Source: Streptomyces sp. SLBN-118 (GTDB taxonomy: Bacteria; Actinomycetota; Actinomycetes; Streptomycetales; Streptomycetaceae). Taken from it: a DNA stretch of 64,000 bases. Each line of letters opens with the position of its first letter. The stretch's first letter is position 1. The notes under the pieces are model-generated. The model was not told the origin of the DNA and did no database searches. It saw only the letters and a list, made by a program, of their open reading frames with translations. Below are positions 1-64,000 of this stretch, piece after piece. Position numbers and translations under genes: made by a program. The stretch is taken from contig NZ_VFNP01000002.1 in NCBI RefSeq assembly GCF_006715635.1, positions 434,001-498,000 of the forward strand. Direction: 5' to 3'.

Positions 1-473
1 TGGGCGAGAACGAAATGGCCACATGCGTCTATGCGGTCCACGACCCGGCCGCGGGCGGCTGCCTGATCGCCAGGGCGGGCCATCCGCCTCCGGCCCTGGT
101 CGACGCCCAAGGAACGCTCGCCTTCCTCGACGGCCCCTCGGGAACACCTCTGGGCACGGGCGGGCAGGAATTCCGGACCGAGGAGGTGCCCCTGCCCCCC
201 GGCAGTCTGCTGGTGCTGTACACCGACGGCCTCATTGAGGCCCGCAACAGAGATCTCGACCAGGGCATGCAGGAGCTCGCCCGGGCATTGCGGCACCTCG
301 ACCACCCCTTGGAGGCGATCTGCGACCGCATCCTCGGCCGGCTCCTGCCCTCGGCGGCGCAGGACGATGTGGCGGTGCTCCTCGCGAGAACTGTGCGCCC
401 GTCCATGCCGGTGAGCCATCACCCCGAGCGGTATCGCCTGGGCGGTCCCGCCCGGGTGGTGCCAGGGTGGTAG
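1..473 (+). CDS. SpoIIE/PP2C-type serine phosphatase, C-terminal part (5' end outside window)
   Basis: Only the C-terminal half of a PPM/SpoIIE-type protein phosphatase lies in the window; the frame is open from base 3 and no start is visible. Seen motifs are ATCVYAVHDP, the glycine/histidine turn RAGHPPPALV, the strand LLVLYTDGLIEAR and a terminal DDVAVLLAR, which are the last strands and metal-binding Asp of the fold. Family knowledge: these enzymes dephosphorylate anti-sigma-factor antagonists and are usually fused to PAS/GAF sensors, here lost to the window edge. It ends three bases before the ATG of the next, paralogous phosphatase, so the two look like a tandem duplication and probably one transcript. 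Assignment to SpoIIE family is secure; target and sensor are unknown. Confidence 0.88.
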   Translation, partial: GENEMATCVYAVHDPAAGGCLIARAGHPPPALVDAQGTLAFLDGPSGTPLGTGGQEFRTEEVPLPPGSLLVLYTDGLIEARNRDLDQGMQELARALRHLDHPLEAICDRILGRLLPSAAQDDVAVLLARTVRPSMPVSHHPERYRLGGPARVVPGW

Positions 474-475
474 TG

Positions 476-2905
476 ATGGACACACCTGTGACGACGTTCA
501 GCGAGGGCCCGGAAGACCCGTTCGCAGTGCGGCGCGCGGCCTCGGCGGTGCTGGACGACCGCGGGGTGGTCGTCGGCTGGAGCGAGCGGGCCGAGGCACT
601 GCTGGGCTACCCGCCCGAGGAAGCGATCGGGCGGCCGGCCGTCGGTTTCCTGCTCGATCTGCGCGACTACTACGTCGCCGTGGACGCGGCGGCCGCATGC
701 GTACGTGACCGGGGGTGGTTCGGGGTCGTGCCCGTCAGGCACCGCGACGGCCATCGCGTGGAGCTCGGGTGCAGGGCCCGGGGGATCGTGCGGGGCGACG
801 CCCCCTCCGAATGGTTCCTCGTCGCCGCGCCCGCCGAGGAGGTGCTCCAGTGGGAGACGGACAGGTCGGTCCTGGACGGTTTGTTCCGCCGCTCCCCGAT
901 CGGTCTGTCCGTCTTCGCACCGGACTTGAGCATCCTGCGAGTGAACCGGGCGATCGCGCGCTTCAGTGAGCTACCGGTCGAGCAGCACCGTGGGCTCCGT
1001 ACCAGGGACTTCCTGGTCCAGCAGGACACCGACACCGTGGTGAGGCAGTTGCGGGAGGTGCTGGAGACAGGCCAGTCATCGGTCTTCACCGAGCAGCCCT
1101 GCCGTCTGCGGCGAGACCTCGGCCGCGAGCTGGTCGTGTCGATCTCGGCATTCAGGATGGAGGACCCCTCCGGACGGATTCTCGGAGTGACGCAGACGGT
1201 CGAGGACGTGACCGAACGCTATCGGGCCCGACGTCGCCTTGCCCTGCTCAACGAGGCCAGTGCCCGCATCGGGACCACGCTCGACGTCGCGAAGACAGCG
1301 GACGAGCTGGCCGAGGTGGCGGTCCCGGATCTTGCCGACTGCGTCTCCGTGGACCTGCTGGAGCCGGTGCCCCACGGTGAAGGGCCCGTCCAGGAAATAT
1401 TCGGCCCCGTGCGCCGGGCGGCGGTTCGCAGCATCCTGACGGACACGGCAGAGTTGATGTTTCCGGTGGGCCACACGATTCACATCCCGCCGGAGACCGT
1501 GCAGGCGCAGTGCCTGGCCGAGCAGCGTCCGATTCTCGACGCGCACATGGAGGGCCCCACCGCGTGGCTCGCCATGGACCCGGACCGGGCCGAGCGCGCT
1601 CTCAAACTGGGCATCCACTCGCTGATGGTCGTACCTCTGGTCGCGCGCGGGCTCGTACTCGGCCTGCTCAGTCTGTGGCGGTCGCAACGGCTCGAGCCGT
1701 TCGAGGACGACGACCTCACACTCGCCGTCGAGTTCGCCTCCCGTGCCGCCGTCTGCATCGACAACGCGCGCCGCTACACCCAGCAGCACGAGGCGGCGCT
1801 CACCCTGCAGCACAGCCTGCTCCCCCACGAGGTTCCCGGTCACCCCGCGGTCGAAGTCGCCCACCGCTACCTGCCGGCCGACGCCACGACCGGCGTCGGC
1901 GGTGACTGGTTCGACGTCATCCCTCTCTCCGGACTGCGCGTCGCCCTCGTCGTCGGCGACGTGGTCGGCCATGGCATCCACGCGGCGGCCACCATGGGCC
2001 GACTGCGCACCGCGGTACACACCCTGGCCAATCTCGACCTCACTCCCGACGAGGTCCTCTCCAACCTCGACGATCTCGTGGACCGACTGGCCGCCGAGCA
2101 GGAGCCGACCGACGAACGGGCCCCTCAAGTCGTCGGGGCGACCTGCCTGTACGCCGTGTACGACCCGGTTTCGCGGCACTGCGCCCTGGCCCGGGCGGGA
2201 CACCCGCCGCCCGCTTTGGTGACCCCGGACGGGCGGGTCCACCTCCTCGACATCCCCGCGGGTCCGCCGCTGGGCCTGGGCGGGCTGCCGTTCGAGACCG
2301 CCGAGCTGCAACTGGCCGAAGGCAGCCTCCTCGCCCTCTACACGGACGGCCTCATCCAGGGCCGGAAGCGAGACATCGACGAGAGTCTGGCCGATCTGAG
2401 CAGGACGCTGGCCGTGCCCGCCCGCTCGCTGGACGACACATGCAGGGCGGTTGAGGGAGCACTGCTGCGCGGCCGGCCCACCGATGACTTTGCGGACGAC
2501 GTGGCTCTGCTCATCGCCCGTACCCGTGTCCTGCCGGGGGAGAAGGTGGCGACGTGGGAGCTGCGCGTCGAGCCGACCGCCGCTGCTCAGGCCCGGGCGC
2601 TGGTGGCATCCCAATTGGCCCAGTGGGGGCTGGACGAGATGGCCTTCACCACGGAGCTGATCGTCAGTGAGCTGGTCACCAACGCCTACCGGTACGGCGG
2701 CGGGCCGATCACCCTGCGGCTCATCCGTGACGGCCACCTCATCTGTGAGGTGTCCGACACCGGCAGCACCTCACCCCACCTCCGCCGGGCCCGCTCCACC
2801 GACGAGGGGGGCCGCGGGCTCTTCCTGGTGGCTCAGCTCACCGAGCGCTGGGGGACGCGGTACACACGCGACGGCAAGACGATCTGGACCGAGCAGCTGG
2901 TGTGA
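476..2905 (+). CDS. Multidomain PAS-PAS-GAF-SpoIIE phosphatase-HATPase regulator
   Basis: About 809 residues. Order of domains by eye: PAS (about 20-120), second PAS (about 130-245, containing RVNRAIARFSELP), GAF (about 255-430), SpoIIE/PP2C phosphatase (about 450-660; GGDWFDVIPL near residue 475, RAGHPPPALV, LLALYTDGLI), and a C-terminal RsbW-like histidine-kinase-type ATPase (about 675-805; SELVTNAYRYGGG N-box and DEGGRGLFLVAQL G-box). Family knowledge: the phosphatase and the anti-sigma-like kinase act in opposite directions on an anti-sigma antagonist, controlling a stress sigma factor in response to a ligand or redox cue. No membrane segment is visible, so it is likely cytoplasmic. In-frame GTG codons at 467 and 473 also could start it; ATG 476 is the most upstream ATG. 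No partner sigma or antagonist gene lies beside it. Confidence 0.9.
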   Translation: MDTPVTTFSEGPEDPFAVRRAASAVLDDRGVVVGWSERAEALLGYPPEEAIGRPAVGFLLDLRDYYVAVDAAAACVRDRGWFGVVPVRHRDGHRVELGCRARGIVRGDAPSEWFLVAAPAEEVLQWETDRSVLDGLFRRSPIGLSVFAPDLSILRVNRAIARFSELPVEQHRGLRTRDFLVQQDTDTVVRQLREVLETGQSSVFTEQPCRLRRDLGRELVVSISAFRMEDPSGRILGVTQTVEDVTERYRARRRLALLNEASARIGTTLDVAKTADELAEVAVPDLADCVSVDLLEPVPHGEGPVQEIFGPVRRAAVRSILTDTAELMFPVGHTIHIPPETVQAQCLAEQRPILDAHMEGPTAWLAMDPDRAERALKLGIHSLMVVPLVARGLVLGLLSLWRSQRLEPFEDDDLTLAVEFASRAAVCIDNARRYTQQHEAALTLQHSLLPHEVPGHPAVEVAHRYLPADATTGVGGDWFDVIPLSGLRVALVVGDVVGHGIHAAATMGRLRTAVHTLANLDLTPDEVLSNLDDLVDRLAAEQEPTDERAPQVVGATCLYAVYDPVSRHCALARAGHPPPALVTPDGRVHLLDIPAGPPLGLGGLPFETAELQLAEGSLLALYTDGLIQGRKRDIDESLADLSRTLAVPARSLDDTCRAVEGALLRGRPTDDFADDVALLIARTRVLPGEKVATWELRVEPTAAAQARALVASQLAQWGLDEMAFTTELIVSELVTNAYRYGGGPITLRLIRDGHLICEVSDTGSTSPHLRRARSTDEGGRGLFLVAQLTERWGTRYTRDGKTIWTEQLV

Positions 2906-2910
2906 CGGCT

Positions 2911-2948
2911 TGCATAGCTATGCACCTTTTGGCATAGTTTTCCTATGC
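2911..2948 (+). promoter_or_regulatory. Double palindromic operator built from GCATAG half-sites
   Basis: Bases 2911-2924 form a perfect 14-bp palindrome (TGCATAGCTATGCA). Bases 2932-2948 repeat the same half-sites as an inverted repeat with a 5-base spacer (GCATAG, five bases, CTATGC). The pair sits in the 72-bp gap ahead of the small zinc-ribbon gene at 2978. Inference: a dimeric repressor, perhaps of GntR type, binds here; no such regulator is encoded next to it. The AT-rich spacing element itself may be the promoter. Confidence 0.7.
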
Positions 2949-2977
2949 ACAGCCCTCTACCCGAGGAAAATCACCTG

Positions 2978-3124
2978 ATGAACACCGGAGCCCACCCCGA
3001 CGCTCCTGCTCCCCGCGCGAACATCGCCCTGGCCCGCGACTGCGACGAGTGCCGCGGCTGGGGAAGTGTGGTCCACGATGGCCGCTACGAGCTCTGCCCC
3101 TACTGTCAGAACCTCAACAGATGA
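2978..3124 (+). CDS. 48-residue zinc-ribbon-like small protein
   Basis: A short ORF of 48 codons with two CxxC pairs, CDEC (residues 22-25) and CPYC (41-44), separated by a 15-residue loop, the layout of a treble-clef or zinc-ribbon knuckle. Nothing else in it identifies a function. Support for being real: it lies directly behind the double GCATAG palindrome, has a GAGGAAAA purine stretch about ten bases ahead of its ATG, and ends at a GC-rich hairpin shared with the convergent DUF5999 gene. It could be a small DNA- or RNA-binding protein or a subunit stabiliser; I cannot tell. Confidence is moderate because the ORF is short. Confidence 0.6.
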   Translation: MNTGAHPDAPAPRANIALARDCDECRGWGSVVHDGRYELCPYCQNLNR

Positions 3125-3127
3125 CCG

Positions 3128-3150
3128 CCGGGGCCGGCACCGGCCCCCGG
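3128..3150. terminator. Bidirectional hairpin between convergent small genes
   Basis: CCGGGGCCGG at 3128-3137 pairs with CCGGCCCCCGG at 3140-3150 with one bulged base. It lies between the stops of the zinc-ribbon gene (3124) and the DUF5999 gene (3155). No T-tract follows, as is usual in high-GC actinobacteria. Confidence 0.6.
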
Positions 3151-3154
3151 ACCC

Positions 3155-3376
3155 TCAGGCCGCCACGACCAGTCCGACGCGGGAGGGCATCGTCGTCACG
3201 ACGGGACGATGCGGCGGAATGATCCCGCCGTCCGGCAGCAGCTCACCGGTGTCGTCGAAGACGACCGTGCCATTGCACAGCAGGCTCCATCCCTGCTCGG
3301 GATGCGCGGCGACGATGCGGGCTGCGTCACGGTCGGGGTGGTCGGCGGTCGGGCACGTGGGCCGGTGTGAACACAT
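3155..3376 (-). CDS. DUF5999 family small protein
   Basis: 73 residues beginning MCSHRPTCPTADHPDRDAA and containing HPEQGWSLLCNG, VVFDDTGELLPDG and a closing IPPHRPV: the signature of the actinobacterial DUF5999 family, which is of normal length here. The function of the family is unknown. Two Cys and several His near the N-terminus could bind a metal (inference). The ATG at 3376 is preferred to the upstream in-frame start because GGAGACC lies seven bases upstream and family members start at MCSH. It converges on the zinc-ribbon gene. Confidence 0.82.
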   Translation of the reverse strand: MCSHRPTCPTADHPDRDAARIVAAHPEQGWSLLCNGTVVFDDTGELLPDGGIIPPHRPVVTTMPSRVGLVVAA

Positions 3377-3676
3377 CTCAGGTCTCCGATTCTTGATCGT
3401 CCGGTACTCGCTGTCCTTGCTGCTCGGACTTCGGCTTCGCACGTCTCATGGATGATGCTGCGCTCTGTTCGTACCGCTTGTGTCACTGGACATGACCGGA
3501 CCGGAAACGAGAACTCACCGGCCCGCGGCGTTCGTTGTGCGTCTTGCCTTGGTCGGCAACAGCCTGGCACCCAGGACTGACAAACCGGTGACGGCCGCAC
3601 GACGGCTGAATTCTCCCTGCGCACCGCACAGGCTCCCCCGGCCGCCGCGGTTCGTCGGGCACCGGGGCGCCAATCC
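3377..3676. other. Intergenic, 300 bp, no gene recognised
   Basis: Lies between the start of the DUF5999 gene and the stop of pobA. Short open frames exist on both strands but none shows family motifs or a credible ribosome site. It presumably holds the DUF5999 promoter. Confidence 0.5.
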
Positions 3677-4858
3677 TCAGCCGATCGGCAAGCCTGTGTA
3701 GTTCTCGGCCAGTTCGGCCGCCGCGTGCCGCGAGTTCACCACGCGGTGCAGCTGTGACAGCTGCAGACGGGTATCGAAAGCGGACTGGGCCGGATCCTTG
3801 TGGAGCATCGTCGTCATGGAGTACGAGAAGTGCTCCGCCCGCCAGACCCGGCGCAGGCAGGTGTCCGAGTAGGCGTCGAGCAGCTCCGTGGAGCCGCTGT
3901 TCTGCTCGTGGATCAGCGCGCGGGCCAGGACAATGACATCGGACACCGCGAGGTTGAGGCCCTTCGCGCCCGTCGGCGGGACGATGTGGGCCGCGTCCCC
4001 GGCCAGGAAGACACTGCCGAAACGCATCGGCTCGGTCACCGAACTGCGCATGGGAAGAACGGCCTTGGAGGAGACATGGCCTCTCTCCAGCTTCCAGCCG
4101 GGGTCGGTGTCGACGGCGAAGCGGGCGTCCAGCTCGTCCCAGACGCGCCCGTCCGGCCAGTCGGTGGGATCGGTCCCGTTGGGGACCTGGAGGTAGAGGC
4201 GGCTGACGGCGGGCGACCGCATGCTGGCCAGGGCGAAGCCCCGCTCGGAATGTGTGTAGATCAACTCGTCGTAGACCGGCGGCGCTTGGGCGAGAATCCC
4301 GAGCCAGGAGTAGGGGTAGGACCGCTCATACGTCGTGCGGACCGACTCGGGGACGGCATTGCGCGTCACGCCGTGGAAGCCGTCGCAGCCCACGACGTAG
4401 TCGCAGGTGAGGGTCTTTTCCCGTCCCTCGTGGAGGTAGCGGACGAGCGGCTGGTCGGTGTCGGCGCCCTCCACCGAGCGCACCTGGGCCTCGAACAACA
4501 GCGGGATGCCGCCAGTCAATTGACGGGATATCAGGTCCTTGACCACCTCGGTCTGCGCGTACACCATGACACTTCTGCCGCCCGTGAGGGCCGGGAAGTC
4601 GAGCCGGTGGGTGCTGCGGTCGAAGCGCAGTTCGATGCCGTCGTGGACCATCCCTGCGCGGTCCATGCGCTCGGCCACTCCGGCGGAGCGCAGGGCGTCC
4701 ACCGTGCCCTGTTCGAGGATGCCTGCCCGCTGGCGGTCCTCGACGTAGGCACGGTCGCGTGACTCCAGGGTCACGCTGTCGATGCCGGCGTTGCGCAGCA
4801 GGCGGGCGAGCAGCAGTCCGGCGGGGCCGGCGCCGATGATGCCGACAGTGGTCTGCAT
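3677..4858 (-). CDS. pobA: 4-hydroxybenzoate 3-monooxygenase (p-hydroxybenzoate hydroxylase)
   Basis: 393 residues, the usual size of PobA. It is a FAD-dependent class A aromatic hydroxylase converting 4-hydroxybenzoate to protocatechuate with NAD(P)H and oxygen. Motifs seen: N-terminal dinucleotide fold VGIIGAGPAGLLLARLL, the DG motif CDYVVGCDGFHGVTR, and the FAD ribityl-binding GD motif FLAGDAAHIVPPTGAKGLN. ATG 4858 is chosen because GGAAGGAAGG lies upstream and the Rossmann fold begins directly after it. It is followed upstream by the pcaB wreck and pcaF-J-I on the same strand, so its product would normally feed the protocatechuate branch, but pcaHG are missing here. Confidence in the enzyme family is high; the substrate is by family and context. 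Confidence 0.93.
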   Translation of the reverse strand: MQTTVGIIGAGPAGLLLARLLRNAGIDSVTLESRDRAYVEDRQRAGILEQGTVDALRSAGVAERMDRAGMVHDGIELRFDRSTHRLDFPALTGGRSVMVYAQTEVVKDLISRQLTGGIPLLFEAQVRSVEGADTDQPLVRYLHEGREKTLTCDYVVGCDGFHGVTRNAVPESVRTTYERSYPYSWLGILAQAPPVYDELIYTHSERGFALASMRSPAVSRLYLQVPNGTDPTDWPDGRVWDELDARFAVDTDPGWKLERGHVSSKAVLPMRSSVTEPMRFGSVFLAGDAAHIVPPTGAKGLNLAVSDVIVLARALIHEQNSGSTELLDAYSDTCLRRVWRAEHFSYSMTTMLHKDPAQSAFDTRLQLSQLHRVVNSRHAAAELAENYTGLPIG

Positions 4859-4932
4859 CAGCAGCCTTCCTTCCGGGGGTGGGTTCACATTGTGCCCGCA
4901 TCTCCAGAAGACTGACGTGTAGGTGCTGTGGT

Positions 4933-4980
4933 GAAGAGTCCTCAGTGGTGCCGCTGGAAGAGTCCTCAGTGGTGCCGCTG
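4933..4980. repeat. Perfect 24-bp tandem duplication
   Basis: Bases 4933-4956 and 4957-4980 are identical (unit begins GAAGAGTCCTCAGTGGTGCC). It lies upstream of pobA and downstream of the degraded pcaB, and probably arose by slippage during decay of the region. Confidence 0.9.
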
Positions 4981-5059
4981 GGGGTGGCGGGTGAGCGCGC
5001 GGTCGGTGAGCGCGGCGGCGGAGCCGAGATGGCCGAGAGGGTCGGCGAGGGTGTCCGGC

Positions 5060-5660
5060 GGCACCTACGGGGAGCGGGTCCGATTCCTGTCTCAGGGCCT
5101 CGACGATCCCCGTGCCCTGTTCGGCGGCGCGCCGCGAGGCCTGGCAGTGGACGCGATCAGGCGGCTCTGACGGGTGTTCTTGTGCGGCATGGCGGAGGAG
5201 TCGCCGCCGGCCGATTCGGCGACCTCGCCGATCTCGGTACGGGAGAGCACGAGCACATCGGCGGCGATCTTGCCCAGTGCTCCCGCGGTGAACGCGAGTA
5301 CGCCGCCGAGGTCGGCGACCGGCGTACGGAGTGTGTGCCAGGGCAGGTCGAGGGCGGCGAGGGCGAGTTCACAAGCGTAGGCGACGATCAGCGCCAGGCC
5401 CACGTCGCCGTCGACGCCGGCATCGCTCCCGTAGCGTGGAAGGCGGCCAAGGTGCCTGCCGCTCCGCCGAGTTGAGCGGGCAGGGTGGCCCGGACCCGGG
5501 CGAGACGGTCGTGGGCGTCCAGGACGAGGGAGCGCCAGCCCGCGGCCTTGAGACCGAACGTGGTGGGAACGGCGTGTTGCGTGAGCGTGCGCGCCGCCAT
5601 CGGTGTGTCGCGGTGCGCATCGGCCAGCAGGGCGGGCTCTTCCGGGAATCGCCGGCCGTG
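5060..5660 (-). pseudogene. pcaB: Degraded 3-carboxy-cis,cis-muconate cycloisomerase (pcaB remnant)
   Basis: Reading the minus strand, one frame near 5430-5655 gives HRDTPMAARTLTQHAVPTTF and GLKAAGW, the central part of PcaB. After a frame change near 5420-5440 another frame gives LPWHTLRTPVADLGG, GKIAADVLVLSRTEIGEVAE and the fumarase/aspartase-superfamily signature GGDSSAMPHK. Immediately after that the frame breaks again (about 5165-5190), and a PVRAAL/LIASTAR-like sequence is split between frames. The N-terminal 200 or so residues and the C-terminus are missing. The remnant begins within about 20 bp of the pcaF stop, so pcaH, pcaG and the front of pcaB appear deleted. Not functional as an enzyme. 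Confidence 0.85.
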
Positions 5661-5674
5661 TGACGGTCATCCGG

Positions 5675-6865
5675 TCACTTCTCCAGTACGAGTGCCAGGC
5701 CCTGGCCGACCCCGATGCACAGAGCGGCGATTCCTGTGCCGGAGCCTGCCGCGGCGAGCTGGTGGGCAACGGCTCCGGTGATACGGGCGCCCGACGCGCC
5801 GAGCGGATGGCCGATGGAGATGGCGCCGCCGCGCGGGTTGACCACGGCCGGGTCCAGTCCCGGCCACTGTCCGATGCAGGCGAGCGCCTGGGCGGCGAAG
5901 GCCTCGTTGAGTTCGAGGGTGTGCAGGTCACCGACGCCGCGGCCGGCCTTCTTGAGCGCGCGGTGGACCGCTTCGACGGGCCCTGCCCCGAAGTACTGCG
6001 GCTCGATGCCGGTCACGGCCGTGGCGCCGATCCTGGCCAGCGGTTCGCGCCCGGTGGCGCGCAGGCCGTCCTCGTCGGTGAGCAGCAGGGCTGCGGCGCC
6101 GTCGTTGAGGGGTGAGGAGTTGCCTGCCGTGACGGTGCCGCCCTGGCGGAAGACGGGCTTGAGTTTGGCGAGGGCCTCGGTCGACGTGGAGTCGCGGATG
6201 CATTCGTCGCGGGCCAGATCGACGCCGTCGACGAGGGCGATTTCCGCGTCGTACAGTCCCGCGTCCCAGGCCCGGGCGGCCTTCCGGTGGCTTTCGAGGG
6301 CGAAGGTGTCCTGTGCCTCGCGGTCGATGCCATACCGGTCGGCGACCAGTTCGGCGCCTTCGCCGAGGGCGACCGTCCATTCCTTGGGCATGCGCGGGTT
6401 GACCATGCGCCAGCCGAGGGTGGTCGAGAACATCTCCTGGTGTCCTGCGGGGAAGGCGCGTTCGGGCTTGGGCACCACCCAGGGCGCGCGGCTCATCGAC
6501 TCCACGCCGCCGGCGACGGCGATGGACGCGTCCCCGACGGCGATGGCCCGGGCCGCCTGGATGACCGCTTCCATGCCGGAGCCGCAGAGCCGGTTGACGG
6601 TCGCGCCGGGCACGGTGACGGGGAGCCCGGCCAGCAGCACGGCCATGCGGGCCACGTCGCGGTTCTCCTCGCCCGCCCCGTTGGCGTTGCCGAAGCAGAC
6701 GTCGTCGATGCGCGCCGGGTCGAGGGCGGGCGTACGGGAGACAAGGGCGCCGAGCACATGGGCTGCCAGGTCGTCGGGGCGTACGCCGGACAGGGCGCCG
6801 CCGTACTTGCCGATCGGCGTGCGGACGGCGTCGACGACGTAGACATCACGAAGGCGGTGGGTCAT
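5675..6865 (-). CDS. pcaF: Beta-ketoadipyl-CoA thiolase
   Basis: 396 residues, normal thiolase length. It cleaves beta-ketoadipyl-CoA with CoA to succinyl-CoA and acetyl-CoA, the last step of the beta-ketoadipate pathway. Seen: nucleophilic Cys94 in NRLCGSGMEA, the LNEAFAAQALA motif, the catalytic His in GGAISIGHPLGASGARI and the second Cys in ALCIGVGQG. The gene is the third in a pcaI-pcaJ-pcaF operon, 31 bp after pcaJ. Thiolases are hard to separate by substrate; the CoA-transferase neighbours and the pcaB remnant make PcaF the best call over a generic acetyl-CoA acetyltransferase. The copy appears intact. Confidence 0.9.
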   Translation of the reverse strand: MTHRLRDVYVVDAVRTPIGKYGGALSGVRPDDLAAHVLGALVSRTPALDPARIDDVCFGNANGAGEENRDVARMAVLLAGLPVTVPGATVNRLCGSGMEAVIQAARAIAVGDASIAVAGGVESMSRAPWVVPKPERAFPAGHQEMFSTTLGWRMVNPRMPKEWTVALGEGAELVADRYGIDREAQDTFALESHRKAARAWDAGLYDAEIALVDGVDLARDECIRDSTSTEALAKLKPVFRQGGTVTAGNSSPLNDGAAALLLTDEDGLRATGREPLARIGATAVTGIEPQYFGAGPVEAVHRALKKAGRGVGDLHTLELNEAFAAQALACIGQWPGLDPAVVNPRGGAISIGHPLGASGARITGAVAHQLAAAGSGTGIAALCIGVGQGLALVLEK

Positions 6866-6896
6866 GTCAGCTCCTGGTGCGGGCGGAGGGAGATGG

Positions 6897-7550
6897 TCAG
6901 GGTGTGCCGGCCGGCGGCGACGGGACGCGCACGGGCGCGGCGGTCTTGTCCCGCACCTCGTCGGGGGTGACTCCGGGGGCGGTCTCGACGAGGTGCAGTC
7001 CGTCCTCGGTCACGTCGAGCACGCCGAGGTCGGTGATGACGCGGTGCACGCAGGCCTTGCCGGTGAGCGGCAGGGTGCACTCCTGGACGATCTTCGGGGA
7101 GCCGTCCTTCGCCGTGTGGCCGGTCAGGACGATGACGCGGCGGGCGCCGTGGACCAGGTCCATGGCGCCGCCCATGCCCTTGATCATCCTGCCGGGGATC
7201 GACCAGTTGGCCAGATCGCCGGTGGCGGAGACCTGCATGGCGCCCAGGATGGCAGCGTCGATGTGGCCGCCGCGGATCATGCCGAAGGAGAGCGCGGAGT
7301 CGAAGAACGCCGCTCCGGGCCGGACGGTGACCGTCTCCTTGCCCGCGTTGATGAGGTCCGGGTCGATCTCGTCGTGGGTCGGGTAGGGCCCGACGCCGAG
7401 GATCCCGTTCTCCGAGTGGAGCACCACATCAACGCCCTCGGGAAGGAAGCCGGGGACGAGCGTGGGCAGCCCGATGCCGAGGTTGACGCAGGAGCCGTCG
7501 GTGAGTTCGGCGGCCGCGCGGGCGGCCATCTCCTCGCGTGTCCAGGCCAT
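6897..7550 (-). CDS. pcaJ: 3-oxoadipate CoA-transferase, beta subunit
   Basis: 217 residues, family-typical. The beta subunit carries the active-site glutamate that forms the enzyme-CoA thioester: Glu47 in HSENGILG. Glycine-rich [10 protein letters not shown] and [16 protein letters not shown] are also typical. Together with PcaI it transfers CoA from succinyl-CoA to beta-ketoadipate. The ATG overlaps the pcaI stop by one base (TGATG), implying translational coupling and equal subunit synthesis. A succinyl-CoA:acetoacetate transferase is the main alternative; context favours PcaJ. Confidence 0.9.
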
Positions 7551-8305
7551 CAGGCTCGAACCGTCCTCTTCTCGATCTGCTTGTCGTCCGCCTGCTCGGG
7601 GGTGAGCACCACCACGCGCTGGACGAAGACCCCGGGCAGATGGACGGCATCGGGGTCGATCTCGCCGGGTTCCACGAGTTCCTCGACCTCGGCGACGGTC
7701 ACGCGGCCCGCCATCGCGGCGAGTGGGTTGAAGTTCCGGGATGACTTGCTGAAGACGAGATTGCCGTGACGGTCGCCCTTGGCGGCCCGTACGAGCGCGA
7801 AGTCGGTGGTGATGCCGTACTCGAGGACGTGCTCGAGCCCGTCGAAGGTGCGGATTTCCTTGGGCAGGCTCGGTACGGCCACCTGGCCGTCCGGAGCGTA
7901 CCGGCGGGGCAGGCCGCCGTCAGCGACCTGGGTACCGACGCCGGCGGGGGTGAAGAAGGCCGGGATCCCGCAGCCCCCGGCCCGCAGGCGCTCGGCGAGG
8001 GTTCCCTGCGGGACGAGCTCGACTTCCAGCTCGCCGCCGAGGTATCGGCGGGCGAATTCCTTGTTGTCGCCGATGTAGGAGCCGGTGACGCGGGCGATAC
8101 GGCCGGCTGCGAGCAGGGTGCCGAGCCCGGCACCGTCCACCCCGCAGTTGTTGGAGACCACCTGCAGCCCTCGGACACCACGAGCCAGCAGTGCCGCGAT
8201 CAGCGTGTTGGGCACACCGCTCAGGCCGAATCCCCCGACGGCCAGTGAGGCGCCGGCGCCGATGTCGGCGACCGCCTGCGCGGCGCTCTGCTGGACTTTG
8301 TCCAT
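7550..8305 (-). CDS. pcaI: 3-oxoadipate CoA-transferase, alpha subunit
   Basis: 251 residues. The N-terminal glycine-rich CoA-binding loop [13 protein letters not shown], the [12 protein letters not shown] segment and [13 protein letters not shown] match the alpha subunits of 3-oxoacid CoA-transferases. First gene of the pcaIJF operon, transcribed away from the double-IclR regulator; the 179-bp gap between them contains a GTTC/GAAC operator-like element. A GGAACC purine run precedes the ATG. Confidence 0.9.
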
Positions 8306-8353
8306 GGAGGGGGTTCCTTGCCGTCAGCTGACAGTACCTGTGGGGATGTGCTT

Positions 8354-8378
8354 GTTCGCCAGATGAACTACAGTTCAT
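8354..8378. promoter_or_regulatory. Probable operator for the IclR-type pca regulator
   Basis: Bases 8363-8378 are a perfect inverted repeat with 7-bp arms (ATGAACT, two bases, AGTTCAT). A further GTTC at 8354-8357 gives three alternating GTTC/GAAC half-sites in 23 bp. Family knowledge: Acinetobacter PcaU and Pseudomonas PcaR recognise GTTCGATAAT-type palindromes with an extra direct repeat, so the layout fits an IclR protein. It lies in the divergent pcaI/regulator gap. Confidence 0.6.
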
Positions 8379-8484
8379 TTCTACTGGAGTGTGCGTTCAC
8401 CGGCCACGCAATGTCAACGGCTGCACGGAACGCCGAGGCTCGAAGACGCAGAAGGAACCCGCTCCGCACCCGCACGGAGGGCCG

Positions 8485-10164
8485 ATGGCCGTCACGACGC
8501 CGACCCACGACACGGCACCCGCCGAAGCCGTAGGGCCGCTGATCCGCGGCATCTCCGTGCTGCGTGACATCACTGAAGCGGGCGGCGCGATGACCGTGAG
8601 CGAGCTCGTACGCTCCACCGGCCTCGCCCGCTCCACCGTCGACCGGATCGCCGCCACCCTGGCGCGCATGGGCTACCTCCGGCTGGACGGGTCCCGTGTC
8701 GTCCTCTCACCGCGGCTGCTGGAACTCGCCAACGCCTACCTGGCCGCCATCCGGCTGCCGGGACTGCTCGGCCCGCTCGCCGAGACGCTTGCCGAGGAAC
8801 TCGACGAGTCCGTGTCCCTGGCCGTACCGGACGGTGACGGTATCCGCTTCGTGCATCAGACCACCCGGCGGCGGGCCATGTCCCTCACCTTCCGTATCGG
8901 GGATCTGCTGCCGGCAGAACGCACCGCGCAGGGAACGGTGTTCGCCGCGTACTGGAGCGAGGAGGAGTGGTCGCACTGGCATGCGCGGCGGGCCGCCGAC
9001 CCGCACGGCCACGCCTTCCTGCCCGCTCTGCCGCCTCCCCACGCGGCCGTTGACGGGCCCGCCTTCGAAGAGCGCGCCGCACAGGCGCGCACCCGGGGCT
9101 GGGCCGTGGACGACCAGCTGATCGAGCCGGGACTGATTGCCCTCGCACTGCCGGTCCGGGCTCCCGACGGCGAAGTGGTCTGCGCGGTGAGCACGGTGAG
9201 CCACACCAGCCGCCACAGCACCGAGTCGCTGCGGCAATCGCTGCTGCCGCGGGCGCGCGATGCCGTGGCCGCGATGGAAGAGCGCCTGCGCGAGAGCCAC
9301 CCGGCCAAGGCGGAGGAGCGGGCCGACCGGCGGCGGGCAGCCGGACTCGCCGACTGGACCAGCGCCTCCAAGCAGGAACTCGGCGCGGAGTTCGTGGAAT
9401 CGCTCGCGCGCGGCCTCACGACGATCACCGCCTTCGGGGACGGCAGGGCGGAGCTGACTCTCGCAGCGATCGCCGAGGCCACCGGGCTCGCACGCGCCAC
9501 CGCCCGCCGCGCCCTCATCACACTGAAGCACCTTGGGTACGTCGAGGCACGGGATCGGACGTTCCGCCTCACCCCGAGCGTGCTCGCCCTCGGCTGTCCG
9601 CTCCTGTCGCGCACCACACTCTCCGAGATCGCCTCACCTCATCTGGCCACCCTCGTCCAGCAGGTGCACGACTCTGCGTCCCTGGCGGTGCTCGGCGGCG
9701 ACTCCATCCAGTACACGGCCCGCGTCGCCACCGGCCGGATCATGAGCGTCAACATCCAGATCGGTACGAGATTCCCGGCGTACGCGGCGTCCATGGGCCG
9801 CGTCCTGCTGGCCGACCTGCCACCGCAGGAACGCGCCTCCCGATTGGAGCGCACCGAACGTCGGGCGCTGACACCCCGGACCGTCACTGGTCTGCCGGAA
9901 CTCGAAGCGGTCCTGGAGCGCGTGGCGGCAGAGGGATACGCGCTGGTCGACGAGGAACTCGAAGAGGGCCTGCGCTCACTGGCCGTACCAGTGCGCGATC
10001 CCGAGGGACGAGCCGTCGCCGCCGTGAACGTCGCCATGCACAGCAGCCGCCGCACGGTTCAGCAGTGCCTGACCGAGGTCCTTCCCGAACTGCGGGCGAC
10101 CGCCGCCAGGATCGAGGCCGACCTGCACATCGCGGGGCGCTTCGCACGGATCCCGACGGCCTGA
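8485..10164 (+). CDS. Fused tandem IclR-family regulator, probable pca operon regulator
   Basis: 559 residues, twice the normal IclR length, because two full IclR units are fused: winged HTH 1 (about 15-75, VSELVRSTGLARSTVDRIAA) with effector domain 1 (about 85-260), then HTH 2 (about 305-365, LAAIAEATGLARATARRALI) with effector domain 2 (about 375-555, ending in ALVDEELEEGLRSLAVPVRD). Family knowledge: IclR proteins of this group sense aromatic acids such as protocatechuate or beta-ketoadipate and control pca/pob genes. It diverges from pcaIJF. ATG 8485 is preferred over an upstream in-frame start because GGAGG sits six bases before it and the HTH follows. The covalent duplication means one chain could act as a pseudo-dimer (inference). 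Confidence 0.88.
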   Translation: MAVTTPTHDTAPAEAVGPLIRGISVLRDITEAGGAMTVSELVRSTGLARSTVDRIAATLARMGYLRLDGSRVVLSPRLLELANAYLAAIRLPGLLGPLAETLAEELDESVSLAVPDGDGIRFVHQTTRRRAMSLTFRIGDLLPAERTAQGTVFAAYWSEEEWSHWHARRAADPHGHAFLPALPPPHAAVDGPAFEERAAQARTRGWAVDDQLIEPGLIALALPVRAPDGEVVCAVSTVSHTSRHSTESLRQSLLPRARDAVAAMEERLRESHPAKAEERADRRRAAGLADWTSASKQELGAEFVESLARGLTTITAFGDGRAELTLAAIAEATGLARATARRALITLKHLGYVEARDRTFRLTPSVLALGCPLLSRTTLSEIASPHLATLVQQVHDSASLAVLGGDSIQYTARVATGRIMSVNIQIGTRFPAYAASMGRVLLADLPPQERASRLERTERRALTPRTVTGLPELEAVLERVAAEGYALVDEELEEGLRSLAVPVRDPEGRAVAAVNVAMHSSRRTVQQCLTEVLPELRATAARIEADLHIAGRFARIPTA

Positions 10165-10167
10165 GAC

Positions 10168-10190
10168 GGGCCCTGGAGCGCGCCAGGCCC
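10168..10190. terminator. Hairpin between convergent genes
   Basis: GGGCCCTGG (10168-10176) faces CCAGGCCC (10183-10190) across a 6-base loop, with one unpaired base. It starts three bases after the stop of the IclR gene and serves the convergent DUF2071 gene as well. Confidence 0.5.
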
Positions 10191-10200
10191 GCGGGGACAC

Positions 10201-10965
10201 TCAGGGGGTAGGGATACCGCCGGGTCGGGCCGGGCGGCCGAACTGCACGGGGACTCCAGGCGAATAGAGCACGCTCACCGGTTCTCCCGCCGGTTCGGCC
10301 AGTCCTGCCGCCCTCACCAGGTCCTCGTCACACTCGATGAGCTCGCCCCGGTGCAGGGGCCAGCGCGGATGCGTGTTGGGCAGGTATACCGACCGGCCGA
10401 AGAACGTGCTGTGCATGCCCCAGCGGGCGGTCAGGAAGTGTTCCAGCTCGCTGGGGTCCTCGACCCGGTCCCCGATCCGCAGGGCAATCCGGCTGTGCGC
10501 GCCTCGCGGTCCCGGCCAGCGCCGCGTGCTGGTGCAGGTGAGTACGTCTCCATCCCTCCGGATCGACATGCGTGACCACATGTACGGCAGCCGGAAAGCC
10601 GCTCGTGCGACCGCCACCGGGATCAGCCGGGAGGCGTCGAGCGACCGGAAGACCACCCCGCGCCGTCCATGGGCATCGACCGAGTAGAGACGGACGTTGG
10701 TCTCGGGAAAAGTGCCCAGGTAGGGGACGCCGGGGAGGCGGAACCAGCCCACCCGGTGCATCCGGAACGCGACAAGTCCGATGTAGGTGACCCCGTGGAG
10801 GGTGTCGGGAACCGTTCCGGGCGGCAGGAGCGGCGCCACGTCCGCCGGATCGGCCGCCCAGTGCAGGAAAGCCAGGTCCAGCCACGACTGCGTGAGCAGC
10901 GGGCTCACCTCGAGGTGCGGCGAGTCCGCGGTTATGGACTGGGGAGGACGTGGGGTCTGAAGCAC
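10201..10965 (-). CDS. DUF2071 / YqjF-like protein
   Basis: 254 residues matching the YqjF/DUF2071 family: SWLDLAFLHWAADPADVAPLLPPG near the N-terminus, then YIGLVAFRM, PETNVRLY, GVVFRSLDASR and the C-terminal FLTARWGMHS and HPRWPLHRGEL blocks. The fold is related to acetoacetate decarboxylase, but the catalytic role of the family is not established. GTG start at 10965. It sits alone, convergent with the regulator and 89 bp from the flavoprotein gene of the phenolic-lipid operon, which is on the same strand upstream. Link to either module is unproven. Confidence 0.82.
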   Translation of the reverse strand: MLQTPRPPQSITADSPHLEVSPLLTQSWLDLAFLHWAADPADVAPLLPPGTVPDTLHGVTYIGLVAFRMHRVGWFRLPGVPYLGTFPETNVRLYSVDAHGRRGVVFRSLDASRLIPVAVARAAFRLPYMWSRMSIRRDGDVLTCTSTRRWPGPRGAHSRIALRIGDRVEDPSELEHFLTARWGMHSTFFGRSVYLPNTHPRWPLHRGELIECDEDLVRAAGLAEPAGEPVSVLYSPGVPVQFGRPARPGGIPTP

Positions 10966-11054
10966 CCCGTCAGCATCTCAGAGCCCCCTCGCCCGCCGGG
11001 CCGGGGTCGCGATCGGGCTCCTGGGCTGCGCCTACCGCAGTGCGTGTACCGCCG

Positions 11055-12071
11055 CTACTGCAATGCGTGTACGGCCGCCCGGAAGACAGCCGGGACACGG
11101 TGTGCCGCGGGAACGATCAGGCGGGCCGTGGCGGGATACCGGGCGGCTCGCAGCAGACCCTCGGTGAGCAGACGGTGACTCCGAGTCAGCCGCGCCCACT
11201 GCGATGGATAGTCCTGAGGGCGGCCGGCGGCCAGACACCGAACGGCGGCCGCGGCCGTCGCCATGGCCAGGGCGACACCCTCACCCGTCAGGGCATCGAC
11301 ATAGCCGGCCGCGTCACCGACGAGCAGGGTGCGCCCGTACCACTGGGTCCGTGCCCGCTGCCGCAAGGGCCCGGCGCCGCGTACCGAATGCGCCTCCCGG
11401 TCCCGGAGCACCTCGGCGAGTACGGGAAATCCCGCCAGGTGCTCCTCGTAGGAGCGACGATGGCGGCTGAGCACGGCGACCCCCACCAGGTTGTCACCGA
11501 CCGGCGTCACATACGCCTCACCGTGGCTGGACCAGTGGACTTCCACGAAGTCGGCCCACGGCGCGATGCAGTAGTGGCGCCGCAGGCCGTAGCGGCGATG
11601 TCCCGCGCCCCCGGGACGGTCCAGGCCGAGCCCACGGCGCAACGGTGAGTGAAGGCCGTCGGCGGCGATCAGCCAACGCGCCGTCAGCCCCGCAGCCGTG
11701 ACGCGGTCGTGGCTCTGGTGGACCTCCCCCACCTTGCCGGGCACGATCTTCACCCCGCTGTCCAGGGCCCGTTGATGGAGGGCGTCGTGCAGCTCCGTCC
11801 GCCGTACGCCGAGCCCTGGGCGGCCCCGGAACGTCGCCTCGGCGCGACGCACACCGTCGAGGTAGCGGATCCCGCGCAGGTCGCGGCCCGCCACCTCGAC
11901 ACCCAGCGAACGCAGCGCCGCCACACCGCTGGGCATGATCCCCTCGCCGCACGCCTTGTCGACGGGAGCGGCGCGCGGCTCGACGACCACGGCTTCCATC
12001 CCCGCCGCGGCAGTATGGATCGCGGCCGCCAGCCCGGCTGGGCCTCCGCCCGCGATCAGCACGTCGATCAC
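11055..12071 (-). CDS. FAD-dependent monooxygenase of a phenolic-lipid (srsC-like) operon
   Basis: 338 residues. N-terminal FAD fold DVLIAGGGPAGLAAAI, central LIAADGLHSPLRRGLGLD (DG motif) and GRTLLVGDAAGYVDALTGEG (GD motif) place it with geranylgeranyl-reductase/UbiH-type flavoproteins. It is the third gene of a set: type III PKS, ICMT-like methyltransferase, flavoprotein. Its GTG start at 12071 overlaps the methyltransferase stop (GTGA). Known precedent: in the S. griseus srsABC operon the flavoprotein SrsC hydroxylates methylated alkylresorcinols en route to alkylquinones. By position and family the same job is inferred here. A reductase role is the alternative. Confidence 0.8.
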   Translation of the reverse strand: MIDVLIAGGGPAGLAAAIHTAAAGMEAVVVEPRAAPVDKACGEGIMPSGVAALRSLGVEVAGRDLRGIRYLDGVRRAEATFRGRPGLGVRRTELHDALHQRALDSGVKIVPGKVGEVHQSHDRVTAAGLTARWLIAADGLHSPLRRGLGLDRPGGAGHRRYGLRRHYCIAPWADFVEVHWSSHGEAYVTPVGDNLVGVAVLSRHRRSYEEHLAGFPVLAEVLRDREAHSVRGAGPLRQRARTQWYGRTLLVGDAAGYVDALTGEGVALAMATAAAAVRCLAAGRPQDYPSQWARLTRSHRLLTEGLLRAARYPATARLIVPAAHRVPAVFRAAVHALQ

Positions 12072-12613
12072 GTCCGTACGCCCGCTGCCGTCGTTGCTGT
12101 GGCTGAAGTCGCGAGCGCCAGCGCCCCGTCCTCGCACCGGATGCGGACCGCCATGAGCACGGCGTTGAGCACCGTGAAGGCGAGGGCGGTCGCCCACGCG
12201 CCATGGACCAGTGGCAGGGCCAGCCCCTCGGCGGCGACCGCCACATAGTTCGGGTGGCGCAGCCATCGGTAGGGCCCGCCGGTCACCGGGGGAAGGCCCG
12301 GGACGACGATGACGCGGGTGTTCCACCGATGTCCGAGCGTACGGATGCACCACCACCGCAACGCCTGAGCGGCCACTACCACGGCCGCCATGGTCCAGCC
12401 GACCAGCGGCAGGAACGGGCGGCCGGCCAGCCGCACTTCGGCCAGAGCCCCCACCAGCAGGGCGGTGTGCAGAGCGACCATGGCCGGGTAGTGCCCTCTG
12501 CCGGTTTCGATGCCGCCGCGTGCCCGGCTCCAGCGGGTGTTGCGCAGCGCCACGGCGAGTTCGGCGAGTCGCTCGGCCGCGACGGCCAGCACCCCGGCGG
12601 TGTACCAGATCAC
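12068..12613 (-). CDS. Isoprenylcysteine carboxyl methyltransferase-type membrane methyltransferase (srsB-like)
   Basis: 181 residues with several hydrophobic helices (for example VGWTMAAVVVAAQALRWWCI and TALAFTVLNAVLMAV). The family signature is present: GHRWNTRVIVVPG, then VTGGPYRWLRHPNYVAVAAEG, the SAM-binding RHPNY segment. It lies 13 bp after the type III PKS gene and overlaps the flavoprotein by four bases, so all three are surely one operon. By analogy with SrsB it would O-methylate the alkylresorcinol made by the PKS in the membrane. Protein prenylcysteine methylation is not expected in bacteria. Confidence 0.82.
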   Translation of the reverse strand: MIWYTAGVLAVAAERLAELAVALRNTRWSRARGGIETGRGHYPAMVALHTALLVGALAEVRLAGRPFLPLVGWTMAAVVVAAQALRWWCIRTLGHRWNTRVIVVPGLPPVTGGPYRWLRHPNYVAVAAEGLALPLVHGAWATALAFTVLNAVLMAVRIRCEDGALALATSATATTAAGVRT

Positions 12614-12625
12614 GAATCCTCCGAA

Positions 12626-13681
12626 CTACCAGCGCAGCAGCACCAGTTCGCAGCAGAACCCCGGTCCCATGGCCAGCAGCAGACCGGGCGTTCCCGGTTC
12701 GGGGCGCCTGTGCACCAGGGTGTCCCGAAGGACATGCAGGACCGAGGACGAGGACAGGTTGCCTACGTCGGCGAGCGAGCGCCAGGTGACGTCGAGGGCG
12801 CCGTCGCGCAGGCAGAGGACGTCGGAGACGGCTTCCAGGACTTTGGGGCCTCCGGGATGGCATACCCAGTGGGCCACATCCTTCGGTTTGAGGCCGTGCT
12901 CCTCCAGGAATCCTTCGACGTCGTCGGCGAGGTACCGGCGGACGACATCGGGGATGGCAGCGTCGAGCACCACGCCGAAGCCGGAACTCCGGATGTCCCA
13001 TCCCATGAGGCCTTCGGTGTCCGGGTACATGCGACTGCGGGTGGCCACCACCTCGGGGCCGGCTGCCCGGTTCGCCTTTTCGCCGACGGCGACCACGGCT
13101 GCCGCACCGTCACCGAACAGCGCGGTCGCCACCAGGTTGGCGGGCCTCGTGTCGTTGCGCTGGAAGGTGAGGGAACACAGCTCGACGGACAGGAGCACCG
13201 CTACGTGGTCGGGCCGGCCGAGCAGGTAGTCGTGCAGCCTGGCCACACCGGCGGCCCCGGCGACGCAGCCCAGACCGAAGACCGGTAGCCGCTTCACGTC
13301 CGGCCGCAGGCCAAGACGCCCGACGAGCCGCGCGTCGACGGAGGGCGCGGCCACTCCCGTGACCGAGGTGAACATCAGCAGGTCGACATCGCTGGGCCGC
13401 AGCCCCGCCGTCCGCAGCGCACCGCGGACCACCTCGGCACCCAGGTTCGTGGCCGCGGTGATGAACACGTCGTTGGCTGCGCCAAGGCCGTCCAGCTCGC
13501 CGTAGCGATCCAGGGGCAGCACCGTATGCCGGGTGCGCACCCGCGCGTTCTCGTGAACGCGATCGAGGACACGCCGGTCGGCGCCCGGTGGCAGGCAGGT
13601 GCGAGCCACCATGTCGGTGATTTCGCGCTGGGTGTGGCGATGGGGCGCCAGGGTCCCGTGAACAGCCGCGATCCGGGTCAT
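12626..13681 (-). CDS. Type III polyketide synthase (alkylresorcinol synthase-like, srsA-like)
   Basis: 351 residues, normal for a chalcone-synthase-like homodimer. The catalytic triad is visible: Cys139 in VFGLGCVAGAAG, His275 in VCHPGGPK and Asn308 in LADVGNLSSSSVL; the terminal MGPGF loop is also present. Such enzymes condense a fatty acyl or aromatic starter with malonyl-CoA units. The downstream methyltransferase and flavoprotein point to an SrsA-type alkylresorcinol synthase; the 1,3,6,8-tetrahydroxynaphthalene synthase RppA is the main alternative, usually paired with a cytochrome P450 that is absent here. Start ATG 13681. Upstream, 38 bp away, is a perfect 18-bp palindrome. Confidence 0.9.
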   Translation of the reverse strand: MTRIAAVHGTLAPHRHTQREITDMVARTCLPPGADRRVLDRVHENARVRTRHTVLPLDRYGELDGLGAANDVFITAATNLGAEVVRGALRTAGLRPSDVDLLMFTSVTGVAAPSVDARLVGRLGLRPDVKRLPVFGLGCVAGAAGVARLHDYLLGRPDHVAVLLSVELCSLTFQRNDTRPANLVATALFGDGAAAVVAVGEKANRAAGPEVVATRSRMYPDTEGLMGWDIRSSGFGVVLDAAIPDVVRRYLADDVEGFLEEHGLKPKDVAHWVCHPGGPKVLEAVSDVLCLRDGALDVTWRSLADVGNLSSSSVLHVLRDTLVHRRPEPGTPGLLLAMGPGFCCELVLLRW

Positions 13682-13718
13682 CCGGCTTGCCGCCTTGGAG
13701 GCATCATGGGCCCATTCT

Positions 13719-13763
13719 TAGCCCGCGCGCGGGCTAGGAACACCTGAAGTAGCCCGTGCGGCT
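13719..13763. promoter_or_regulatory. Palindromic operator in the divergent PKS / ubiA gap
   Basis: Bases 13719-13736 are a perfect 18-bp palindrome (TAGCCCGCGCGCGGGCTA). A degenerate second copy starts at 13750 (TAGCCCGTGCGGCT), 31 bp or about three helical turns away. It sits between the divergent PKS operon and the UbiA gene and could control both. No regulator is encoded nearby. Confidence 0.6.
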
Positions 13764-13801
13764 GTCATGCTGGTGCGCGGCGGAGTGCCTACGATCACAC
13801 G

Positions 13802-14671
13802 ATGGGCACCATGGACCGGTCACCCGTATACGCCCCGGCCTCGTGGCCTCTGCGCCCCGCGGTCGGGCTCGCTCTGTCCTGTCATCCGGGGCCGGTGGTC
13901 GCGGTGACCGTCCTGGCCACCGGACTGGCCGTCAGCGCCCGCCTCGGCGGCCCCCGTTGCGCCCTGGTCGGCGCGGCCGTGCTGGCGGGACAGCTCTCGG
14001 TGGGCTGGTGCAACGACGCCTTCGACGCCGGGCGCGACGCCGCGGTCGGCCGCCGGGGGAAACCTGCGGCCGACGGTTCTGTGGGCCCCGGTGCGGTGTG
14101 GGCTGCGGCGTTCGCCGCCCTCCTGCTGTGTGTGCCGCTGTCGCTGGCCTGCGGCCCCGCCGCCGGTACGGTGCACCTCGCCGCGGTCGCGGCGGCATGG
14201 GCGTACAACGTGAAGCTCAAGGCGACGGTGCTGTCCTGGCTCCCGTATGCGATCGGATTCGGCAGCCTCCCGGCGGTCGTCACCCTGAGCATGCCCGGTC
14301 GTCCCTGGCCGGCGTGGTGGGCCGTCACGGCCGGAGCGCTCCTCGGCATCGCGGCCCATCTGGGCGACGTACTCCCGGACATCCCGGACGATCTGAGGAC
14401 CGGCGTACGCGGACTGCCGCACCGGCTGGGCATCCCCGGCACCCGGCTGCTGCTGCCGGTCCCCCTGGTGGCGGCATCGGCGGTCCTGGCCCTTGGGCCC
14501 CCGGGACCGCCGGGCGCATGGGGAGCCGCCACGCTGTTCGCGGCAGCGCCGACAGCGGCCGCGGGACTCGCACTTGGCCGGTACTGGCGCAAGGCGGCCT
14601 TCGCGGGGACGGTCGCGGTGGCGGCGGCCGATGTGGCACTGCTCCTGGCGCGCGGTACCGCCCTTTCATGA
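13802..14671 (+). CDS. UbiA-family prenyltransferase
   Basis: 289 residues, strongly hydrophobic with eight or nine likely membrane helices. Both Asp-rich motifs of intramembrane prenyltransferases are present: NDAFDAGRD (NDxxDxxxD type) and GDVLPDIPDD. These bind the magnesium-diphosphate of an isoprenoid donor. It is divergent from the phenolic-lipid operon and shares its 120-bp regulatory gap, so it may prenylate the phenolic product (inference); homologues act on chlorophyll, menaquinone or aromatic acids. ATG 13811 is an alternative start. Its stop is 18 bp from the convergent polX stop. Confidence 0.85.
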   Translation: MGTMDRSPVYAPASWPLRPAVGLALSCHPGPVVAVTVLATGLAVSARLGGPRCALVGAAVLAGQLSVGWCNDAFDAGRDAAVGRRGKPAADGSVGPGAVWAAAFAALLLCVPLSLACGPAAGTVHLAAVAAAWAYNVKLKATVLSWLPYAIGFGSLPAVVTLSMPGRPWPAWWAVTAGALLGIAAHLGDVLPDIPDDLRTGVRGLPHRLGIPGTRLLLPVPLVAASAVLALGPPGPPGAWGAATLFAAAPTAAAGLALGRYWRKAAFAGTVAVAAADVALLLARGTALS

Positions 14672-14689
14672 CTGGGGCATCAACACCAA

Positions 14690-16423
14690 CTACGCCCCGG
14701 CACCACCCTTGCGCAGGAACCGGCGCAGCTTCGTGAGCGGCCATGTGTTGATGACGTCGTCCTTGGTCAGCCATCCGCGCTGCGCCGTGCCCACCCCGTA
14801 GCGCATGTAGGGCAGATGCGTGGTGGAGTGCGCGTCCGAGTTCACCGCGAACTTCACGCCGTACCGCTTCGCGCGCAGGATGTCCTCGTCGCAGAGGTCC
14901 AGACGCTCCGGATGCGCGTTGATCTCCAGAGCGGTGCCCGTCCTCGCGCAGGCTTCGAAGACCGCGTCGAAGTCGGCGTCGATGCCGGGGCGCTTGCCGA
15001 TCCGGCGCGTGGTGGGGTGGCCGATGACGGCCACGTACGGGTTCTCGCAGGCACGGACCAGCCGACGCGTGAGCGCCTGCCGGCTCTGGTTGAAATGTGA
15101 ATGGACGGAGGCCACGCACAGGTCGAAGCCCTCCAGGAAGTCGCCGGGCCAGTCGACCTCCCCGTCGGGACCGATGTTGAGCTCGGTGCCGTGCAGAAGC
15201 CGCATCCCATGGTGCTTCCGGTCGAGTTCGCGTACGCGTTCACGCTGCGCCAGGATCTTCTCCTCGGTCATGCGCTGCATGTACAGGTTCGGGGCGTGGT
15301 CGGTGATCGCGTAGTACGCGTAGCCGCGGCCGGCAGCGGCGGAAACCATGTCCTCCAGCGGGGCGAGGCCGTCGGTGAGGTCGGTGTGGGTGTGCAGGTC
15401 GCCCCGGATGTCGTTCTCGGCCAGCAGGTCGGGGAGTTCGCCGCGCAGTCCTGCCGCGATCTCCCCCCGGTCCTCACGCAGGGGCGGCGGAATCCAGGGC
15501 AGGCCGAGCCTGGCGTAGATGTCCTCCTCCGTGTCCGAGGTGATCAGCTTGCCGCTCTTGGCGTGGAAGAGCCCGTACTCGGAGAGCTTGAGCTTGTGGC
15601 GCACGGCGATCTCGCGGGTGCGGATGTTGTGCGCCTTGGATCCGGTGAAGTACTGCAGTCCCGCTCCCCAGGACTCCGGTGGGAGGACCCGCAGATCCAC
15701 CTGGAGGCCCTTGGTGGTACGGATGGACGTCTTCTTCTCGCCGTGCGCGATGACCTCGGCCGTGTGGGGAAGGCCGCTCAGAGCCTCCATGAAGGGTGCC
15801 GACCGCTCCGCGGCAACCAGGACGTCGATGTCACCGATCGTCTCCCTCATCCGGCGCAGTGATCCCGCGTACGTGCACCGTTCGCATCCGGGGATCCGTG
15901 ACAGGTCGGAGACGATCTGCTCCGCAATGTCCATGGCGGCGCCGATGAGGATGCGGCCGCCGCCGGCCTTCTGCATCAGGGAGATGCCGTGGAGGATGTT
16001 CTCCTCGGTCTTCTCGCCGAAGCCCTTCAGGTCGCGCAGTTTCTCCGCATGGATGGCGTCCAGCAGCTGGTCCACGGAGGAGATGCCCAGCTCCTCGTAA
16101 AGGACCATGGCCTTCTTGGGCCCGAGCATGGGGATGGTGATCAGCTCGCGGACGCCGGCGGGAATCGACGTCCGGGTCTCCTCGATGGTGGCGACTTGGC
16201 CGGATTGCAGATACTCGGCGATCTTGTCGGCGATCGACTTGCCGACGCTGGGGATGTCCCGCAGGGCCTTGGCGTCGAGCTTCGAGACGTCCGCGTGGTA
16301 GCCGCCGACGGCGCGGGCGGCCTTTTCGTAGGCGCGTGCCTTGAAGGCGTCGCCGCCACTGATCGCGATGAGGTCGGCGTACTCCTGGAGGAGTGACTCG
16401 ACCTCCTCGTTGGCTCGGACCAT
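14690..16423 (-). CDS. polX: Family X DNA polymerase with PHP domain
   Basis: 577 residues, the standard size of bacterial PolX. Order: helix-hairpin-helix region (about 1-130; IPSVGKSIADKI, ITIPMLGPKKA, LKGFGEKTEENIL), polymerase-beta-like nucleotidyltransferase core (about 160-310; GSLRRMRETIGDIDVLV with its DxD metal pair, and LQVDLRVLP giving the third Asp), and a C-terminal PHP phosphoesterase (about 335-570; GDLHTHTDLTDG, ITDHAPNLYM, GTELNIGPDG, NSDAHSTTHLPY). Family role: gap filling and 3' end trimming in base-excision or end-joining repair. All visible catalytic residues are intact. A Ku gene lies 24 kb away, so repair functions are not clustered. Confidence 0.93.
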   Translation of the reverse strand: MVRANEEVESLLQEYADLIAISGGDAFKARAYEKAARAVGGYHADVSKLDAKALRDIPSVGKSIADKIAEYLQSGQVATIEETRTSIPAGVRELITIPMLGPKKAMVLYEELGISSVDQLLDAIHAEKLRDLKGFGEKTEENILHGISLMQKAGGGRILIGAAMDIAEQIVSDLSRIPGCERCTYAGSLRRMRETIGDIDVLVAAERSAPFMEALSGLPHTAEVIAHGEKKTSIRTTKGLQVDLRVLPPESWGAGLQYFTGSKAHNIRTREIAVRHKLKLSEYGLFHAKSGKLITSDTEEDIYARLGLPWIPPPLREDRGEIAAGLRGELPDLLAENDIRGDLHTHTDLTDGLAPLEDMVSAAAGRGYAYYAITDHAPNLYMQRMTEEKILAQRERVRELDRKHHGMRLLHGTELNIGPDGEVDWPGDFLEGFDLCVASVHSHFNQSRQALTRRLVRACENPYVAVIGHPTTRRIGKRPGIDADFDAVFEACARTGTALEINAHPERLDLCDEDILRAKRYGVKFAVNSDAHSTTHLPYMRYGVGTAQRGWLTKDDVINTWPLTKLRRFLRKGGAGA

Positions 16424-16595
16424 ACCTTCATGGTGCTCCGGTACGGCCGGGGAGGCACTCCTGGGAGCGGCTGCATCGGCTCACCTGCCCGTACCCGAGG
16501 GATCGAACACAAGATCCGTTCATCTCATCTTACTTCTCGAGATGATCGCCTTGGATATCTGATGTCCATGAATACCCGATACACTGCCGCCGCAA

Positions 16596-18668
16596 GTGAC
16601 ACGGTTTTTCCAGGATGTGACCCGGGGGGGCGCCTTGGAGCCATTGGGACCTGACGACCCCGCCGTCGTGGGGCCGTACCGGCTGGTCGCCCAACTGGGC
16701 AGTGGCGGAATGGGCCGGGTGTACCTCGGGTACTCGCCGAGCGGTCGGCGGGTAGCGATCAAGGTCATCCGTCCGGACTACGTACAAGAGCCTGCCTTCC
16801 GCGAGCGCTTCGCCCGCGAGGTGATCGCCTCGCGCGCCGTGAGCGGGTTCTTCACGGCCGGTGTGGTCGACGCGGACCCCGAAGGAAGCCACCCGTGGCT
16901 CGCGACCGCGTATATTCCCGGCCCCTCGCTCCAACAAGCGGTGCAGAAAGGCGGCCCCTTCCCGGAGCGGCAGGTACGGGCGCTGGGTGCGGCGCTGGCG
17001 GAAGCTCTGACGGCGATTCACGGCGCGGCTCTGATCCACCGGGATCTCAAGCCGGCCAATGTGCTGCTGGCCGAGGACGGGCCGCGCGTGATCGACTTCG
17101 GGATCTCCCGGCTCGCCGAGCAGAGCGGACTGACGCTCACCGGCACCACGATCGGGTCTCCGGGCTACATGTCGCCCGAGCAGATCCAGGGGCTTCCGAT
17201 CGGACCCTCGTCCGACGTGTTCTCGCTCGGCTCGGTTCTGGCTTTCGCCGCGACCGGTGCCGGTCCCTTCGGTGAGGCGTCCGTACCGGCCCTGCTGTTC
17301 CGCGTGGTGCACGAAGAGCCCAAACTCCAGGCGGTCCCGCCGGGGTTGCGCGAGCTGATCAGCTGGTGCCTGGCCAAACGGCCCTCAGACCGCCCGGCCC
17401 TGACCGACCTGGTGCCAGCTCTGACCGGCGGCAGCTCCCCGGTGGATCTGCTCGGCGCGGGCTGGCTTCCCAAGCCCTGGCAGGACGACGACACCTCGGG
17501 GACGCTCGCTTTCCCGGAGATGCCGACGTCGACGTCGGCGGGCCACTCCCCGGTGCCCGAGCAGCAGCAGGGCCTGCCGGAGCCTTCCCCCGAACATCCC
17601 CCGCAGCCGTCGCCGGAGCGGCCGGTCAGCCGTCGCCGACTGCTGTACGCCGCGGCCGGTGCGCTGGGGGCCGGCGGGCTGGCAGTGGCCACCTGGGGCA
17701 TCACACGGGACCGCGAGCCGACCGCCGCGGGATCTCTGCGCTGGCGGTTCACCACCACCGGCACGGTGCTGTCCTACCCGAGGGTGGCCGGGGACCTGGT
17801 CTACGCGGCCAGCAACGACGGCACGCTGTACGCGCTGACCACCGCCGACGGGCGGCGACGATGGCAGCACACCACCGCCGCGGCCATCGGCTCCGCACCC
17901 ACCGTGCTGGGCGGCAGTGTGTACCTCGGCAGCGACGACCGCACGCTGTACTCCTTCGACGCCCGTTCGGGCAAGGTCCGTTGGCGGTTCACCACCGGGG
18001 GCATTGTCCATACGCCGGTCGTGACCGGGGGCGTCGCCTACGTCGGCAGCGCGGACCACCGGCTGTACGCCGTCGATGCGGCCGGCGGAAAGCGCCGGTG
18101 GGCCTTCGCCACGGACAACGACACCCACTCCCCCGCCGTGTCCGGCGAGACGGTGTACGTGGGCAGCAGCGATACCAGCCTCTACGCGGTGAACGCGAAC
18201 ACCGGCGAGAAGCGGTGGGCCTTCACCACGCGCGGGGCGGTGTCCGGCATCCCGACGGTAGCGGGTGGGCTTGTCTACTTCGGCAGCACCGACGGCGCTC
18301 TCTACGCGGTCGACGCGGGCGCAGGCAAGCTCGTCTGGCGGTTCGAGGGCGCCTCGGTCGGATCGAACCCGGCGGTCGCCAAGGGAGTGGTGTACGTGGG
18401 AGGCGGCAGAACACTGCACGCGCTGCACGCCAACACCGGCAAACCCCTGTGGGAGTTCACAGCCGCAGGAGATGTCCATGCGCCGGCCACAGCGGGCGCA
18501 GTCGTCTACGTGGGCAGCGACGACACCAAGCTCTACGCGGTGAACGCCGCTACAGGAGAGCAGTTGTGGGCGTACTCCGCCTCCGCTCCGGTACACGCAC
18601 CGGCCGTCACTCAGGACACGGTGTATTTCGGCAGCGACGACAACACGCTCTACGCCGTTCGCATCTGA
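16596..18668 (+). CDS. Membrane Ser/Thr protein kinase with C-terminal PQQ-type beta-propeller
   Basis: Up to 690 residues. Hanks-type kinase domain at about 28-290: P-loop LGSGGMGRVYLG, Lys56 in VAIKVI, catalytic Asp150 in IHRDLKPANVLL, DFG at 167 and GSPGYMSPEQ activation segment. A Pro-rich linker follows, then RRRLLYAAAGALGAGGLAVATW as the single membrane helix (about 348-369), then eight or so PQQ/quinoprotein-like blades with repeated VYVGS.D..LYAV..TGE..W units (about 380-690), outside the cell. Comparable to AfsK-like Streptomyces kinases. It precedes the GT2/GH26 pair by 98 bp on the same strand. The start is uncertain: GTG 16596 as given, or TTG 16635, where homologous kinases begin EPLGPDDP. 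Confidence 0.9.
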   Translation: MTRFFQDVTRGGALEPLGPDDPAVVGPYRLVAQLGSGGMGRVYLGYSPSGRRVAIKVIRPDYVQEPAFRERFAREVIASRAVSGFFTAGVVDADPEGSHPWLATAYIPGPSLQQAVQKGGPFPERQVRALGAALAEALTAIHGAALIHRDLKPANVLLAEDGPRVIDFGISRLAEQSGLTLTGTTIGSPGYMSPEQIQGLPIGPSSDVFSLGSVLAFAATGAGPFGEASVPALLFRVVHEEPKLQAVPPGLRELISWCLAKRPSDRPALTDLVPALTGGSSPVDLLGAGWLPKPWQDDDTSGTLAFPEMPTSTSAGHSPVPEQQQGLPEPSPEHPPQPSPERPVSRRRLLYAAAGALGAGGLAVATWGITRDREPTAAGSLRWRFTTTGTVLSYPRVAGDLVYAASNDGTLYALTTADGRRRWQHTTAAAIGSAPTVLGGSVYLGSDDRTLYSFDARSGKVRWRFTTGGIVHTPVVTGGVAYVGSADHRLYAVDAAGGKRRWAFATDNDTHSPAVSGETVYVGSSDTSLYAVNANTGEKRWAFTTRGAVSGIPTVAGGLVYFGSTDGALYAVDAGAGKLVWRFEGASVGSNPAVAKGVVYVGGGRTLHALHANTGKPLWEFTAAGDVHAPATAGAVVYVGSDDTKLYAVNAATGEQLWAYSASAPVHAPAVTQDTVYFGSDDNTLYAVRI

Positions 18669-18669
18669 G

Positions 18670-18688
18670 CCGGCCGGGAACCGGCCGG
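18670..18688 (+). terminator. Hairpin after the kinase gene
   Basis: Two copies of the self-complementary CCGGCCGG (18670-18677 and 18681-18688) separated by three bases form a tight hairpin two bases after the kinase stop codon. It may attenuate read-through into the synthase gene. Confidence 0.5.
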
Positions 18689-18766
18689 GCGACGCGAGCA
18701 GTCCTACTCAGCGCAGCTAGCGGCCTATTCACGTCTGAGTGATGCTGTTGGTCATCAAGGGGGGAA

Positions 18767-20515
18767 ATGTCCAGATATTCACGCCGCTTGGACCGGCGTG
18801 CCGAGAACAGGAATCGCCGCAACGCCTCGGCCGTCGCAGCCTACGCCCGTGCCTCCCGCGCATGCGGCCCGCTCGCCAACCCGGGCCGCCAGGTGAGGTA
18901 CTGCTCGTTGCTGCGACCGGGCCACCGGGTGTCGCTCACGGCTCTCACACTCGCCACAGCCCTGGCCGACATCGTCTTCATAGGCTGGCTGCTGCTGCCC
19001 GAACATGTGCCGGGCCCCGGGGTCACCGGCGTCGGCAACGGCTGGCTGTTCCTCGCCCGGACCGGGTTCTGCCTGGTCATCGTGGTCGAGACGATCAAAA
19101 TCGTGCAGGCGGTGGCGATCTGGGTGTTCGCCTTCCGGGCGAAGGACCCCATCCCCATGGTGCCGCCGCAGGGGCTCCGGGTCGCCATGCTGACCACCAT
19201 CGTGCCGTCCAAGGAGCCGATAGCCGTCGTACAGCGGACGCTGCGGGCCATGCTGGAGGTGGCGCGCTGGGACTGCACCGTGGACGTCTGGATCCTGGAC
19301 GAGGGCAATGACCCGGCCGTACGTCAGATGGCGGCCCGCCTGGGCGTCCACCACTTCAGCCGCAAGGACCGGCCGGAGTACAACCAGCCGTCCGGCCCTT
19401 TCCGCGCACGTACCAAGTCCGGAAACCACAACGCCTGGCGCGCGGAGCACGAGAACGCCTACGACGTGGTCGCCCAGATGGACCCCGACCATGTGCCGCT
19501 GCCGTGCTTCCTGGAGCGGACCCTGGGCTACTTCCACGACCCGGACACCGCGTTCGTGGTGGCCCCCCAGGTGTACGGCAACGCCTACGACAACTGGGTC
19601 GCCCACGGCGCGTCGGTACAGCAGTACCTGTTCAGCAGCATCGTCGAGCGGGGCGGCAACGGTCTGGACGCTCCCTTGCTGATCGGCACCAATCACCTCT
19701 ACCGGGTCGCCGCGTGGCAGCAGATCGGCGGCTACCAGGACTCGATCATCGAGGACCATCTGACCAGCATGAGGATCCACGGCACGGTCAATCCCTCGAC
19801 CGGAAACGGCTGGAAGGGCGTGTACACCCCCGACGTCGTGGCCGTGGGCGAGGGCCCGACCACCTGGACCGATTACTTCAACCAGCAGCGGCGCTGGGCC
19901 TATGGCATCTGGGAGATCAAACTCAACCCCCGGCTGAGGCAGGGCATCCGGCTCCGCACCCGCCAGCGGCTGCTGTACGACCTGGTTCAGTTCTACTACC
20001 CGAGCGTCGCCATGAGCCTGACGCTCGGCACCCTCGCCACCGCCCTGTACATGCTGCTCGGAGTCTCCTCCATCCAACTGCCAGGGCTCCCCTGGTTCCT
20101 GCTGTGGTCCGCGGGCATGGGGGGCTCATTCGCCCTCTGGCTGTGGCTGCGCCGGTTCAACCTCGCCGAGCACGAGAGGCGGGAGATCGGTATGGCGGGC
20201 ATCCTGCTGTCGCTCTTCGCCGGGCCTGTCTACATCGCCGCCGCGGCGAACGCCCTGCTGCGCCGGCCGCTGGCGTACGTGGTTACTGCCAAGGGCGAGC
20301 TGCGCAGCTCGGAGTCCCTGCGCACCTTCCGACTGCACCTGATGTGGGCTCTGCTGGCCGGGTGTCTGCTGATCGTCAGCTTCCGCAACCACCATGACTA
20401 CACGGCCCTGCGGATCTGGACGCTGCTGGCTCTTGCGGCCGGCTCGGCCCCGCCGCTGCTCGCTCTGGCGGAGGACGTCTCCACCCGCTTGCGCACCGCG
20501 AGGGCAGAGCGGTGA
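18767..20515 (+). CDS. Processive GT2 polysaccharide synthase (cellulose-synthase-like)
   Basis: 582 residues. Two membrane helices near 55-77 and 92-120, a cytosolic GT2 domain (about 135-385) and four or so C-terminal helices. The processive-synthase motifs are visible in order: WILDEGND (UDP-binding Asp), QMDPDHVP (DxD-type), the acceptor-site IIEDHLTS (catalytic base Asp) and FNQQRRWAYG (QxxRW). It thus resembles BcsA/CslA and hyaluronan-type synthases, extruding a beta-linked polymer; there is no PilZ domain. ATG 18767 has a strong AAGGGGGGAA site. The stop overlaps the GH26 start, so the two proteins are coupled. The sugar donor cannot be read from sequence. Confidence 0.88.
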   Translation: MSRYSRRLDRRAENRNRRNASAVAAYARASRACGPLANPGRQVRYCSLLRPGHRVSLTALTLATALADIVFIGWLLLPEHVPGPGVTGVGNGWLFLARTGFCLVIVVETIKIVQAVAIWVFAFRAKDPIPMVPPQGLRVAMLTTIVPSKEPIAVVQRTLRAMLEVARWDCTVDVWILDEGNDPAVRQMAARLGVHHFSRKDRPEYNQPSGPFRARTKSGNHNAWRAEHENAYDVVAQMDPDHVPLPCFLERTLGYFHDPDTAFVVAPQVYGNAYDNWVAHGASVQQYLFSSIVERGGNGLDAPLLIGTNHLYRVAAWQQIGGYQDSIIEDHLTSMRIHGTVNPSTGNGWKGVYTPDVVAVGEGPTTWTDYFNQQRRWAYGIWEIKLNPRLRQGIRLRTRQRLLYDLVQFYYPSVAMSLTLGTLATALYMLLGVSSIQLPGLPWFLLWSAGMGGSFALWLWLRRFNLAEHERREIGMAGILLSLFAGPVYIAAAANALLRRPLAYVVTAKGELRSSESLRTFRLHLMWALLAGCLLIVSFRNHHDYTALRIWTLLALAAGSAPPLLALAEDVSTRLRTARAER

Positions 20516-21633
20516 GGATCACCACGCCACGGGTGCTCGCGGTGCTGTGTGCCGCTCTCCTGTCCTGGTACACCTTCCAGGTGGCACCGGGCCTGGCGGA
20601 CCGCGAACGCCGAGCGGCAGCCGCACGCGCCGACGCCGTGCTGCCCCCGACGACCGTCCTGCCCGACGAGAAGCCTGCGCCGCACCGCCCCTCCCAGCGG
20701 CCCGCGGTCGCTTTCCCCGCCGTGGGAAAGGCGTTCATCGGCGTCTTCACGTCGGCGGGCGCCCATGACTTCACCGAAGGGGCCGGCTTCGCCCGGCAGA
20801 CCGGGCATCGCCCGCAGGTGTACGAGTTCTCGGCCGACTGGGAGAGCGATCGGTTCGACGCCGAGGCCATCAACCGTGTCGCCAGGCGAGGCATGCTTCC
20901 CCTGGTCGCCTGGGAGCCCTGGGACCACAAGGCCGAGGCCGACGAACCCACGCTGCGTGGCGAGCAGTCCGAGTACCGGCTGTCGAGAATCATTCACGGC
21001 TCCTTCGACCGGTACATCAGGTCATGGGCGCGGGGCATCAAGTCGCTCCGCTACCCGGTGGCCATCCGCCTCGCCCACGAGATGAACGGCTACTGGTACC
21101 CCTGGTGCGAGCAGTCCAACGGCAACCGCCGCGGGGAGTACGTGCGGGCGTGGCGTCACGTCCACAAGATCTTTGACGCGGTGGGAGCACATAACGCCCT
21201 GTGGGTGTGGAGCCCCAACGTCAGCTACACCAACTCGACGCCGCTCAACCGGCTCTATCCGGGAGACGAGTACGTGGACTGGGTGGGCCTGTCCGGCTAC
21301 TACGGCACGGTGGGCAAGGAGAACTACCAGTCGTTCGACCGCCTCTTCATGCCGACGAGGACCGAGATACGGCGCTTCACCCGCAGACCGCTCGTCATCA
21401 CCGAACTCGGCGCCACGGACGCCGCCGGACGCAAAGCAGAGTGGATCACCGAGATGTTCCGTTCACTGCCTCGCCACGGCGACATCATCGGCATCATCTG
21501 GTACCAGGCGGTCAAGGAGATCGACTGGCGCGTGGGCACGAACCGCGCATCCTCGGCCGCCTTCACCGCCGGGGCGTCGGCGAGCCGGTACCAGCAGCCG
21601 TGGCAGCCGTATATGACGCCGCGCGTGCGATGA
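20512..21633 (+). CDS. Secreted or membrane-anchored GH26 glycanase
   Basis: 373 residues. N-terminal signal or anchor (VLAVLCAALLSWYTFQVAPG), a low-complexity linker to about residue 65, then a GH26 clan-A barrel: acid/base Glu190 in IRLAHEMNGYWYPW and nucleophile Glu298 in PLVITELGATD. Known GH26 activities are endo-beta-mannanase, beta-1,3-1,4-glucanase and xylanase. The GTG start overlaps the synthase stop (GTGA), so it is made together with the GT2 protein and likely trims or releases the polymer that the synthase makes, as BcsZ does for cellulose (inference). Substrate unknown. Confidence 0.87.
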   Translation: MRITTPRVLAVLCAALLSWYTFQVAPGLADRERRAAAARADAVLPPTTVLPDEKPAPHRPSQRPAVAFPAVGKAFIGVFTSAGAHDFTEGAGFARQTGHRPQVYEFSADWESDRFDAEAINRVARRGMLPLVAWEPWDHKAEADEPTLRGEQSEYRLSRIIHGSFDRYIRSWARGIKSLRYPVAIRLAHEMNGYWYPWCEQSNGNRRGEYVRAWRHVHKIFDAVGAHNALWVWSPNVSYTNSTPLNRLYPGDEYVDWVGLSGYYGTVGKENYQSFDRLFMPTRTEIRRFTRRPLVITELGATDAAGRKAEWITEMFRSLPRHGDIIGIIWYQAVKEIDWRVGTNRASSAAFTAGASASRYQQPWQPYMTPRVR

Positions 21634-21649
21634 ACCCTGGCGCGACGGT

Positions 21650-21673
21650 GGGTGGGGGCGTGAGCTCCCACCC
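21650..21673 (+). terminator. Hairpin after the synthase/glycanase operon
   Basis: GGGTGGG (21650-21656) and CCCACCC (21667-21673) pair across ten bases and are followed by GTTTCTC, 17 bp beyond the GH26 stop. Confidence 0.55.
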
Positions 21674-21875
21674 GTTTCTCCCCCACCGGGCCCTCCCGTG
21701 GCACCCAGAGGTCCGGGCCGGACGACGGATGTTGACCTCGATCCGGTGACCGGCCTGGTCACCGGCGGTTTCCCGGCCGCTCCCCCGACAGGCAACAGGA
21801 AACCCGTCGACCTTGGTGCGCACCGACGACAGGCTGAAGTCGTCAGCACGTACCAAGACCTACCAAGGGGGAATC

Positions 21876-22238
21876 GTGCGCAAGATCAAGATGATGAGGA
21901 CCGTCGCGGCGCTCGCGCTCGCTGTCGGCACGATGACGACCGTCACCGCAACCCAGGCCCAGGCGGCGAGCAGCCACGGGTGCCCGTCCGGGTACGTCTG
22001 CATGTACCCGGGTGCGGGCTGGAACAACGACCGTCCGACCCACACGTACTACACCTACGGGGCCCACAACCTCAGCAACATGTACGGGACATACCGCATC
22101 TACAACAACCAGACCGGCGGTGCGACCATGCGGACGTGCACCGGGTACAACGGCACGGGCTGTCAGGGCTACCTGCCGGCCGGCTGGTACATCGACAAGG
22201 ACATGACGCCGATCAACTCGATCACGCTCCAGCCTTAG
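21876..22238 (+). CDS. Secreted peptidase-inhibitor I36-like protein
   Basis: 120 residues from GTG 21876, which follows an AAGGGGG site. Signal peptide with basic MRKIKMMR start, hydrophobic core AALALAVGTMTTVTA and an AQAASS cleavage region. The mature part CPSGYVCMYPGAGWNND resembles the peptidase inhibitor family I36 (SMI-type) of Streptomyces, with Cys residues that probably pair (CPSGYVC, CTGYNGTGC). The role is likely an extracellular protease inhibitor, but many family members are uncharacterised. Stand-alone gene framed by hairpins. Confidence 0.75.
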   Translation: MRKIKMMRTVAALALAVGTMTTVTATQAQAASSHGCPSGYVCMYPGAGWNNDRPTHTYYTYGAHNLSNMYGTYRIYNNQTGGATMRTCTGYNGTGCQGYLPAGWYIDKDMTPINSITLQP

Positions 22239-22257
22239 TTCTTCCCCGCGTGGACAC

Positions 22258-22288
22258 CTTCCGGAGCTGCCCATGGCGGCTCCGGAAG
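22258..22288 (+). terminator. Strong hairpin after the I36-like gene
   Basis: CTTCCGGAGC (22258-22267) and GCTCCGGAAG (22279-22288) are perfectly complementary 10-bp arms with an 11-base loop, 19 bp after the stop codon. Confidence 0.7.
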
Positions 22289-22506
22289 TTCGCGCGTTCC
22301 CCCCCGGGACCGACTCGCGTGGCGAAGTGCCTGCTCGGCCAGGGTTTCCCAAGTGTTTCCCGTTGCCCATCCAGTTGGGGCGACGCCGAAGCCCTCGACG
22401 AGCGGGGCCGCGGCCCCGCAGGCTGCTTTCATCGACGTGCGGCTCATCGAGGAGTCGACGCCCATCGGTGCTTCACCCACGGCAACACAGAAACGAGGGT
22501 CCCTGC

Positions 22507-23385
22507 ATGCTCCGCCGATCCGGTCTCATCGGCACACTCATCGGATTACTGGTCTTCCTCCTCTGGGCACCCACATCAGCGTTCGCCTCAACCGCGCCCG
22601 CAGCCACTGCCATTCGCAAAGCCGCAGCCGAGGAGTGTGCCGTGCTGGCGCCGGGAGCCTCCGCGGCGGCCGAGCGCGCCGTCGCCGCCGCGTGCGCGCA
22701 GGTCGCGGCGGATGTCTGGTACACGTGGGGCGGCGGCCACGGCCCGCACCCCGGCGCGACGTACGGGCAGGTGGATCCCACCGACCCGGCCAGCGAGCAC
22801 GATCCCGAGCGGCTCGGCTTCGACTGCTCCGGTCTCGTGCGCTTCGCCTACGCCCAGGCCACCGGGTCCGACATCCTCAACGGCGTCGCCGGCGCCCAGT
22901 ACTACACACATCGCGCGGCCGATCGCTTCACCGCCGCCCAGGGCCTCGCCCCGCTGCTCCCCGGCGACCTGCTGGCCTGGGGCAACTCCCGTCAACTGCA
23001 CCACATCGCCATCTATCTCGGCGCGGGCAAGATGGTGGAGGCCAAGCAGTCCGGCACCAAACTCATGGTCAGCGACGTGCGGCTGAACGGCGACTACTAC
23101 GGAGCGGTCCGCGTCAACACCGGACCGGTGAGCGGGCGCATCTTCCAGACCTGGGGCACCGGCGTCTGGACCAAGGCCCAGCCGTCGGTCAAGGCCGCGC
23201 GCGTCTACGCCTTCCCGCAGGCAACGACGATCCGCGTCGAGTGCCAGAAGCACGCCGAACTGGTCACCTCGGACGGCTACACCAACGACGCCTGGTCCTA
23301 CCTGCCCGACTACAAGGCGTGGGTCACGAACATCTACATCCAAGGTCCCGCGTGGCTGGAGGGGGTCCCCACCTGTACCTTCTGA
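22507..23385 (+). CDS. Secreted NlpC/P60 cell-wall hydrolase with SH3-like tail
   Basis: 292 residues from ATG 22507 (GAGGG upstream). Signal peptide GLIGTLIGLLVFLLWAPTSA-FA. The NlpC/P60 Cys-His centre is visible: GFDCSGLVRFAYA (catalytic Cys) and LHHIAIYLGAG (catalytic His), with PLLPGDLLAW between. The final 70 residues (VYAFPQATTIRVECQKHAEL to the end) look like a bacterial SH3-like domain that may bind wall peptides. Family role: endopeptidase cleaving peptidoglycan stem peptides or a related amide. An insertion HGPHPGATYGQVDP before the catalytic Cys is common in Streptomyces members. Confidence 0.87.
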   Translation: MLRRSGLIGTLIGLLVFLLWAPTSAFASTAPAATAIRKAAAEECAVLAPGASAAAERAVAAACAQVAADVWYTWGGGHGPHPGATYGQVDPTDPASEHDPERLGFDCSGLVRFAYAQATGSDILNGVAGAQYYTHRAADRFTAAQGLAPLLPGDLLAWGNSRQLHHIAIYLGAGKMVEAKQSGTKLMVSDVRLNGDYYGAVRVNTGPVSGRIFQTWGTGVWTKAQPSVKAARVYAFPQATTIRVECQKHAELVTSDGYTNDAWSYLPDYKAWVTNIYIQGPAWLEGVPTCTF

Positions 23386-23397
23386 CGCCGCGCGCCG

Positions 23398-23440
23398 TTC
23401 GCACCAGTGACCGCCAACGGGGGGCGGCCACTGGTGCGAA
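23398..23440. terminator. Long bidirectional hairpin
   Basis: TTCGCACCAGTG (23398-23409) pairs perfectly with CACTGGTGCGAA (23429-23440), with a further GCC/GGC inner stem. It separates the convergent NlpC/P60 gene and the 59-residue gene. Confidence 0.8.
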
Positions 23441-23451
23441 TCACGTTGCGG

Positions 23452-23631
23452 CTACAGAGCGTAGCGGATGAGCCACTCGTTGGCGTCGTACGTGTCCTTC
23501 GCCGGGTCCGGTGCTGTGGCCGGGAGCTCCTGAATCGTGTCCTCAAGACGGGTTCGCTCCGGCAGACTGCCGAACCGAGCACGACGCGCCGTCTCCGCGG
23601 CATCCTGAACGTTCTTCTCCGACGCTGTCAT
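23452..23631 (-). CDS. 59-residue hypothetical acidic protein
   Basis: 59 residues starting MTASEKNVQDAAETARRARF and ending DANEWLIRYAL, without Cys or membrane segment. Supported as real by codon bias, an AAGGGGCAGG region before ATG 23631 and a strong terminator just beyond its stop. No family recognised; the heptad-like Ala/Arg-rich front could form a short helix. The longer open frame upstream is not needed. Confidence 0.55.
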   Translation of the reverse strand: MTASEKNVQDAAETARRARFGSLPERTRLEDTIQELPATAPDPAKDTYDANEWLIRYAL

Positions 23632-23791
23632 CCTGCCCCTTCCCTCATTCCCCCAACGCCCGGCCGAGGGCGGGTGTTCCGCGTCGCCCGGAAGACAGGC
23701 ACGTCCTGCTGTGCGACGTTGAGGGATAGACGGAAATATGGACGAACAGAGGCAGGCCGGTGGCTGATGCCCCTGACCTGGGGAGCCGTTC

Positions 23792-24400
23792 ATGACCACA
23801 CCACGGGACTTGTTGATCATTGCCATCGACAGGGCGTCCGGCCACCCTGTGGAGCAAGGCGACCTCTCGCTTGCGCTCGCAGGGGCCGAGGTGATCGATC
23901 TCCTGGGTGCCGAAGCCATCAGGCTGGACGACGATCGCATTGTGCCGGGCCTCCGGCCGGCCCTTCCCGATCGCCTGTTGGACGAGGCCGCCTCTTCCCT
24001 CGCCGTCGAAGCGCCGTACGAGTCGGTCGACGACTGGCTGTGGCGCCGAGGGCGCGGGCTGTCCGCGGCCTACCTGGCCGCCCTCGAGGCGGAAGGGCAG
24101 CTCTTTCGGCCACGCCGCCACCGCTGGTTGCCTTCCGGGAACAGCCGGACGGAGCTTGTCGATTCGCCCACCCGCCGCCGGGCTGCGGAACGCTGGACAT
24201 CGGGTGAGCCCGTCCTCGGCGCGCTGGCAGCGGCCGTCGGGGTCCGCGACGAGCGGACCGCTGACGCCCCGGGCCTGTCCGACGACGCGGTGGCGAGAGT
24301 GCTCGGCGCCGTTCACGACGCGGTGAGCGAATTGGCAGGCGAACGGCAACGGCGAGCCATCGAGGACGCGGCTTTCGACAACGTCTGGCGAGGCGATTGA
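23792..24400 (+). CDS. GPP34 (GOLPH3/VPS74-like) family protein
   Basis: 202 residues of a small all-helical GPP34 protein: DLLIIAIDRASGHP at the front, then AGAEVIDLLGAEAIRL, SSLAVEAPYESVDDWLWRRG and the C-terminal DEDAAFDNVW-like end (IEDAAFDNVWRGD). The eukaryotic relatives bind PI4P and retain glycosyltransferases in the Golgi; the bacterial role is unknown, though the family is expanded in Streptomyces. GGGGAG precedes ATG 23792. Convergent with the DUF2785 gene. Confidence 0.83.
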   Translation: MTTPRDLLIIAIDRASGHPVEQGDLSLALAGAEVIDLLGAEAIRLDDDRIVPGLRPALPDRLLDEAASSLAVEAPYESVDDWLWRRGRGLSAAYLAALEAEGQLFRPRRHRWLPSGNSRTELVDSPTRRRAAERWTSGEPVLGALAAAVGVRDERTADAPGLSDDAVARVLGAVHDAVSELAGERQRRAIEDAAFDNVWRGD

Positions 24401-24435
24401 CGACGGCGTCACCGGGTCGCGCCGCAGGTCGGATG

Positions 24436-25254
24436 TCAGGCCAGCCAGCTGTACGGCAGGCGGAGGATGGCGGCCACGCGTTCGGCAACGATCGGAGCGT
24501 GCGGTGGAACGCCTCCGTCGGCAAGGCCCCGGGTCAGGTGGAGATGAAGGGCCTGAAGCGTGGCGAAGGTGTTGAAGGCCCACGGTGGGACGGGACCGGG
24601 ACCTCCACCGTCGAGGGCGTCGGCCACCACGCTCAGCCATCCGGTGGCCTGCTCGGCCGACAGGTCAGGGGCGAGCAGGATGAGGCTGAGCGCGCGGGCA
24701 AGACGCGCATCCTCCAACTGCTCGTAGCGGTAGTCGGTGTGCGGGGCCGTCATCCTCCGGGCACACAGCTCCAGCAGTTGGGTACGGCGGCCGGGCAGGG
24801 CTTCTGCGAACGCGGAAGCCGCGTCGGCGCCGTGGGCGACGGCGTGCAGCCACCCCAGGGATTCGTCCCAGCCGCGCGTGTCGCGCTCGGAGGGGTACCA
24901 GGCAGAGAATCCGGCGTACCAGCGTTCCGCGGCCGCCTCCGGCAGGGTGCCGGGGACGGCGTGTCCGCGCGTCAGTACGCACCGGAGAACGAGCGGAGCG
25001 AAGGTTCGGGCCTGTATCTCAGGGTGGGTGAAACGGTCCGCGGCAGTGTTCCCGAGGTCTTCCAGGACGTCGTCGAGGTGTCCTTCGCGGATCCAGCGTG
25101 CGGCGGCTGTGTAGGCATGCTCGTCGCGGACCTCGGGGTCGGGCGACACGAGCATGGCCGACAGCTCGTCGCCGAGCCGGGAAGCCGATACGTCGTCGGG
25201 GAAGGCAAATCCGTCGGCGGCGATCGACTCCCAGTGAACAAGATCCGTACTCAC
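24436..25254 (-). CDS. DUF2785 family protein
   Basis: About 272 residues from GTG 25254 (GGAAGG upstream; an in-frame start at 25290 would add 12 residues). Typical DUF2785 sequence: VRDEHAYTAAARWI, AERWYAGFSAWYPSERDTRGWDESLGWLHAVAHGAD, and helical C-terminus. The family is all-alpha and HEAT-like; no biochemical function is known. It diverges from the ATP-grasp gene across 134 bp. Confidence 0.78.
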   Translation of the reverse strand: MSTDLVHWESIAADGFAFPDDVSASRLGDELSAMLVSPDPEVRDEHAYTAAARWIREGHLDDVLEDLGNTAADRFTHPEIQARTFAPLVLRCVLTRGHAVPGTLPEAAAERWYAGFSAWYPSERDTRGWDESLGWLHAVAHGADAASAFAEALPGRRTQLLELCARRMTAPHTDYRYEQLEDARLARALSLILLAPDLSAEQATGWLSVVADALDGGGPGPVPPWAFNTFATLQALHLHLTRGLADGGVPPHAPIVAERVAAILRLPYSWLA

Positions 25255-25388
25255 AGGGGAAGCCTTCCACGCGCCACGAAGTACCGGCACTCCGGGGTCT
25301 TGAGCGTGCGCCCATAAATGGGTGACCGGGCAGGAACCGCGTGTGGAAGAGTGCCTGCCCGGAGCCGGTGTATCGAGTGGAGAGTTGC

Positions 25389-26312
25389 ATGAGCGCTGCC
25401 AGGATCGCGGTCGTGACGAGCGACGCAGGCGTCAAGTATGACGTCGATCTCCCGCTGATCGTGGACGCACTGCACACCCAGGGCCTGGCGGCACAAGCCG
25501 TGGCCTGGGATGCCGACGATGTGGCGTGGGACAGATTCGATCTGGCGGTCATCCGGTCCACCTGGGACTACGCGGAACGACTCGACGAGTTCCTGGCATG
25601 GGCCGACGCGACAGCACGCGTCACAGGGCTGTGGAATCCAGCACCAGTGGTGCGCTGGAACAGCGACAAGCACTATCTGCTCGAACTCGCTGAGCGTGAT
25701 GTCTCCGTCGTGCCGACGCAATTCATCGAACCGGGCGGACGGTTCAGCGAGGGGGACTTCGACCAGGCGGACGGAGTGGTGGTCAAGCCCGCGGTTTCCG
25801 CGGGTGCCCGGGACACCGCACGCTACGAGCCCGGTCGGCACGCGGATGCCGCGCGGCATGCCCGAATACTGCTCGACCAGGGCCGCACCGTGATGATCCA
25901 GCCCTATCTGCGACTCGTGGAAGAGGGAGAACGCGCGCTGGTCTTCTTCGGCGATACCTTCAGCCACGCGATCCGCAAAGGGCCCGTGCTGACCACGCCA
26001 GGGGTGATCGACAACTTCAGGGACGCACACCCCGGTGCCGCCCCCTACCGGCCGACCGAGGCCGAGATCCAGACGGCGCTGGCGGCGCTGGACGCGGTTC
26101 CGTCAGCGGCGGCCCCGCTGTTCACCCGCGTGGATCTGGCGCTGAACGAGACGCGGGATCCGGTGGTCATGGAGCTGGAACTCATCGAGCCGAATCTGTT
26201 CCTCGCGAGCACCCCGCACGGGCTGGTGCGTTTCGTCGAAGCCGTGGCGGCCGAGAGCCGAACGACCCCGGCCCAGGGTCTGGCTCGACCATCGGATGAC
26301 CGGTGGCGGTGA
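25389..26312 (+). CDS. ATP-grasp enzyme (RimK-like)
   Basis: 307 residues from ATG 25389 with GGAG upstream. N-terminal pre-ATP-grasp region (RIAVVTSDAGVKYDVDLP; IRSTWDYAERLDEFLAW), Lys-containing central fold (NSDKHYLLEL, GVVVKPAVSAGARDT) and C-terminal metal site LMELELIEPNLFL-like segment (VVMELELIEPNLFLAS) with its Glu and Asn residues. Such enzymes join a carboxylate to an amine or thiol through an acylphosphate; relatives include cycloserine synthetase DcsG and RimK-like ligases. No substrate can be assigned from context. Its stop codon lies inside the terminator hairpin. Confidence 0.82.
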   Translation: MSAARIAVVTSDAGVKYDVDLPLIVDALHTQGLAAQAVAWDADDVAWDRFDLAVIRSTWDYAERLDEFLAWADATARVTGLWNPAPVVRWNSDKHYLLELAERDVSVVPTQFIEPGGRFSEGDFDQADGVVVKPAVSAGARDTARYEPGRHADAARHARILLDQGRTVMIQPYLRLVEEGERALVFFGDTFSHAIRKGPVLTTPGVIDNFRDAHPGAAPYRPTEAEIQTALAALDAVPSAAAPLFTRVDLALNETRDPVVMELELIEPNLFLASTPHGLVRFVEAVAAESRTTPAQGLARPSDDRWR

Positions 26313-26336
26313 CCGTCACACGGTCGCCGCCACCGG
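26300..26336. terminator. Strong bidirectional terminator overlapping a stop codon
   Basis: Arms of 17 bp with one mismatch (26300-26316 and 26320-26336) and a three-base loop. The TGA of the ATP-grasp gene (26310-26312) is inside the left arm; the L,D-transpeptidase stop is ten bases beyond the right arm. Confidence 0.85.
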
Positions 26337-26345
26337 AAAGTCGGC

Positions 26346-27041
26346 TCAGGTTCCGGGCTTGCGGCCGTAGACGAAGACGTCGTCGCCGTTGCGGAGCATG
26401 CTCCAGTACTTGGCGGCGTCACTCTTGGTCATGTTCACGCAGCCGTGCGAGCCGGGCGGTGCCCAGACGCTGATGCCGACGGAGTGGAAGGCCTGGCCCC
26501 CGTCGAAGAACTGGCTGTACGGCATCGGCACGTTGTACAGGTTCGACACGTGGTCGATGTCCCGCAGGTAGATCTTCTTCACGCCGGTGCGGGTCTCGTA
26601 ACCGTCGCGGCCGGTACGCACCGGCACCGGTCCGTACACCAGCTTGCTGCCGTCCTGGATCCAACTGAGCTGGAGCGTGAGGTCGACGCAGGCGATGCGC
26701 CCCTTGTTCACCGGGCACTTGCCTGCCTTGTTCGGCGTCTTCCCGACGGCCTTCTGCCGGTTCATCAGATCCATGACGCCCCAGGTGACGGGACCCGCGA
26801 AACCGGCGTTCGGACTGATCGAATGCTTCGTCTGGAAGGCCTGGATCGCCTTGCAGTCGGCGGCGGACTGCTTTCCGTCGACCGGGCGACCGAGGAACTT
26901 CTCGACCTGCTTCTGGTACGGCCCTGTCTGCGTCGTGCATGACGCCGCCTGAGCGGTCGTGCTCCCCAGGGCCAGAGTGAGCGGGGTCACCAGTGCGGTG
27001 ATCCCGAGTGCGACGACTCCTCGTCGGCGTATGTCCCCCAC
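26346..27041 (-). CDS. Secreted L,D-transpeptidase (YkuD) with peptidoglycan-binding-like front
   Basis: 231 residues from GTG 27041, chosen because AAGGAG lies nine bases upstream and a signal peptide (ALGITALVTPLTLALGSTTAQA) follows directly. Residues about 38-95 form a PG_binding_1-like helical unit (AIQAFQTKHSISPNAGFAGPVTWGVM). The YkuD catalytic motif is intact: His186 in AFHSVGI and GSHGCVN with His199 and nucleophile Cys201. It would make 3-3 peptidoglycan cross-links in the wall. Convergent with the ATP-grasp gene; no partner penicillin-binding gene near. Confidence 0.88.
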   Translation of the reverse strand: MGDIRRRGVVALGITALVTPLTLALGSTTAQAASCTTQTGPYQKQVEKFLGRPVDGKQSAADCKAIQAFQTKHSISPNAGFAGPVTWGVMDLMNRQKAVGKTPNKAGKCPVNKGRIACVDLTLQLSWIQDGSKLVYGPVPVRTGRDGYETRTGVKKIYLRDIDHVSNLYNVPMPYSQFFDGGQAFHSVGISVWAPPGSHGCVNMTKSDAAKYWSMLRNGDDVFVYGRKPGT

Positions 27042-27425
27042 GTCAGTCGGCTCCTTGTCCGTACGTAGTCCGAGTTCCGCCTGGTAGACGGTCGTGGGGA
27101 CCCGGTAGTTGCACGCGACAGCAAGACGGTTTCGTAACGCCCGCCCAGACATGAGTCCGTGGGGGACGCGGCCGCCGACGGCTCCGGTCGGCCTCGGCTT
27201 GACGGCCCGAGGCCTCCGGCGTAGTCCGGGATTAGGGGGCGGATCGGGAGTTCGCTCGCCGGGACCGTAGGCGTGTTCGAGTTCGACACGACCGAGGACG
27301 GAAAGGTGACGGGCAGGGTCTTCCAGTGGAAGTAGCCCGCGGCTCCCGCCGTGGGCGCGGGTCACGACGGCGGCAAGCCTGCCCCAACCCCGCGGCGGCC
27401 GCGACGCGTGGCGGTCGTCGATGCG
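27042..27425. other. Intergenic, 384 bp; possible plus-strand gene tail
   Basis: No full gene. On the plus strand 27273-27335 encodes VFEFDTTEDGKVTGRVFQWK followed by TAG, which reads like the last strands of a lost secreted or beta-lactamase-fold protein; no start or upstream homology is visible. The rest presumably holds the L,D-transpeptidase promoter. Confidence 0.3.
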
Positions 27426-28727
27426 TCACCAGGGCACATCGTCCAGAAGCAGCCCCGTCTCGGGCCGCCGGCCGTCGACCAGCGACTGTTCGGTCCACAT
27501 GACCTTCCCGGTGGGCGTGTATCTGGTGCCCCACCGTGCGGCGAACTGGGAGACAAGGAACAGGCCGCGCCCGCCCTCGTCCGTGGTGGCCGCCCGGCGC
27601 AGGTGCGGAGAGGTGCTGCTGCCGTCGGACACCTCGCAGATCAGACGGCGCTCGTGCAGCAGCCGCACATGGATCGGTTCGGACCCGTAGCGGATCGCGT
27701 TGGTGATCAGTTCGCTCAGCATCAGCTCGGTCGTGAAGCCGATCCCCGCCAGACCCCATGTCTCCAGCTGACGTCCGCACGCGGCACGGAGGGGAGCGAC
27801 CGCCGCGGGGTCGAAGGGGACGTCCCAGTCGGCGACCCTGGCGGAGTCCAGCAGGCGGGTCCGGGCCACGAGCAGCGCGATGTCGTCCCTGCGGTGCGGG
27901 GGCTCCATGGCGGTGAACACGGCCTGGTACGTCTCCTCCGGCGTACGGTTCGCGTCCTGGGCCAGGGTCGCGCCGAGAAGGCTGAGTCCGGTTTCGATGT
28001 CGCGGCCGGGGTGTTCGATGAGTCCGTCGGTGTAGAGAACGAGCCGGCTGCCCTCGGTCAGCTGCAGTTCGGCGGTCTCGACGGGCAGTGCGCCGAGGCC
28101 AAGCGGTGGGCTGATGGGCACCTCGGGGAAGTCCACCGTGCCGTCGGGGTGGACCAGCGCGGGGGCCAGATGCCCCGCCGTGGCTACGCTGCACATGCCG
28201 GAAACCGGATCGTAGATGGCGTACAGGCAGGTGGCTCCGGTGATGCCTTCGCCGTCGCTGTCCTCGTCCTGGTCGATACGGGAGACGAGTTCGTCGATGT
28301 GTCCAAGGATCTCGTCCGGTGGCAGGTCGAGGGCGGAGAAGTTGTGGACCGCGGTACGCAGACGGCCCATGGTGGCCGCGGCGTGCAGACCATGGCCGAC
28401 CACGTCACCGACGACCAGGGCGACCCGGGCTCCGGGCAGCGGGATGACGTCGAACCAGTCGCCCCCCACCCCGGCCTGCGCGGGCAGATAGCGGTAGGCG
28501 ACCTCCAGGGCGTTCTGCTCGGGCAGGACGCGAGGCAGCAGGCTGCGCTGGAGGGTGACCGCCATGGCGTGTTCGCGCGTGAACCGGCGAGCGTTGTCGA
28601 TGGCTACGGCGGCACGGGCGGCCAGCTCCTCGGCGAAGGAAAGATCCTCCTCCTCGAAGCGTTCCGGACGCTCCGCGCGCCAGAAGTTGGCCATGCCCAG
28701 GACGACGCCACGAGCCTGCAACGGCAC
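27426..28727 (-). CDS. N-terminally truncated GAF-SpoIIE phosphatase-HATPase protein
   Basis: 433 residues from GTG 28727. It starts inside a GAF domain (VVLGMANFWRAERPERF), then has a SpoIIE phosphatase (GGDWFDVIPLPGARVALVVGD, TAGHLAPALV, LVLYTDGLIEHPG) and an RsbW-like ATPase (SELITNAIRYGSEP, DEGGRGLFLVSQF). It is closely similar in architecture to the 476-2905 gene but lacks PAS domains and the first half of GAF. GAF-like coding (CVHSLVTVPLQ) continues about 25 bases upstream of the GTG and then stops at the MerR-type promoter of the ABC exporter. So the 5' end was probably lost in a rearrangement. Expression from a new promoter is possible but unproven; it may be a pseudogene. Confidence 0.75.
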   Translation of the reverse strand: MPLQARGVVLGMANFWRAERPERFEEEDLSFAEELAARAAVAIDNARRFTREHAMAVTLQRSLLPRVLPEQNALEVAYRYLPAQAGVGGDWFDVIPLPGARVALVVGDVVGHGLHAAATMGRLRTAVHNFSALDLPPDEILGHIDELVSRIDQDEDSDGEGITGATCLYAIYDPVSGMCSVATAGHLAPALVHPDGTVDFPEVPISPPLGLGALPVETAELQLTEGSRLVLYTDGLIEHPGRDIETGLSLLGATLAQDANRTPEETYQAVFTAMEPPHRRDDIALLVARTRLLDSARVADWDVPFDPAAVAPLRAACGRQLETWGLAGIGFTTELMLSELITNAIRYGSEPIHVRLLHERRLICEVSDGSSTSPHLRRAATTDEGGRGLFLVSQFAARWGTRYTPTGKVMWTEQSLVDGRRPETGLLLDDVPW

Positions 28728-28752
28728 TGTGACGAGCGAGTGGACGCATCCA

Positions 28753-28783
28753 TTGACCTCAAGTCTGGTTCAGGTCATAGCGT
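28753..28783 (+). promoter_or_regulatory. MerR-type promoter/operator for the ABC exporter
   Basis: TTGACC (28753-28758) and TAGCGT (28778-28783) are separated by 19 bp, the overlong spacer used by MerR-family activators, and the spacer is flanked by the inverted repeat TGACCT (28754-28759) / AGGTCA (28772-28777). It precedes the exporter start by 70 bp. No MerR gene lies in this neighbourhood. Confidence 0.6.
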
Positions 28784-28852
28784 TCTGGGTGCGCCCCGGG
28801 CCACGCCGGCCGACGGGTACCGCGTCGGCCCACCTGAATCCGGAGGCACCGC

Positions 28853-30742
28853 ATGGACATGGAAGTCACCGCGTGGACATCGCTCCACAGTGCGATGAAC
28901 GCGCAACAGGAGCGAAGGCCCTTCTCCCGGGCCACTCTGCGCCGCATCGCCTCCTTCGCCCGCCCGCACCGTCGGCAGCTCTACCGCTTTCTGCTGCTCA
29001 GCGTGGTCACCGCCCTGCTCGCCGTGGCCACACCCGTTCTTGCCGGCCGCGTCGTCGACGCGATCGTCGAAGGCCACGACACCGGAACGGTCACCCGGCT
29101 TGCGCTGCTGATCGCTGTCATCGCCGTCGCGGAGGCGGGGCTCGGCCTGCTCACCCGCTGGCTGTCGGCGAACCTCGGCGAGGGGCTGATCCTCGATCTG
29201 CGCACGGCGGTCTTCGACCACGTCCAGCGGATGCCGGTCGCCTTCTTCACCCGCACCCGCACCGGCGCCCTCGTCAGCCGGCTCAACAACGACGTCATAG
29301 GGGCCCAACGGGCGTTCAGCAACACCCTGTCCGGTGTTGTGTCCAACCTCGTCACCCTGCTGCTGACGCTTGCCGTCATGCTCAGCATCTCGTGGCAGAT
29401 CACCCTGCTCGCCCTCGTCCTGCTACCGGTGTTCGTCGTCCCCGCCCGCCGGATGGGCTCCCGTATGGCCAAGTTGCAGCGCGAGGCCGCCAACCACAAC
29501 GCCGCCATGGGCACCCAGATGACCGAGCGGTTCTCCGCGCCCGGCGCGACCCTCGTCAAACTCTTCGGACGCCCCGCCGACGAATCCGCCGAATTCGCCG
29601 CCCGCGCCCGCCGGGTGCGTGACATCGGCATCCGTACCGCCATGGCCCAGTCGGTCTTCATCACGGCGCTCACCCTGGTGTCCGCCCTGGCGCTCGCCCT
29701 GGTCTACGGACTCGGCGGCTACTACGCACTGCGCGGCAGCCTGGACCCGGGCGCCGTCGTCGCGCTCGCGCTGCTCCTCGCCCGCCTCTACGCCCCGCTG
29801 ACCGCACTGGCCGGCGCCCGTGTCGAGGTGATGAGCGCCCTGGTCAGTTTCGAGCGGGTCTTTGAGATCCTCGACCTCAAGCCGCTGATCGCCGAGAAGC
29901 CGGACGCCCGCCGGGTGCCGGACGGGCCCGTGTCCGTGGAGTTCGACTCGGTCCGCTTCGGCTACCCTTCCGCCGACAAGGTCTCCCTCGCCTCCCTCGA
30001 AGAGGTCGCCACCCTCGACTCCCGCGGCGGCACGGAGGTCCTGCGCGACATCTCCTTCCGCGCCGAACCCGGCCGGATGGTCGCGCTGGTCGGCTCATCG
30101 GGCGCGGGCAAGTCCACGATCGCCCAGCTCATGCCGAGGCTGTACGACGCCGACGCCGGGTTCGTACGGCTGAACGGCATCGACGTGCGCGACCTGACAT
30201 CCGACTCGATCCGCGAGACGATCGGCATGGTCACCCAGGACGGCCACCTCTTCCACGAATCCGTCCGGGCCAACCTGCTCCTCGCCCGGCCCGACGCCTC
30301 CGAGGACGACATCTGGGACGCTCTGCGCCGATCCCGGCTGGCGGACCTGGTGGCCTCGCTGCCCGATGGCCTGGACACCGTCGTCGGCGAGCGCGGCTAC
30401 CGGCTCTCCGGCGGCGAGCGGCAACGGCTGACCATCGCCCGGCTGCTGCTGGCCCGCCAGCGGGTCGTCATTCTCGACGAGGCGACCGCCCATCTCGACT
30501 CCACCTCCGAGGCGGCCGTGCAGGAAGCCCTGGGCGAGGCGCTGGAGGGCCGGACCGCCGTGGTGATCGCCCACCGGCTCTCGACCGTGCAGGCCGCCGA
30601 CCTGATCCTGGTCGTCGAGGACGGCCGGGTCGTCCAGCGCGGAACCCACGGCGAACTCATGGCGGCCGGCGGCCGCTACGAGGAGCTGTACCGCACCCAG
30701 TTCGAGCGGCCGGGTACCGAGGAGGCATTCCCCGTCCGCTGA
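28853..30742 (+). CDS. ABC exporter half-transporter (permease fused to ATPase)
   Basis: 629 residues. Six membrane helices in the first 330 residues (for example FLLLSVVTALLAVATPVLAG and LVTLLLTLAVMLSISWQI), a linker with insert to about 395, then the nucleotide-binding domain: Walker A GSSGAGKST, Q-loop VTQDGHLFHESV, signature LSGGERQRL, Walker B VVILDEATA and H-loop IAHRLST. Works as a homodimer or heterodimer; no second half-transporter is adjacent, so a homodimer is likely. Substrate probably a drug or lipid (inference, supported only by the MerR-like promoter). GGAGG lies six bases ahead of ATG 28853. Confidence 0.9.
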   Translation: MDMEVTAWTSLHSAMNAQQERRPFSRATLRRIASFARPHRRQLYRFLLLSVVTALLAVATPVLAGRVVDAIVEGHDTGTVTRLALLIAVIAVAEAGLGLLTRWLSANLGEGLILDLRTAVFDHVQRMPVAFFTRTRTGALVSRLNNDVIGAQRAFSNTLSGVVSNLVTLLLTLAVMLSISWQITLLALVLLPVFVVPARRMGSRMAKLQREAANHNAAMGTQMTERFSAPGATLVKLFGRPADESAEFAARARRVRDIGIRTAMAQSVFITALTLVSALALALVYGLGGYYALRGSLDPGAVVALALLLARLYAPLTALAGARVEVMSALVSFERVFEILDLKPLIAEKPDARRVPDGPVSVEFDSVRFGYPSADKVSLASLEEVATLDSRGGTEVLRDISFRAEPGRMVALVGSSGAGKSTIAQLMPRLYDADAGFVRLNGIDVRDLTSDSIRETIGMVTQDGHLFHESVRANLLLARPDASEDDIWDALRRSRLADLVASLPDGLDTVVGERGYRLSGGERQRLTIARLLLARQRVVILDEATAHLDSTSEAAVQEALGEALEGRTAVVIAHRLSTVQAADLILVVEDGRVVQRGTHGELMAAGGRYEELYRTQFERPGTEEAFPVR

Positions 30743-30788
30743 TCTCGGCCCCCCGTGCCGGTGCCGGCCCGGGTCCGCCCATGCCGCA

Positions 30789-30853
30789 TGAATGTGGATA
30801 TTCCTCTGCTCGAACTCTTGCAAATTCACATTCACTTCGGCAGGATCTGCCGA
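30789..30853. promoter_or_regulatory. AT-richer patch with two inverted repeats ahead of the permease operon
   Basis: Within the 265-bp gap before the APC permease gene, TGAATGTG (30789-30796) and CACATTCA (30827-30834) form perfect 8-bp arms, and TCGGCA/TGCCGA (30837-30842, 30848-30853) a second hairpin. The sequence between is unusually AT-rich for this window. It may be an RNA leader or an operator; an ORF from 30787 lacks a ribosome site. Confidence 0.4.
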
Positions 30854-31007
30854 GTCCACGCCGGTCAGCCGCAGATTCTGGCAGTCCGTGGGCCCCGCGT
30901 CGTTGAATCGACACACTCTGGCCTCACCGTCAGCCCCTGTCGGGACTGCTCTCCCCTGGGGGCACCGTGGGCTGCGCCGTTGTGGTTTCTCTTGAAAGGC
31001 ACGTCCG

Positions 31008-32507
31008 TTGAGCATGAGATCCGGCACCGGAGGCGGTCTGCGGGCGGACGCCCTCAGCACCTACGACATGGTGGTCATGGCCGTCGCGGGATGCGGCCCG
31101 GCGTACACGGTCGCCGGAACGATTCCCGCGCTCATCGTCGCCGTCGGTGTGGCGAGCCCCGCCGCCCTGCTCTACTGCGCGATACCCGTGATCGGCATCG
31201 CCCTGGCCTACCGGCAACTCGGCCGTGTGGACCCCAATGCGGGAGCCGCGTACAGCTGGGTCGCCCGGTCGCTGCACCCCTTCCTCGGGTTCCTGTGCGG
31301 CTGGTCGCTCGTGGTCGCCTGCACCGTCTTCATGGCATCCAGCACGGTGCCCGCCGGCAATGCGACGTTGTCCCTCTTCGCGCCGAGCCTGGTCGGTGAC
31401 CCGGTCCTGGCCGCGCTCGTCGGCTCGAGCTGGTTCCTCCTGATGGCAGGGGTGGTGGCGTTCGGAGTCCGGATCGGAGCCCGCGCGCTGGCCGTCATCA
31501 CAGCCGTGCAGGTGGTCCTGCTGATCGGCTTCGCGGTTTCGGCGCTGCTCTCCGACGGCGGCGGGAGCGAATTCTCCTTCTCGTGGTTCGGCTTCAGCCA
31601 CTTCGAGGGACAGGAGTCCTTCGTGACCGGCGCGCTGATCGCCACCTTCGCGTTCTGGGGCTGGGACGTGACCAGCAATCTCGGCGAGGAGACCCGGCGC
31701 GGCTCGCGCGGCTCGGGCTTCGGCGGCGTCATCGGTGTGGTCCTGGCGTTCCTGCTGTTCGCGCTGATCACCGTCGCGGTCAATGTCCTCATGACGCCGG
31801 ACGCCGTGTCCCACACCCCGGACGGCATTCTGAACGAGCTCGGCCAGCAGGTCTGGCCGGGTGTGGGCGGCACCCTGCTGGTGCTCGCGCTGCTGCTGTC
31901 GACGGTCGCCATGCTGGAGACCGCGCTCATCCAGGCCGGGCGCACCCTGTTCGCCATGGGCCGGGACAAAACGCTTCCCCCCGTCCTCGGCCGTATCCAC
32001 GCCAAGCGGCACACGCCGTGGCTGGCCACCGTCGTCATCGCCGTGGCCTCGGGCACACTCGCCATCGTCGAGGCCGTGCGTCTCAAGCCGGGCGAGTCGA
32101 TGCTCTCGGACGCCGTGAGCGGAGTCTGCCTGCTCGTCACCTTCTACTACGGCCTCGCCGGACTGGGCGCCGTCGTCGTCCACCGCAAACTGCTGCGGGC
32201 CTCCGTGGCCAACTTCCTCCTCATGGGGCTGTGGCCGCTGACCGGCGCGCTGTTCATGATGTGGATCATGATCGAGTCCGTGAAGTCCTTGACCACCTCC
32301 GCGCTGATCATCGGATTCGGCACGCTTGCCCTGGGGCTCGTGCCGATGCTCGTGGCGTGGATGAGGCAGCGGCCGTACTTCGAGCCGGGGCGTCTGGACG
32401 CCGACCGGGCCCGCGTCATGGACGACTCCTTCGGTGGCGCGGACTTCGGCGAGACCCAAGCCGTCAATCTGGCCCGGAATCAGGACGAGATCCTCACCGA
32501 CTTCTGA
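31008..32507 (+). CDS. APC-superfamily amino acid/polyamine permease
   Basis: 499 residues with about 12 membrane helices. The family start (ALSTYDMVVMAVAGCGPAYTVAG), helix 3 block (GAAYSWVARSLHPFLGFLCGW) and helix 6 (ALIATFAFWGWDVTSNLGEET) are all typical of APC transporters. TTG 31008 follows an AAAGG site; ATG 31014 is an equally good start. It heads an apparent operon with the helical-repeat gene (50 bp later) and a PaaN-type dehydrogenase (4 bp after that), suggesting uptake of an amine or amino acid for oxidation. Substrate is inferred only from that context. Confidence 0.86.
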   Translation: MSMRSGTGGGLRADALSTYDMVVMAVAGCGPAYTVAGTIPALIVAVGVASPAALLYCAIPVIGIALAYRQLGRVDPNAGAAYSWVARSLHPFLGFLCGWSLVVACTVFMASSTVPAGNATLSLFAPSLVGDPVLAALVGSSWFLLMAGVVAFGVRIGARALAVITAVQVVLLIGFAVSALLSDGGGSEFSFSWFGFSHFEGQESFVTGALIATFAFWGWDVTSNLGEETRRGSRGSGFGGVIGVVLAFLLFALITVAVNVLMTPDAVSHTPDGILNELGQQVWPGVGGTLLVLALLLSTVAMLETALIQAGRTLFAMGRDKTLPPVLGRIHAKRHTPWLATVVIAVASGTLAIVEAVRLKPGESMLSDAVSGVCLLVTFYYGLAGLGAVVVHRKLLRASVANFLLMGLWPLTGALFMMWIMIESVKSLTTSALIIGFGTLALGLVPMLVAWMRQRPYFEPGRLDADRARVMDDSFGGADFGETQAVNLARNQDEILTDF

Positions 32508-32556
32508 CCCCTGACTCCCGACACCAGTTCCGCCTTCTGATCAAAGGACGCCTGCC

Positions 32557-33531
32557 ATGGCCATGGCCTGGACCCGAAGACGCTCCGCGGCACCTCATTA
32601 CGACCAGACCTTCGGAGACAAGGCCCTGTCCGCCGCGTGCGAGGACATGGTCATGGGCCGCTGGGAAGGCGCACACGAGCTGCTGTCCACCGGCTCCCAC
32701 AAGGACTGGGACCGCCGCAGTCACCGCATCCGGTTGCTCGCCCACACCGCGGCGGACAAGAGGGTCGCCGAGGCCTGGCAGACCGCGCAGCCATACAGCG
32801 CGGATGCCCTCGTTCTGCGGGCGGACACCGAGGTGATGCGGCACTTCGCGGCCGCCCGCACGGGCACCATCCCGGGCCCGGACATCCTGGACCGCACGGC
32901 CCACATGTGTCTCAACGCCTCCGAGGCCTTCCCTCAAGACCCTCATCCCTGGGTGTCACTGATCACGCTCGGCAGGCTGTACGAGAACGGCGCCCAGGCG
33001 ATGAACCGGTGGTGGCCGGAACTGCTGGCCCGCGATCCGTACCACCGCGAGGCCCACCACCAGGCTCTGCGCTACATGACGGCACGCTGGCACGGCTCGC
33101 ACGGCCAGGCCTACGCCTTCGCCCGGGACTGCGCGGTCTACGCTCCGGCCGGCTCCCCGCTGCTGGTCATGCCGCAGGTCGCCCGAGCGGAGGAGTTCCG
33201 TCACCGCACCCAGAACGAGGGCGTCAACCCGCACGCGATGGTCGGCTACTGGGCCGGGGAGCGCTGGGACCTCATGGAGACCATGGAGCGCTGGATAGCG
33301 GTCCGCTCCCCCGTCGAGGCGGCACAGGACGTCGCCGACCTCAACCATCTCGCTCATGCTCTCGCTCAGGCAGGACTGCTCGTCGAGGCCGCGACGGTCT
33401 TCGACCTGCTCAAGGGACGTGCCACCCGGGCGCCGTGGTCGTACACGGGCGAGGCGGTAACGGAGTACGTGCGCTGGCGCGAGCGGTCGTCCCGCGCGGC
33501 CGCGGAGCACACGGATCCCCGGAAAGGCTGA
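32557..33531 (+). CDS. Helical (TPR-like) hypothetical protein
   Basis: 324 residues, mostly alpha-helical with alternating Trp/His-rich pairs of helices such as EAWQTAQPYSADALVLRAD and HGQAYAFARDCAVYAPAGS; the repeats look TPR/SEL1-like but no exact repeat family is recognised. No signal peptide or membrane helix. It sits between the APC permease and the PaaN-type gene in a tight operon, which argues for a role in that pathway, for example as a scaffold or regulator. No enzyme motif found. Confidence 0.7.
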   Translation: MAMAWTRRRSAAPHYDQTFGDKALSAACEDMVMGRWEGAHELLSTGSHKDWDRRSHRIRLLAHTAADKRVAEAWQTAQPYSADALVLRADTEVMRHFAAARTGTIPGPDILDRTAHMCLNASEAFPQDPHPWVSLITLGRLYENGAQAMNRWWPELLARDPYHREAHHQALRYMTARWHGSHGQAYAFARDCAVYAPAGSPLLVMPQVARAEEFRHRTQNEGVNPHAMVGYWAGERWDLMETMERWIAVRSPVEAAQDVADLNHLAHALAQAGLLVEAATVFDLLKGRATRAPWSYTGEAVTEYVRWRERSSRAAAEHTDPRKG

Positions 33532-33535
33532 CCTG

Positions 33536-35230
33536 ATGCGTACCGGCTCCTTCGACGAGAGCAGCCTGCTGGAGCGGGCGGTCGAGGCCGCGGCGAGCGG
33601 TGCGGGTTTCGCACCGTTCACCGAGGGGCCCGGGGGTGTCGACCGTCGCAGGGGGGCGGCGCACAGCGGCGGAGCGGTGTTCCGGTCGATGCTCGGAAAG
33701 GACTTCGGCCTGGGGCAGCCCGGTCCTCGTGAACGGGTCGGGACCGAGTCGTCTCCGTACGGCCTCATCCTGGGCGTGCGCTATGTCCGTTCCGAGCCGG
33801 GCGAGTTGGTGGCCGCCGCGGTGCAGGCGACGGCCGGCTGGCGTGCGGCGGGACCGCGGCGCCGGGCCGGGCTGGCCGTGGAAGTGCTCTGCCGGCTCCA
33901 CGACCGCAGCCATGAGATCGCGCACGCGCTGCACCACACCACGGGGCAGGCGTACACGACGGCCTACCGCTCGGGCGGTCCGCAGGCGCAGGACCGGGGA
34001 CTCGAAGCCGTGGCCCGTGCGCTCACCGAGTCCGTACGCAATCCGGCCGAGCTGTCCTGGCAGCGTCCCGGCAAGCTGGGCGACCCGGTGGATGTGGACG
34101 GCACGTGCACCGTCGTCCCGCGCGGCGTCTCCCTGCTCATCGGCTGCCCCGACTTCCCCACCTGGAACGGCTACCCGGGCCTCTTCGCCAGCCTGGTGAC
34201 CGGAAATCCGGTGATCGTCAAGCCGCACCCGCGCGCGGTCCTGCCGCTCGCGCTCACCGTCCAAGTCGCCAGGGACGTTCTGGCGGGGGCGGGGCACGAT
34301 CCCAACGTGGTGACCCTCGCCGCGGAACAGCCCGGCGAGAAACTGGCGTCCCGTCTCGCGACCGACCCCGCGGTCCGGCTCATCGACTTCACGGGCTCGG
34401 CCCGCTTCGGCGACTGGCTGCGGCGCAACGCCCGCCAGGCCGACGTGTTCGCCACACCGATCGGAGCCAACAGCGTACTGGTGGACTCCACCGACGACTA
34501 CCGCACCATGCTGCGGGAGCTCGCGCTGTCGCTGTCGCTGTGCAGCGGCCAGACCTGCACGGCGCCGCAGAACATCCTGGTCCCCTCCCGGGGAATTGCG
34601 ACCAACGAAGGCCTCAAGCCCATAGGGCGGTTCAGCGTCGACCTGAGCCGCGCCGTGAAGCGCCTGTTGGCGGAACCGCGGCGTGCGGCGGGGATTCTCG
34701 GGGCGATCGGCAGCGACCGCATCCGCAGCTCCCTCGCGCACGCGGCCGGATGCGGGGTGGTGGTGCACGCATCCCTGCCGGTGACGCACCCCGACCATCC
34801 GGCGGCGGACATCCGTACACCGCTGATCGTCCGGCTGGAGGCACACGACGAGAGCGTGTACTCCCGCGAGTGGGCCGGTCCCGTCTCCTTCGTGATCGCG
34901 ACCGAATCGACCTCGCAGAGCCTGGACATCTTCCGCCGCACGGCCCGCGCCCACGGCGGCCAGTACGCCTCCGTCCACTCGACGGACCCGCTGGTCCTGG
35001 CGGCCGCCGAGGCGGCAGCCCTCGACGCCGGAGTGCATCTGTCGGAGAACCTCGCCGGGAATGTCTACGTGGACCAGTCCGCTGTGTACGGCGACTTCTG
35101 CGAGGCGGGCGCACCGGCGGGTGCTCACACCGCCCTCGCGGACCCCTCGTTCATCACCGGCCGCTTCCGGCTCGTGCAGGCCCGGCGCCCTGCGGCCCGG
35201 GTACGGGACATGAGTTCCGTCGGGGCGTGA
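33536..35230 (+). CDS. paaN: PaaN-type aldehyde dehydrogenase
   Basis: 564 residues, the length of the shorter PaaN (type 2) proteins rather than the PaaZ fusion. ALDH fold features: NAD-binding WNGYPGLFASLVTGNPVIVKPHP, the GSARFGDWLRR cap (standard FTGS motif) and catalytic Cys in LCSGQTCTAPQN. Role in the family: oxidising the semialdehyde formed on ring opening in phenylacetate degradation. The rest of the paa genes are not in the window, so this copy may oxidise another aldehyde supplied by the permease partner (inference). Starts four bases after the preceding gene stop, so translation is coupled. Confidence 0.84.
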   Translation: MRTGSFDESSLLERAVEAAASGAGFAPFTEGPGGVDRRRGAAHSGGAVFRSMLGKDFGLGQPGPRERVGTESSPYGLILGVRYVRSEPGELVAAAVQATAGWRAAGPRRRAGLAVEVLCRLHDRSHEIAHALHHTTGQAYTTAYRSGGPQAQDRGLEAVARALTESVRNPAELSWQRPGKLGDPVDVDGTCTVVPRGVSLLIGCPDFPTWNGYPGLFASLVTGNPVIVKPHPRAVLPLALTVQVARDVLAGAGHDPNVVTLAAEQPGEKLASRLATDPAVRLIDFTGSARFGDWLRRNARQADVFATPIGANSVLVDSTDDYRTMLRELALSLSLCSGQTCTAPQNILVPSRGIATNEGLKPIGRFSVDLSRAVKRLLAEPRRAAGILGAIGSDRIRSSLAHAAGCGVVVHASLPVTHPDHPAADIRTPLIVRLEAHDESVYSREWAGPVSFVIATESTSQSLDIFRRTARAHGGQYASVHSTDPLVLAAAEAAALDAGVHLSENLAGNVYVDQSAVYGDFCEAGAPAGAHTALADPSFITGRFRLVQARRPAARVRDMSSVGA

Positions 35231-35258
35231 GCAGAGAAATGCCCCAGATGGGCACGGC

Positions 35259-35699
35259 TCAGACCAGCCGCAAATCGACCCACGGGATGGTGTCACCCGG
35301 CAGCAAGTACCGCTCCACTTCGATGAACCCGTGCTTCTGCGCGAACCGCAGTCCGTCCACGTTGGATGCCAGGACAACTGTCTCGATCACCTCGGCACCG
35401 AGCTCTCGCGCCCGCTTCAGCCCGCGCGCATAGAGCTCTTCGCCGAACCCCTGCCCACGGTGGGGGGCGAGGATTCGGGCGATCACCGTGGCCGTGGGTT
35501 CTTCGGTGGTCGGCGGACGCAGTGTCGAGCAGCCCACGAGCACATCCCCGAGATACGCAAGCTCCAGGTGGTTGCGCCGGACGCGCTCACGCACATCGTC
35601 GAGGGACAGGATGTGGGTGGGGATGATCGTGTTGTGGACGCGCTGCCAGTCCCTGAGCATGGCGTCGCTGTCCGGCTGCTCGATACGAAGATCAGTCAC
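35259..35699 (-). CDS. GNAT-family N-acetyltransferase
   Basis: 146 residues from GTG 35699; an in-frame TTG at 35741 would add 14. GNAT core: DVLVGCSTLRPP strand, then the acetyl-CoA loop ILAPHRGQGFGEELYARGL (Q/RxxGxG/A-type) and FAQKHGFIEVERYLLPG, the terminal beta-alpha-beta. The acceptor substrate is not predictable. Converges with paaN across 28 bp. Confidence 0.8.
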   Translation of the reverse strand: MTDLRIEQPDSDAMLRDWQRVHNTIIPTHILSLDDVRERVRRNHLELAYLGDVLVGCSTLRPPTTEEPTATVIARILAPHRGQGFGEELYARGLKRARELGAEVIETVVLASNVDGLRFAQKHGFIEVERYLLPGDTIPWVDLRLV

Positions 35700-35760
35700 C
35701 GGCACAGAAAACCGGCTCGGACGGCGCGACGTCAACTGCAATCCGCGGCATCAACCGCCA

Positions 35761-36717
35761 TCAGGGAAGAGGCGCGCCGCGGGCGGTGAGCCACAGTTCG
35801 TACCATTCCTCTCGGCTGAGGTCCGGTTCCCGCTGCGCGGCGTCACGGCAGGCGCGGATGCGTCTCGGACGCACGCTGCCGACCACCGGCGCGATCGCGG
35901 CCGGATGCCGCTGCAACCACCACAGCAGAATCGTCTCCGGCGTCGTGCCCTTCTTGTCGGCCAGAGACGAGACGAGCTGTGCGGTCGCGTGCTCCTCCGG
36001 CGTTTCCTGACGGCCCGTGAAGCGACCCTGCGCAAGTGCTCCCCACGCCTGCAGTGAAATCCCGTTCGCCTGGCAGAACTCGACCGTCCCGAACGGGAAG
36101 CCGTTGGCGGCTGCTTGCGGCGTGTTCACGAGGACACCGGCTTCGAGCCAGTCACGCCGTTGCAGGCTCATCTCCAGCTGATTGGCGACCAGCGGGACAT
36201 CGAGACGTGCCTGAAGGGGAGCCATCTGCAGGGCGCTCATGTTCGACACACCGAACCGCCGCACAAGACCCTGCCGGTGCAGCGACGTCAGCGCCGAGGC
36301 GATGTCGTCGGGGTCCGCCAAGGGGTCCGGCCGGTGCAGGAGCAGCACATCGACGACGTCGGTCCGAAGACGAGCCAGGCTCTCCTCGACCCGCCGGGCG
36401 ATGGTCTGCCCACTGAGGTCGTAGATACCGGGCCGCTCTCCGTCAGCGAGACGGATACCGCACTTGGTCTGTACGACGATGCGCTCGCGCAGCCCGGGGG
36501 TACGGTCGAGAACCTCGCCGAAGACGGCTTCGGCCTTCCCGTGCCGGTAGATGTCCGCATGGTCGAACGTGCTGATCCCACTGTCCAGCGCCGCCTCGAT
36601 CGCCGCCTCGGCGTCCGCGATGTCGCGCACACCGTAGGGCTCGGTGTCCCAACTGCCACCGAGCCCCATACACCCGTAGAGCAACCACCCACCGCTCGAC
36701 CCCGTCTTCGTCGTCAC
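35761..36717 (-). CDS. Aldo/keto reductase
   Basis: 318 residues of the AKR TIM barrel: LGGSWDTEPYG, the catalytic segment STFDHADIYRHGKAE (Asp/Tyr), VDVLLLHRPDPL, VSNMSALQM and NADPH-binding PVVGSVRPRRI. Closest in feel to YdhF-like oxidoreductases. It reduces carbonyls with NADPH; substrate unknown. Downstream of it on the same strand is the GNAT gene, 62 bp away; they may be cotranscribed. Confidence 0.86.
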   Translation of the reverse strand: MTTKTGSSGGWLLYGCMGLGGSWDTEPYGVRDIADAEAAIEAALDSGISTFDHADIYRHGKAEAVFGEVLDRTPGLRERIVVQTKCGIRLADGERPGIYDLSGQTIARRVEESLARLRTDVVDVLLLHRPDPLADPDDIASALTSLHRQGLVRRFGVSNMSALQMAPLQARLDVPLVANQLEMSLQRRDWLEAGVLVNTPQAAANGFPFGTVEFCQANGISLQAWGALAQGRFTGRQETPEEHATAQLVSSLADKKGTTPETILLWWLQRHPAAIAPVVGSVRPRRIRACRDAAQREPDLSREEWYELWLTARGAPLP

Positions 36718-37062
36718 CGGGTCACCTTACGACGCGGCATCGACAGCACCGGCCGCGCGACGGCAAAGCAGCGCACCGCCGACGATTCTGGCCGGCAGGC
36801 ACAGGGTCGGGCCGTGGACGGCGAAGAACTCGTCGCGCGAGGAGAAGCGCCCCTGCCGCGTTCTGCGCAGAAGGTCAGCGCGGCACGGCCGTCGCCGAAC
36901 GGGCCTGGGGCGTTTGTGTCGATGCCGGCTACGGACATGGGGATGCCCGACCATGGGCGAACTGGCTTGCTTGAGAACTGATGGGCGGCACATGTCGGAA
37001 GCTGGATCACGCGCAGGGTGCTGCACTCGCTGCGTGCGGAACGACGCCGCGGCGAGGATGCG
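36718..37062. other. Intergenic, 345 bp, no convincing gene
   Basis: Lies between the divergent aldo/keto reductase and antiporter genes. Open frames on both strands lack motifs and ribosome sites. Presumably the shared promoter region. Confidence 0.5.
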
Positions 37063-38355
37063 GTGAGTGGCGGCGCGTGGGCGGGAGCGGCCGTGGCCGC
37101 TGTTACGGCGGGCTACGCACTCGTGTCGAGGCGGCTTTCCTCGACCGCCCTGTCGGCCCCGATGGTGTTCGCCGGCTTCGGGGTTGCCATCGGACCGATC
37201 GGGCTCGACCTCATCGCCCTGGACCACGACTCGGGAGCGGTACTCACGCTGGTCGAGTCCACCTTGGCACTGGTCCTGGTCACAGACGCCGTAGCCGTAC
37301 AACGACGAGATCTACGCAGCGGCGGATTCCTCCCCGGCCGTCTGCTGGCCGTCGGGCTGCCGTTGACCATCGGTGCCGGCTGGCTCCTGGCATGGCCCCT
37401 GTTACCCGGCCTGACCGCCTGGGAACTGGCGCTGGTGGGGGCGATTCTCGCGCCGACGGACGCCGCTCTGGGCAAGACCGCGGTGTCCAGCCCGCGTGTC
37501 CCGCCGCTCGTGCGGACGGGCGTCAAGGTCGAAAGCGGCCTCAACGACGGCATGGTGCTGCCCTTCTTCGTCCTCTTTCTCGCCGCTGTGCCCGGGACCA
37601 TGGCCTCGGAAGAGGGGATCGCCGGGATCTTCTGGCGCGCACTGGTACTCAGCACCGCGCTGGGCCTCGCCGTCGGAGGGCTCGGTGGGTGGCTGTTGTA
37701 CTGGTCTCGCAAGAGGGGCTGGATCGGCGACGACTGGCGGCAGACGTACGTCCTTGCGGTGGCCGCGGGCTCCTACACCCTGGCAGTCGTCACCGAGGGC
37801 AGCGGGTTCATCGCTGCCTGGGTGGCAGGCTTCGCCTTCGGCGTCTCGTTACGCCGCAGCACGCCGACGGGCGAACAGGACCCTCACCAGACCGTCCGCA
37901 CCGCCGACAACACCACCGAACTCGCGGAGGACTTGGCGGGGCTTCTCGCGGCGTTGAGCTTCCTGGTCTTCGGCGCGGTCCTGCTCGGCCCGGCTCTGGA
38001 GCACCTCGACTGGCGGATCGTCACTTATGCGGTGCTGAGCCTCACCGTCGTGCGGATGCTGCCCGTGGCCGTCTCACTGGCCGGAAGCGGACTTGGGCTT
38101 CCCACGGTCGCCTATGTCGGGTGGTTCGGTCCGCGCGGACTGGCCTCCGTCGTCTTCGGGCTCCTTGTGGTCGAGGAACATGTCCCGGGCGTCCAGCTCC
38201 TTGGCCGGGTCGTCGCGGTGACAGTCGCGCTGAGCATCCTTCTGCACGGTGTGTCGGCCGACTTCCTCGCGCAGCGGTACGGCGCGTGGCACAGGAAGGC
38301 TGCTGCCCGGCAACCGCATCTGCGCGAGGGGATGCCCGACGGGGAAGACGCATGA
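37063..38355 (+). CDS. Cation/proton antiporter (CPA1/NhaP type)
   Basis: 430 residues from GTG 37063 (GAGG upstream; an in-frame GTG at 37018 is possible). About 12 membrane helices. Functional motifs: VGAILAPTDAALGK (ion-binding Asp of the CPA fold), VESGLNDGMVLPFFVLFLA and AYVGWFGPRGLASVVFGLL. It exchanges Na+ or K+ for protons. Followed by an unrelated DUF308 gene on the other strand. Confidence 0.86.
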   Translation: MSGGAWAGAAVAAVTAGYALVSRRLSSTALSAPMVFAGFGVAIGPIGLDLIALDHDSGAVLTLVESTLALVLVTDAVAVQRRDLRSGGFLPGRLLAVGLPLTIGAGWLLAWPLLPGLTAWELALVGAILAPTDAALGKTAVSSPRVPPLVRTGVKVESGLNDGMVLPFFVLFLAAVPGTMASEEGIAGIFWRALVLSTALGLAVGGLGGWLLYWSRKRGWIGDDWRQTYVLAVAAGSYTLAVVTEGSGFIAAWVAGFAFGVSLRRSTPTGEQDPHQTVRTADNTTELAEDLAGLLAALSFLVFGAVLLGPALEHLDWRIVTYAVLSLTVVRMLPVAVSLAGSGLGLPTVAYVGWFGPRGLASVVFGLLVVEEHVPGVQLLGRVVAVTVALSILLHGVSADFLAQRYGAWHRKAAARQPHLREGMPDGEDA

Positions 38356-38401
38356 ACAACCATCCCGGCATGCGCAGCGGCTCGCACCGCGCGCCCCACG
38401 G

Positions 38402-39022
38402 TTATGCGGTCGTCCCGGTGCCGGAGGCGCTCTTGCCGCGGGTCGCCGCGCGGAGCGCGAAAGCCGAAGCCAGTTCCACGACGCCGAGCAGGACGAGCCA
38501 CAGGCCGAGCAGCCGGGCCAGCGCGACTGCGGATTCCACCGGGAGGGCGAGGACCACGATCCCGGCGACGATCCCGAGAGCGCCGATCGCGAAGGCGAGA
38601 CCCCGGCGCGAGAGCTCGCGGTCGGCTATCGCGATGAACATGGTCAGGAGCCCCGACACCAGCCAGAAGACCCCAACTATCAACGACAGCGCGGCAATCG
38701 TCTGGAGCGGATGCCGCAGCACCAGCACACCTGCCAGCACGGCCACCACCGCGATGAGTACGCCAGACAGCCGGCTTGCGTCCTGCGCCCGCCCCCCGGA
38801 GAACGTGGTCACAAAACGGAACACCCCGGTGGCCAGCAGTTGCAGACCGACGATGACCGCCAGGACATGCAATGTCTCGTCCGGCCACACGAGCACGATG
38901 ATGCCCGGTATGAGCGTCGCCAGCGCAAGGCCCAGGGCCCAGCCCCAGGAGCCTCCGACGTCCCCGAGTACGTCCTGAGGATCGGTGGGGCGTCCCGGCT
39001 GGAAATCGGACGATGCCGTCAT
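38402..39022 (-). CDS. HdeD/DUF308-type membrane protein
   Basis: 206 residues with six short membrane helices arranged as three repeated pairs, each of the pattern GIxxLxWPxxTxxxLxxLxGxxLLxxGxxR (seen as GIIVLVWPDETLHVLAVIVG and VFRFVTTF, and later VFWLVSGLLTMFIAIADREL). Related to HdeD, linked to acid stress in enterics. GGAGG precedes ATG 39022. Role in Streptomyces unknown. Confidence 0.83.
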   Translation of the reverse strand: MTASSDFQPGRPTDPQDVLGDVGGSWGWALGLALATLIPGIIVLVWPDETLHVLAVIVGLQLLATGVFRFVTTFSGGRAQDASRLSGVLIAVVAVLAGVLVLRHPLQTIAALSLIVGVFWLVSGLLTMFIAIADRELSRRGLAFAIGALGIVAGIVVLALPVESAVALARLLGLWLVLLGVVELASAFALRAATRGKSASGTGTTA

Positions 39023-39260
39023 GGATCCTCCCTCATCGATCGCGAGTATCCGCCAGGCCGTAGGGCTGAGGGATCACCCGGACAGGGTGACTCGCGTGAA
39101 CGACATCCGGAGCAGCCGCGATCCGACGAAGCGGGACTCCGGGGCGCGTGTGCCACCGGTTCGGCTCACACGCCAGGCGGTGGGTCCGGCGAAGAGTCAC
39201 GCTGGAACGGCCGCGATCAGAAGAGGACAGCCGGACAACGGAATCCGAGGAGGAACCGGG

Positions 39261-39665
39261 ATGCCGACGACCCCCTGGACCGCCACGGCGACCGCCTGCG
39301 GCGCAGCAGGTCCGCTGCCCGACGAGGTGCTGGTCATCGGATCCCGGTTGGTCCTGCGCAGGGCCCGGGAAATTCTCCGCTTCTTCGTGGCAGCCCGGCG
39401 CATTCGGCGGCAGGTCCTGGCGGCTCGCGGGTGTCTTGGCATGTCAATGAGGGCGCAGCCGTTTGCCAAGACCTTCTGGACGCTCTCCGCCTGGCGTGAC
39501 CAGGATGCGCTGGACGCGTTCGTGGAAGCCCAGCCGCACGAAGGGGCCATGCGGGACTTCCACCCACGCCTGCGTGATCCGGTCATCATCGGCTGGACCG
39601 TGCCCCGCAGTGCACTGCCGGTCGACTGGTCCGACGCCGTCCACCGGATCGCGGGGCACACGTAG
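39261..39665 (+). CDS. DUF3291/monooxygenase-like small protein
   Basis: 134 residues from ATG 39261, which has AGGAGG eight bases upstream. The end resembles DUF3291 and spheroidene-monooxygenase-like ferredoxin-fold proteins: QPFAKTFWTLSAWRDQDAL, DAFVEAQPHEGAMRDF and the final IIGWTVPRSALPVDWSDAVH. The family may bind haem or small aromatics; activity unproven. The preceding 238 bp show nothing else. Confidence 0.65.
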   Translation: MPTTPWTATATACGAAGPLPDEVLVIGSRLVLRRAREILRFFVAARRIRRQVLAARGCLGMSMRAQPFAKTFWTLSAWRDQDALDAFVEAQPHEGAMRDFHPRLRDPVIIGWTVPRSALPVDWSDAVHRIAGHT

Positions 39666-39727
39666 GGGGCGAGCTGCCGTACCAGACCCGTCGCTGCTGA
39701 CGGCGTCCAGGACCGGCCACGCCGTGG

Positions 39728-40663
39728 CTATGCGCTCTTCGGCTTCCGGCCCGCGGCCTTCTTCGCCGGTTTCCGGGCCGCGGTCTTCTTGGCGGTCGCG
39801 GTGCTTTTCTTGGCGGTGGCCGCCGTCTTCTTCGCCGCGCCCTTCTTCGGCATTTCGTGCACGGTGGCGTGCTCGCCGCTCTCCCCGCGTGATTCCTTCG
39901 CCGCCTGTACCGAGGCGTTCAGCGCGGCCATCAGGTCCACGACCTGACCGGCCGGCTCCGGCTCGCCCTCCGGCTTGGGCGGCTGCTTCCCGGCCGCCTT
40001 GGCGGCGATGACTTCTTCGAGGGCTTCCCGGTAGTGGTCGGTGTACCCGGAGATGTCGTCGGTCGCCATCGTCTCCATCAGCTGGATCGCGGCGTCGATC
40101 TCGGAGTCCTCGAGGTCGACCGGTTTCGGCGTCAGCTCGGCCGGGTCGCGGATCTCGTCGGGCCACCGCATCGCGTGCAGGACGATCGCGCCCTCCTTGA
40201 CCCGCAGCAGACCGAGGCGCTCCCGGTTGTGCCAGGCGAACTTGGCGATCGCGACCTTCGCGCTGCGCTCCAAGGCCTGGCGCAGCAGCACGTAGGGCTT
40301 GGCGGCGACGGCCCCGTCCGCGGCCAGGTAGTACGAGTCGCCGATGCGCACCGGGTCGATGCTGTCGGCGGGCACGAACGCGACGATCTCGATCGCCTTT
40401 GCCGTCGGCAGCGGCATGCTGTCCAGGTCCTCGTCGGTGACCTGGATGATGGTGTCCTTCGCGACCTCGTAACCCCGGCCGATCTCGTCGCCGCGCAGCT
40501 GCTTCCCGTCGATCTCGCACACCTTGCGGGTGCGGATCCGGCCGCCGTCCTCCAGGTGGAACTGGTGGAAGCTGATGGAGCGGTTCTCGGTGGCGGGCAG
40601 CACCTTGATAGGGATCGTGACCAGGCCAAACGAGATAGCGCCGCTCCATACGGGCCTCGGCAT
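39728..40663 (-). CDS. ku: Ku DNA end-binding protein with lysine/alanine-rich tail
   Basis: 311 residues from ATG 40663, preceded by GGAGGAGG. Core Ku sequence begins MPRPVWSGAISFGLVTIPIKV and carries the DNA-encircling bridge (FHQFHLEDGGRIRTRKVCE). The C-terminal 55 residues are histone-H1-like, with repeated AKKTAATAKKS units ending in KPKSA, as in some actinobacterial Ku that bind DNA more tightly or reach ends by threading. Acts in non-homologous end joining with LigD, which is not in the window. Divergent from the GT39 gene. Confidence 0.94.
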   Translation of the reverse strand: MPRPVWSGAISFGLVTIPIKVLPATENRSISFHQFHLEDGGRIRTRKVCEIDGKQLRGDEIGRGYEVAKDTIIQVTDEDLDSMPLPTAKAIEIVAFVPADSIDPVRIGDSYYLAADGAVAAKPYVLLRQALERSAKVAIAKFAWHNRERLGLLRVKEGAIVLHAMRWPDEIRDPAELTPKPVDLEDSEIDAAIQLMETMATDDISGYTDHYREALEEVIAAKAAGKQPPKPEGEPEPAGQVVDLMAALNASVQAAKESRGESGEHATVHEMPKKGAAKKTAATAKKSTATAKKTAARKPAKKAAGRKPKSA

Positions 40664-40845
40664 GAGCCACCTCCTCCACCACCGGAACACCAGCCTAAGA
40701 CGCCCCAACAGCATCAGCACGCCCAAGAGCGCCGGGCGGATCGTCCGGCCCCGCGGGGCATGCGCCACTGGCCCGTTGCGTCACGGTGACGGACGTTGAT
40801 GGGAGAAGGTATGGCCATGACATCGCTCTCCGGAATACACGGCCG

Positions 40846-42579
40846 ATGACACAAGATCACCCATCGGCCCTCGATCTCGACGATGACCAGGCGCAGCCCG
40901 AAGCGGCTCACTCGCGAACGCCACCGGCCACGGGGAAACCGCCGCGCCGATTCGACGGGCTGCGCCGCCACCGGCGGTGGCTGAGGGCGCTCGTCGTGGT
41001 CGCGCTCCTCGGGCAGATGGCCCTCGCCATGGTCACGAGCGCGGTGGAGCAGACACCGACCATCGACGAGCCCGTGTATGTGGGCACGGCGGTGGTCTAC
41101 GTTCAGCAGCACAGCCTGCGGTACAACCCTGAGCATCCGCCACTGGGGAAGCTGATCATCGCCACCGGGCCGGCGTTGGCCCACCCCCACCTCGACCCTG
41201 CCTTCGTCGGCAACCAAGGGGCGGTGGGGCGGCATCTCTTGTACGAATCGGGCAACGATCCGTGGCGCGTGATGCTGTGGGCACGTCTGCCGGTGATCGT
41301 GCTGACGCTGCTGTTCGGGCTGGTCGTCTTCGCGTTCGCCCGCGATCTCACGAGCTCCGTGGGCGGGTTGGCGGCGCTCGCGCTGTACGCGTTCTCGCCC
41401 GACATCATCGCGCACGGGTCGCTGGCCACGCTCGATGTACCGATGGCCGGCTTCCTTCTGACGTCGGTCTGGCTGCTGTGGCGGGCGCGGCTGCGGCCGC
41501 GCCTGTATCTCCCGCTCGCCGGGGTGGCACTCGGCGCGGCCGTGTCCACGAAGATGAGCGCGCTGCCCGCAGTCCCGGTACTGCTGCTCCTGGTCGTCCT
41601 GTCGGTCTGGTACTCCCGCCGCACGCGCGGCGCCGGCACGCGCGGGAGGTTGCGGCTGCTCGGGCTCGGCATGGCGGCGGCGGTCGTGGTGGCGCTGGTT
41701 GTGGTCGCGGTGGTGTGGGCGAGCTATGTGGCCGTCGATCCGCGGTTGCGCTGGGCGGCGCCGGAGGGCGTGCCGGCCGCCCACGGGCTGCGGGGGTTTG
41801 CCGCCGACTGGCTGCCGTTCCCCCAGCCCTACCGGGACGGGATGCGCGTCCAGTTCGCCTTCGAGGATACGAAGTGGAGCGGCTTCCTACTGGGCAGGCA
41901 CTACCGCGGTTCGCTGTGGTATTACCTGCCGACCGCGCTGCTGATCAAGACACCGCTGGGCATGCTGGCGCTCTGGCTCGCCGGTGCCGTCACCGTTGTG
42001 ACGGTTCCCCGGCTGCGGCCCGCGGCACCATATGTGCTCGTCCCCCCGGCCGTACTGCTGGTGGCGGCGCTCAGCGGGTCCCGTGACTTCGGTGTCCGGT
42101 ACGCCATCTTCCTGCCGATGTTCCTGGCCGTCGCGGCGGCCTGCCTGGTCGTCTTCCGAAGGCGGTGGGCACACGCACTGACAGCTGCGCTCGTTCTGTT
42201 CGTCGCGGTCAGCTCACTGCTGACGTATCCGTACTACATGCCGTACTCCAACGAGGCGTTCGGCGGGCCCTCGAAGACCCACCTGCGCCTGCACGACTCC
42301 AATGTCGACTGGGGACAGGACCTGGGGAGACTCGCCGACCGCATCCGGCAGCGGTACCCGGGCGAGAAAGTCTGGCTCGTCTACAAGGGCAGCGGCGTAC
42401 CTGCCTTCTACGGCATCGACGCCTCCGACCCGCGCACGGTGCCCCCGGACAGGGTTCACGGGCTGCTGGTCGTATCGGACTCCTCGATCGCCAAGGCGGA
42501 CGCCCGACTCACGGCGCTGATCGAAGGCAGCAGGCCGATCGAGGAGATCGGCCACTCGATCACGATCTTCCGCCGGTGA
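40846..42579 (+). CDS. GT39 (dolichyl-phosphate-mannose/ArnT-type) membrane glycosyltransferase
   Basis: 577 residues from ATG 40846; an upstream GTG at 40786 is in frame. About ten membrane helices. The luminal DE motif (TIDEPVYVGTAVV) and the downstream NPEHPPLGKLI segment are the hallmark of PMT/ArnT-type enzymes; the C-terminal half contains GFLLGRHYRGSLWYYLP and VDWGQDLGRLADRIRQ. Uses a polyprenyl-phosphate sugar donor to glycosylate a protein or lipid. Acceptor unknown; whether it is O-mannosylation is inference. Confidence 0.82.
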   Translation: MTQDHPSALDLDDDQAQPEAAHSRTPPATGKPPRRFDGLRRHRRWLRALVVVALLGQMALAMVTSAVEQTPTIDEPVYVGTAVVYVQQHSLRYNPEHPPLGKLIIATGPALAHPHLDPAFVGNQGAVGRHLLYESGNDPWRVMLWARLPVIVLTLLFGLVVFAFARDLTSSVGGLAALALYAFSPDIIAHGSLATLDVPMAGFLLTSVWLLWRARLRPRLYLPLAGVALGAAVSTKMSALPAVPVLLLLVVLSVWYSRRTRGAGTRGRLRLLGLGMAAAVVVALVVVAVVWASYVAVDPRLRWAAPEGVPAAHGLRGFAADWLPFPQPYRDGMRVQFAFEDTKWSGFLLGRHYRGSLWYYLPTALLIKTPLGMLALWLAGAVTVVTVPRLRPAAPYVLVPPAVLLVAALSGSRDFGVRYAIFLPMFLAVAAACLVVFRRRWAHALTAALVLFVAVSSLLTYPYYMPYSNEAFGGPSKTHLRLHDSNVDWGQDLGRLADRIRQRYPGEKVWLVYKGSGVPAFYGIDASDPRTVPPDRVHGLLVVSDSSIAKADARLTALIEGSRPIEEIGHSITIFRR

Positions 42580-42627
42580 CAGCCGCGACCGCGTCATTGC
42601 CGGTCACAGGCTTCGCAGCGGCTGCTC

Positions 42628-42664
42628 GGGCGGTCCCGTCGTGCGCACCACGACGGGACCGCCC
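42628..42664. terminator. Perfect 16-bp bidirectional hairpin
   Basis: GGGCGGTCCCGTCGTG (42628-42643) and CACGACGGGACCGCCC (42649-42664) are exact complements across a five-base loop, between the convergent GT39 and collagenase genes. Confidence 0.9.
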
Positions 42665-42678
42665 CTGAACTGAGCCCG

Positions 42679-45042
42679 TCAGCTGCGCAGCGGCCCCTCG
42701 CAGCTGTATGTCGCGGAGCCTGCCGTCCGGTTGCTCCAGATCTCGACGGGTCCGAACGAGCAGTTCATGTCGGCGAGGTTGTTGGACGCAGGCCGGGCGC
42801 GGTCGAGGATGAAGTAGTCGACCGTCTCGGACATGTCCTTGAAGACACTGTCAGCGCTGCTCGCGTCAGAGAGATTTGCGGTGATCCTCCCGGTGCACGT
42901 GAAGCGCCGTTTGCCGGGTTCGCCGCCCTCGGAGCACACCGGATCCGCGTACGTGGCGGTGGCGAAGGCCTGGCGTACGGCCTCCGAAGTGGCGTCCCTG
43001 AGCTGGTCGTTGGGCGTGAAGCTCGTCTGGGGCACGAACAGGTCGTCGAGCTTGGCGATCTGTGCGTCGAGGAAGCTGTCGTACGAGCGCTGCAGGGCCG
43101 CGTCGCCGCCGAGGCGGGTGCGCCAGGCATCGAATCCCGCTGGATCGTCCGCCCGCAGGTATCCGTACATCTCGCGGAGCAGGGCGGGGCGTTCGGTCCA
43201 CAGGTACTCGAAGAAGGTGCCCGCGTAGTTGTAGAAGCGGAAGCCGTCCCCGTCGTACGTGGCGTGCAGCAGCTGGTTCACGGTCATCCGGGGGCCGCCG
43301 CCCGCGGTGTCGTTGATGATTCCGCGGACCAGGGACTTGCGCACCCTGATCCCGTCGTCGCGGGTGGCTCCGTCGAAGAACTCGGCCGTCCCCTCGTCCA
43401 TCGCGGTGGTCCGGTCGCCGCTGTACCAGGGTCCTTCGCCGAAGTAACCGGGCACGGCCCAGCGGCCGTTGAGGTAGTGCACGTACTCGTGCCGGAAGAG
43501 CTCTTCGAGGGTGAGGGAGGAGTCCTGCGGCACCCGGCGCTGGTAGGTGTAGAAGGTGGCACCGCGCTCGATGTAGATGCCGCCGTTCTGGGTCCCCATC
43601 CCGGTCAGGATCGGGTGGTAGACCTCGTAGTCGGCGCGCGATCCGTAGAGCACGATCGTCAGCGAGGTGTTGGTGTCGCCGACCAGTGGCTGCTCGGTGC
43701 CGAGGACCCGGTGGAAGTGTGCCCTGACCTGCTTGCTCGCATAGTAGAGCTGGTCGACGGTGGCGCGGTCCAGCCCGGTGCGCACCTTGATGGCGCCGTT
43801 GTCGTAGGTGTACGTGTACGGGAAGATCTTCCGCTCGATGTCCTCCTTGCACACGGCGTAGGGCTTGCACGCCTCGTAGAAGTTGAGCCACGACACGAGT
43901 GAGGCCCAGGGGCGGCTGCCGTCGCCGAAGTTGGCGCGCGCGACGGGCAGCAGGGCCCCGAGGTCGGGAACGATCCGTGCCTTCAGGGCGTCGACCTGGC
44001 CGAAGCGGCCGTATTCGCCGAGGGCGTCGCGCACGACCCACTCGTTGACGGTGCCCTTGAGGTGCGTGTAGTCGGCGAAGGCCCGGAAGGACGCACGGTA
44101 GGAGGCGTTCTGGGTGACCACGTTGTGGAAGGCCGAGTCCCGGTTGCCCGGGTAGATGCCGAGGTAGTTCACGGAGAGGGCGGCAAGGGCAGCGCCGCCC
44201 CAGGAGGCGTTGTCGTACTGACCCTTGTGGAAGCGGTCCATCGTGGCGAGGACTTTTCTGATCAGGCCGAGCTGGCTGTGCCGCAGGCCGGGGGCGCTAC
44301 CGGTGTACAGCGCCTCGCGCAGGGTCTCGGCGTTGGTCTGCGTTACCTGGAAGGTGCGGGCCGCGGTGCCGAAGTCGTAGATGGCACGACGCAGGATCTC
44401 GGTGGTCGGGGCATCGGTGATGTCTATCTCGGGGCGCGAGAAGTCGTGGTACACCACGGCGTGGAGATACGTGAACATCTCCAGCAGATGGGTGCCGTTG
44501 CGGCCGTTGTGGGCGGCGGCGAGCGAGGAGATCCGGCGGCCGACGGCCTGGACGTGGGCGTCGGACATCACCGGGACGAGCCGGGCGTCCCAGGTCCAGA
44601 TGAGGCCTCTGAGGCAGCCGTCGGCGGTGACGGCAGGGTCGGCGAGGAAGTCGGCGAACTGCTCCGGCGTGAGGCGGGTGATGCCGTCGAGGGTGCACGG
44701 GACCCCTGCGGCGCTGACCCGGGCGATCGAGGAAGCCCTGCTCTTGCCCGGGCCCTGGCGGCCGGGTGTGCGGCCGCCTTGTGCCAGCCCTCCCGGCGCG
44801 GAGGCCGGCTCGGCGGCGGGCTTGGGTGCCTTGGCGAGGTGTTCGACCTCGTCGAAGGGGTTGCCCCCGGGTGCGGAGGCGGGCTTCGCGGCCGGGCCCG
44901 GCCGGGCGGCGAAGGTGGCAGGCGCCTTGAGGGCCGCAGACTCCCTGTCCACGGCTTGGGCGGTCTGGCCGAACGGTGCAAGCAGCGCGACGGATATGGC
45001 TCCGGCGAGCAGGGGCTTGCGCACGGATCTGAGCTGGGACAC
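42679..45042 (-). CDS. Secreted M9 collagenase-like metallopeptidase
   Basis: 787 residues from GTG 45042 (AGGAG upstream). Signal peptide PLLAGAISVALLAPFGQTAQA, a Pro/Ala/Gly-rich pro-region with two copies of PASAPGG, a long helical activator domain (about 110-430) and the zinc domain: H518-E-Y-V-H522 in LFRHEYVHYLNG followed by DEGTAEFFDG, the gluzincin third ligand. Ends without a PKD or collagen-binding domain. Digests collagen-like triple helices outside the cell; members without CBD often have weaker collagen binding. A promoter is visible upstream. Confidence 0.9.
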   Translation of the reverse strand: MSQLRSVRKPLLAGAISVALLAPFGQTAQAVDRESAALKAPATFAARPGPAAKPASAPGGNPFDEVEHLAKAPKPAAEPASAPGGLAQGGRTPGRQGPGKSRASSIARVSAAGVPCTLDGITRLTPEQFADFLADPAVTADGCLRGLIWTWDARLVPVMSDAHVQAVGRRISSLAAAHNGRNGTHLLEMFTYLHAVVYHDFSRPEIDITDAPTTEILRRAIYDFGTAARTFQVTQTNAETLREALYTGSAPGLRHSQLGLIRKVLATMDRFHKGQYDNASWGGAALAALSVNYLGIYPGNRDSAFHNVVTQNASYRASFRAFADYTHLKGTVNEWVVRDALGEYGRFGQVDALKARIVPDLGALLPVARANFGDGSRPWASLVSWLNFYEACKPYAVCKEDIERKIFPYTYTYDNGAIKVRTGLDRATVDQLYYASKQVRAHFHRVLGTEQPLVGDTNTSLTIVLYGSRADYEVYHPILTGMGTQNGGIYIERGATFYTYQRRVPQDSSLTLEELFRHEYVHYLNGRWAVPGYFGEGPWYSGDRTTAMDEGTAEFFDGATRDDGIRVRKSLVRGIINDTAGGGPRMTVNQLLHATYDGDGFRFYNYAGTFFEYLWTERPALLREMYGYLRADDPAGFDAWRTRLGGDAALQRSYDSFLDAQIAKLDDLFVPQTSFTPNDQLRDATSEAVRQAFATATYADPVCSEGGEPGKRRFTCTGRITANLSDASSADSVFKDMSETVDYFILDRARPASNNLADMNCSFGPVEIWSNRTAGSATYSCEGPLRS

Positions 45043-45167
45043 CGGTGACTCCTGATGTGGGAGGTGGGAGGTGGCAGTGGCGGCGTGACAGCGGTGCGTT
45101 CATCGCGAACGGACCGAGCACTCAAGGGAGTTGCTCCTCGGCTGGAAATCCACGATGTGCGACCCGT

Positions 45168-45196
45168 AACATAGTAATGTGAAATTGCACTGACAA
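45168..45196 (-). promoter_or_regulatory. Promoter of the collagenase gene
   Basis: On the minus strand TTGTCA (45196 to 45191), a 17-base spacer and TATGTT (45173 to 45168) match the vegetative consensus well. The start codon is about 130 bp downstream. The spacer core GTGCAATTTCAC is near-palindromic, so a regulator could act there. Confidence 0.6.
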
Positions 45197-45303
45197 GCCC
45201 TCAAAGCCTGTTCATCTTCGTGGAGTTCCTGTGAGCGCCGCCCAAAAGGTCACACATCCCGCCAAGCGCCCCGGGGCGGGGCAGCCATGACCTGCCCGTT
45301 TCA

Positions 45304-45435
45304 CCGGAGTTGGCGTCGTTCATCCGCCGCTACACCCTGTGCAGCAGCGGCCGTGTGCTCGGCCTGGACCTCCACGACTGCGCGCGGCCGCGCACCCCGG
45401 AGTCGATCGAGGACTGGATGGGTACGCTCACCGCG
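45304..45435 (+). pseudogene. Fragment of an M24 aminopeptidase P-like gene
   Basis: One frame gives RRYTLCSSGRVLGLDLHDCA, which lines up with the metal-site block of Xaa-Pro aminopeptidases (normally a HGTGHMLGLDVHDC-like sequence). The two catalytic His positions are altered (SSGR for TGH) and the rest of the enzyme is gone. It butts against the 3' end of the decayed SpoIIE gene. A short fragment, so the assignment is tentative. Confidence 0.45.
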
Positions 45436-45438
45436 GGC

Positions 45439-46200
45439 TTATGCCGGTCTGACCCGTGCGCGGCAGGCGCTCGATCGCCGCATCGTCGCATCGTCGCCCA
45501 GGCTTTCCCCGACGTGACCGAGGAGGTCCCTGCACAGGCGACGCAGCAGGGTCTCAGGATGTTCTCCGGTCCACCGCGCCACTCGCTCCCCGAGGGGGTA
45601 GAAGGCGCCGGACCGGTCCCGGGCCTCGATGACTCCGTCCGTGTAGAGCAGGATGATGTCGCCCGGCTCGAAGGCGAAGGTTTCGGGGGCGACGTCGAAG
45701 TCCACGATTTCGGTGAGGCCCAGGGGCGGTGCCGGGCGGCGCACGTCCAGGGCGGTGACCCGCCCACCGCGCAGCAGCAGAGGCGAGGGGTGCCCACAAT
45801 TGATCACGTCAAGCGTCGACTCGTTGTCCGGGACGTCGAGGACCGCCGGGTGATGAATGCCTCGCCGTGGTCGTCGGAGTCGTCGGGATCATCCAGGGGT
45901 TGGAGGAGACGGTTCCCTCCAGATAGGCCACCAGCGCGGGCAGATCGGCCTGCCGGTGGGCAGCGGCCCTGAAGGCGCCGAGCCGGAGAGCGGCGTCCCC
46001 GATCGCCTCCAGCCCCTTGCCCCGGACATCCCCGATGATGAGCCGGGTCCCCTGCGCCGTGCGGGCGGCGGCGTACAGGTCGCCGCCGATCTGCGCCTCC
46101 GCTTCGGCTGCGAGATAGACGGAGGCGATACGCAGCGGGCCGATCCGCTGCGGCAGGGGCCGTAGCACGACCTGCTGTGCGGCCTCGGGAACGACAGGCC
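45439..46200 (-). pseudogene. Frameshifted SpoIIE-type phosphatase
   Basis: The 5' end has AAQQVVLRPLPQRIGPLRIA, then EAEAQIGGDLYAAARTAQGTR and GDVRGKGLEAIGDAALRLG. Near 45890 the frame shifts (next GEAFITRR-like segment), near 45850 again (AVLDVPDNESTLDVINCGHP), giving LLYTDGVIEARDRSG. A tandem 8-bp duplication (CATCGTCG at 45481-45488 and 45489-45496) shifts it a third time before the last GDDA motif. The usual N-terminal membrane or sensor region is absent. Family: integral-membrane PP2C phosphatases of Streptomyces. Not functional. Confidence 0.8.
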
Positions 46201-46290
46201 CTGGGAGTGGTTCGGTCGGGGCCGGGCGGCCACCGCGGAAGCGGCATGCCCGGCCCCGGACCTCACGCGGCTCACGCCGCGCGGACGGGA

Positions 46291-46785
46291 TCAGCCCTCG
46301 ACGACGCCCGACTTGGCGATCGTGATCTTCGCCTTGGGGGCGCCGCTGCGGGAGCCGAGGCCCTCGATGCGCTTCACGAGGTCCATGCCCTCGACGACCT
46401 CGCCGAAGACGACGTGCTTGTTGTCCAGCCAGTCGGTGACGATGGTCGTGATGAAGAACTGCGAGCCGTTGGTGTTGGGGCCCGCGTTGGCCATGGAGAG
46501 CTGACCCGGCTTGGTGTGCTTGAGCTGGAAGTTCTCGTCGGCGAACTTCTGACCGTAGATGCTCTTGCCGCCCGTGCCGTTACCGGCGGTGAAGTCACCG
46601 CCCTGGAGCATGAAGTCCGGGATGACACGGTGGAAGGAAGAGCCCTCGTAGCCGTAGCCGTGCTCGCCCGTGGCGAGTTCGCGGAAGTTCCTGGCGGTCT
46701 TGGGGACCACGTCGTCGAACAGCGCGAAGACGATCCGGCCGGCGGGCTCGTCGTTGATGGTGATGTCGAAAAAGACGTTACTCAT
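46291..46785 (-). CDS. Cyclophilin-type peptidyl-prolyl cis-trans isomerase
   Basis: 164 residues from ATG 46785, where [18 protein letters not shown] begins; a longer in-frame ORF upstream is rejected. All signature blocks are present: [15 protein letters not shown], the active-site Arg and Gln segment, [13 protein letters not shown] and [14 protein letters not shown]. No signal peptide, so cytoplasmic. It lies 144 bp downstream of hypE on the same strand; no functional link is implied. Confidence 0.94.
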
Positions 46786-46929
46786 GGCTTCATCCTGACA
46801 CCCCCAGTCACCGGAGCGCACACCAGACCCGCCTTCCACGGACAAACACCTGTGTCTGCCGCCCCGCCGGGCCAGTCGCACGGGTTGTGAACCGCCGTGT
46901 GCACAGGGACCTGGGCAACGGCCGCGGCG

Positions 46930-48045
46930 TCAGCAGATTCGCGGCAGTTGCTCCCCGATCGGCAGGTCCACCACCCGTGTGCCGCCGAGTCCGGTGCGCG
47001 CCACCACCATGCCGGGGTGGGCCTCAACCGCCTCGCCGATCACCGCTGCCTCGGCGCCCAGGGGGTGCGTACGCATGGCTTCCAGGACCGGCTCGGCGTG
47101 CTCGCGCGGGACGAACGCCACGAGCTTGCCTTCGTTGGCGACGTACATCGGGTCCAGCCCCAGGACGGCACAGGCGCCCGCCACGGGTGGCGGGACAGGG
47201 ATGCTGCGCTCCTGGATGACGACTCCGACACCGGAGGCCGCCGCGATCTCGTTCAGCGTGGCCGCCAGACCTCCGCGTGTGGGATCGCGCAGCACATGCA
47301 GGTCCGGGGTGACAGCGAGCATCTCGCCCACCAGGCCGCCGAGCGCCGCGCAGTCGCTCTCGATCTCGACGCCGAACTCAAGGCCCTCGCGGACGCTCAT
47401 GATCGCGACGCCGTGGACGCCGATCGCACCGCTGACGATCACCACATCACCCGGGACGACGCGCTGCGGCCGCAGATCGACGCCCGCCGGGATGATGCCG
47501 ATCCCCGCGGTGTTGATGTAGATCCCGTCGCCGTGGCCGGCCTCGACGACCTTGGTGTCGCCTGTCACCACGTCGACCCCCGCGATGCGGGCGGCCCTGC
47601 CCAGCGCGTCCGCCACGCGGGAGACCACCGAGAGCTCCACGCCCTCCTCCAGGATGAACCCGCAGGAGAGATAGGCGGCTTGGGCGCCGCTCATGGCAAG
47701 GTCGTTGACGGTGCCGTTGACTGCCAGGTCGCCGATACTGCCGCCGGGGAAGAACAGCGGCCGCACGACGAAGGAGTCCGTGGAGAAGGCCAGCCGGACT
47801 CCGCCGAGCGAGAGCGCCGCGGAATCGCCCAGTTGCCCGAGCACCTCTCCCCCGAAGGCGGGTGCGAAAATGTGCTGGACGAGCTCGGCGGACAGCGCGC
47901 CGCCACCGCCGTGGCCCATCACCACCCGGCTCTGGTCCCGCAGTGGTGCCGGGCAGGTCCACGCCGTCGGGTCCGGCAGCTCGGTGGTCCGCGGCGAGCC
48001 GTTCACCGGCGTGTCCGTCGAGGGCGCTTGTGTGATCTCAGACAA
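46930..48045 (-). CDS. hypE: [NiFe]-hydrogenase maturation protein HypE
   Basis: 371 residues. It dehydrates the carboxamide on its own C-terminal Cys to thiocyanate, the CN donor for Fe(CN)2CO. Seen: [56 protein letters not shown] and the essential C-terminal Cys in GEQLPRIC. The TTG start at 48045 overlaps the hypD stop by eight bases; no other start keeps the MSEIT-like front. Last gene of the hyp operon. Confidence 0.93.
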
Positions 48046-49162
48046 CGGAGTTCGCCTCCAGCGATGCGGTCGTGATGTCCAGCCGCCGGTAGAGGTAGTA
48101 CGCGGCACACGCGCCCTCACTGGAGACCATGGTGGCGCCGAGCGGGGTCCGGGGCGTGCACAGCGTGCCGAAGGCCTCGCACTCATGGGGTTTCAGCAGG
48201 CCCTGCAGGACCTCCCCGCTGCGGCACTCCGCCGGCTCCCTGGTCCGGATGCCGGTGACCGAGAAGCGGTACTCGGCGTCGTATTCCCGGTATCGCTGCG
48301 ACAACCGCCAGCCGCTGCCCGGGATGGTTCCGATACCGCGCCAGGCGCGGTCGGTGACCTCGAAGACATCCGCCAGCATGGCCTGGGCGGCGGGGTTTCC
48401 CTCGGGGCGGACCGCACGGGGGTAGGCATTGTCGACGGTGTGCTCGCCGCGTTCCAGCTGCCGTACGGTTCTGCGCACCCCCTCAAGGATGTCCAGCGGC
48501 TCGAATCCGGTCACCACGATGGGGACTCCGAAGCGTTCGGCGAGCCCGGGATACTCCGACACTCCCATCACGCTGCACACATGCCCGGCCGCGAGAAAGG
48601 CCTGCACCCGACAGCTCGGGGACTGCATGATCGCCTCGATCGCGGGCGGCACCCTCACATGGGACACCAGGAGGCTGAAGTTCTGGATTCCGAGCCTGCG
48701 CGCCTGATACACCGTCATGGCATTGGGCGGCGCGGTCGTCTCGAATCCGATGCCGAAGAACACCACTTCCCGGTCCGGGTTCTGCTGAGCGATCCTCAGG
48801 GCGTCGAGCGGCGAGTAGACGACCCGTACATCGCCGCCTTCACTGCGGACCTGGAACAGGTCACGGCCGGTGCCCGGCACACGGAGCATGTCGCCGAAGG
48901 AGCAGAAGATCACCTCGGGGCGGGAGGCGATCTCCAGCGCCTTGTCGATCACCTCCAGCGGGGTGACACACACGGGACAGCCCGGCCCGTGGATCAACTC
49001 CACCTGGTCGGGGAGCAATTGGTCGATGCCGTGCCGGATGATCGTATGCGTCTGTCCCCCGCAGACCTCCATCAGCGCCCACGGTCTGGTCACCGTGGAG
49101 TGGATGTCGTCCAGCAGACGCCGCGCCAGATCCGGGTCCTGGAACTCGTCGATGTACTTCAC
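48038..49162 (-). CDS. hypD: Hydrogenase maturation protein HypD
   Basis: 374 residues. HypD is a 4Fe-4S scaffold that assembles Fe(CN)2CO. The conserved cysteines are visible in [24 protein letters not shown] and [12 protein letters not shown], and the C-terminal [22 protein letters not shown] block. GTG 49162 overlaps the hypC stop (GTGA). Neighbours hypC and hypE are its partners in the pathway. Confidence 0.95.
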
Positions 49163-49482
49163 TTCTGAGCCTCCTGCGCTGTGTCGATGCCGGCGGCAGG
49201 CAACGGGGATCCACCCGCCTGTGCCGCGAGCTCCCACGGATCGCCGAACTCCTCCTGGAGCATCCCGAGCGTGGAGAAGAGCTCGAGCGTCTGCTTGGCC
49301 GACTCCTCGTCCAGGCGTTGCAGGGCAAATCCGACGTGGACGATGGCGTACTCGCCGATCTGGAGGTCCGGCAGATACTCCAGGCACACCTCCTTGACGA
49401 CGCCGCCGAAATCGACGCTGGCCATACGGGTGCCGTCGCGTTCCTCGATGTCCAGGACTCTCCCGGGTACCGCCAGGCACAT
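49159..49482 (-). CDS. hypC: Hydrogenase maturation chaperone HypC
   Basis: 107 residues. Begins [14 protein letters not shown] with the essential Cys2 that binds the iron precursor; [29 protein letters not shown] is the OB-like core. The tail (residues about 70-107) is longer than in E. coli HypC (about 90 residues) and is Gly/Ala-rich. GGAG lies upstream of ATG 49482. It passes Fe(CN)2CO from HypD to the hydrogenase large subunit, none of which lies in this window. Confidence 0.94.
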
Positions 49483-49534
49483 GCGCTTCTCCTCGCTGTG
49501 GATGTTTCGTAGCCCGCTTTTCCCGGGCGCGTCG

Positions 49535-51940
49535 TCAGTCGCTGCCTGACCGCCCGGCCACGGCTGTGTGTGCGGCCACCATGAGCTGGCCGAGCGCCAG
49601 TCCCCCGTCGTTCGGAGGGACCTGGCGGTGGCGCAGGACCGTGAAGCCCTCCTCGCTGAGCAACCGTGTGCACGCCGAGGAGAGCAGAGTGTTGGCGAAG
49701 ACACCGCCGGTCAGCGCCACGGTGTCCAGCCCGTGCTCCGCGCGCGCCATGACGCACATCGTGTGGACGAGACCGGCGACGGCCCGGTGGAAGCGCGCAG
49801 CGACGAGAGCCGGCGATGTGCCGGCCCGTACGTCGTCGACGACTGCTGCCAGAACGGGAGCGGGATCAGCGGCTGCCGCCCCCTGGCCCTCGCCCGGCCG
49901 CACGGCAAACCCATAGGTCGCGGTGTCCCCGGCCGTCGCCGTCAGTGCGGCCGCTTCCAGCTCGATGGCTGCCTGAGCTTCGTATCCGGACCGATGGCAG
50001 ACGCCCGCGAGCGAGGACACGGCATCGAACAGCCGCCCCATGCTGGACGTGGGCACGCAGTTCAGACTTCGCTCCAACTGCTGTTTCAGCACCCGGAGTT
50101 CGTCGGGAGGACAGGCGGCGGTGCAGGGAAGGTCGTGGGACCAGGCGATGCCCGCCGCGCGCAGATGGGCGAGTGCCATGCGGTACGGCCGGTGCACGGC
50201 GGCGTCGCCACCGGGCTGGGGGACGTAGGCGAGGTGTCCCAGGCGGCTGAACCCGTCGTAGGCCGCCAGCAGGAACTCCCCGCCCCACACCGCGCCGTCG
50301 TCACCGTAGCCGGTGCCGTCGAACGCGACCCCGACGACCGGGCGGCTCCCGTCCAGGCCATGCTCCGCCATCGCGGAGGCAATGTGCGCGTGGTGGTGCT
50401 GGACCCGTACGACCGGTCGCCCGGCGGCATGCCGGGTGGCCCATTGTCCGGAGCGATAGCCGGGATGCCTGTCGGCCGCCAGCAGCTCAGGGCCCACTCC
50501 GGTAATCGACTCCAGCTGTGTTTCGGCGCGCTCGAAGGCCTGTTGTGTGGCGAGGTCGTCCATGTCCCCGATGTGCGCCGACAGCCAGCCCCGGCGCCCT
50601 TCCGCGAGGCAGAACGCGTTCTTGAGGTCGCCCCCGACAGCGAGAGCCGGGGGCACGGACACGGGCAGTGAGACCGGCAGCGGGGCGTAGCCGCGGGCGC
50701 GGCGTACGATCAGCGGCTCCCCGTCGCACACCCGCACCACGGAGTCGTCGCACGGCACATGGATCCCGCGGTCGTGCATGAGCCAGGCGTCTGCCAGGTG
50801 CCCCAGCCGGGTCAGCGCATCGGTGTCTTCGGTGACGATCGGCTCGCCCGCCACATTCCCGCTGGTCATCACCAGCAGGCGTGGCCCGTCGGCATCACCG
50901 GGCAGGCCCAGAAGGAGATGGTGCAAGGGTGTGTAGGGAAGCATCACGCCCAGGTCGGGACTACCCGGGGCGACCTCCTGCGAGGGCCTGGGCAATCCCG
51001 CGCCGGCGCGCCGCCGCAGCAGGACGACGGGCCTGACGCCGCCCGTGAGCAGGCTTCGCTCCTCGGGGCCCAGGTGCACAAGGTGCTCGATGTCGGCGAT
51101 GCTCCCGGCCATCAGGGCGAACGGTTTGTTCCCGCGGGCCTTGCGGCGGCGCAGGGCGGCCACGGCCCGGGAGTCGGAGGCGTCGCATGCGAGGTGATAG
51201 CCGCCCAGGCCCTTCACTGCGAGGATCGCGCCCTGGGAAAGGAGCTTGCGGGCCTCGGCGACGGGGTCTGCGGCGGAAGCGGGCAGGGGTGGGCCTTCCC
51301 TGCCCGCCTGCGCCAGCAGCAGACGCAGGCGGGGGCCGCAGGCGTGGCAGGCGACCGGCTGCGCGTGAAAGCGGCGGTCGGCCGGATCGGCGTACTCCCG
51401 GGCGCAGTCGGGGCACATCGGGAAGTCGGCCATCGTCGTGTGGTCCCGGTCGTACGGGAGCCCGCGGACGATCGTGAAGCGGGGGCCGCAGTGCGTGCAG
51501 GTGATGAAGGGGTGGCGGTGACGCCGGTCGGCCGGATCGACCAGTTCCGCGAGACAGGCCACGCAGGTCGCCATGTCTGGCGAGACCAGGGTGCACGCGG
51601 GGCCCCCGGTCGTGGAGGGAGCGATGACGAACCCGTCACCTCCGGTGGCGGGGAGCTCCTGGTGGTCGACGGACTCCACCCGGGCGAGGGGCGGCGCCTG
51701 CGCACCGATGCGGTCGCAGAACAGAGCGACGTGAGCGGGCAGCCCCTCGACTTCCGCGACAACGCCCTCGCCGGTGTTGGTCACATGGCCGACCAGGTCG
51801 AGCCCGTTGGCGAGCGTGTACAGAAACGGCCGGAAGCCGACGCCTTGCACCACGCCCCGGACGGTGACCCGACGGCGCTCCACCGGCTCCCCGACGGCGA
51901 CGACGGTGGCAGTGGCAGCGGACCGCTGCGGTCCGCTCAC
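49535..51940 (-). CDS. hypF: Carbamoyltransferase HypF
   Basis: 801 residues, full length. N-terminal acylphosphatase domain (RVTVRGVVQGVGFRPFLY), two zinc-finger pairs (CVACLAEL, CTHCGPRF and CPDCAREY, CHACGPRL), YrdC domain (LAVKGLGGYHLACDASD) and the Kae1-like C-terminus with metal site VQHHHAHIASAMAEHGLDG. Converts carbamoyl-phosphate to the CN ligand precursor with HypE. Its GTG start overlaps the hypB stop (GTGA). Confidence 0.95.
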   Translation of the reverse strand: MSGPQRSAATATVVAVGEPVERRRVTVRGVVQGVGFRPFLYTLANGLDLVGHVTNTGEGVVAEVEGLPAHVALFCDRIGAQAPPLARVESVDHQELPATGGDGFVIAPSTTGGPACTLVSPDMATCVACLAELVDPADRRHRHPFITCTHCGPRFTIVRGLPYDRDHTTMADFPMCPDCAREYADPADRRFHAQPVACHACGPRLRLLLAQAGREGPPLPASAADPVAEARKLLSQGAILAVKGLGGYHLACDASDSRAVAALRRRKARGNKPFALMAGSIADIEHLVHLGPEERSLLTGGVRPVVLLRRRAGAGLPRPSQEVAPGSPDLGVMLPYTPLHHLLLGLPGDADGPRLLVMTSGNVAGEPIVTEDTDALTRLGHLADAWLMHDRGIHVPCDDSVVRVCDGEPLIVRRARGYAPLPVSLPVSVPPALAVGGDLKNAFCLAEGRRGWLSAHIGDMDDLATQQAFERAETQLESITGVGPELLAADRHPGYRSGQWATRHAAGRPVVRVQHHHAHIASAMAEHGLDGSRPVVGVAFDGTGYGDDGAVWGGEFLLAAYDGFSRLGHLAYVPQPGGDAAVHRPYRMALAHLRAAGIAWSHDLPCTAACPPDELRVLKQQLERSLNCVPTSSMGRLFDAVSSLAGVCHRSGYEAQAAIELEAAALTATAGDTATYGFAVRPGEGQGAAAADPAPVLAAVVDDVRAGTSPALVAARFHRAVAGLVHTMCVMARAEHGLDTVALTGGVFANTLLSSACTRLLSEEGFTVLRHRQVPPNDGGLALGQLMVAAHTAVAGRSGSD

Positions 51941-52701
51941 GAGCCGGACTGCGCCATGGCGCCGGGGGACGCCTCATGGGTATGCCTGCCGTGATCCTGG
52001 TGAGCATGCGGGCCCTGACGGGCCATCACGGGCGCGTGCACGAGGCCGCCGTCGGCCGCCGCCGTCGCCCGGTCCAGCAACGCGCCGACGCCCTCGCCCC
52101 GCCGCGCGGACGTCAGCAGGACGTCCACCCCCGGGTTGACCTGAGCGACGTTCGCCCGGAACGCCACCTCGTCGAACGCGACCGCCTCCGCGATGTCGGT
52201 CTTGGTCACCACGACAAGATGCGCCAGGCCGAAGGCGGTGGGGTACTTCAGCGGCTTGTCCTCCCCCTCCGTCACGGAGGCGAGCACGACCCGCAGGGTC
52301 TCTCCGAGGTCGTACGAGGCCGGACAGACCAGGTTGCCGACGTTCTCCACGAAGAGCAGCCGGACGTCGTCGGGCAGCCAGCCCTCCAGGTGCCGGCCCA
52401 GCATCCCGGCCTCCAGGTGGCACAGACCGTCCGTCAGCACCTGCTTGACCGGGACGCCTGAACGGGCCAGCCGCACGGCGTCGTTCTCGGTGGCGAGGTC
52501 GGCGGTCAGCGCCGCGACCCGTACGCCCCGCTCCCGCGCCAACAGCAGTTCGCCCTCCAGGAGGGCGGTCTTCCCGCTGCCGGGGCTGGACAGCAGATTG
52601 ACAACCGTGGTGCCGCGGGCGGCCAGACCCGCGCGCAGCGCGTGCGCGGTCGCGTCGTTCTTGGCGAGGACCGCCTGTTGCAGATCGACCACACGGCACA
52701 T
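51937..52701 (-). CDS. hypB: Nickel-insertion GTPase HypB
   Basis: 254 residues. GTPase core: Walker A SSPGSGKT, VKQVLTDGLCHLEAGM with the metal Cys, FVENVGNLVCPASYDLGE and NKxD-like TKTD. The usual N-terminal CxxCGC or His stretch is absent; instead a His-rich tail (HAHQDHGRHTH, about 232-242) sits at the extreme C-terminus. Four bases after hypA, so the two are translated together. Supplies Ni2+ with HypA. Confidence 0.94.
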   Translation of the reverse strand: MCRVVDLQQAVLAKNDATAHALRAGLAARGTTVVNLLSSPGSGKTALLEGELLLARERGVRVAALTADLATENDAVRLARSGVPVKQVLTDGLCHLEAGMLGRHLEGWLPDDVRLLFVENVGNLVCPASYDLGETLRVVLASVTEGEDKPLKYPTAFGLAHLVVVTKTDIAEAVAFDEVAFRANVAQVNPGVDVLLTSARRGEGVGALLDRATAAADGGLVHAPVMARQGPHAHQDHGRHTHEASPGAMAQSGS

Positions 52702-52704
52702 GCT

Positions 52705-53100
52705 TCAGCACTCCTCGGAAATGGGTTCACGGGTGCGTTGGTGCCCCTCGCCGTCCTCCACGTGCACGCCGGCGATCTGCAGTTCCCGGCCCGAGAGCAG
52801 TTCGTCGGTCGCCTTTCCGCACAGCGGACAGCACAGCTGCGGCGGCATGCCGACCGCCCACTCGTCCGCGCAGGCCTCGCAGCGGGCACGACCCGGGACG
52901 GACTCCGTGACCAGCTCGGCACCTTCCAGCACGGTTCCGGCACAGGCCAGTTCGAAGCAGAAGGAGAGGGCGTCGGGGACCACTCCGGCCAGCTCGCCGA
53001 CGAGGAGCCGTACGGACGTCACGGCGGCGACATCGCCTGCCTCGGCGGCCGCCCGCTCCACCTGGTCGACGACAGCCACCGCGATGGACATCTCGTGCAT
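52705..53100 (-). CDS. hypA: Nickel metallochaperone HypA
   Basis: 131 residues from ATG 53100 (MHEMSIAV; His2 is the nickel ligand). A zinc ribbon with CEAC and CPLC pairs (residues about 80-110) is present, plus extra Cys in the second knuckle (QLCCPLCG). Hands nickel to HypB and then to the hydrogenase large subunit. First gene of the hypABFCDE operon. The 19-residue N-terminal extension seen in a longer frame is rejected. Confidence 0.94.
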   Translation of the reverse strand: MHEMSIAVAVVDQVERAAAEAGDVAAVTSVRLLVGELAGVVPDALSFCFELACAGTVLEGAELVTESVPGRARCEACADEWAVGMPPQLCCPLCGKATDELLSGRELQIAGVHVEDGEGHQRTREPISEEC

Positions 53101-53389
53101 CGCTCTCCGTCCTGGCGCAGGCCGACCGCTGTGCTGAGGGCTGGGGCCGTTCGGCACCCATTACAGGCCGGGACCCGGCGGCCGGGAGCCCGGCACGCCG
53201 TCGCGGCCGGGCCGCGTACACCGTTCGGGGGCAGCGGCGGCACGACACTCGGGCCCCCGGACCGGCATGCGCACCCGGCCTCACTGATCACTTCAGGACG
53301 ACGTTCACCTGCCGGGGAGTCGCCCCGATCACCCGTGACGCGCGGCCTACCCTGCCTGAACTGACGTCCCATCACGAAAGGACCATGTC

Positions 53390-53806
53390 GTGCCCTCTCG
53401 ACTCAACCCGTACATCGCCTTCGACGGCACCGCCCGGCAAGCCATGGAGTTCTACAAGGGGATCTTCGGCGGCACCCTGACGATGAACACCTTCGGCGAC
53501 TTCGGCCAGAAGGAAGCCGGAGAGGCCGCCGACAAGATCATGCACAGCATGCTCGAGACCGACAGTGGCTTCACGCTCATGGCCGCCGACACCCCGCCGG
53601 GGATGGAGTACCAGCACGGCAACAACATCTCCGTGAGCCTGAGCGGAGACGACGCCGCCGAACTGCGCGGCTACTGGGACAAGCTTTCCGGCGACGGCAC
53701 GGTATCGGTCCCCATGGAGAAGCAGATGTGGGGCGACGTCTTCGGCATGTGTACGGATCGCTTCGGCATCACCTGGCTGGTCAACATCAGCGAGCAGCAG
53801 GCCTGA
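53390..53806 (+). CDS. VOC-superfamily (PhnB/glyoxalase-like) protein
   Basis: 138 residues from GTG 53390, preceded by GAAAGGA. PhnB-like beta-alpha-beta-beta-beta halves: LNPYIAFDGTARQAMEFYKG, MAADTPPGMEY and the end MWGDVFGMCTDRFGITWLVN. Metal-dependent enzymes or sequestrants in this family are hard to tell apart, and no catalytic assignment is made. It diverges from hypA and converges on the TetR gene. Confidence 0.85.
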   Translation: MPSRLNPYIAFDGTARQAMEFYKGIFGGTLTMNTFGDFGQKEAGEAADKIMHSMLETDSGFTLMAADTPPGMEYQHGNNISVSLSGDDAAELRGYWDKLSGDGTVSVPMEKQMWGDVFGMCTDRFGITWLVNISEQQA

Positions 53807-53814
53807 ACGGCAGC

Positions 53815-53851
53815 GACGCACCGGCCCCTCCCCCGAGGCGGCCGGCGCGTC
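53815..53851. terminator. Hairpin between the VOC and TetR genes
   Basis: GACGCACCGGCC (53815-53826) and GGCCGGCGCGTC (53840-53851) pair with one mismatch. It lies between convergent genes. Confidence 0.7.
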
Positions 53852-53913
53852 GGTCGCGGCGGAGCACACCCGGCGCGGGCGTGCGGGCGCTGCGGACTGG
53901 AGAGGTCCGCCGC

Positions 53914-54513
53914 TTACTTGTGGCCCTCGGCGCCGGCGATGACCGCGCTCACGACCTTGTGCACGGCTCCTGCTTCCGGCGGGGCACCCTTCCGGTCGGC
54001 GAAGACCATGTGCACCGCCCCGATCAGCGTGGGAGCGAGGGTGTCGACGTCGGCATCGGCCACGAGGCGCCCCTGTTCACGCTCAGTCGTCAAGTACGAG
54101 GCGATCACGGCCGCGGCTTCCGTCAGCACCGGAATGCCTGTCGGCGTGGTCCGGCGCAGACGCGCGCGCAGGTCATCCCGGGAGGTGACGAGGCCGACGA
54201 TCGCCACAGCGACCGACCCGAACAGGTTCGTCAGGGCGCCGGCGAGGTTGCCGGCGACGGTGCCGGTCCCCGCCAAGGCGCCCAGGGCGGTGGCCTGCTC
54301 GCCGATCCGGGCGATGCGGTCGAGCACGAACTCGGCGAGGAAGGCGTCGAAGTCGGCGAAGTGCCGGTGCAGGACGCCCTTGGCGCAGCCTGCCTCAGTG
54401 GTGACCGACCGGCTGGTCAGCGCGCTCGGCCCGCCCCGGAGCAGGACACGCTCCGCGGCGTCGAACAGCTGATCCCGCACGTCGCGGATGACCACCCCTG
54501 TCGGCACGTGCAT
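53914..54513 (-). CDS. TetR-family repressor
   Basis: 199 residues. N-terminal HTH (about 10-55: RDQLFDAAERVLLRGGPSA, SRSVTTEAGCAKGVLHRHF) and a helical ligand domain (ending ITGAVHMVF-like segment and AVIAGAEGHK). It diverges from the methyltransferase remnant and two matching palindromes lie between them, so it very probably represses that gene and itself. Ligand unknown. Confidence 0.88.
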   Translation of the reverse strand: MHVPTGVVIRDVRDQLFDAAERVLLRGGPSALTSRSVTTEAGCAKGVLHRHFADFDAFLAEFVLDRIARIGEQATALGALAGTGTVAGNLAGALTNLFGSVAVAIVGLVTSRDDLRARLRRTTPTGIPVLTEAAAVIASYLTTEREQGRLVADADVDTLAPTLIGAVHMVFADRKGAPPEAGAVHKVVSAVIAGAEGHK

Positions 54514-54539
54514 CCCTCCTCACTGACTGGGCCACCCCG

Positions 54540-54584
54540 TTGACGAGTGGGCATACGCCCACTACTAATGGGCACATGCCCACT
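54540..54584 (+). promoter_or_regulatory. Promoter overlapped by two TetR-type operators
   Basis: TTGACG (54540-54545), a 17-bp spacer and TACTAA (54563-54568) form a consensus-like promoter. Operator 1, AGTGGGCATACGCCCACT (54546-54563), fills the spacer, and operator 2, AATGGGCACATGCCCACT (54567-54584), covers the expected start. They differ in a few bases and lie 21 bp apart, that is on the same DNA face. Two-site repression of the methyltransferase by the neighbouring TetR is inferred. Confidence 0.75.
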
Positions 54585-55406
54585 TTACCTCCGGAGCGAT
54601 CGCCTCTCTCGGAACACAAGCCTCATGAACACCGACAGGTGGCGCAGTCGTTCGGCTCGGATGCCGAACGCTACGACAGGACTCGGCCCCACTATCCCGA
54701 AGACATGGTGGACCGGATCGTCGCCGGCAGTCCCGGCCCCGATGTCCTCGACGTCGGCTGCGGTACCGGAATCGCCGCCCGGTAGTTTCAGGTGGCCGGT
54801 TGCAGGGTGCTCGGGGTCGAGCCCGACGCGCGGATGGCCGACCTGGCGCGGCGGCTCGGAGTCGATGTTGACGTAGCGGCGTTCGAAGCCTGGGACCCGG
54901 CAGGCCGGGATTTCGACGCGGTCGTCGCCGGTCAGGCCTGGCACTGGATCGACCCGATTGCGGAAGCGGCCAAGGCCGCGCAGGCACTGCGGCCCGGCGG
55001 CCGACTGGCAGCGTTCTGGAACGTGTTCCAGCTTCCGCCCGACGTGGCGGAGGCCTTCGCCACGGTCTACCGCCAGGTGAGGCCCGACGCCCCAATCAAT
55101 CTCCAGACGATGACGAAGCAAGCCCTGGACGGGTACCAGGTGATGCTCACCAAGACGGCCGACGGGATCCGAGAGGCGGTCGGGTTCAGCGACCCGGAGC
55201 ACTGGCGATTCAACTGGGAGTGGCCTTACACCCGGGACGCGTGGCTGGAACAGATGCCCACGCTTGGCGCCCTCACCCAACTCCCGTCGGAAAAGCAGGC
55301 GGAGATACTGACCGGCGTCGGGGCCGCCATCGACGCGATGGGTGGCAGCTTCACGATGCGATACGCGACGGTGGCGGTCACAGCGACCCGAACCGTCGCC
55401 GCCTGA
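54576..55406 (+). pseudogene. Class I SAM methyltransferase with internal amber codon
   Basis: One frame runs from ATG 54576 through QVAQSFGSDAERYDRTRPHY and the SAM motif VLDVGCGTGIAAR, is then cut by TAG at 54783-54785, and continues without shift as FQVAGCRVLGVEPDARMADL, AWHWIDPIAEAAKAAQAL, PGGRLAAFWN to 55406. A CAG (Gln) to TAG change restores one 276-residue methyltransferase. The truncated front lacks most of the fold, so the gene is inactive unless suppressed. The fourth codon is TTA, which would make it bldA-dependent. Predicted +1 falls on the ATG, so a leaderless transcript is possible. Confidence 0.82.
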
Positions 55407-56306
55407 CTCGGCGAGCGCGTACCGCGTTGCTGGGGGACGGCGACCAGCACGCGGCCTCGGCCACCGGCGTCGACACGGTCGTGGGGTCTTGGCGATCTCG
55501 TCCAGCGGGTAGCGATCGCCGCTGTCCACTGTGAGAGCCCCCACGGCGGCTGCGGCGGTGAGGTCACGGGCGGCTTGCTGTTTCGCCCGCTTGGCCAACA
55601 CAGCCTCGAGCCCGGTCATCCGGTGGTATCCGGAGACTGCCCGGAGACGGTCGACAAAGACCTCGCGGATGTCGTCGATGACGGCCAGCGCGGGACTGTG
55701 CGCGCTGATGTTGGGCGCTGTGCTGACGCACCTGCGGGCCGGTCGAACGGTCGGCCGGGCTTGCCGAGCCCGCCGAAGCCTACTGGGCGCACAGATCGCG
55801 GCTGGCCTGGGAGTGAGAGCTCCGGACCGGCAACCTGCCCCCGCACTCGCTCACATGCCAGAGCTGCCGTATCCCAGGGTGGACGCGCACACAGGGGCGC
55901 AGGTCTCGTCACACCCGACGGCAAGGGGCGGAGTACATCACAGGGGCGAAGAGAATCACCGCGCCGAACAGGACGCTCGGCCCCTGAAGCTGAACCCAGT
56001 TGACTCCCTGTGAGCCGTGGTTGTGGGCTCGGACGCCAAAGCGGGGGTGCTGATGTGACCAGCCACGACCTTCAACTGAGTTGCGTAGCCCACGTTTCAG
56101 CCGCTCGTTGAACACTGCCTCTCTTCGGCCCGTTGACCTCGGTAACCGGTGCCCGACCACAGACCGGCGAGTGAGTGAGGTTCGCACATGCCAAGGATCC
56201 TTCCGAAAGACACCGAACGGCGCCTTCCGACCGCCTGTTGCTGCCCAACCTGGTCGACGGGCCACCGCAGCTCCTTCCAGCGAATCACGCTCTGAGCGGT
56301 CGAACC
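55407..56306. other. 900-bp stretch with no confident gene
   Basis: On the minus strand about 55480-55710 one frame encodes SPALAVIDDIREVFVDRLRA, then MTGLEAVLAKRAKQQAARD and ALTVDSGDRYPLDEIAKT, which reads like coding sequence of a lost gene, but no family is recognised and it has no clear ends. The remainder has no motif. It is flanked by the methyltransferase pseudogene and the SCO2400-type gene and looks like degraded DNA. Confidence 0.35.
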
Positions 56307-57047
56307 ATGGACTACTGCTCTCCTTGCCGCCGCCCCCTCAACGGCGCCGTGACGTGTCCGGAATGCGGTGCATACGACTCGGACATGGCAACACCGGGCG
56401 ATCGGAGCGGCGATGGCCCGCCAGCCGGTCCGGCAGCCGGTCCGGCAGTGCCGGATGCCCTCCTCATCGAGGGACCGAACTCCCTTGGGTCTCATGATGT
56501 TTCCTGGTCCCCTGCTCCCTCGGCCGATGTGCCCGCGGCCCAACGCCGGTGTCCACCGCGACTGAAGAAGTACGGCGGCCGGACTCTTGCCGCGGCCACC
56601 TTTGCCATGCTTGGCGGCCTTGCCGCTGCATCGCTGCTGCCCCCGCAGTCCGTCGGCGACCCACGCGCAGCGGTCAGCCCGGACCAGGCGTCCCCCGATG
56701 AGCCCGATGTCGCTGTCACCGCATCACCTGGCGTGTCACGTTTGCCGGAACGTCCGGCCACACACCCAGCCAGAGGGAGCGTCCGGGACCGGAACAGTGG
56801 CACGACTCGGCGCCCTCGCGCGAGGGCCACTGACCGGGAATCACCGGCTTCTCGAACTCCCGCAGCCCCCACCAGTCCGCCGGCAAGAGCAACGCCGACG
56901 CCCCGCCCCTCACCTGGGCGCCCCAGCCACTCGGCGGCGCCGACAGCTACCCCTTCGGCAAGCCCCACCGGCAGTGCCAGCGCCCCGCCCACGAGCAGCC
57001 CTGCGCCGAGCACCACCGGTACACCAGAGACCGGTGTTCGGGGGTAA
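56307..57047 (+). CDS. SCO2400-family zinc-ribbon membrane protein
   Basis: 246 residues from ATG 56307: MDYCSPCRRPLNGAVTCPEC with two CxxC pairs, a form of zinc ribbon found in the Streptomyces SCO2400 family. Then LAAATFAMLGGLAAASLL (about 98-115) is a single membrane helix, followed by a long Pro/Thr/Ser/Ala-rich extracytoplasmic tail to the end. Homologues are uncharacterised. A longer in-frame ORF from 56175 is rejected in favour of this start. A strong hairpin follows. Confidence 0.75.
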   Translation: MDYCSPCRRPLNGAVTCPECGAYDSDMATPGDRSGDGPPAGPAAGPAVPDALLIEGPNSLGSHDVSWSPAPSADVPAAQRRCPPRLKKYGGRTLAAATFAMLGGLAAASLLPPQSVGDPRAAVSPDQASPDEPDVAVTASPGVSRLPERPATHPARGSVRDRNSGTTRRPRARATDRESPASRTPAAPTSPPARATPTPRPSPGRPSHSAAPTATPSASPTGSASAPPTSSPAPSTTGTPETGVRG

Positions 57048-57060
57048 TGACGGAGTCGTT

Positions 57061-57100
57061 GCTGCCGCCGCGGCACGCAGGTGCGTGACGCGGCGGCAGC
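57061..57100 (+). terminator. Long hairpin after the SCO2400-type gene
   Basis: GCTGCCGCCGCG (57061-57072) pairs perfectly with CGCGGCGGCAGC (57089-57100), and CACGC/GCGTG extend the stem inside the loop. It starts 14 bases after the stop codon at 57047. Confidence 0.8.
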
Positions 57101-57473
57101 ACGCCTGGGCCCTGGCTGCCCTGCCCCTCCAGCATTTAGATCTCCAGGGGTACACGCACGCCCCGTCAGGGCCCGTCCCCGGTCAGCGGGTGAAAACAGG
57201 GGCAGGCCGTCGTTCGTGCCCGGTGCCTGGGCAGCCCATCGGAGACAAATGCCTTGAACCGACCCTTGTCCCATCACCGAAACCCGATTAGGGTTCGGCA
57301 ATGTCGAACATCGGTCGGCAGGCACTTCCCTCCGCTTCCGCGGAACCGACCGTGCACAGCGGTCGACTCAGTGTTACCGGCCGCTGGTCAGAGAGTCAGA
57401 GAGAGCGCCCTTCAGGAGGGCGTACGTCAGCAGCCGCCGGTAACCCTGCCGGGCAAATCCACCGGGAATCGCC
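57101..57473. other. Intergenic, 373 bp, no gene recognised
   Basis: Between the terminator and the anti-sigma-like ATPase. No family motif on either strand; it should hold that gene's promoter. An in-frame ATG at 57474 ends the stretch. Confidence 0.5.
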
Positions 57474-58046
57474 ATGCTAACCACCGTCTCGAATCCGTAC
57501 GCGGCACGGCGCGGCACGCATACCCACCGCGTCCCGGCCGCTCGCCCAGATCCGCGCAATGCGGTGCGCGTCTACGCCTTCACCGTGCGTGCGGTTCCCG
57601 CGGAGGTCTCGGTCGCCAGAAAAAGGGCGGCCCGCGTCCTATGGGACTGGGGGCTGCACGAGGACGGATTGCACACGGCCTCGCTCGTGATTTCCGAGCT
57701 GGTCGGCAATGCCGCACGGCACGCCGCCCCGCATTCTGTCAGGACCACGGTGGCCCTCACCAGAACCGGGACAATGCTGGCGCTGGCCGTGCACGACGAC
57801 CACCCCTTCCTGCCGCTGCCACGGCTCCAGGCCGACCCCGGACAGGACTGCGGGCGAGGCTTGCTGATCGTCGAGAGCCTCGCCCGCGAGGCCGGCGGCG
57901 CATTGCAGGTGCGTCCGATGGCCGAGCGCGGCAAGGAAATCCAGGCGGTCTTCCCCGCCGCCGACTCCGCGGACAGCGCGGACCTCGCAGCATGTCTGGC
58001 CGCCGCCTGCCCGGTGATGCACTTTCAGCGGCAGAGAATCAGCTGA
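57474..58046 (+). CDS. Anti-sigma-type (RsbW-like) ATPase
   Basis: 190 residues. After a basic N-terminal extension (1-32) comes a single HATPase_c domain: ASLVISELVGNAARHAA (N-box), LAVHDDHPFLPLPRLQ and the G-box DCGRGLLIVESLAREAGG. This is the stand-alone serine-kinase form that phosphorylates or binds anti-sigma antagonists in Streptomyces. It precedes the PAS-SpoIIE gene, which could be the matching phosphatase, by 322 bp; the pairing is inference. Confidence 0.85.
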   Translation: MLTTVSNPYAARRGTHTHRVPAARPDPRNAVRVYAFTVRAVPAEVSVARKRAARVLWDWGLHEDGLHTASLVISELVGNAARHAAPHSVRTTVALTRTGTMLALAVHDDHPFLPLPRLQADPGQDCGRGLLIVESLAREAGGALQVRPMAERGKEIQAVFPAADSADSADLAACLAAACPVMHFQRQRIS

Positions 58047-58368
58047 CCCGGGCCACGCTGAGCTGCGCCACCTGCGTGCAGCGCAGCACCTCCCCGAAGA
58101 AAGCGGTCCCGCCCTCATAGCCCCAGAGTGGAGTCACGCGGCATCTTCCCAGGTCAGCCGCTGATGGCAGTGTATCCAGCCCGCGCCTCCACGGGCTCGG
58201 GACCCACCATCCGCTCGCCGTCGCGTAGCCGGCACAGCGGAGACTGGGGGGTGCGTGGTCGGCGGGTGGCAGGAGACGATGGAGTAGCTCGAAAGCGACG
58301 GGCGACGGGGCGCGGCCCCAGCCGTGGCAGGCAGCACCACGCGGCGGCGGGCGGAAGGAGTGCCGGGG
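58047..58368. other. Intergenic, 322 bp; possible short minus-strand frame
   Basis: Minus strand 58137 to 58039 encodes a 32-residue frame MTPLWGYEGGTAFFGEVLRC with continuing open coding upstream. It could be a gene tail but has no clear start, homology or ribosome site. Otherwise nothing is recognised. Confidence 0.25.
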
Positions 58369-59910
58369 ATGGGTCCAACCGGGTCCTTCGGGGACGACCG
58401 AGGACAGACTGCGACTGCCTCCGCCTCGTCAGGTGGTCTGCTGGACGTGCTGGGCGTCGCCGCCGTCCTGCTCGACGCCGAGGGCAGAATCGTTCTCTGG
58501 AGCCCACAGGCCGAGGATCTCTTCGGCCACAGCGCCGAGGAGGCAGTCGGCCAGTACGCGGGCCGCTTGCTGGTCCGCAAGGATCAGGTGGAGGTCGTAC
58601 TGGACACCTTCGCCCGGGTCATGGCCGGAGGCGGCAGCTGGGCCGGCGTCTTTCCCGTCCGGCACAAGGACGGCAGCACTCTTCTGGTGGAGTTCCGCAA
58701 CATGCGGCTTCAGGACGACCAGGGGGACTACTACGCCCTCGGCCTGGCCACGGATCAGGCAACGGTACGGCAGGTCGAAAGGGATCTGGCGCTGTCCGCC
58801 CGTCTGGTCACCCAGACGCCGATCGGACTGGGCGTACTGGACACCGACCTGCGGTACGTCTCGGTCAACCCGGCGGAGGAGCGGATGAACGGCGTGCCTG
58901 CCGCCGAACATGTGGGCCGGCACGTCCACGAGGTACTGCCCTTCCTGGACCCGTCTTTCGAAGGGACGATGCGCAAGGTATTGGCTACCGGCACCCCGGT
59001 CTCGGATCAGTACACCGTCGGCCGCACCCCCGCTGACCCGGACAACGAGCACGCCTGGTCGATCTCTTTCCACCGGCTCGAAGCGCCCAACGGGGAAGTG
59101 CTGGGGGTGGTGACCTCCAGCGTGGACGTCACCGAGCGGCACCGTGCCGTCGAGGAACAACGCCGCACCGTTCTCACCCTCCAGCGCAGCCTGCTGCCCC
59201 ACCCGCCACCACAACGGCCTGGGCTGGCTGTCGCGTCCCGCTACCAGCCCGCCCAGGCAGCCAGCGAGATCGGCGGCGACTGGTTCGACGTCATTGCGCT
59301 CGGCGGCGACAAGACCGCCCTCGTCGTGGGAGACGTCATGGGCAGCGGCGTCAGCGCGGCCGCCACCATGGGCCAGCTCCGCACCGCCACCCGCACCCTG
59401 GCCGGCCTCGACCTCGACCCCGCCCAGGTCTTCCAGCACCTCGACCACATCACCGAGGACCTGCAGCAGGAAACGATCGCCACCTGCGTCTACGCCGTCT
59501 ACGACCCGCACAGCGCGCAGTGCCACGTCTCCCTCGCCGGGCACCTGCCTCCCGTACTCCTCCATCCCGACGGCAAGCGCGAACTTCTGGACCTGCCCAC
59601 CGGCGCACCGCTCGGCGGCTGCGGCGTGGCCTTCGACACGACCCGCCTCGACTTCGCGCCGGGCGACCAACTCGTCCTCTACACCGATGGGCTGGTCGAG
59701 ACCCGCGACCAGCCCATCGACGCTCGCCTGGACACCCTCCTCGAATTCCTCGACGACCCCACTCGCTCGCTGGACGACACCTGCGACCTGCTGCTGGACT
59801 CGCTGCGCCACCCGGGAGTCCACGACGATGTGGCCCTGCTCATCGCCCGGGCCGGGCCCTGGCCGGCGGGCGCACCCCGCGGCCCACGAGACTGGCCGGC
59901 TCGGCCTTGA
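58369..59910 (+). CDS. PAS-PAS-SpoIIE phosphatase
   Basis: 513 residues from ATG 58369 (AAGGAG eight bases upstream; GTG 58324 is an alternative). PAS 1 (about 20-130, LFGHSAEEAVGQYAGRL), PAS 2 (about 150-265, LGVLDTDLRYVSVNPAEERM) and a C-terminal SpoIIE phosphatase (about 285-495: EIGGDWFDVIALGGDKTA, LAGHLPPVLLHPDG, LVLYTDGLVETRDQ, DDVALLIARAG). No ATPase domain is fused, unlike the 476-2905 gene. It probably controls an anti-sigma antagonist with the ATPase gene just upstream. Confidence 0.9.
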   Translation: MGPTGSFGDDRGQTATASASSGGLLDVLGVAAVLLDAEGRIVLWSPQAEDLFGHSAEEAVGQYAGRLLVRKDQVEVVLDTFARVMAGGGSWAGVFPVRHKDGSTLLVEFRNMRLQDDQGDYYALGLATDQATVRQVERDLALSARLVTQTPIGLGVLDTDLRYVSVNPAEERMNGVPAAEHVGRHVHEVLPFLDPSFEGTMRKVLATGTPVSDQYTVGRTPADPDNEHAWSISFHRLEAPNGEVLGVVTSSVDVTERHRAVEEQRRTVLTLQRSLLPHPPPQRPGLAVASRYQPAQAASEIGGDWFDVIALGGDKTALVVGDVMGSGVSAAATMGQLRTATRTLAGLDLDPAQVFQHLDHITEDLQQETIATCVYAVYDPHSAQCHVSLAGHLPPVLLHPDGKRELLDLPTGAPLGGCGVAFDTTRLDFAPGDQLVLYTDGLVETRDQPIDARLDTLLEFLDDPTRSLDDTCDLLLDSLRHPGVHDDVALLIARAGPWPAGAPRGPRDWPARP

Positions 59911-60253
59911 GAAGGCGGGCCCTGGGCCCTGCTCCTCCCTCATGCCGCGATCAGGGTCCGACTGAAATGGGCCGACTTACTTACGATTTCGACTGAAGCT
60001 TGCCTTTCTGGCACAACTTGTTGTCAACCGCTGCGCTAGGCGAGTTCGGCCAGAATGATGCGTTCCAGGACAGAGCCGGATCCCGGCCCGGCGGTTGATG
60101 CTGACGCCGGACGCGCGGACTCCCGGAGTTCTGTGCTGGGCGACGAACCACGTGGACTGATCTCACGCCCCCTGCGGAACCTGTGTGATCTTGTGGACGC
60201 GCTGGGCTTATGCGTGCGGCGAGCAGGCCCCGAACTCGATTGAAGGAGTCCCT
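59911..60253. other. Intergenic, 343 bp, no gene recognised
   Basis: Contains the small palindrome ACAACTTGTTGT (60013-60024) but no family motif. The palindrome is noted but its function is unknown. Confidence 0.4.
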
Positions 60254-60725
60254 TTGGACACGGATCCCTTGGCGACCCTCGCGATGAGCGGCGCACACAC
60301 CATCGTCGCTGCGATGGCCACGAGTGCGTGGGAGTCCGCCCAAGCCGCCACGGCCCGGCTGTTTCATCGCCGGCCACGCCTTGGAGACAGTCGAAGCGCA
60401 GTTGTGCGGTGATGCCGCCCTCGTGGAGGATGACGAAGACTCAGACGACGTCCGCCGGGACTTGGTCGGGCCCTGGAAGCGTCGGCTGGCGGCGCTCCTG
60501 CGCGAGCACCCCGAGGCCGCAGACGAGCTGCGAGCAATGGTGGAGAACGTGTGCCGTGAGCTCCCCCAGAGCGGGCAGAGTTGGGCGCAGCGCAATACCG
60601 CCCATGACGGCGGTCAGCTCTTCGCTGTCCAGGGCGGCGGCAGCATCCACGTGAGTCACCTGTCACCCTCGCCGGCGCGGGGACGTGCCCCCGGCGACGG
60701 AGCGGACCGCGGCGGTGACCGTTGA
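60254..60725 (+). pseudogene. Frameshifted Streptomyces-type hypothetical gene
   Basis: TTG 60254 with GAAGGAG upstream starts MDTDPLATLAMSGAHTIVAA, but near 60370 the frame breaks; the next frame continues AGHALETVEAQLCGDAALVE, DEDSDDVRRDLVGPWKRRLA, EHPEAADELRAMVENVCREL and SWAQRNTAHDGGQLFAVQGG to 60725. Such genes are common in Streptomyces next to NTPase or effector modules; function unknown. The shift lies in a CGCCGGCCACGCC run. No NTPase partner follows. Confidence 0.72.
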
Positions 60726-60810
60726 ACCAAGAGGCAACTCCCGTTGAGGGGAACTACGTCACTGCGGACGCCGGCCGGCAGCCCTCCCGTCCTCGGTGCG
60801 GTGGTCTGCT

Positions 60811-60963
60811 GTGAACGCGTCCCCAGGGACGGCAAACGGCGGCCCGGATCCGAGCATCGTGCCCGGTTCGTACTACTCACAGACGAACAAGGCCGACACG
60901 TCGTTCCTCGTGCAGCACGGCGACCTGCATGTCAACTACTCCGTCGCCGAAACGCCCCGGTAA
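60811..60963 (+). CDS. 50-residue peptide, apparent paralogue of the upstream gene tail
   Basis: GTG 60811 to TAA 60963. Its last part SYYSQTNKADTSFLVQHGDL aligns with the tail SWAQRNTAHDGGQLFAVQGG of the preceding gene, including the following HV residues (LHV versus IHV). So it is a related short protein or a fragment of a second copy. No ribosome site stands out. Function unknown; possibly the end of a lost NTPase-associated protein. Confidence 0.45.
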   Translation: MNASPGTANGGPDPSIVPGSYYSQTNKADTSFLVQHGDLHVNYSVAETPR

Positions 60964-61020
60964 ATGGGTCACTTCCAGAGCACGGAAGCTGCGGGCACCG
61001 ACTCCCGGCACCTTGCGAGT

Positions 61021-61424
61021 CCAGGAGGGAGACCGGCATGAAGTGGTCGCTGCGCGCGGCAACCCGCTCGGCCACGAGAGCGCGCTCGACGCTCAGATGC
61101 AGGAACCACACCTGCGGCCCTGCCTCGCACAGCATGTCCCGGTAGCGGCGCTTCAGCGCCGAACACGAGACGACCCCACCCTCCCCTGCCCGGCTGCGGT
61201 CGCGGATCCAGCCCGCGATGGCCGTCAGCCAAGGGAGGCGGTCATCATCGTCGAGAGGCTGTTTCCGAGGCCATCTTCACGATGTTGGCGGGCGGATGGA
61301 AGTCGTCCGCCTCCGCGTAGGAGACACCCAGCTCCTCGGCCGGCAGCCGACCGATCGTGCTCTTCCCGCAACCGGCCACCCCCATGACCACCACGACGCC
61401 TCGCGAACGACCGTCGCTGCCCAT
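61021..61424 (-). pseudogene. Gluconate kinase remnant
   Basis: Starts near 61424 with VVVMGVAGCGKSTIGRLPAE (Walker A of gluconokinase) and SYAEADDFHPPANIVKMA, then a one-base shift near 61254 separates it from LDDDDRLPWLTAIAGWIRDR, SCSALKRRYRDMLCEAG and QVWFLHLSVERALVAERVAA. It ends SLLDSQ and then loses homology, so the C-terminus is gone as well. Related family: gntK-type kinases phosphorylating gluconate. Inactive as read. Confidence 0.8.
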
Positions 61425-61467
61425 GTACCACCCCTCGTAGCCGGTCGGGCACAAGGGTAGCCGGTGC

Positions 61468-62859
61468 TCAGGCGGCGGGGGTGTTCAGCACATACTCACG
61501 TGAGGCGTGCACCTCGCTGCGCAAGGCGGGCAGGTCGACGTCAAGCACCTGGCCGCACCACTTGCGCGGCTCGCCGTTCACGATCACGGCGCTGATGTTG
61601 CGGGCGTCTGAGCCCAGCACGACGGTGCCGATCGGGTCGTTGAGCGGCATGTTGTTCAGGTCCTCGGCCTGAATGACCAGCAGGTCGGCCTTCTTGCCCG
61701 GACTGAGTGAGCCGGTGACGCCGGCCAGGCCGTTGGTTTTTGCGCCCTGGAGGGTGGCGAAGTCCAGGACGTCGTACGTGGTGATGCGGGAGGGCTGCTG
61801 ATCGGTGCCGTAGGCGGCGTTGACCGCCCGCATCCGCTGGATGGCGTGCAGGGCTCGCATCTGCGTGAACATGTCGCTGGCCAGGGCGACCTCGACGTCG
61901 ATGCTCAGTCCGGGTCGGATACCGACGGACAGCGCCTCGTCGACGGCGGGGATCGCGGTCTCGAGGCCGATCTGGGAGTCGGAGGTGGGGGCGAGCGCCA
62001 CGGTGGTGCCGGTCTCGCCCATCGCCTTCCATGCCTCGCACGTCAGTCCGGTGGAGTGGATGAGGGTGACGTCGGGGCTGAGGATGCCGGCCTCGGCCCA
62101 GCGCAGCACCGCCTTGGATGAGGACATGCCGAAGACTGCGTCCACACTTACTCCGATGCCCAGCTCGCGGGCCACCGCGGCAAGTTCGTTCCCGTACGCA
62201 AAATCAGGGCCTGAGATCTCGTCGGTGGCGAGCGCGGCGAGACGCAGTGTCAGCAGTTGGTCTTCGGTGCTGAAGTACTGGTCCTTGATGCGGGTCAGAT
62301 CGCCGGGCCATTGCCGGTCCCACTCGCCGAAGTGCGGGCCCATGGAGGCGTGGACGCCTCGGATGCCGGTGTCGAGCAGAGCCTGGATGGCGGCGTGAGA
62401 GTGCTCGCGTGTGCGGGAGTTGTGGGAGAAGTCGAGCATGGTCGTGATGCCGCTGTCGATCGCTGTCAGGGCGGCCAGTCTGGTGCCGATGTACATGTCC
62501 TCGGGCCGGTAGACGGTGGCGTAGCCGGCCAGGGTGGCCGTGATGTAGCCGCCGAGGTCGTCGACGTCCGGCATGATCCGGCGAAGCTGAGCCTCCCAGG
62601 CGTGCCGGTGGGTGTCGACGAAGCCGGGGGTGAGGATCGCGCCGGTGGCGTCGACGACCACGGCGTCACCGGCACTCAGGTCGGGGCCGACCGCCGTGAT
62701 CGTGTCGCCCTCGACGAGGAGGTCGCCGCGGTCGATGACGCCGAGGCCGGGGTCCATGGTGACGATGGTCGCGCCGGTGAACAGGATGCGCCGCCTGTCG
62801 GCGGGCTGACGCCGGAGCTGTTCGAGTACGGCATGGCTGGTGGTGTCGTTGGGACTCAA
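61468..62859 (-). CDS. TRZ/ATZ-like amidohydrolase
   Basis: 463 residues from TTG 62859 (a longer frame upstream to 62991 is unlikely). Composite domain: N-terminal beta sandwich (ILFTGATIVTMDPGLGVIDR), metal-binding VDTHRHAWEAQLRRIM (HxH), ASMGPHFGEWD, and LIHSTGLTCEAWKAM with the later metal His. Position corresponding to the common H-x-x-E loop reads GVSVDAVFG, so ligand set is not fully standard. Hydrolytic deaminase or dechlorinase of unknown substrate. The C-terminal sandwich SPGKKADLLVIQAEDLNN is normal. Confidence 0.8.
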   Translation of the reverse strand: MSPNDTTSHAVLEQLRRQPADRRRILFTGATIVTMDPGLGVIDRGDLLVEGDTITAVGPDLSAGDAVVVDATGAILTPGFVDTHRHAWEAQLRRIMPDVDDLGGYITATLAGYATVYRPEDMYIGTRLAALTAIDSGITTMLDFSHNSRTREHSHAAIQALLDTGIRGVHASMGPHFGEWDRQWPGDLTRIKDQYFSTEDQLLTLRLAALATDEISGPDFAYGNELAAVARELGIGVSVDAVFGMSSSKAVLRWAEAGILSPDVTLIHSTGLTCEAWKAMGETGTTVALAPTSDSQIGLETAIPAVDEALSVGIRPGLSIDVEVALASDMFTQMRALHAIQRMRAVNAAYGTDQQPSRITTYDVLDFATLQGAKTNGLAGVTGSLSPGKKADLLVIQAEDLNNMPLNDPIGTVVLGSDARNISAVIVNGEPRKWCGQVLDVDLPALRSEVHASREYVLNTPAA

Positions 62860-63052
62860 AGGGACTTCTTCCGTATGCCGGTGAAGGCTGGGATCATGGT
62901 CCGCCCGGGGGCCGACCGAGGCTGCTGGACCACAAGCCTTGTCCGCCCGCGCCTTGGCAACCAGGTCGCCGTTTCCCCAGGTATGGCGCACCCAGGATCG
63001 ACATCACGCCATCACCCCCGGCCTGAGCTCTACGACACCCGAACCCCCGACG

Positions 63053-63928
63053 TCAGGTGTCGCTGAGAGCGCGGCCGGATCCCTCCCGCTCCGTCCGTGC
63101 AAATTCCCCTCGGTCGGCTCCGGAACGCAGTTCGACGAAGGCAGCCGCGGTGGCACTGGCGGGCTCGGCCTGGTAGACGACCAACTGCTGGTGCGGGGCA
63201 CCGTTGACTGTGAAGGCCGAGACCTGGATCTCCAGAGCACCGACCTCGGGGTGTTTGAGGTACTTCGCCTGCTGGGTCTTGCGCTTCACCTCGTGCCGTG
63301 CCCACAATGCGGCGAATTCAGAGCTCTTCATACAGAGCGCGTCGACGACTTCGGTGATCCGCGGGGAGTCGGGGTCGCGTCCGTAGGCGGTGCGGATCTC
63401 AGCGACGCAGGAGTTCGCCACCTTCTCCCAGTCCCGGTAGAAGGTGCCCCCGGCGGGGTCGAGGAAAACCATGCAGGCCAGGTTCTCGAACCGCTGGAAC
63501 CCGCTGTGCAGGGCCGCGGCGAGGGTGTTGTGCGCCAGGACGTCAAGGGCCGGCCCAAGGACGAAGGCGGGGGTGTCGGGCCAGCTGTCGAGCAGTTGGA
63601 GGAGCTGAGGGCTGATCCGGTCGTGCCCGGCGGGAAGGCGGCGGCGTTCCCGCGGCGCCCGGGTGAGTCTGCGCAAGTGGTCACGTGCCTCGTCCTCGAG
63701 GTGGAGCGCGGCGGCGACCGCGTCGATCACCTGGGGCGACGGGCTGGTCTCCCGGCCCTGTTCCAGGCGCATGTAGTAGTCGGAGCTCACGCCTGCGAGC
63801 ATGGCAACTTCCTCGCGGCGCAGCCCGGGTACCCGCCTGCGGCCGTGTCCCGGAAGGCCTACGTCCTGCGGCTTGAGGGCTCCGCGTCGTGCTCTGAGGA
63901 ACTCTCCCATAGGAGTGCTGTCGCTCAT
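63053..63928 (-). CDS. XRE-family regulator with MmyB-type ligand domain
   Basis: 291 residues. HTH near 35-60: GLRREEVAMLAGVSSDYYMR followed by LEQGRE; the rest is the helical MmyB-like ligand-binding domain (LLQLLDSWPDTPAFVLGPAL, LDPAGGTFYRDWEKVA, GALEIQVSAFTVNGAPHQQL). Typical members autoregulate and repress or activate a neighbour, often an oxidoreductase. It faces the window edge; the 72-bp tail after 63928 holds no gene. A relation to the amidohydrolase, 193 bp downstream, is possible. Confidence 0.87.
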   Translation of the reverse strand: MSDSTPMGEFLRARRGALKPQDVGLPGHGRRRVPGLRREEVAMLAGVSSDYYMRLEQGRETSPSPQVIDAVAAALHLEDEARDHLRRLTRAPRERRRLPAGHDRISPQLLQLLDSWPDTPAFVLGPALDVLAHNTLAAALHSGFQRFENLACMVFLDPAGGTFYRDWEKVANSCVAEIRTAYGRDPDSPRITEVVDALCMKSSEFAALWARHEVKRKTQQAKYLKHPEVGALEIQVSAFTVNGAPHQQLVVYQAEPASATAAAFVELRSGADRGEFARTEREGSGRALSDT

Positions 63929-64000
63929 GACCCCAACCTAGTAGGCCTGGTCAGGTTCAGATGCCGCCCGAACCTGTCGCCGGACGCCCTCCCGGTCGGC

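What the first reader, a model, noticed from the sequence alone, without database searches (positions are those of the whole stretch)
18767..21633. Coupled GT2 polysaccharide synthase and GH26 glycanase behind a beta-propeller kinase
A processive membrane synthase with DxD/ED/QxxRW motifs overlaps by four bases a secreted GH26 enzyme with both catalytic Glu residues, and a membrane Ser/Thr kinase with an extracellular PQQ propeller lies 98 bp upstream. Known synthase/hydrolase pairs (BcsA-BcsZ, PgaC-PgaB) make and trim exopolysaccharides, but a GT2 coupled to a mannanase-type GH26, with a kinase neighbour, would be a distinct system. The polymer and sugar are unknown.
Basis: partly seen in the sequence, partly recalled or inferred. 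Interest (0 to 1): 0.8.

Follow-up and report, generated by a model that had tools for sequence, protein, structure and literature searches.

The report
Actinomycete glucan synthase coupled to lichenase-type hydrolase
A Streptomyces gene pair encodes a sister enzyme of the known Streptomyces cellulose synthase and, overlapping it by four bases, an apparently membrane-anchored enzyme related to lichenases, so the bacterium may make and trim a glucan that is not plain cellulose.

Summary
A GT2 synthase (18767-20515) overlaps a GH26 (20512-21633) by four bases; an AfsK-like kinase with a PQQ propeller ends 98 bp upstream. The coupling is real: 46 of 51 GH26 relatives found by peptide patterns have a GT2 within 552 bp; 31 of 32 loci of this clade keep a 1- or 4-base overlap; two relatives are fusions. 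The three non-own GT2 orthologues found from GT2 alone have GH26 next door. More distant GH26 often stand alone (12 of 19).

Two parts of the interpretation change. (1) The GH26 is not mannanase-type: its profile scores 220 bits against the lichenase CtLic26A, 72 against the best mannanase. (2) The GT2 belongs to a clade sister to Streptomyces CslA, the synthase of the CslA-GlxA cellulose complex; GH26 occupies GlxA's place. Beside the invariant catalytic residues its motifs differ from CslA (TED to IED, 19 of 19 rows).

Best reading: a non-cellulose beta-glucan, possibly (1,3;1,4)-linked, extruded and trimmed by the pair. ATPase-propeller proteins (kinase or Hsp70 plus PQQ or Kelch) recur beside these modules and may sense the polymer. 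A rhizobial GT2-GH26 operon (APS) is known, so this is a new variant of a known kind. No activity was tested.

The parts
16596..18668 (+). AfsK-like Ser/Thr kinase, internal membrane segment after an RRR motif (about residues 345-367), then a PQQ beta-propeller; proposed sensor/regulator
   Evidence: Pkinase 139 bits and PQQ_2 192 bits; NCBIfam AfsK model 461 bits, under its cut-off of 1300, so not AfsK itself; VAIK, HRDL and DFG motifs and the RRR-hydrophobic segment; upstream on the same strand in L021-L028 and L032 and in L140
18669..18766 (+). 98-bp gap between kinase and synthase; G-rich ribosome-binding-like sequence just before the ATG
   Evidence: Sequence; no terminator-like or sigma-70-type promoter-like site on the + strand in 16400-21900, which does not prove co-transcription
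18767..20515 (+). Processive GT2 synthase of a clade sister to Streptomyces CslA; several membrane segments
   Evidence: Pfam PF13632/PF13641; best PDB matches BcsA, 70 bits; tree; clade-specific motif positions; seven hydrophobic windows, two of them overlapping
20512..20515 (+). GTGA overlap: start of GH26 inside the stop of GT2
   Evidence: a start codon overlapping the GT2 stop by 1 or 4 bases is available in 31 of 32 relatives of this clade
20512..21633 (+). Lichenase-type GH26 with one N-terminal hydrophobic anchor or signal (residues 8-26); catalytic E190 and E298
   Evidence: PF02156; CtLic26A best PDB hit at 116 bits against 43 for the best mannanase; profile 220 against 72 bits; 33% identity over 227 residues; the only GH26 found in the genome

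Best explanation
The pair is a synthase/hydrolase module of the CslA branch of GT2 enzymes. The GT2 polymerises a beta-glucan from a nucleotide sugar (most likely UDP-glucose) and extrudes it through its membrane channel. The GH26, probably made by translational coupling and held at the outer face by its N-terminal anchor, cuts or trims the emerging chain. Because the GH26 is lichenase-type and the GT2's donor and acceptor motifs differ from the cellulose synthase CslA, the polymer is probably not plain cellulose; mixed (1,3;1,4)-beta-glucan is the best single guess. The kinase's outer propeller probably reads the polymer or its fragments and its inner kinase domain tunes the synthase. Shown here by sequence: gene structure, conservation, fusions, phylogeny and motif shifts. 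Inferred: donor, linkage, trimming and regulation. My own odds: functional coupling 0.93; beta-glucan 0.65; mixed linkage 0.4; kinase regulates the pair 0.5.
For: GT2 lies beside GH26 in 46 of 51 loci gathered with GH26 alone; 2 ORFs carry both domains. Converse: the three non-own GT2 orthologues from GT2-only searches all have GH26 next; one of them (L073) is probably the genome of L025, its contig having the same length. GH26 profile: CtLic26A 220 bits, best mannanase 72. Tyr replaces the -1-subsite Phe of mannanases in 28 of 28 GH26 rows of A1 (mannanase residue from PMC6556568, section 16). GT2 clade 100/99, sister to CslA (root outside assumed); CslA-GlxA makes cellulose in vitro (PMC11022532, abstract and passages). 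In the own genome the CslA and GlxA ORFs overlap in the same way (L102: 8245 against 8248). The rhizobial GT2-GH26 operon, linked to an arabinose-containing polymer, carries a GH26 nearer to beta-1,3-xylanase (26.5 bits), as expected if the hydrolase matches the polymer. CslA needs phosphorylation at T17 for beta-glucan (PMC13432765, section 3.4).
Against: Substrate is extrapolated over 33% identity from a lichenase branch that held only two sequences in a 2019 tree (PMC6556568, passages). The presumed mixed-linkage synthase BgsA keeps TED and does not group with this clade, so the motif shift is not a known mark of mixed linkage; some of the shifted positions vary anyway (BcsA also has VTAK and an Ala after QxxRW). 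Of 19 other GH26 loci from this order and class (L002-L020, about 1.5 kb of flank) only 7 show a GT2 hit in a BLAST search. Two Arthrobacter relatives have no GT2 nearby (L063, L064). In a second-type relative (L009) the HE motif and the Tyr are both changed. Source names of 23 of 120 listed homologues say mannanase or mannosidase. The clade is rare: 2 of 246 Streptomyces genomes including this one. The kinase is not beside the pair in Kitasatospora-type and Micromonospora loci. No structure model could be run.
Confidence: 0.55

Rival explanations
1. The product is ordinary beta-1,4-glucan (cellulose); GH26 merely plays the part that GH6 or GlxA plays beside CslA.
For: Sister of CslA, which makes cellulose in vitro; the six distinct PDB sequences matched by the GT2 are all cellulose synthases; other cellulose operons carry a hydrolase of an unrelated family (GH8 in Bcs, GH5 in Ccs; PMC7710045 abstract); catalytic residues D.D, ED and Q..RW are all kept.
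Against: Positions beside the catalytic residues differ between the two clades, each fixed within its own (19 of 19 against 22 of 22 rows, two of the 22 being identical); the genome already has a CslA-GlxA-GH6 locus; CtLic26A is recalled as acting on mixed-linkage glucan rather than cellulose.
Confidence: 0.25
2. The polymer is built of another sugar (pentose, mannose, glucomannan or N-acetyl sugar), as in the rhizobial APS system.
For: ApsS with its GH26 is the next branch out in the tree (99/96); the shift beside the donor motifs (IED, DPD, GNH) could mean a new donor; a GT-C-like (PMT_2) gene accompanies the module in Micromonospora, Pseudofrankia and the second GT2-GH26 type.
Against: No gene for an unusual nucleotide sugar was seen beside the pair, unlike APS with its UDP-glucuronate decarboxylase and epimerase; the GH26 is lichenase-like, ApsE is not.
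Confidence: 0.2
3. The GH26 is a catabolic or defensive enzyme for plant or lichen glucans that lies next to the synthase by chance.
For: Some relatives stand alone (L063, L064 in Arthrobacter; Acetoanaerobium L127; a Pseudarthrobacter plasmid; 12 of 19 loci without a GT2 hit in their short flanks).
Against: Conserved overlap, fusions, adjacency in 46 of 51 loci and at least four GT2 groups with GH26.
Confidence: 0.04
4. GH26 is not a trimmer but a chain-release or transfer enzyme that hands the glucan to another carrier (wall, lipid, protein).
For: GH26 enzymes are retaining hydrolases (recalled), so transfer is chemically possible; a likely membrane anchor; two or more GH26 copies in a row in Micromonospora.
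Against: I saw no acceptor or carrier gene conserved across the loci (clusters); nothing here tests transfer.
Confidence: 0.12

Closest known systems
CslA-GlxA cellulose synthase complex of Streptomyces (with a GH6, CslZ)
   Same: Sister clade of the GT2; second gene overlaps the synthase by four bases; the partner has an N-terminal membrane anchor and an outer part (GlxA: PMC11022532 passages; GH26: one hydrophobic segment); the same genome carries both modules
   Different: Partner is a GH26, not the copper oxidase GlxA; TED, DTD, GTNN and FVVTPKG become IED, DPD, GTNH and YxVTAKG; kinase-propeller gene upstream
Rhizobial APS operon (cuxR; uxs1-uxe-apsS-apsH1-apsE-apsH2)
   Same: GT2 34-35% identical to the window's over about half its length and a GH26 in one operon
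   Different: DUF995 genes and UDP-pentose genes are present; its GH26 is another subfamily (best PDB hit a beta-1,3-xylanase); gene names assigned by order from PMC7902896 (passages)
BcsA-BcsZ and Clostridial CcsA-CcsZ
   Same: Processive synthase plus cognate hydrolase; the hydrolase's specificity was used to infer the polymer (PMC7710045 abstract)
   Different: No BcsB-like gene seen beside the pair, no PilZ match, hydrolase of GH26 instead of GH8 or GH5
CtLic26A (CelH) of Clostridium thermocellum
   Same: Closest solved GH26: 33% identity over 227 residues, both catalytic Glu residues aligned
   Different: CtLic26A is recalled as a cellulosomal degrader of plant glucan; here the enzyme is tied to a synthase
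WpsE of Actinoplanes missouriensis (wps-1 cluster)
   Same: A GH26 within a polysaccharide-making cluster of an actinomycete (PMC13390465, abstract and passages)
   Different: Wzx/Wzy-type cluster, not a processive synthase pair; its sequence was not compared here

Membership tests
GH26 | Pfam Glyco_hydro_26 over its curated cut-off; catalytic Glu pair | tested here: met
   64.8 bits against 20.2; E190 and E298
GH26 beta-mannanase branches A/B | Phe in the -1 subsite six residues after the acid/base Glu (F207 of BoMan26B, at least 97% conserved in branches A and B) | tested here: not met
   Tyr196, invariant in 28 of 28 rows of A1; residue list from PMC6556568 section 16
GH26 lichenase branch (CtLic26A) | Nearest relative of solved structure by sequence | tested here: met
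   220 against 72 bits for the next distinct enzyme
GH26 lichenase branch (CtLic26A) | Cleaves (1,3;1,4)-beta-glucan | not testable with these tools
   No assay
Streptomyces CslA | Lies inside the CslA clade | tested here: not met
   Separate clades, 100/99 (19 rows) and 100/100 (22 rows)
Streptomyces CslA | TED motif and GlxA partner | tested here: not met
   IED in 19 of 19 rows; GH26 in the partner's place
Bcs cellulose synthase (BcsA) | NCBIfam equivalog TIGR03030 over cut-off; PilZ domain | tested here: not met
   77.9 bits against 699.1; no PilZ among Pfam matches up to E 0.001
APS synthase system | Operon with UDP-pentose genes and ApsE-type GH26 | tested here: not met
   The genes next to the pair are a kinase and a small protein without Pfam match; GH26 subfamily differs
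AfsK | NCBIfam NF053615 over cut-off | tested here: not met
   461 bits against 1300
Mixed-linkage glucan synthase (BgsA, RiGT2) | Groups with BgsA | tested here: not met
   The presumed BgsA row groups with BcsA and an Agrobacterium synthase; RiGT2 was not fetched, so not tested

The most novel reading that the evidence does not exclude
A new actinobacterial system for a non-cellulose (probably mixed-linkage) beta-glucan: a CslA-sister synthase whose partner slot is taken by a lichenase-type GH26, run by a family of membrane-spanning sensors that join a cytosolic ATPase (Ser/Thr kinase or Hsp70) to an outer propeller (PQQ or Kelch) that reads the polymer. If so, Streptomyces and relatives made a second surface glucan by swapping the partner and re-tuning the active site of one synthase stock.
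Probability: 0.28. Interest if true: 0.75.

Novelty: new variant of a known kind. Interest (0 to 1): 0.55.

Why it matters
CslA-GlxA shows that Streptomyces can build cellulose, and CslA glucan lies at hyphal tips. A sister synthase with a different hydrolase partner, in the same genome, makes it possible to ask what residues switch the product of a processive glucan synthase and why a bacterium needs two. Placing the hydrolase correctly also points to the right substrate for the first assay, where some databases now say mannanase (23 of the 120 homologues listed). The recurring ATPase-propeller neighbours suggest a testable route by which an outside polymer could control its own synthase.

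Tried and rejected
Mannanase reading: rejected on profile scores and the -1-subsite residue. Chance neighbours: rejected for this clade. GH26 fused to GT-C (PMT_2) in the second GT2-GH26 type: suspected from long open frames, dropped because Pfam found no GH26 in those four ORFs; I read them as adjacent genes in different frames. Fusions of GT2 and GH26 in Streptomyces: suspected from the long frames, dropped because the two hits are in different frames; of the loci examined only L067 and L069 are fused. Ancestral GH26 partner for ApsS, this clade and CslA together: not supported, since ApsE is a different GH26 subfamily. Riboswitch or other Rfam RNA in the window: none at gathering score. Clostridial link: the Acetoanaerobium GH26 has no GT2 among the ORFs of L127. 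A paper on a CslA-like GT2 with GH26 in actinomycetes: none seen. Those are listings (15 of 43, 9 of 9, 14 of 14, 20 of 31, 12 of 25, 15 of 304, 10 of 43 and 6 of 6 papers), read as titles and abstract starts, apart from the papers named in this report. Structure prediction of GH26 and GT2 never ran.

Limits of my own calls. The 51 loci were found through short exact peptide patterns, so relatives without them are missed. Gene picking is a crude GC-frame method. The tree used 18 of the 32 clade loci plus the window, chosen by hand, is rooted at the midpoint for drawing only, and warns of long branches meeting, ApsS with CslA among them. In one search the row L127acet was read in a wrong frame and is ignored, and the row named L138_2nd is the second GH26 of L139. 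In one search the pattern search caught the wrong spot or nothing in some rows outside the two compared clades. The CslA rows called noGlxA were seen with only 1.5 kb of flank in 6 of 8 cases, and two of the 22 CslA rows are the same gene. BgsA is an unannotated ORF of pSymB whose name I inferred from recalled gene numbering. In one search my hydropathy window found no clear membrane segment in the Hsp70-type proteins of L029, L033 and L036.
Full report
What is there. The window is bases 434001-498000 of contig C2 of a 7.79 Mb, two-contig genome of Streptomyces type (the genus is inferred from the named closest relatives). On the + strand lie an AfsK-like kinase with PQQ repeats (16596-18668), a GT2 (18767-20515) and a GH26 (20512-21633), with gaps of 98 bp and minus 4 bp. 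Domain matches are well above cut-off for all three. The kinase falls short of the AfsK model (461 against 1300 bits). The gene before the kinase is a divergent PolX-type DNA polymerase; downstream come a small secreted-looking protein and an NlpC/P60 protein, which together with PolX match only in the nearest relative L021 among the 51 loci. No terminator-like site lies on the + strand of 16400-21900. The genome has one GH26 by both a protein and a Pfam search, this one.

Is the coupling more than chance? A pattern scan of the genome collection with the GH26 alone gave 51 loci. With a GT2 profile (score over 100), 46 of 51 have a GT2 in the locus, its domain at most 552 bp from the GH26 match; 36 are on the same strand, 8 divergent, 2 fused. 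The five without are L048 (match starts at base 93 of a contig end), L061 (6.5-kb contig), L071 (9.2-kb contig that begins inside another GH26) and two Arthrobacter loci with several kb of flank, L063 and L064. In 32 loci the GT2 is 60% or more identical to the window's (18 of them are in the tree); 31 of these have a GH26 start codon overlapping the GT2 stop by 1 or 4 bases (TTG in L049) and L053 overlaps by 13. L067 and L069, from Acidimicrobiales metagenome assemblies, carry GT2 and GH26 domains in one open frame of 908 and 951 codons. The converse test starts from GT2: the orthologue is found in 2 of 246 Streptomyces genomes at E far below the CslA-like level, 2 of 396 across the phylum and 2 of 293 in the order, each count including this genome; the three other orthologues all have GH26 directly downstream (L073; L133 and L134). 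L073 lies on a contig of the same length as that of L025 and is probably the same genome. The pair is therefore rare but tightly kept. Against a general rule, more distant GH26 of the order and class are coupled less often: of the 19 non-own loci only 7 show a GT2 hit in flanks of about 1.5 kb.

Which GH26? Against the sequences of all solved structures the window's protein scores 116 bits with CtLic26A (endoglucanase H of C. thermocellum) and 43 with the best mannanase; the profile of 28 sequences scores 220 against 72; a Kitasatospora member 141 against 46 for the next GH26 entry. Identity to the CtLic26A stretch is 33% over 227 residues and both catalytic Glu align, at chain positions 109 and 222. 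A phenylalanine in the -1 subsite that is at least 97% conserved in both mannanase branches (PMC6556568, section 16) is tyrosine here and in all 28 rows of A1; in L009, a member of the second GT2-GH26 type that is not in A1, this place and the HE motif are changed. The same paper keeps lichenases on a branch of their own, with two sequences (passages). So the enzyme is lichenase-type by descent; its activity is untested. Source names of the 120 listed homologues mannanase or mannosidase (my count).

Which GT2? 204 of 246 Streptomyces genomes have a match at E 1e-40 or better, and apart from this genome's own pair and L073 the listed matches are 40-47% identical (a capped list). In this genome that protein sits at C2:2876454-2878115, followed with a 4-base overlap by GlxA and then, on the other strand, by a GH6 gene, which is the CslA-GlxA-CslZ locus (CslZ as a name recalled). 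CslA-GlxA makes cellulose in vitro (PMC11022532; abstract and passages). In a tree of 71 GT2 rows the GH26-coupled clade (19 rows) is one group (100/99), next to 22 CslA rows (100/100; joint node 95/89); the rhizobial ApsS rows come next (99/96), while BcsA and the presumed BgsA lie elsewhere (drawn with a midpoint root, with a warning about long branches). Thus the window's module looks like the CslA module with GH26 in GlxA's seat. The catalytic residues are shared, but the two clades differ beside them, each fixed within itself: DPDHVP against DTDHxP, GT[NG]HLYR against GTxN, IEDHLTS against TEDMATG, QQ[RK]RW against QQ[LMT]RWS, and [YF]xVTAKG against FVVTPKG (19 of 19 and 22 of 22 rows). 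Some of these, such as VTAK, also occur in BcsA; the isoleucine of IED and the proline of DPD were not seen in the other groups where the pattern caught the motif. This argues for a different donor or linkage without proving it. Other GT2 groups are coupled to GH26 as well: ApsS, an Acidimicrobiales group, the fusions and a second type in Streptomyces and others, so the coupling arose or was kept several times.

A known precedent. Plasmids of Sinorhizobium medicae and Phyllobacterium carry, in order, an AraC-type or other helix-turn-helix regulator, UDP-glucuronate decarboxylase, GalE-like epimerase, GT2, DUF995, GH26, DUF995. This is the order of the S. [quoted passage not shown] By order ApsE is the GH26; its best solved relative is a beta-1,3-xylanase at 26.5 bits. 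So a GT2-GH26 operon is not new in itself, and the kind of GH26 may follow the kind of polymer. In clostridia the specificity of the partner hydrolase was used in the same way to infer cellulose (PMC7710045, abstract).

The kinase and its stand-ins. Kinase-PQQ genes precede the pair in Streptomyces loci L021-L026, in the three Frankiaceae loci and in L140; the other four loci named Streptomyces (L030, L039, L044, L048) are of the Kitasatospora type or cut off. In the seven Dactylosporangium loci the gene directly after GH26 is an Hsp70-like protein; in L034 Pfam shows Kelch repeats behind it, the others are judged by homology, which in L035 covers only the Hsp70 part. In the fusion loci the convergent neighbour is Hsp70-PQQ (L067) or kinase-PQQ (L069), and in L139 a kinase-Kelch protein lies beside a second GH26. 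Three Acidimicrobiales loci (L058-L060) have a two-component-type kinase directly after GH26 (Pfam on L058 only; the others by homology). Such genes are not very common: PQQ_2 gives 18 matches, in at least 7 places by my reading of a capped list, in this 7.8 Mb genome, and the Hsp70-Kelch query gives 19 to 38 matches in the five Dactylosporangium genomes searched. Adjacency by chance is then roughly 1% or less per lineage (my estimate, not a computed test, and the category was chosen after seeing the loci). Against this, seven Kitasatospora-type loci (L030, L037, L039, L041, L044, L050, L051) have a DUF2510 gene and the 8 Micromonospora loci a GT-C-like PMT_2 gene upstream of the GT2 (two and one of each group scanned with Pfam), so the sensor is not obligatory. 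In S. albus, CslA needs phosphorylation at T17 for beta-glucan, with PknB probably acting indirectly (PMC13432765, section 3.4); that makes kinase control of a sister enzyme plausible, not shown.

How it most likely works. UDP-glucose (inferred) enters GT2 at the inner face; the chain leaves through the channel; GH26, probably anchored by residues 8-26 and made in step with GT2 through the GTGA overlap, trims or releases it; the propeller reports on the polymer. Mixed linkage is the best single guess because the hydrolase is lichenase-type and the synthase has left the CslA motif set, but plain cellulose or another sugar is not excluded. The pair is a new variant of a known kind: synthase plus cognate hydrolase, in the CslA branch.

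Noticed in passing
L067:6183-8906 and L069:6003-8855: GT2 and GH26 domains in one polypeptide in Acidimicrobiales assemblies, each next to a convergent ATPase-propeller gene.
   Followed up: partly
L029, L031, L033-L036, L042 (directly after GH26): Hsp70-like ATPase, in L034 joined to a Kelch propeller; Dactylosporangium genomes hold many relatives (19-38 matches each in the five searched). I know of no named function (recalled).
   Followed up: partly
window 16596-18668, about residue 345; also L021-L028 and L032: The kinase's internal membrane segment follows an R-R-R or R-R motif that looks like a twin-arginine signal placed inside the protein; export route untested.
   Followed up: no
L003, L006-L011, L065, L068, L135-L138: A second, distant GT2 type coupled to GH26 (lichenase-type in L003), followed by a PMT_2-type membrane glycosyltransferase in L135-L138; L065 and L068 also carry one. 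In L065 the cluster also holds three GlxA-like genes.
   Followed up: partly
L038, L040, L043, L045-L047, L049, L052: The Micromonospora loci carry two or more GH26 copies in a row.
   Followed up: no
L053 and L139: Second GH26 copies on the opposite strand, in L053 with a second GT2 of its own.
   Followed up: no
window 11055-14671: Type III polyketide synthase (12626-13681, -), ICMT-type methyltransferase, FAD oxidoreductase and a UbiA prenyltransferase side by side: a likely small polyketide cluster.
   Followed up: no
window 26346-27365 and 27426-28727: An L,D-transpeptidase and a SpoIIE-type phosphatase with an HATPase domain, some 5-7 kb after the pair.
   Followed up: no
L111 and L112 (Streptomyces genomes G189 and G093): CslA-like synthases with no GlxA hit in the fetched stretch, L111 with a GH6 gene: a possible further partner variant of the CslA branch.
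   Followed up: no
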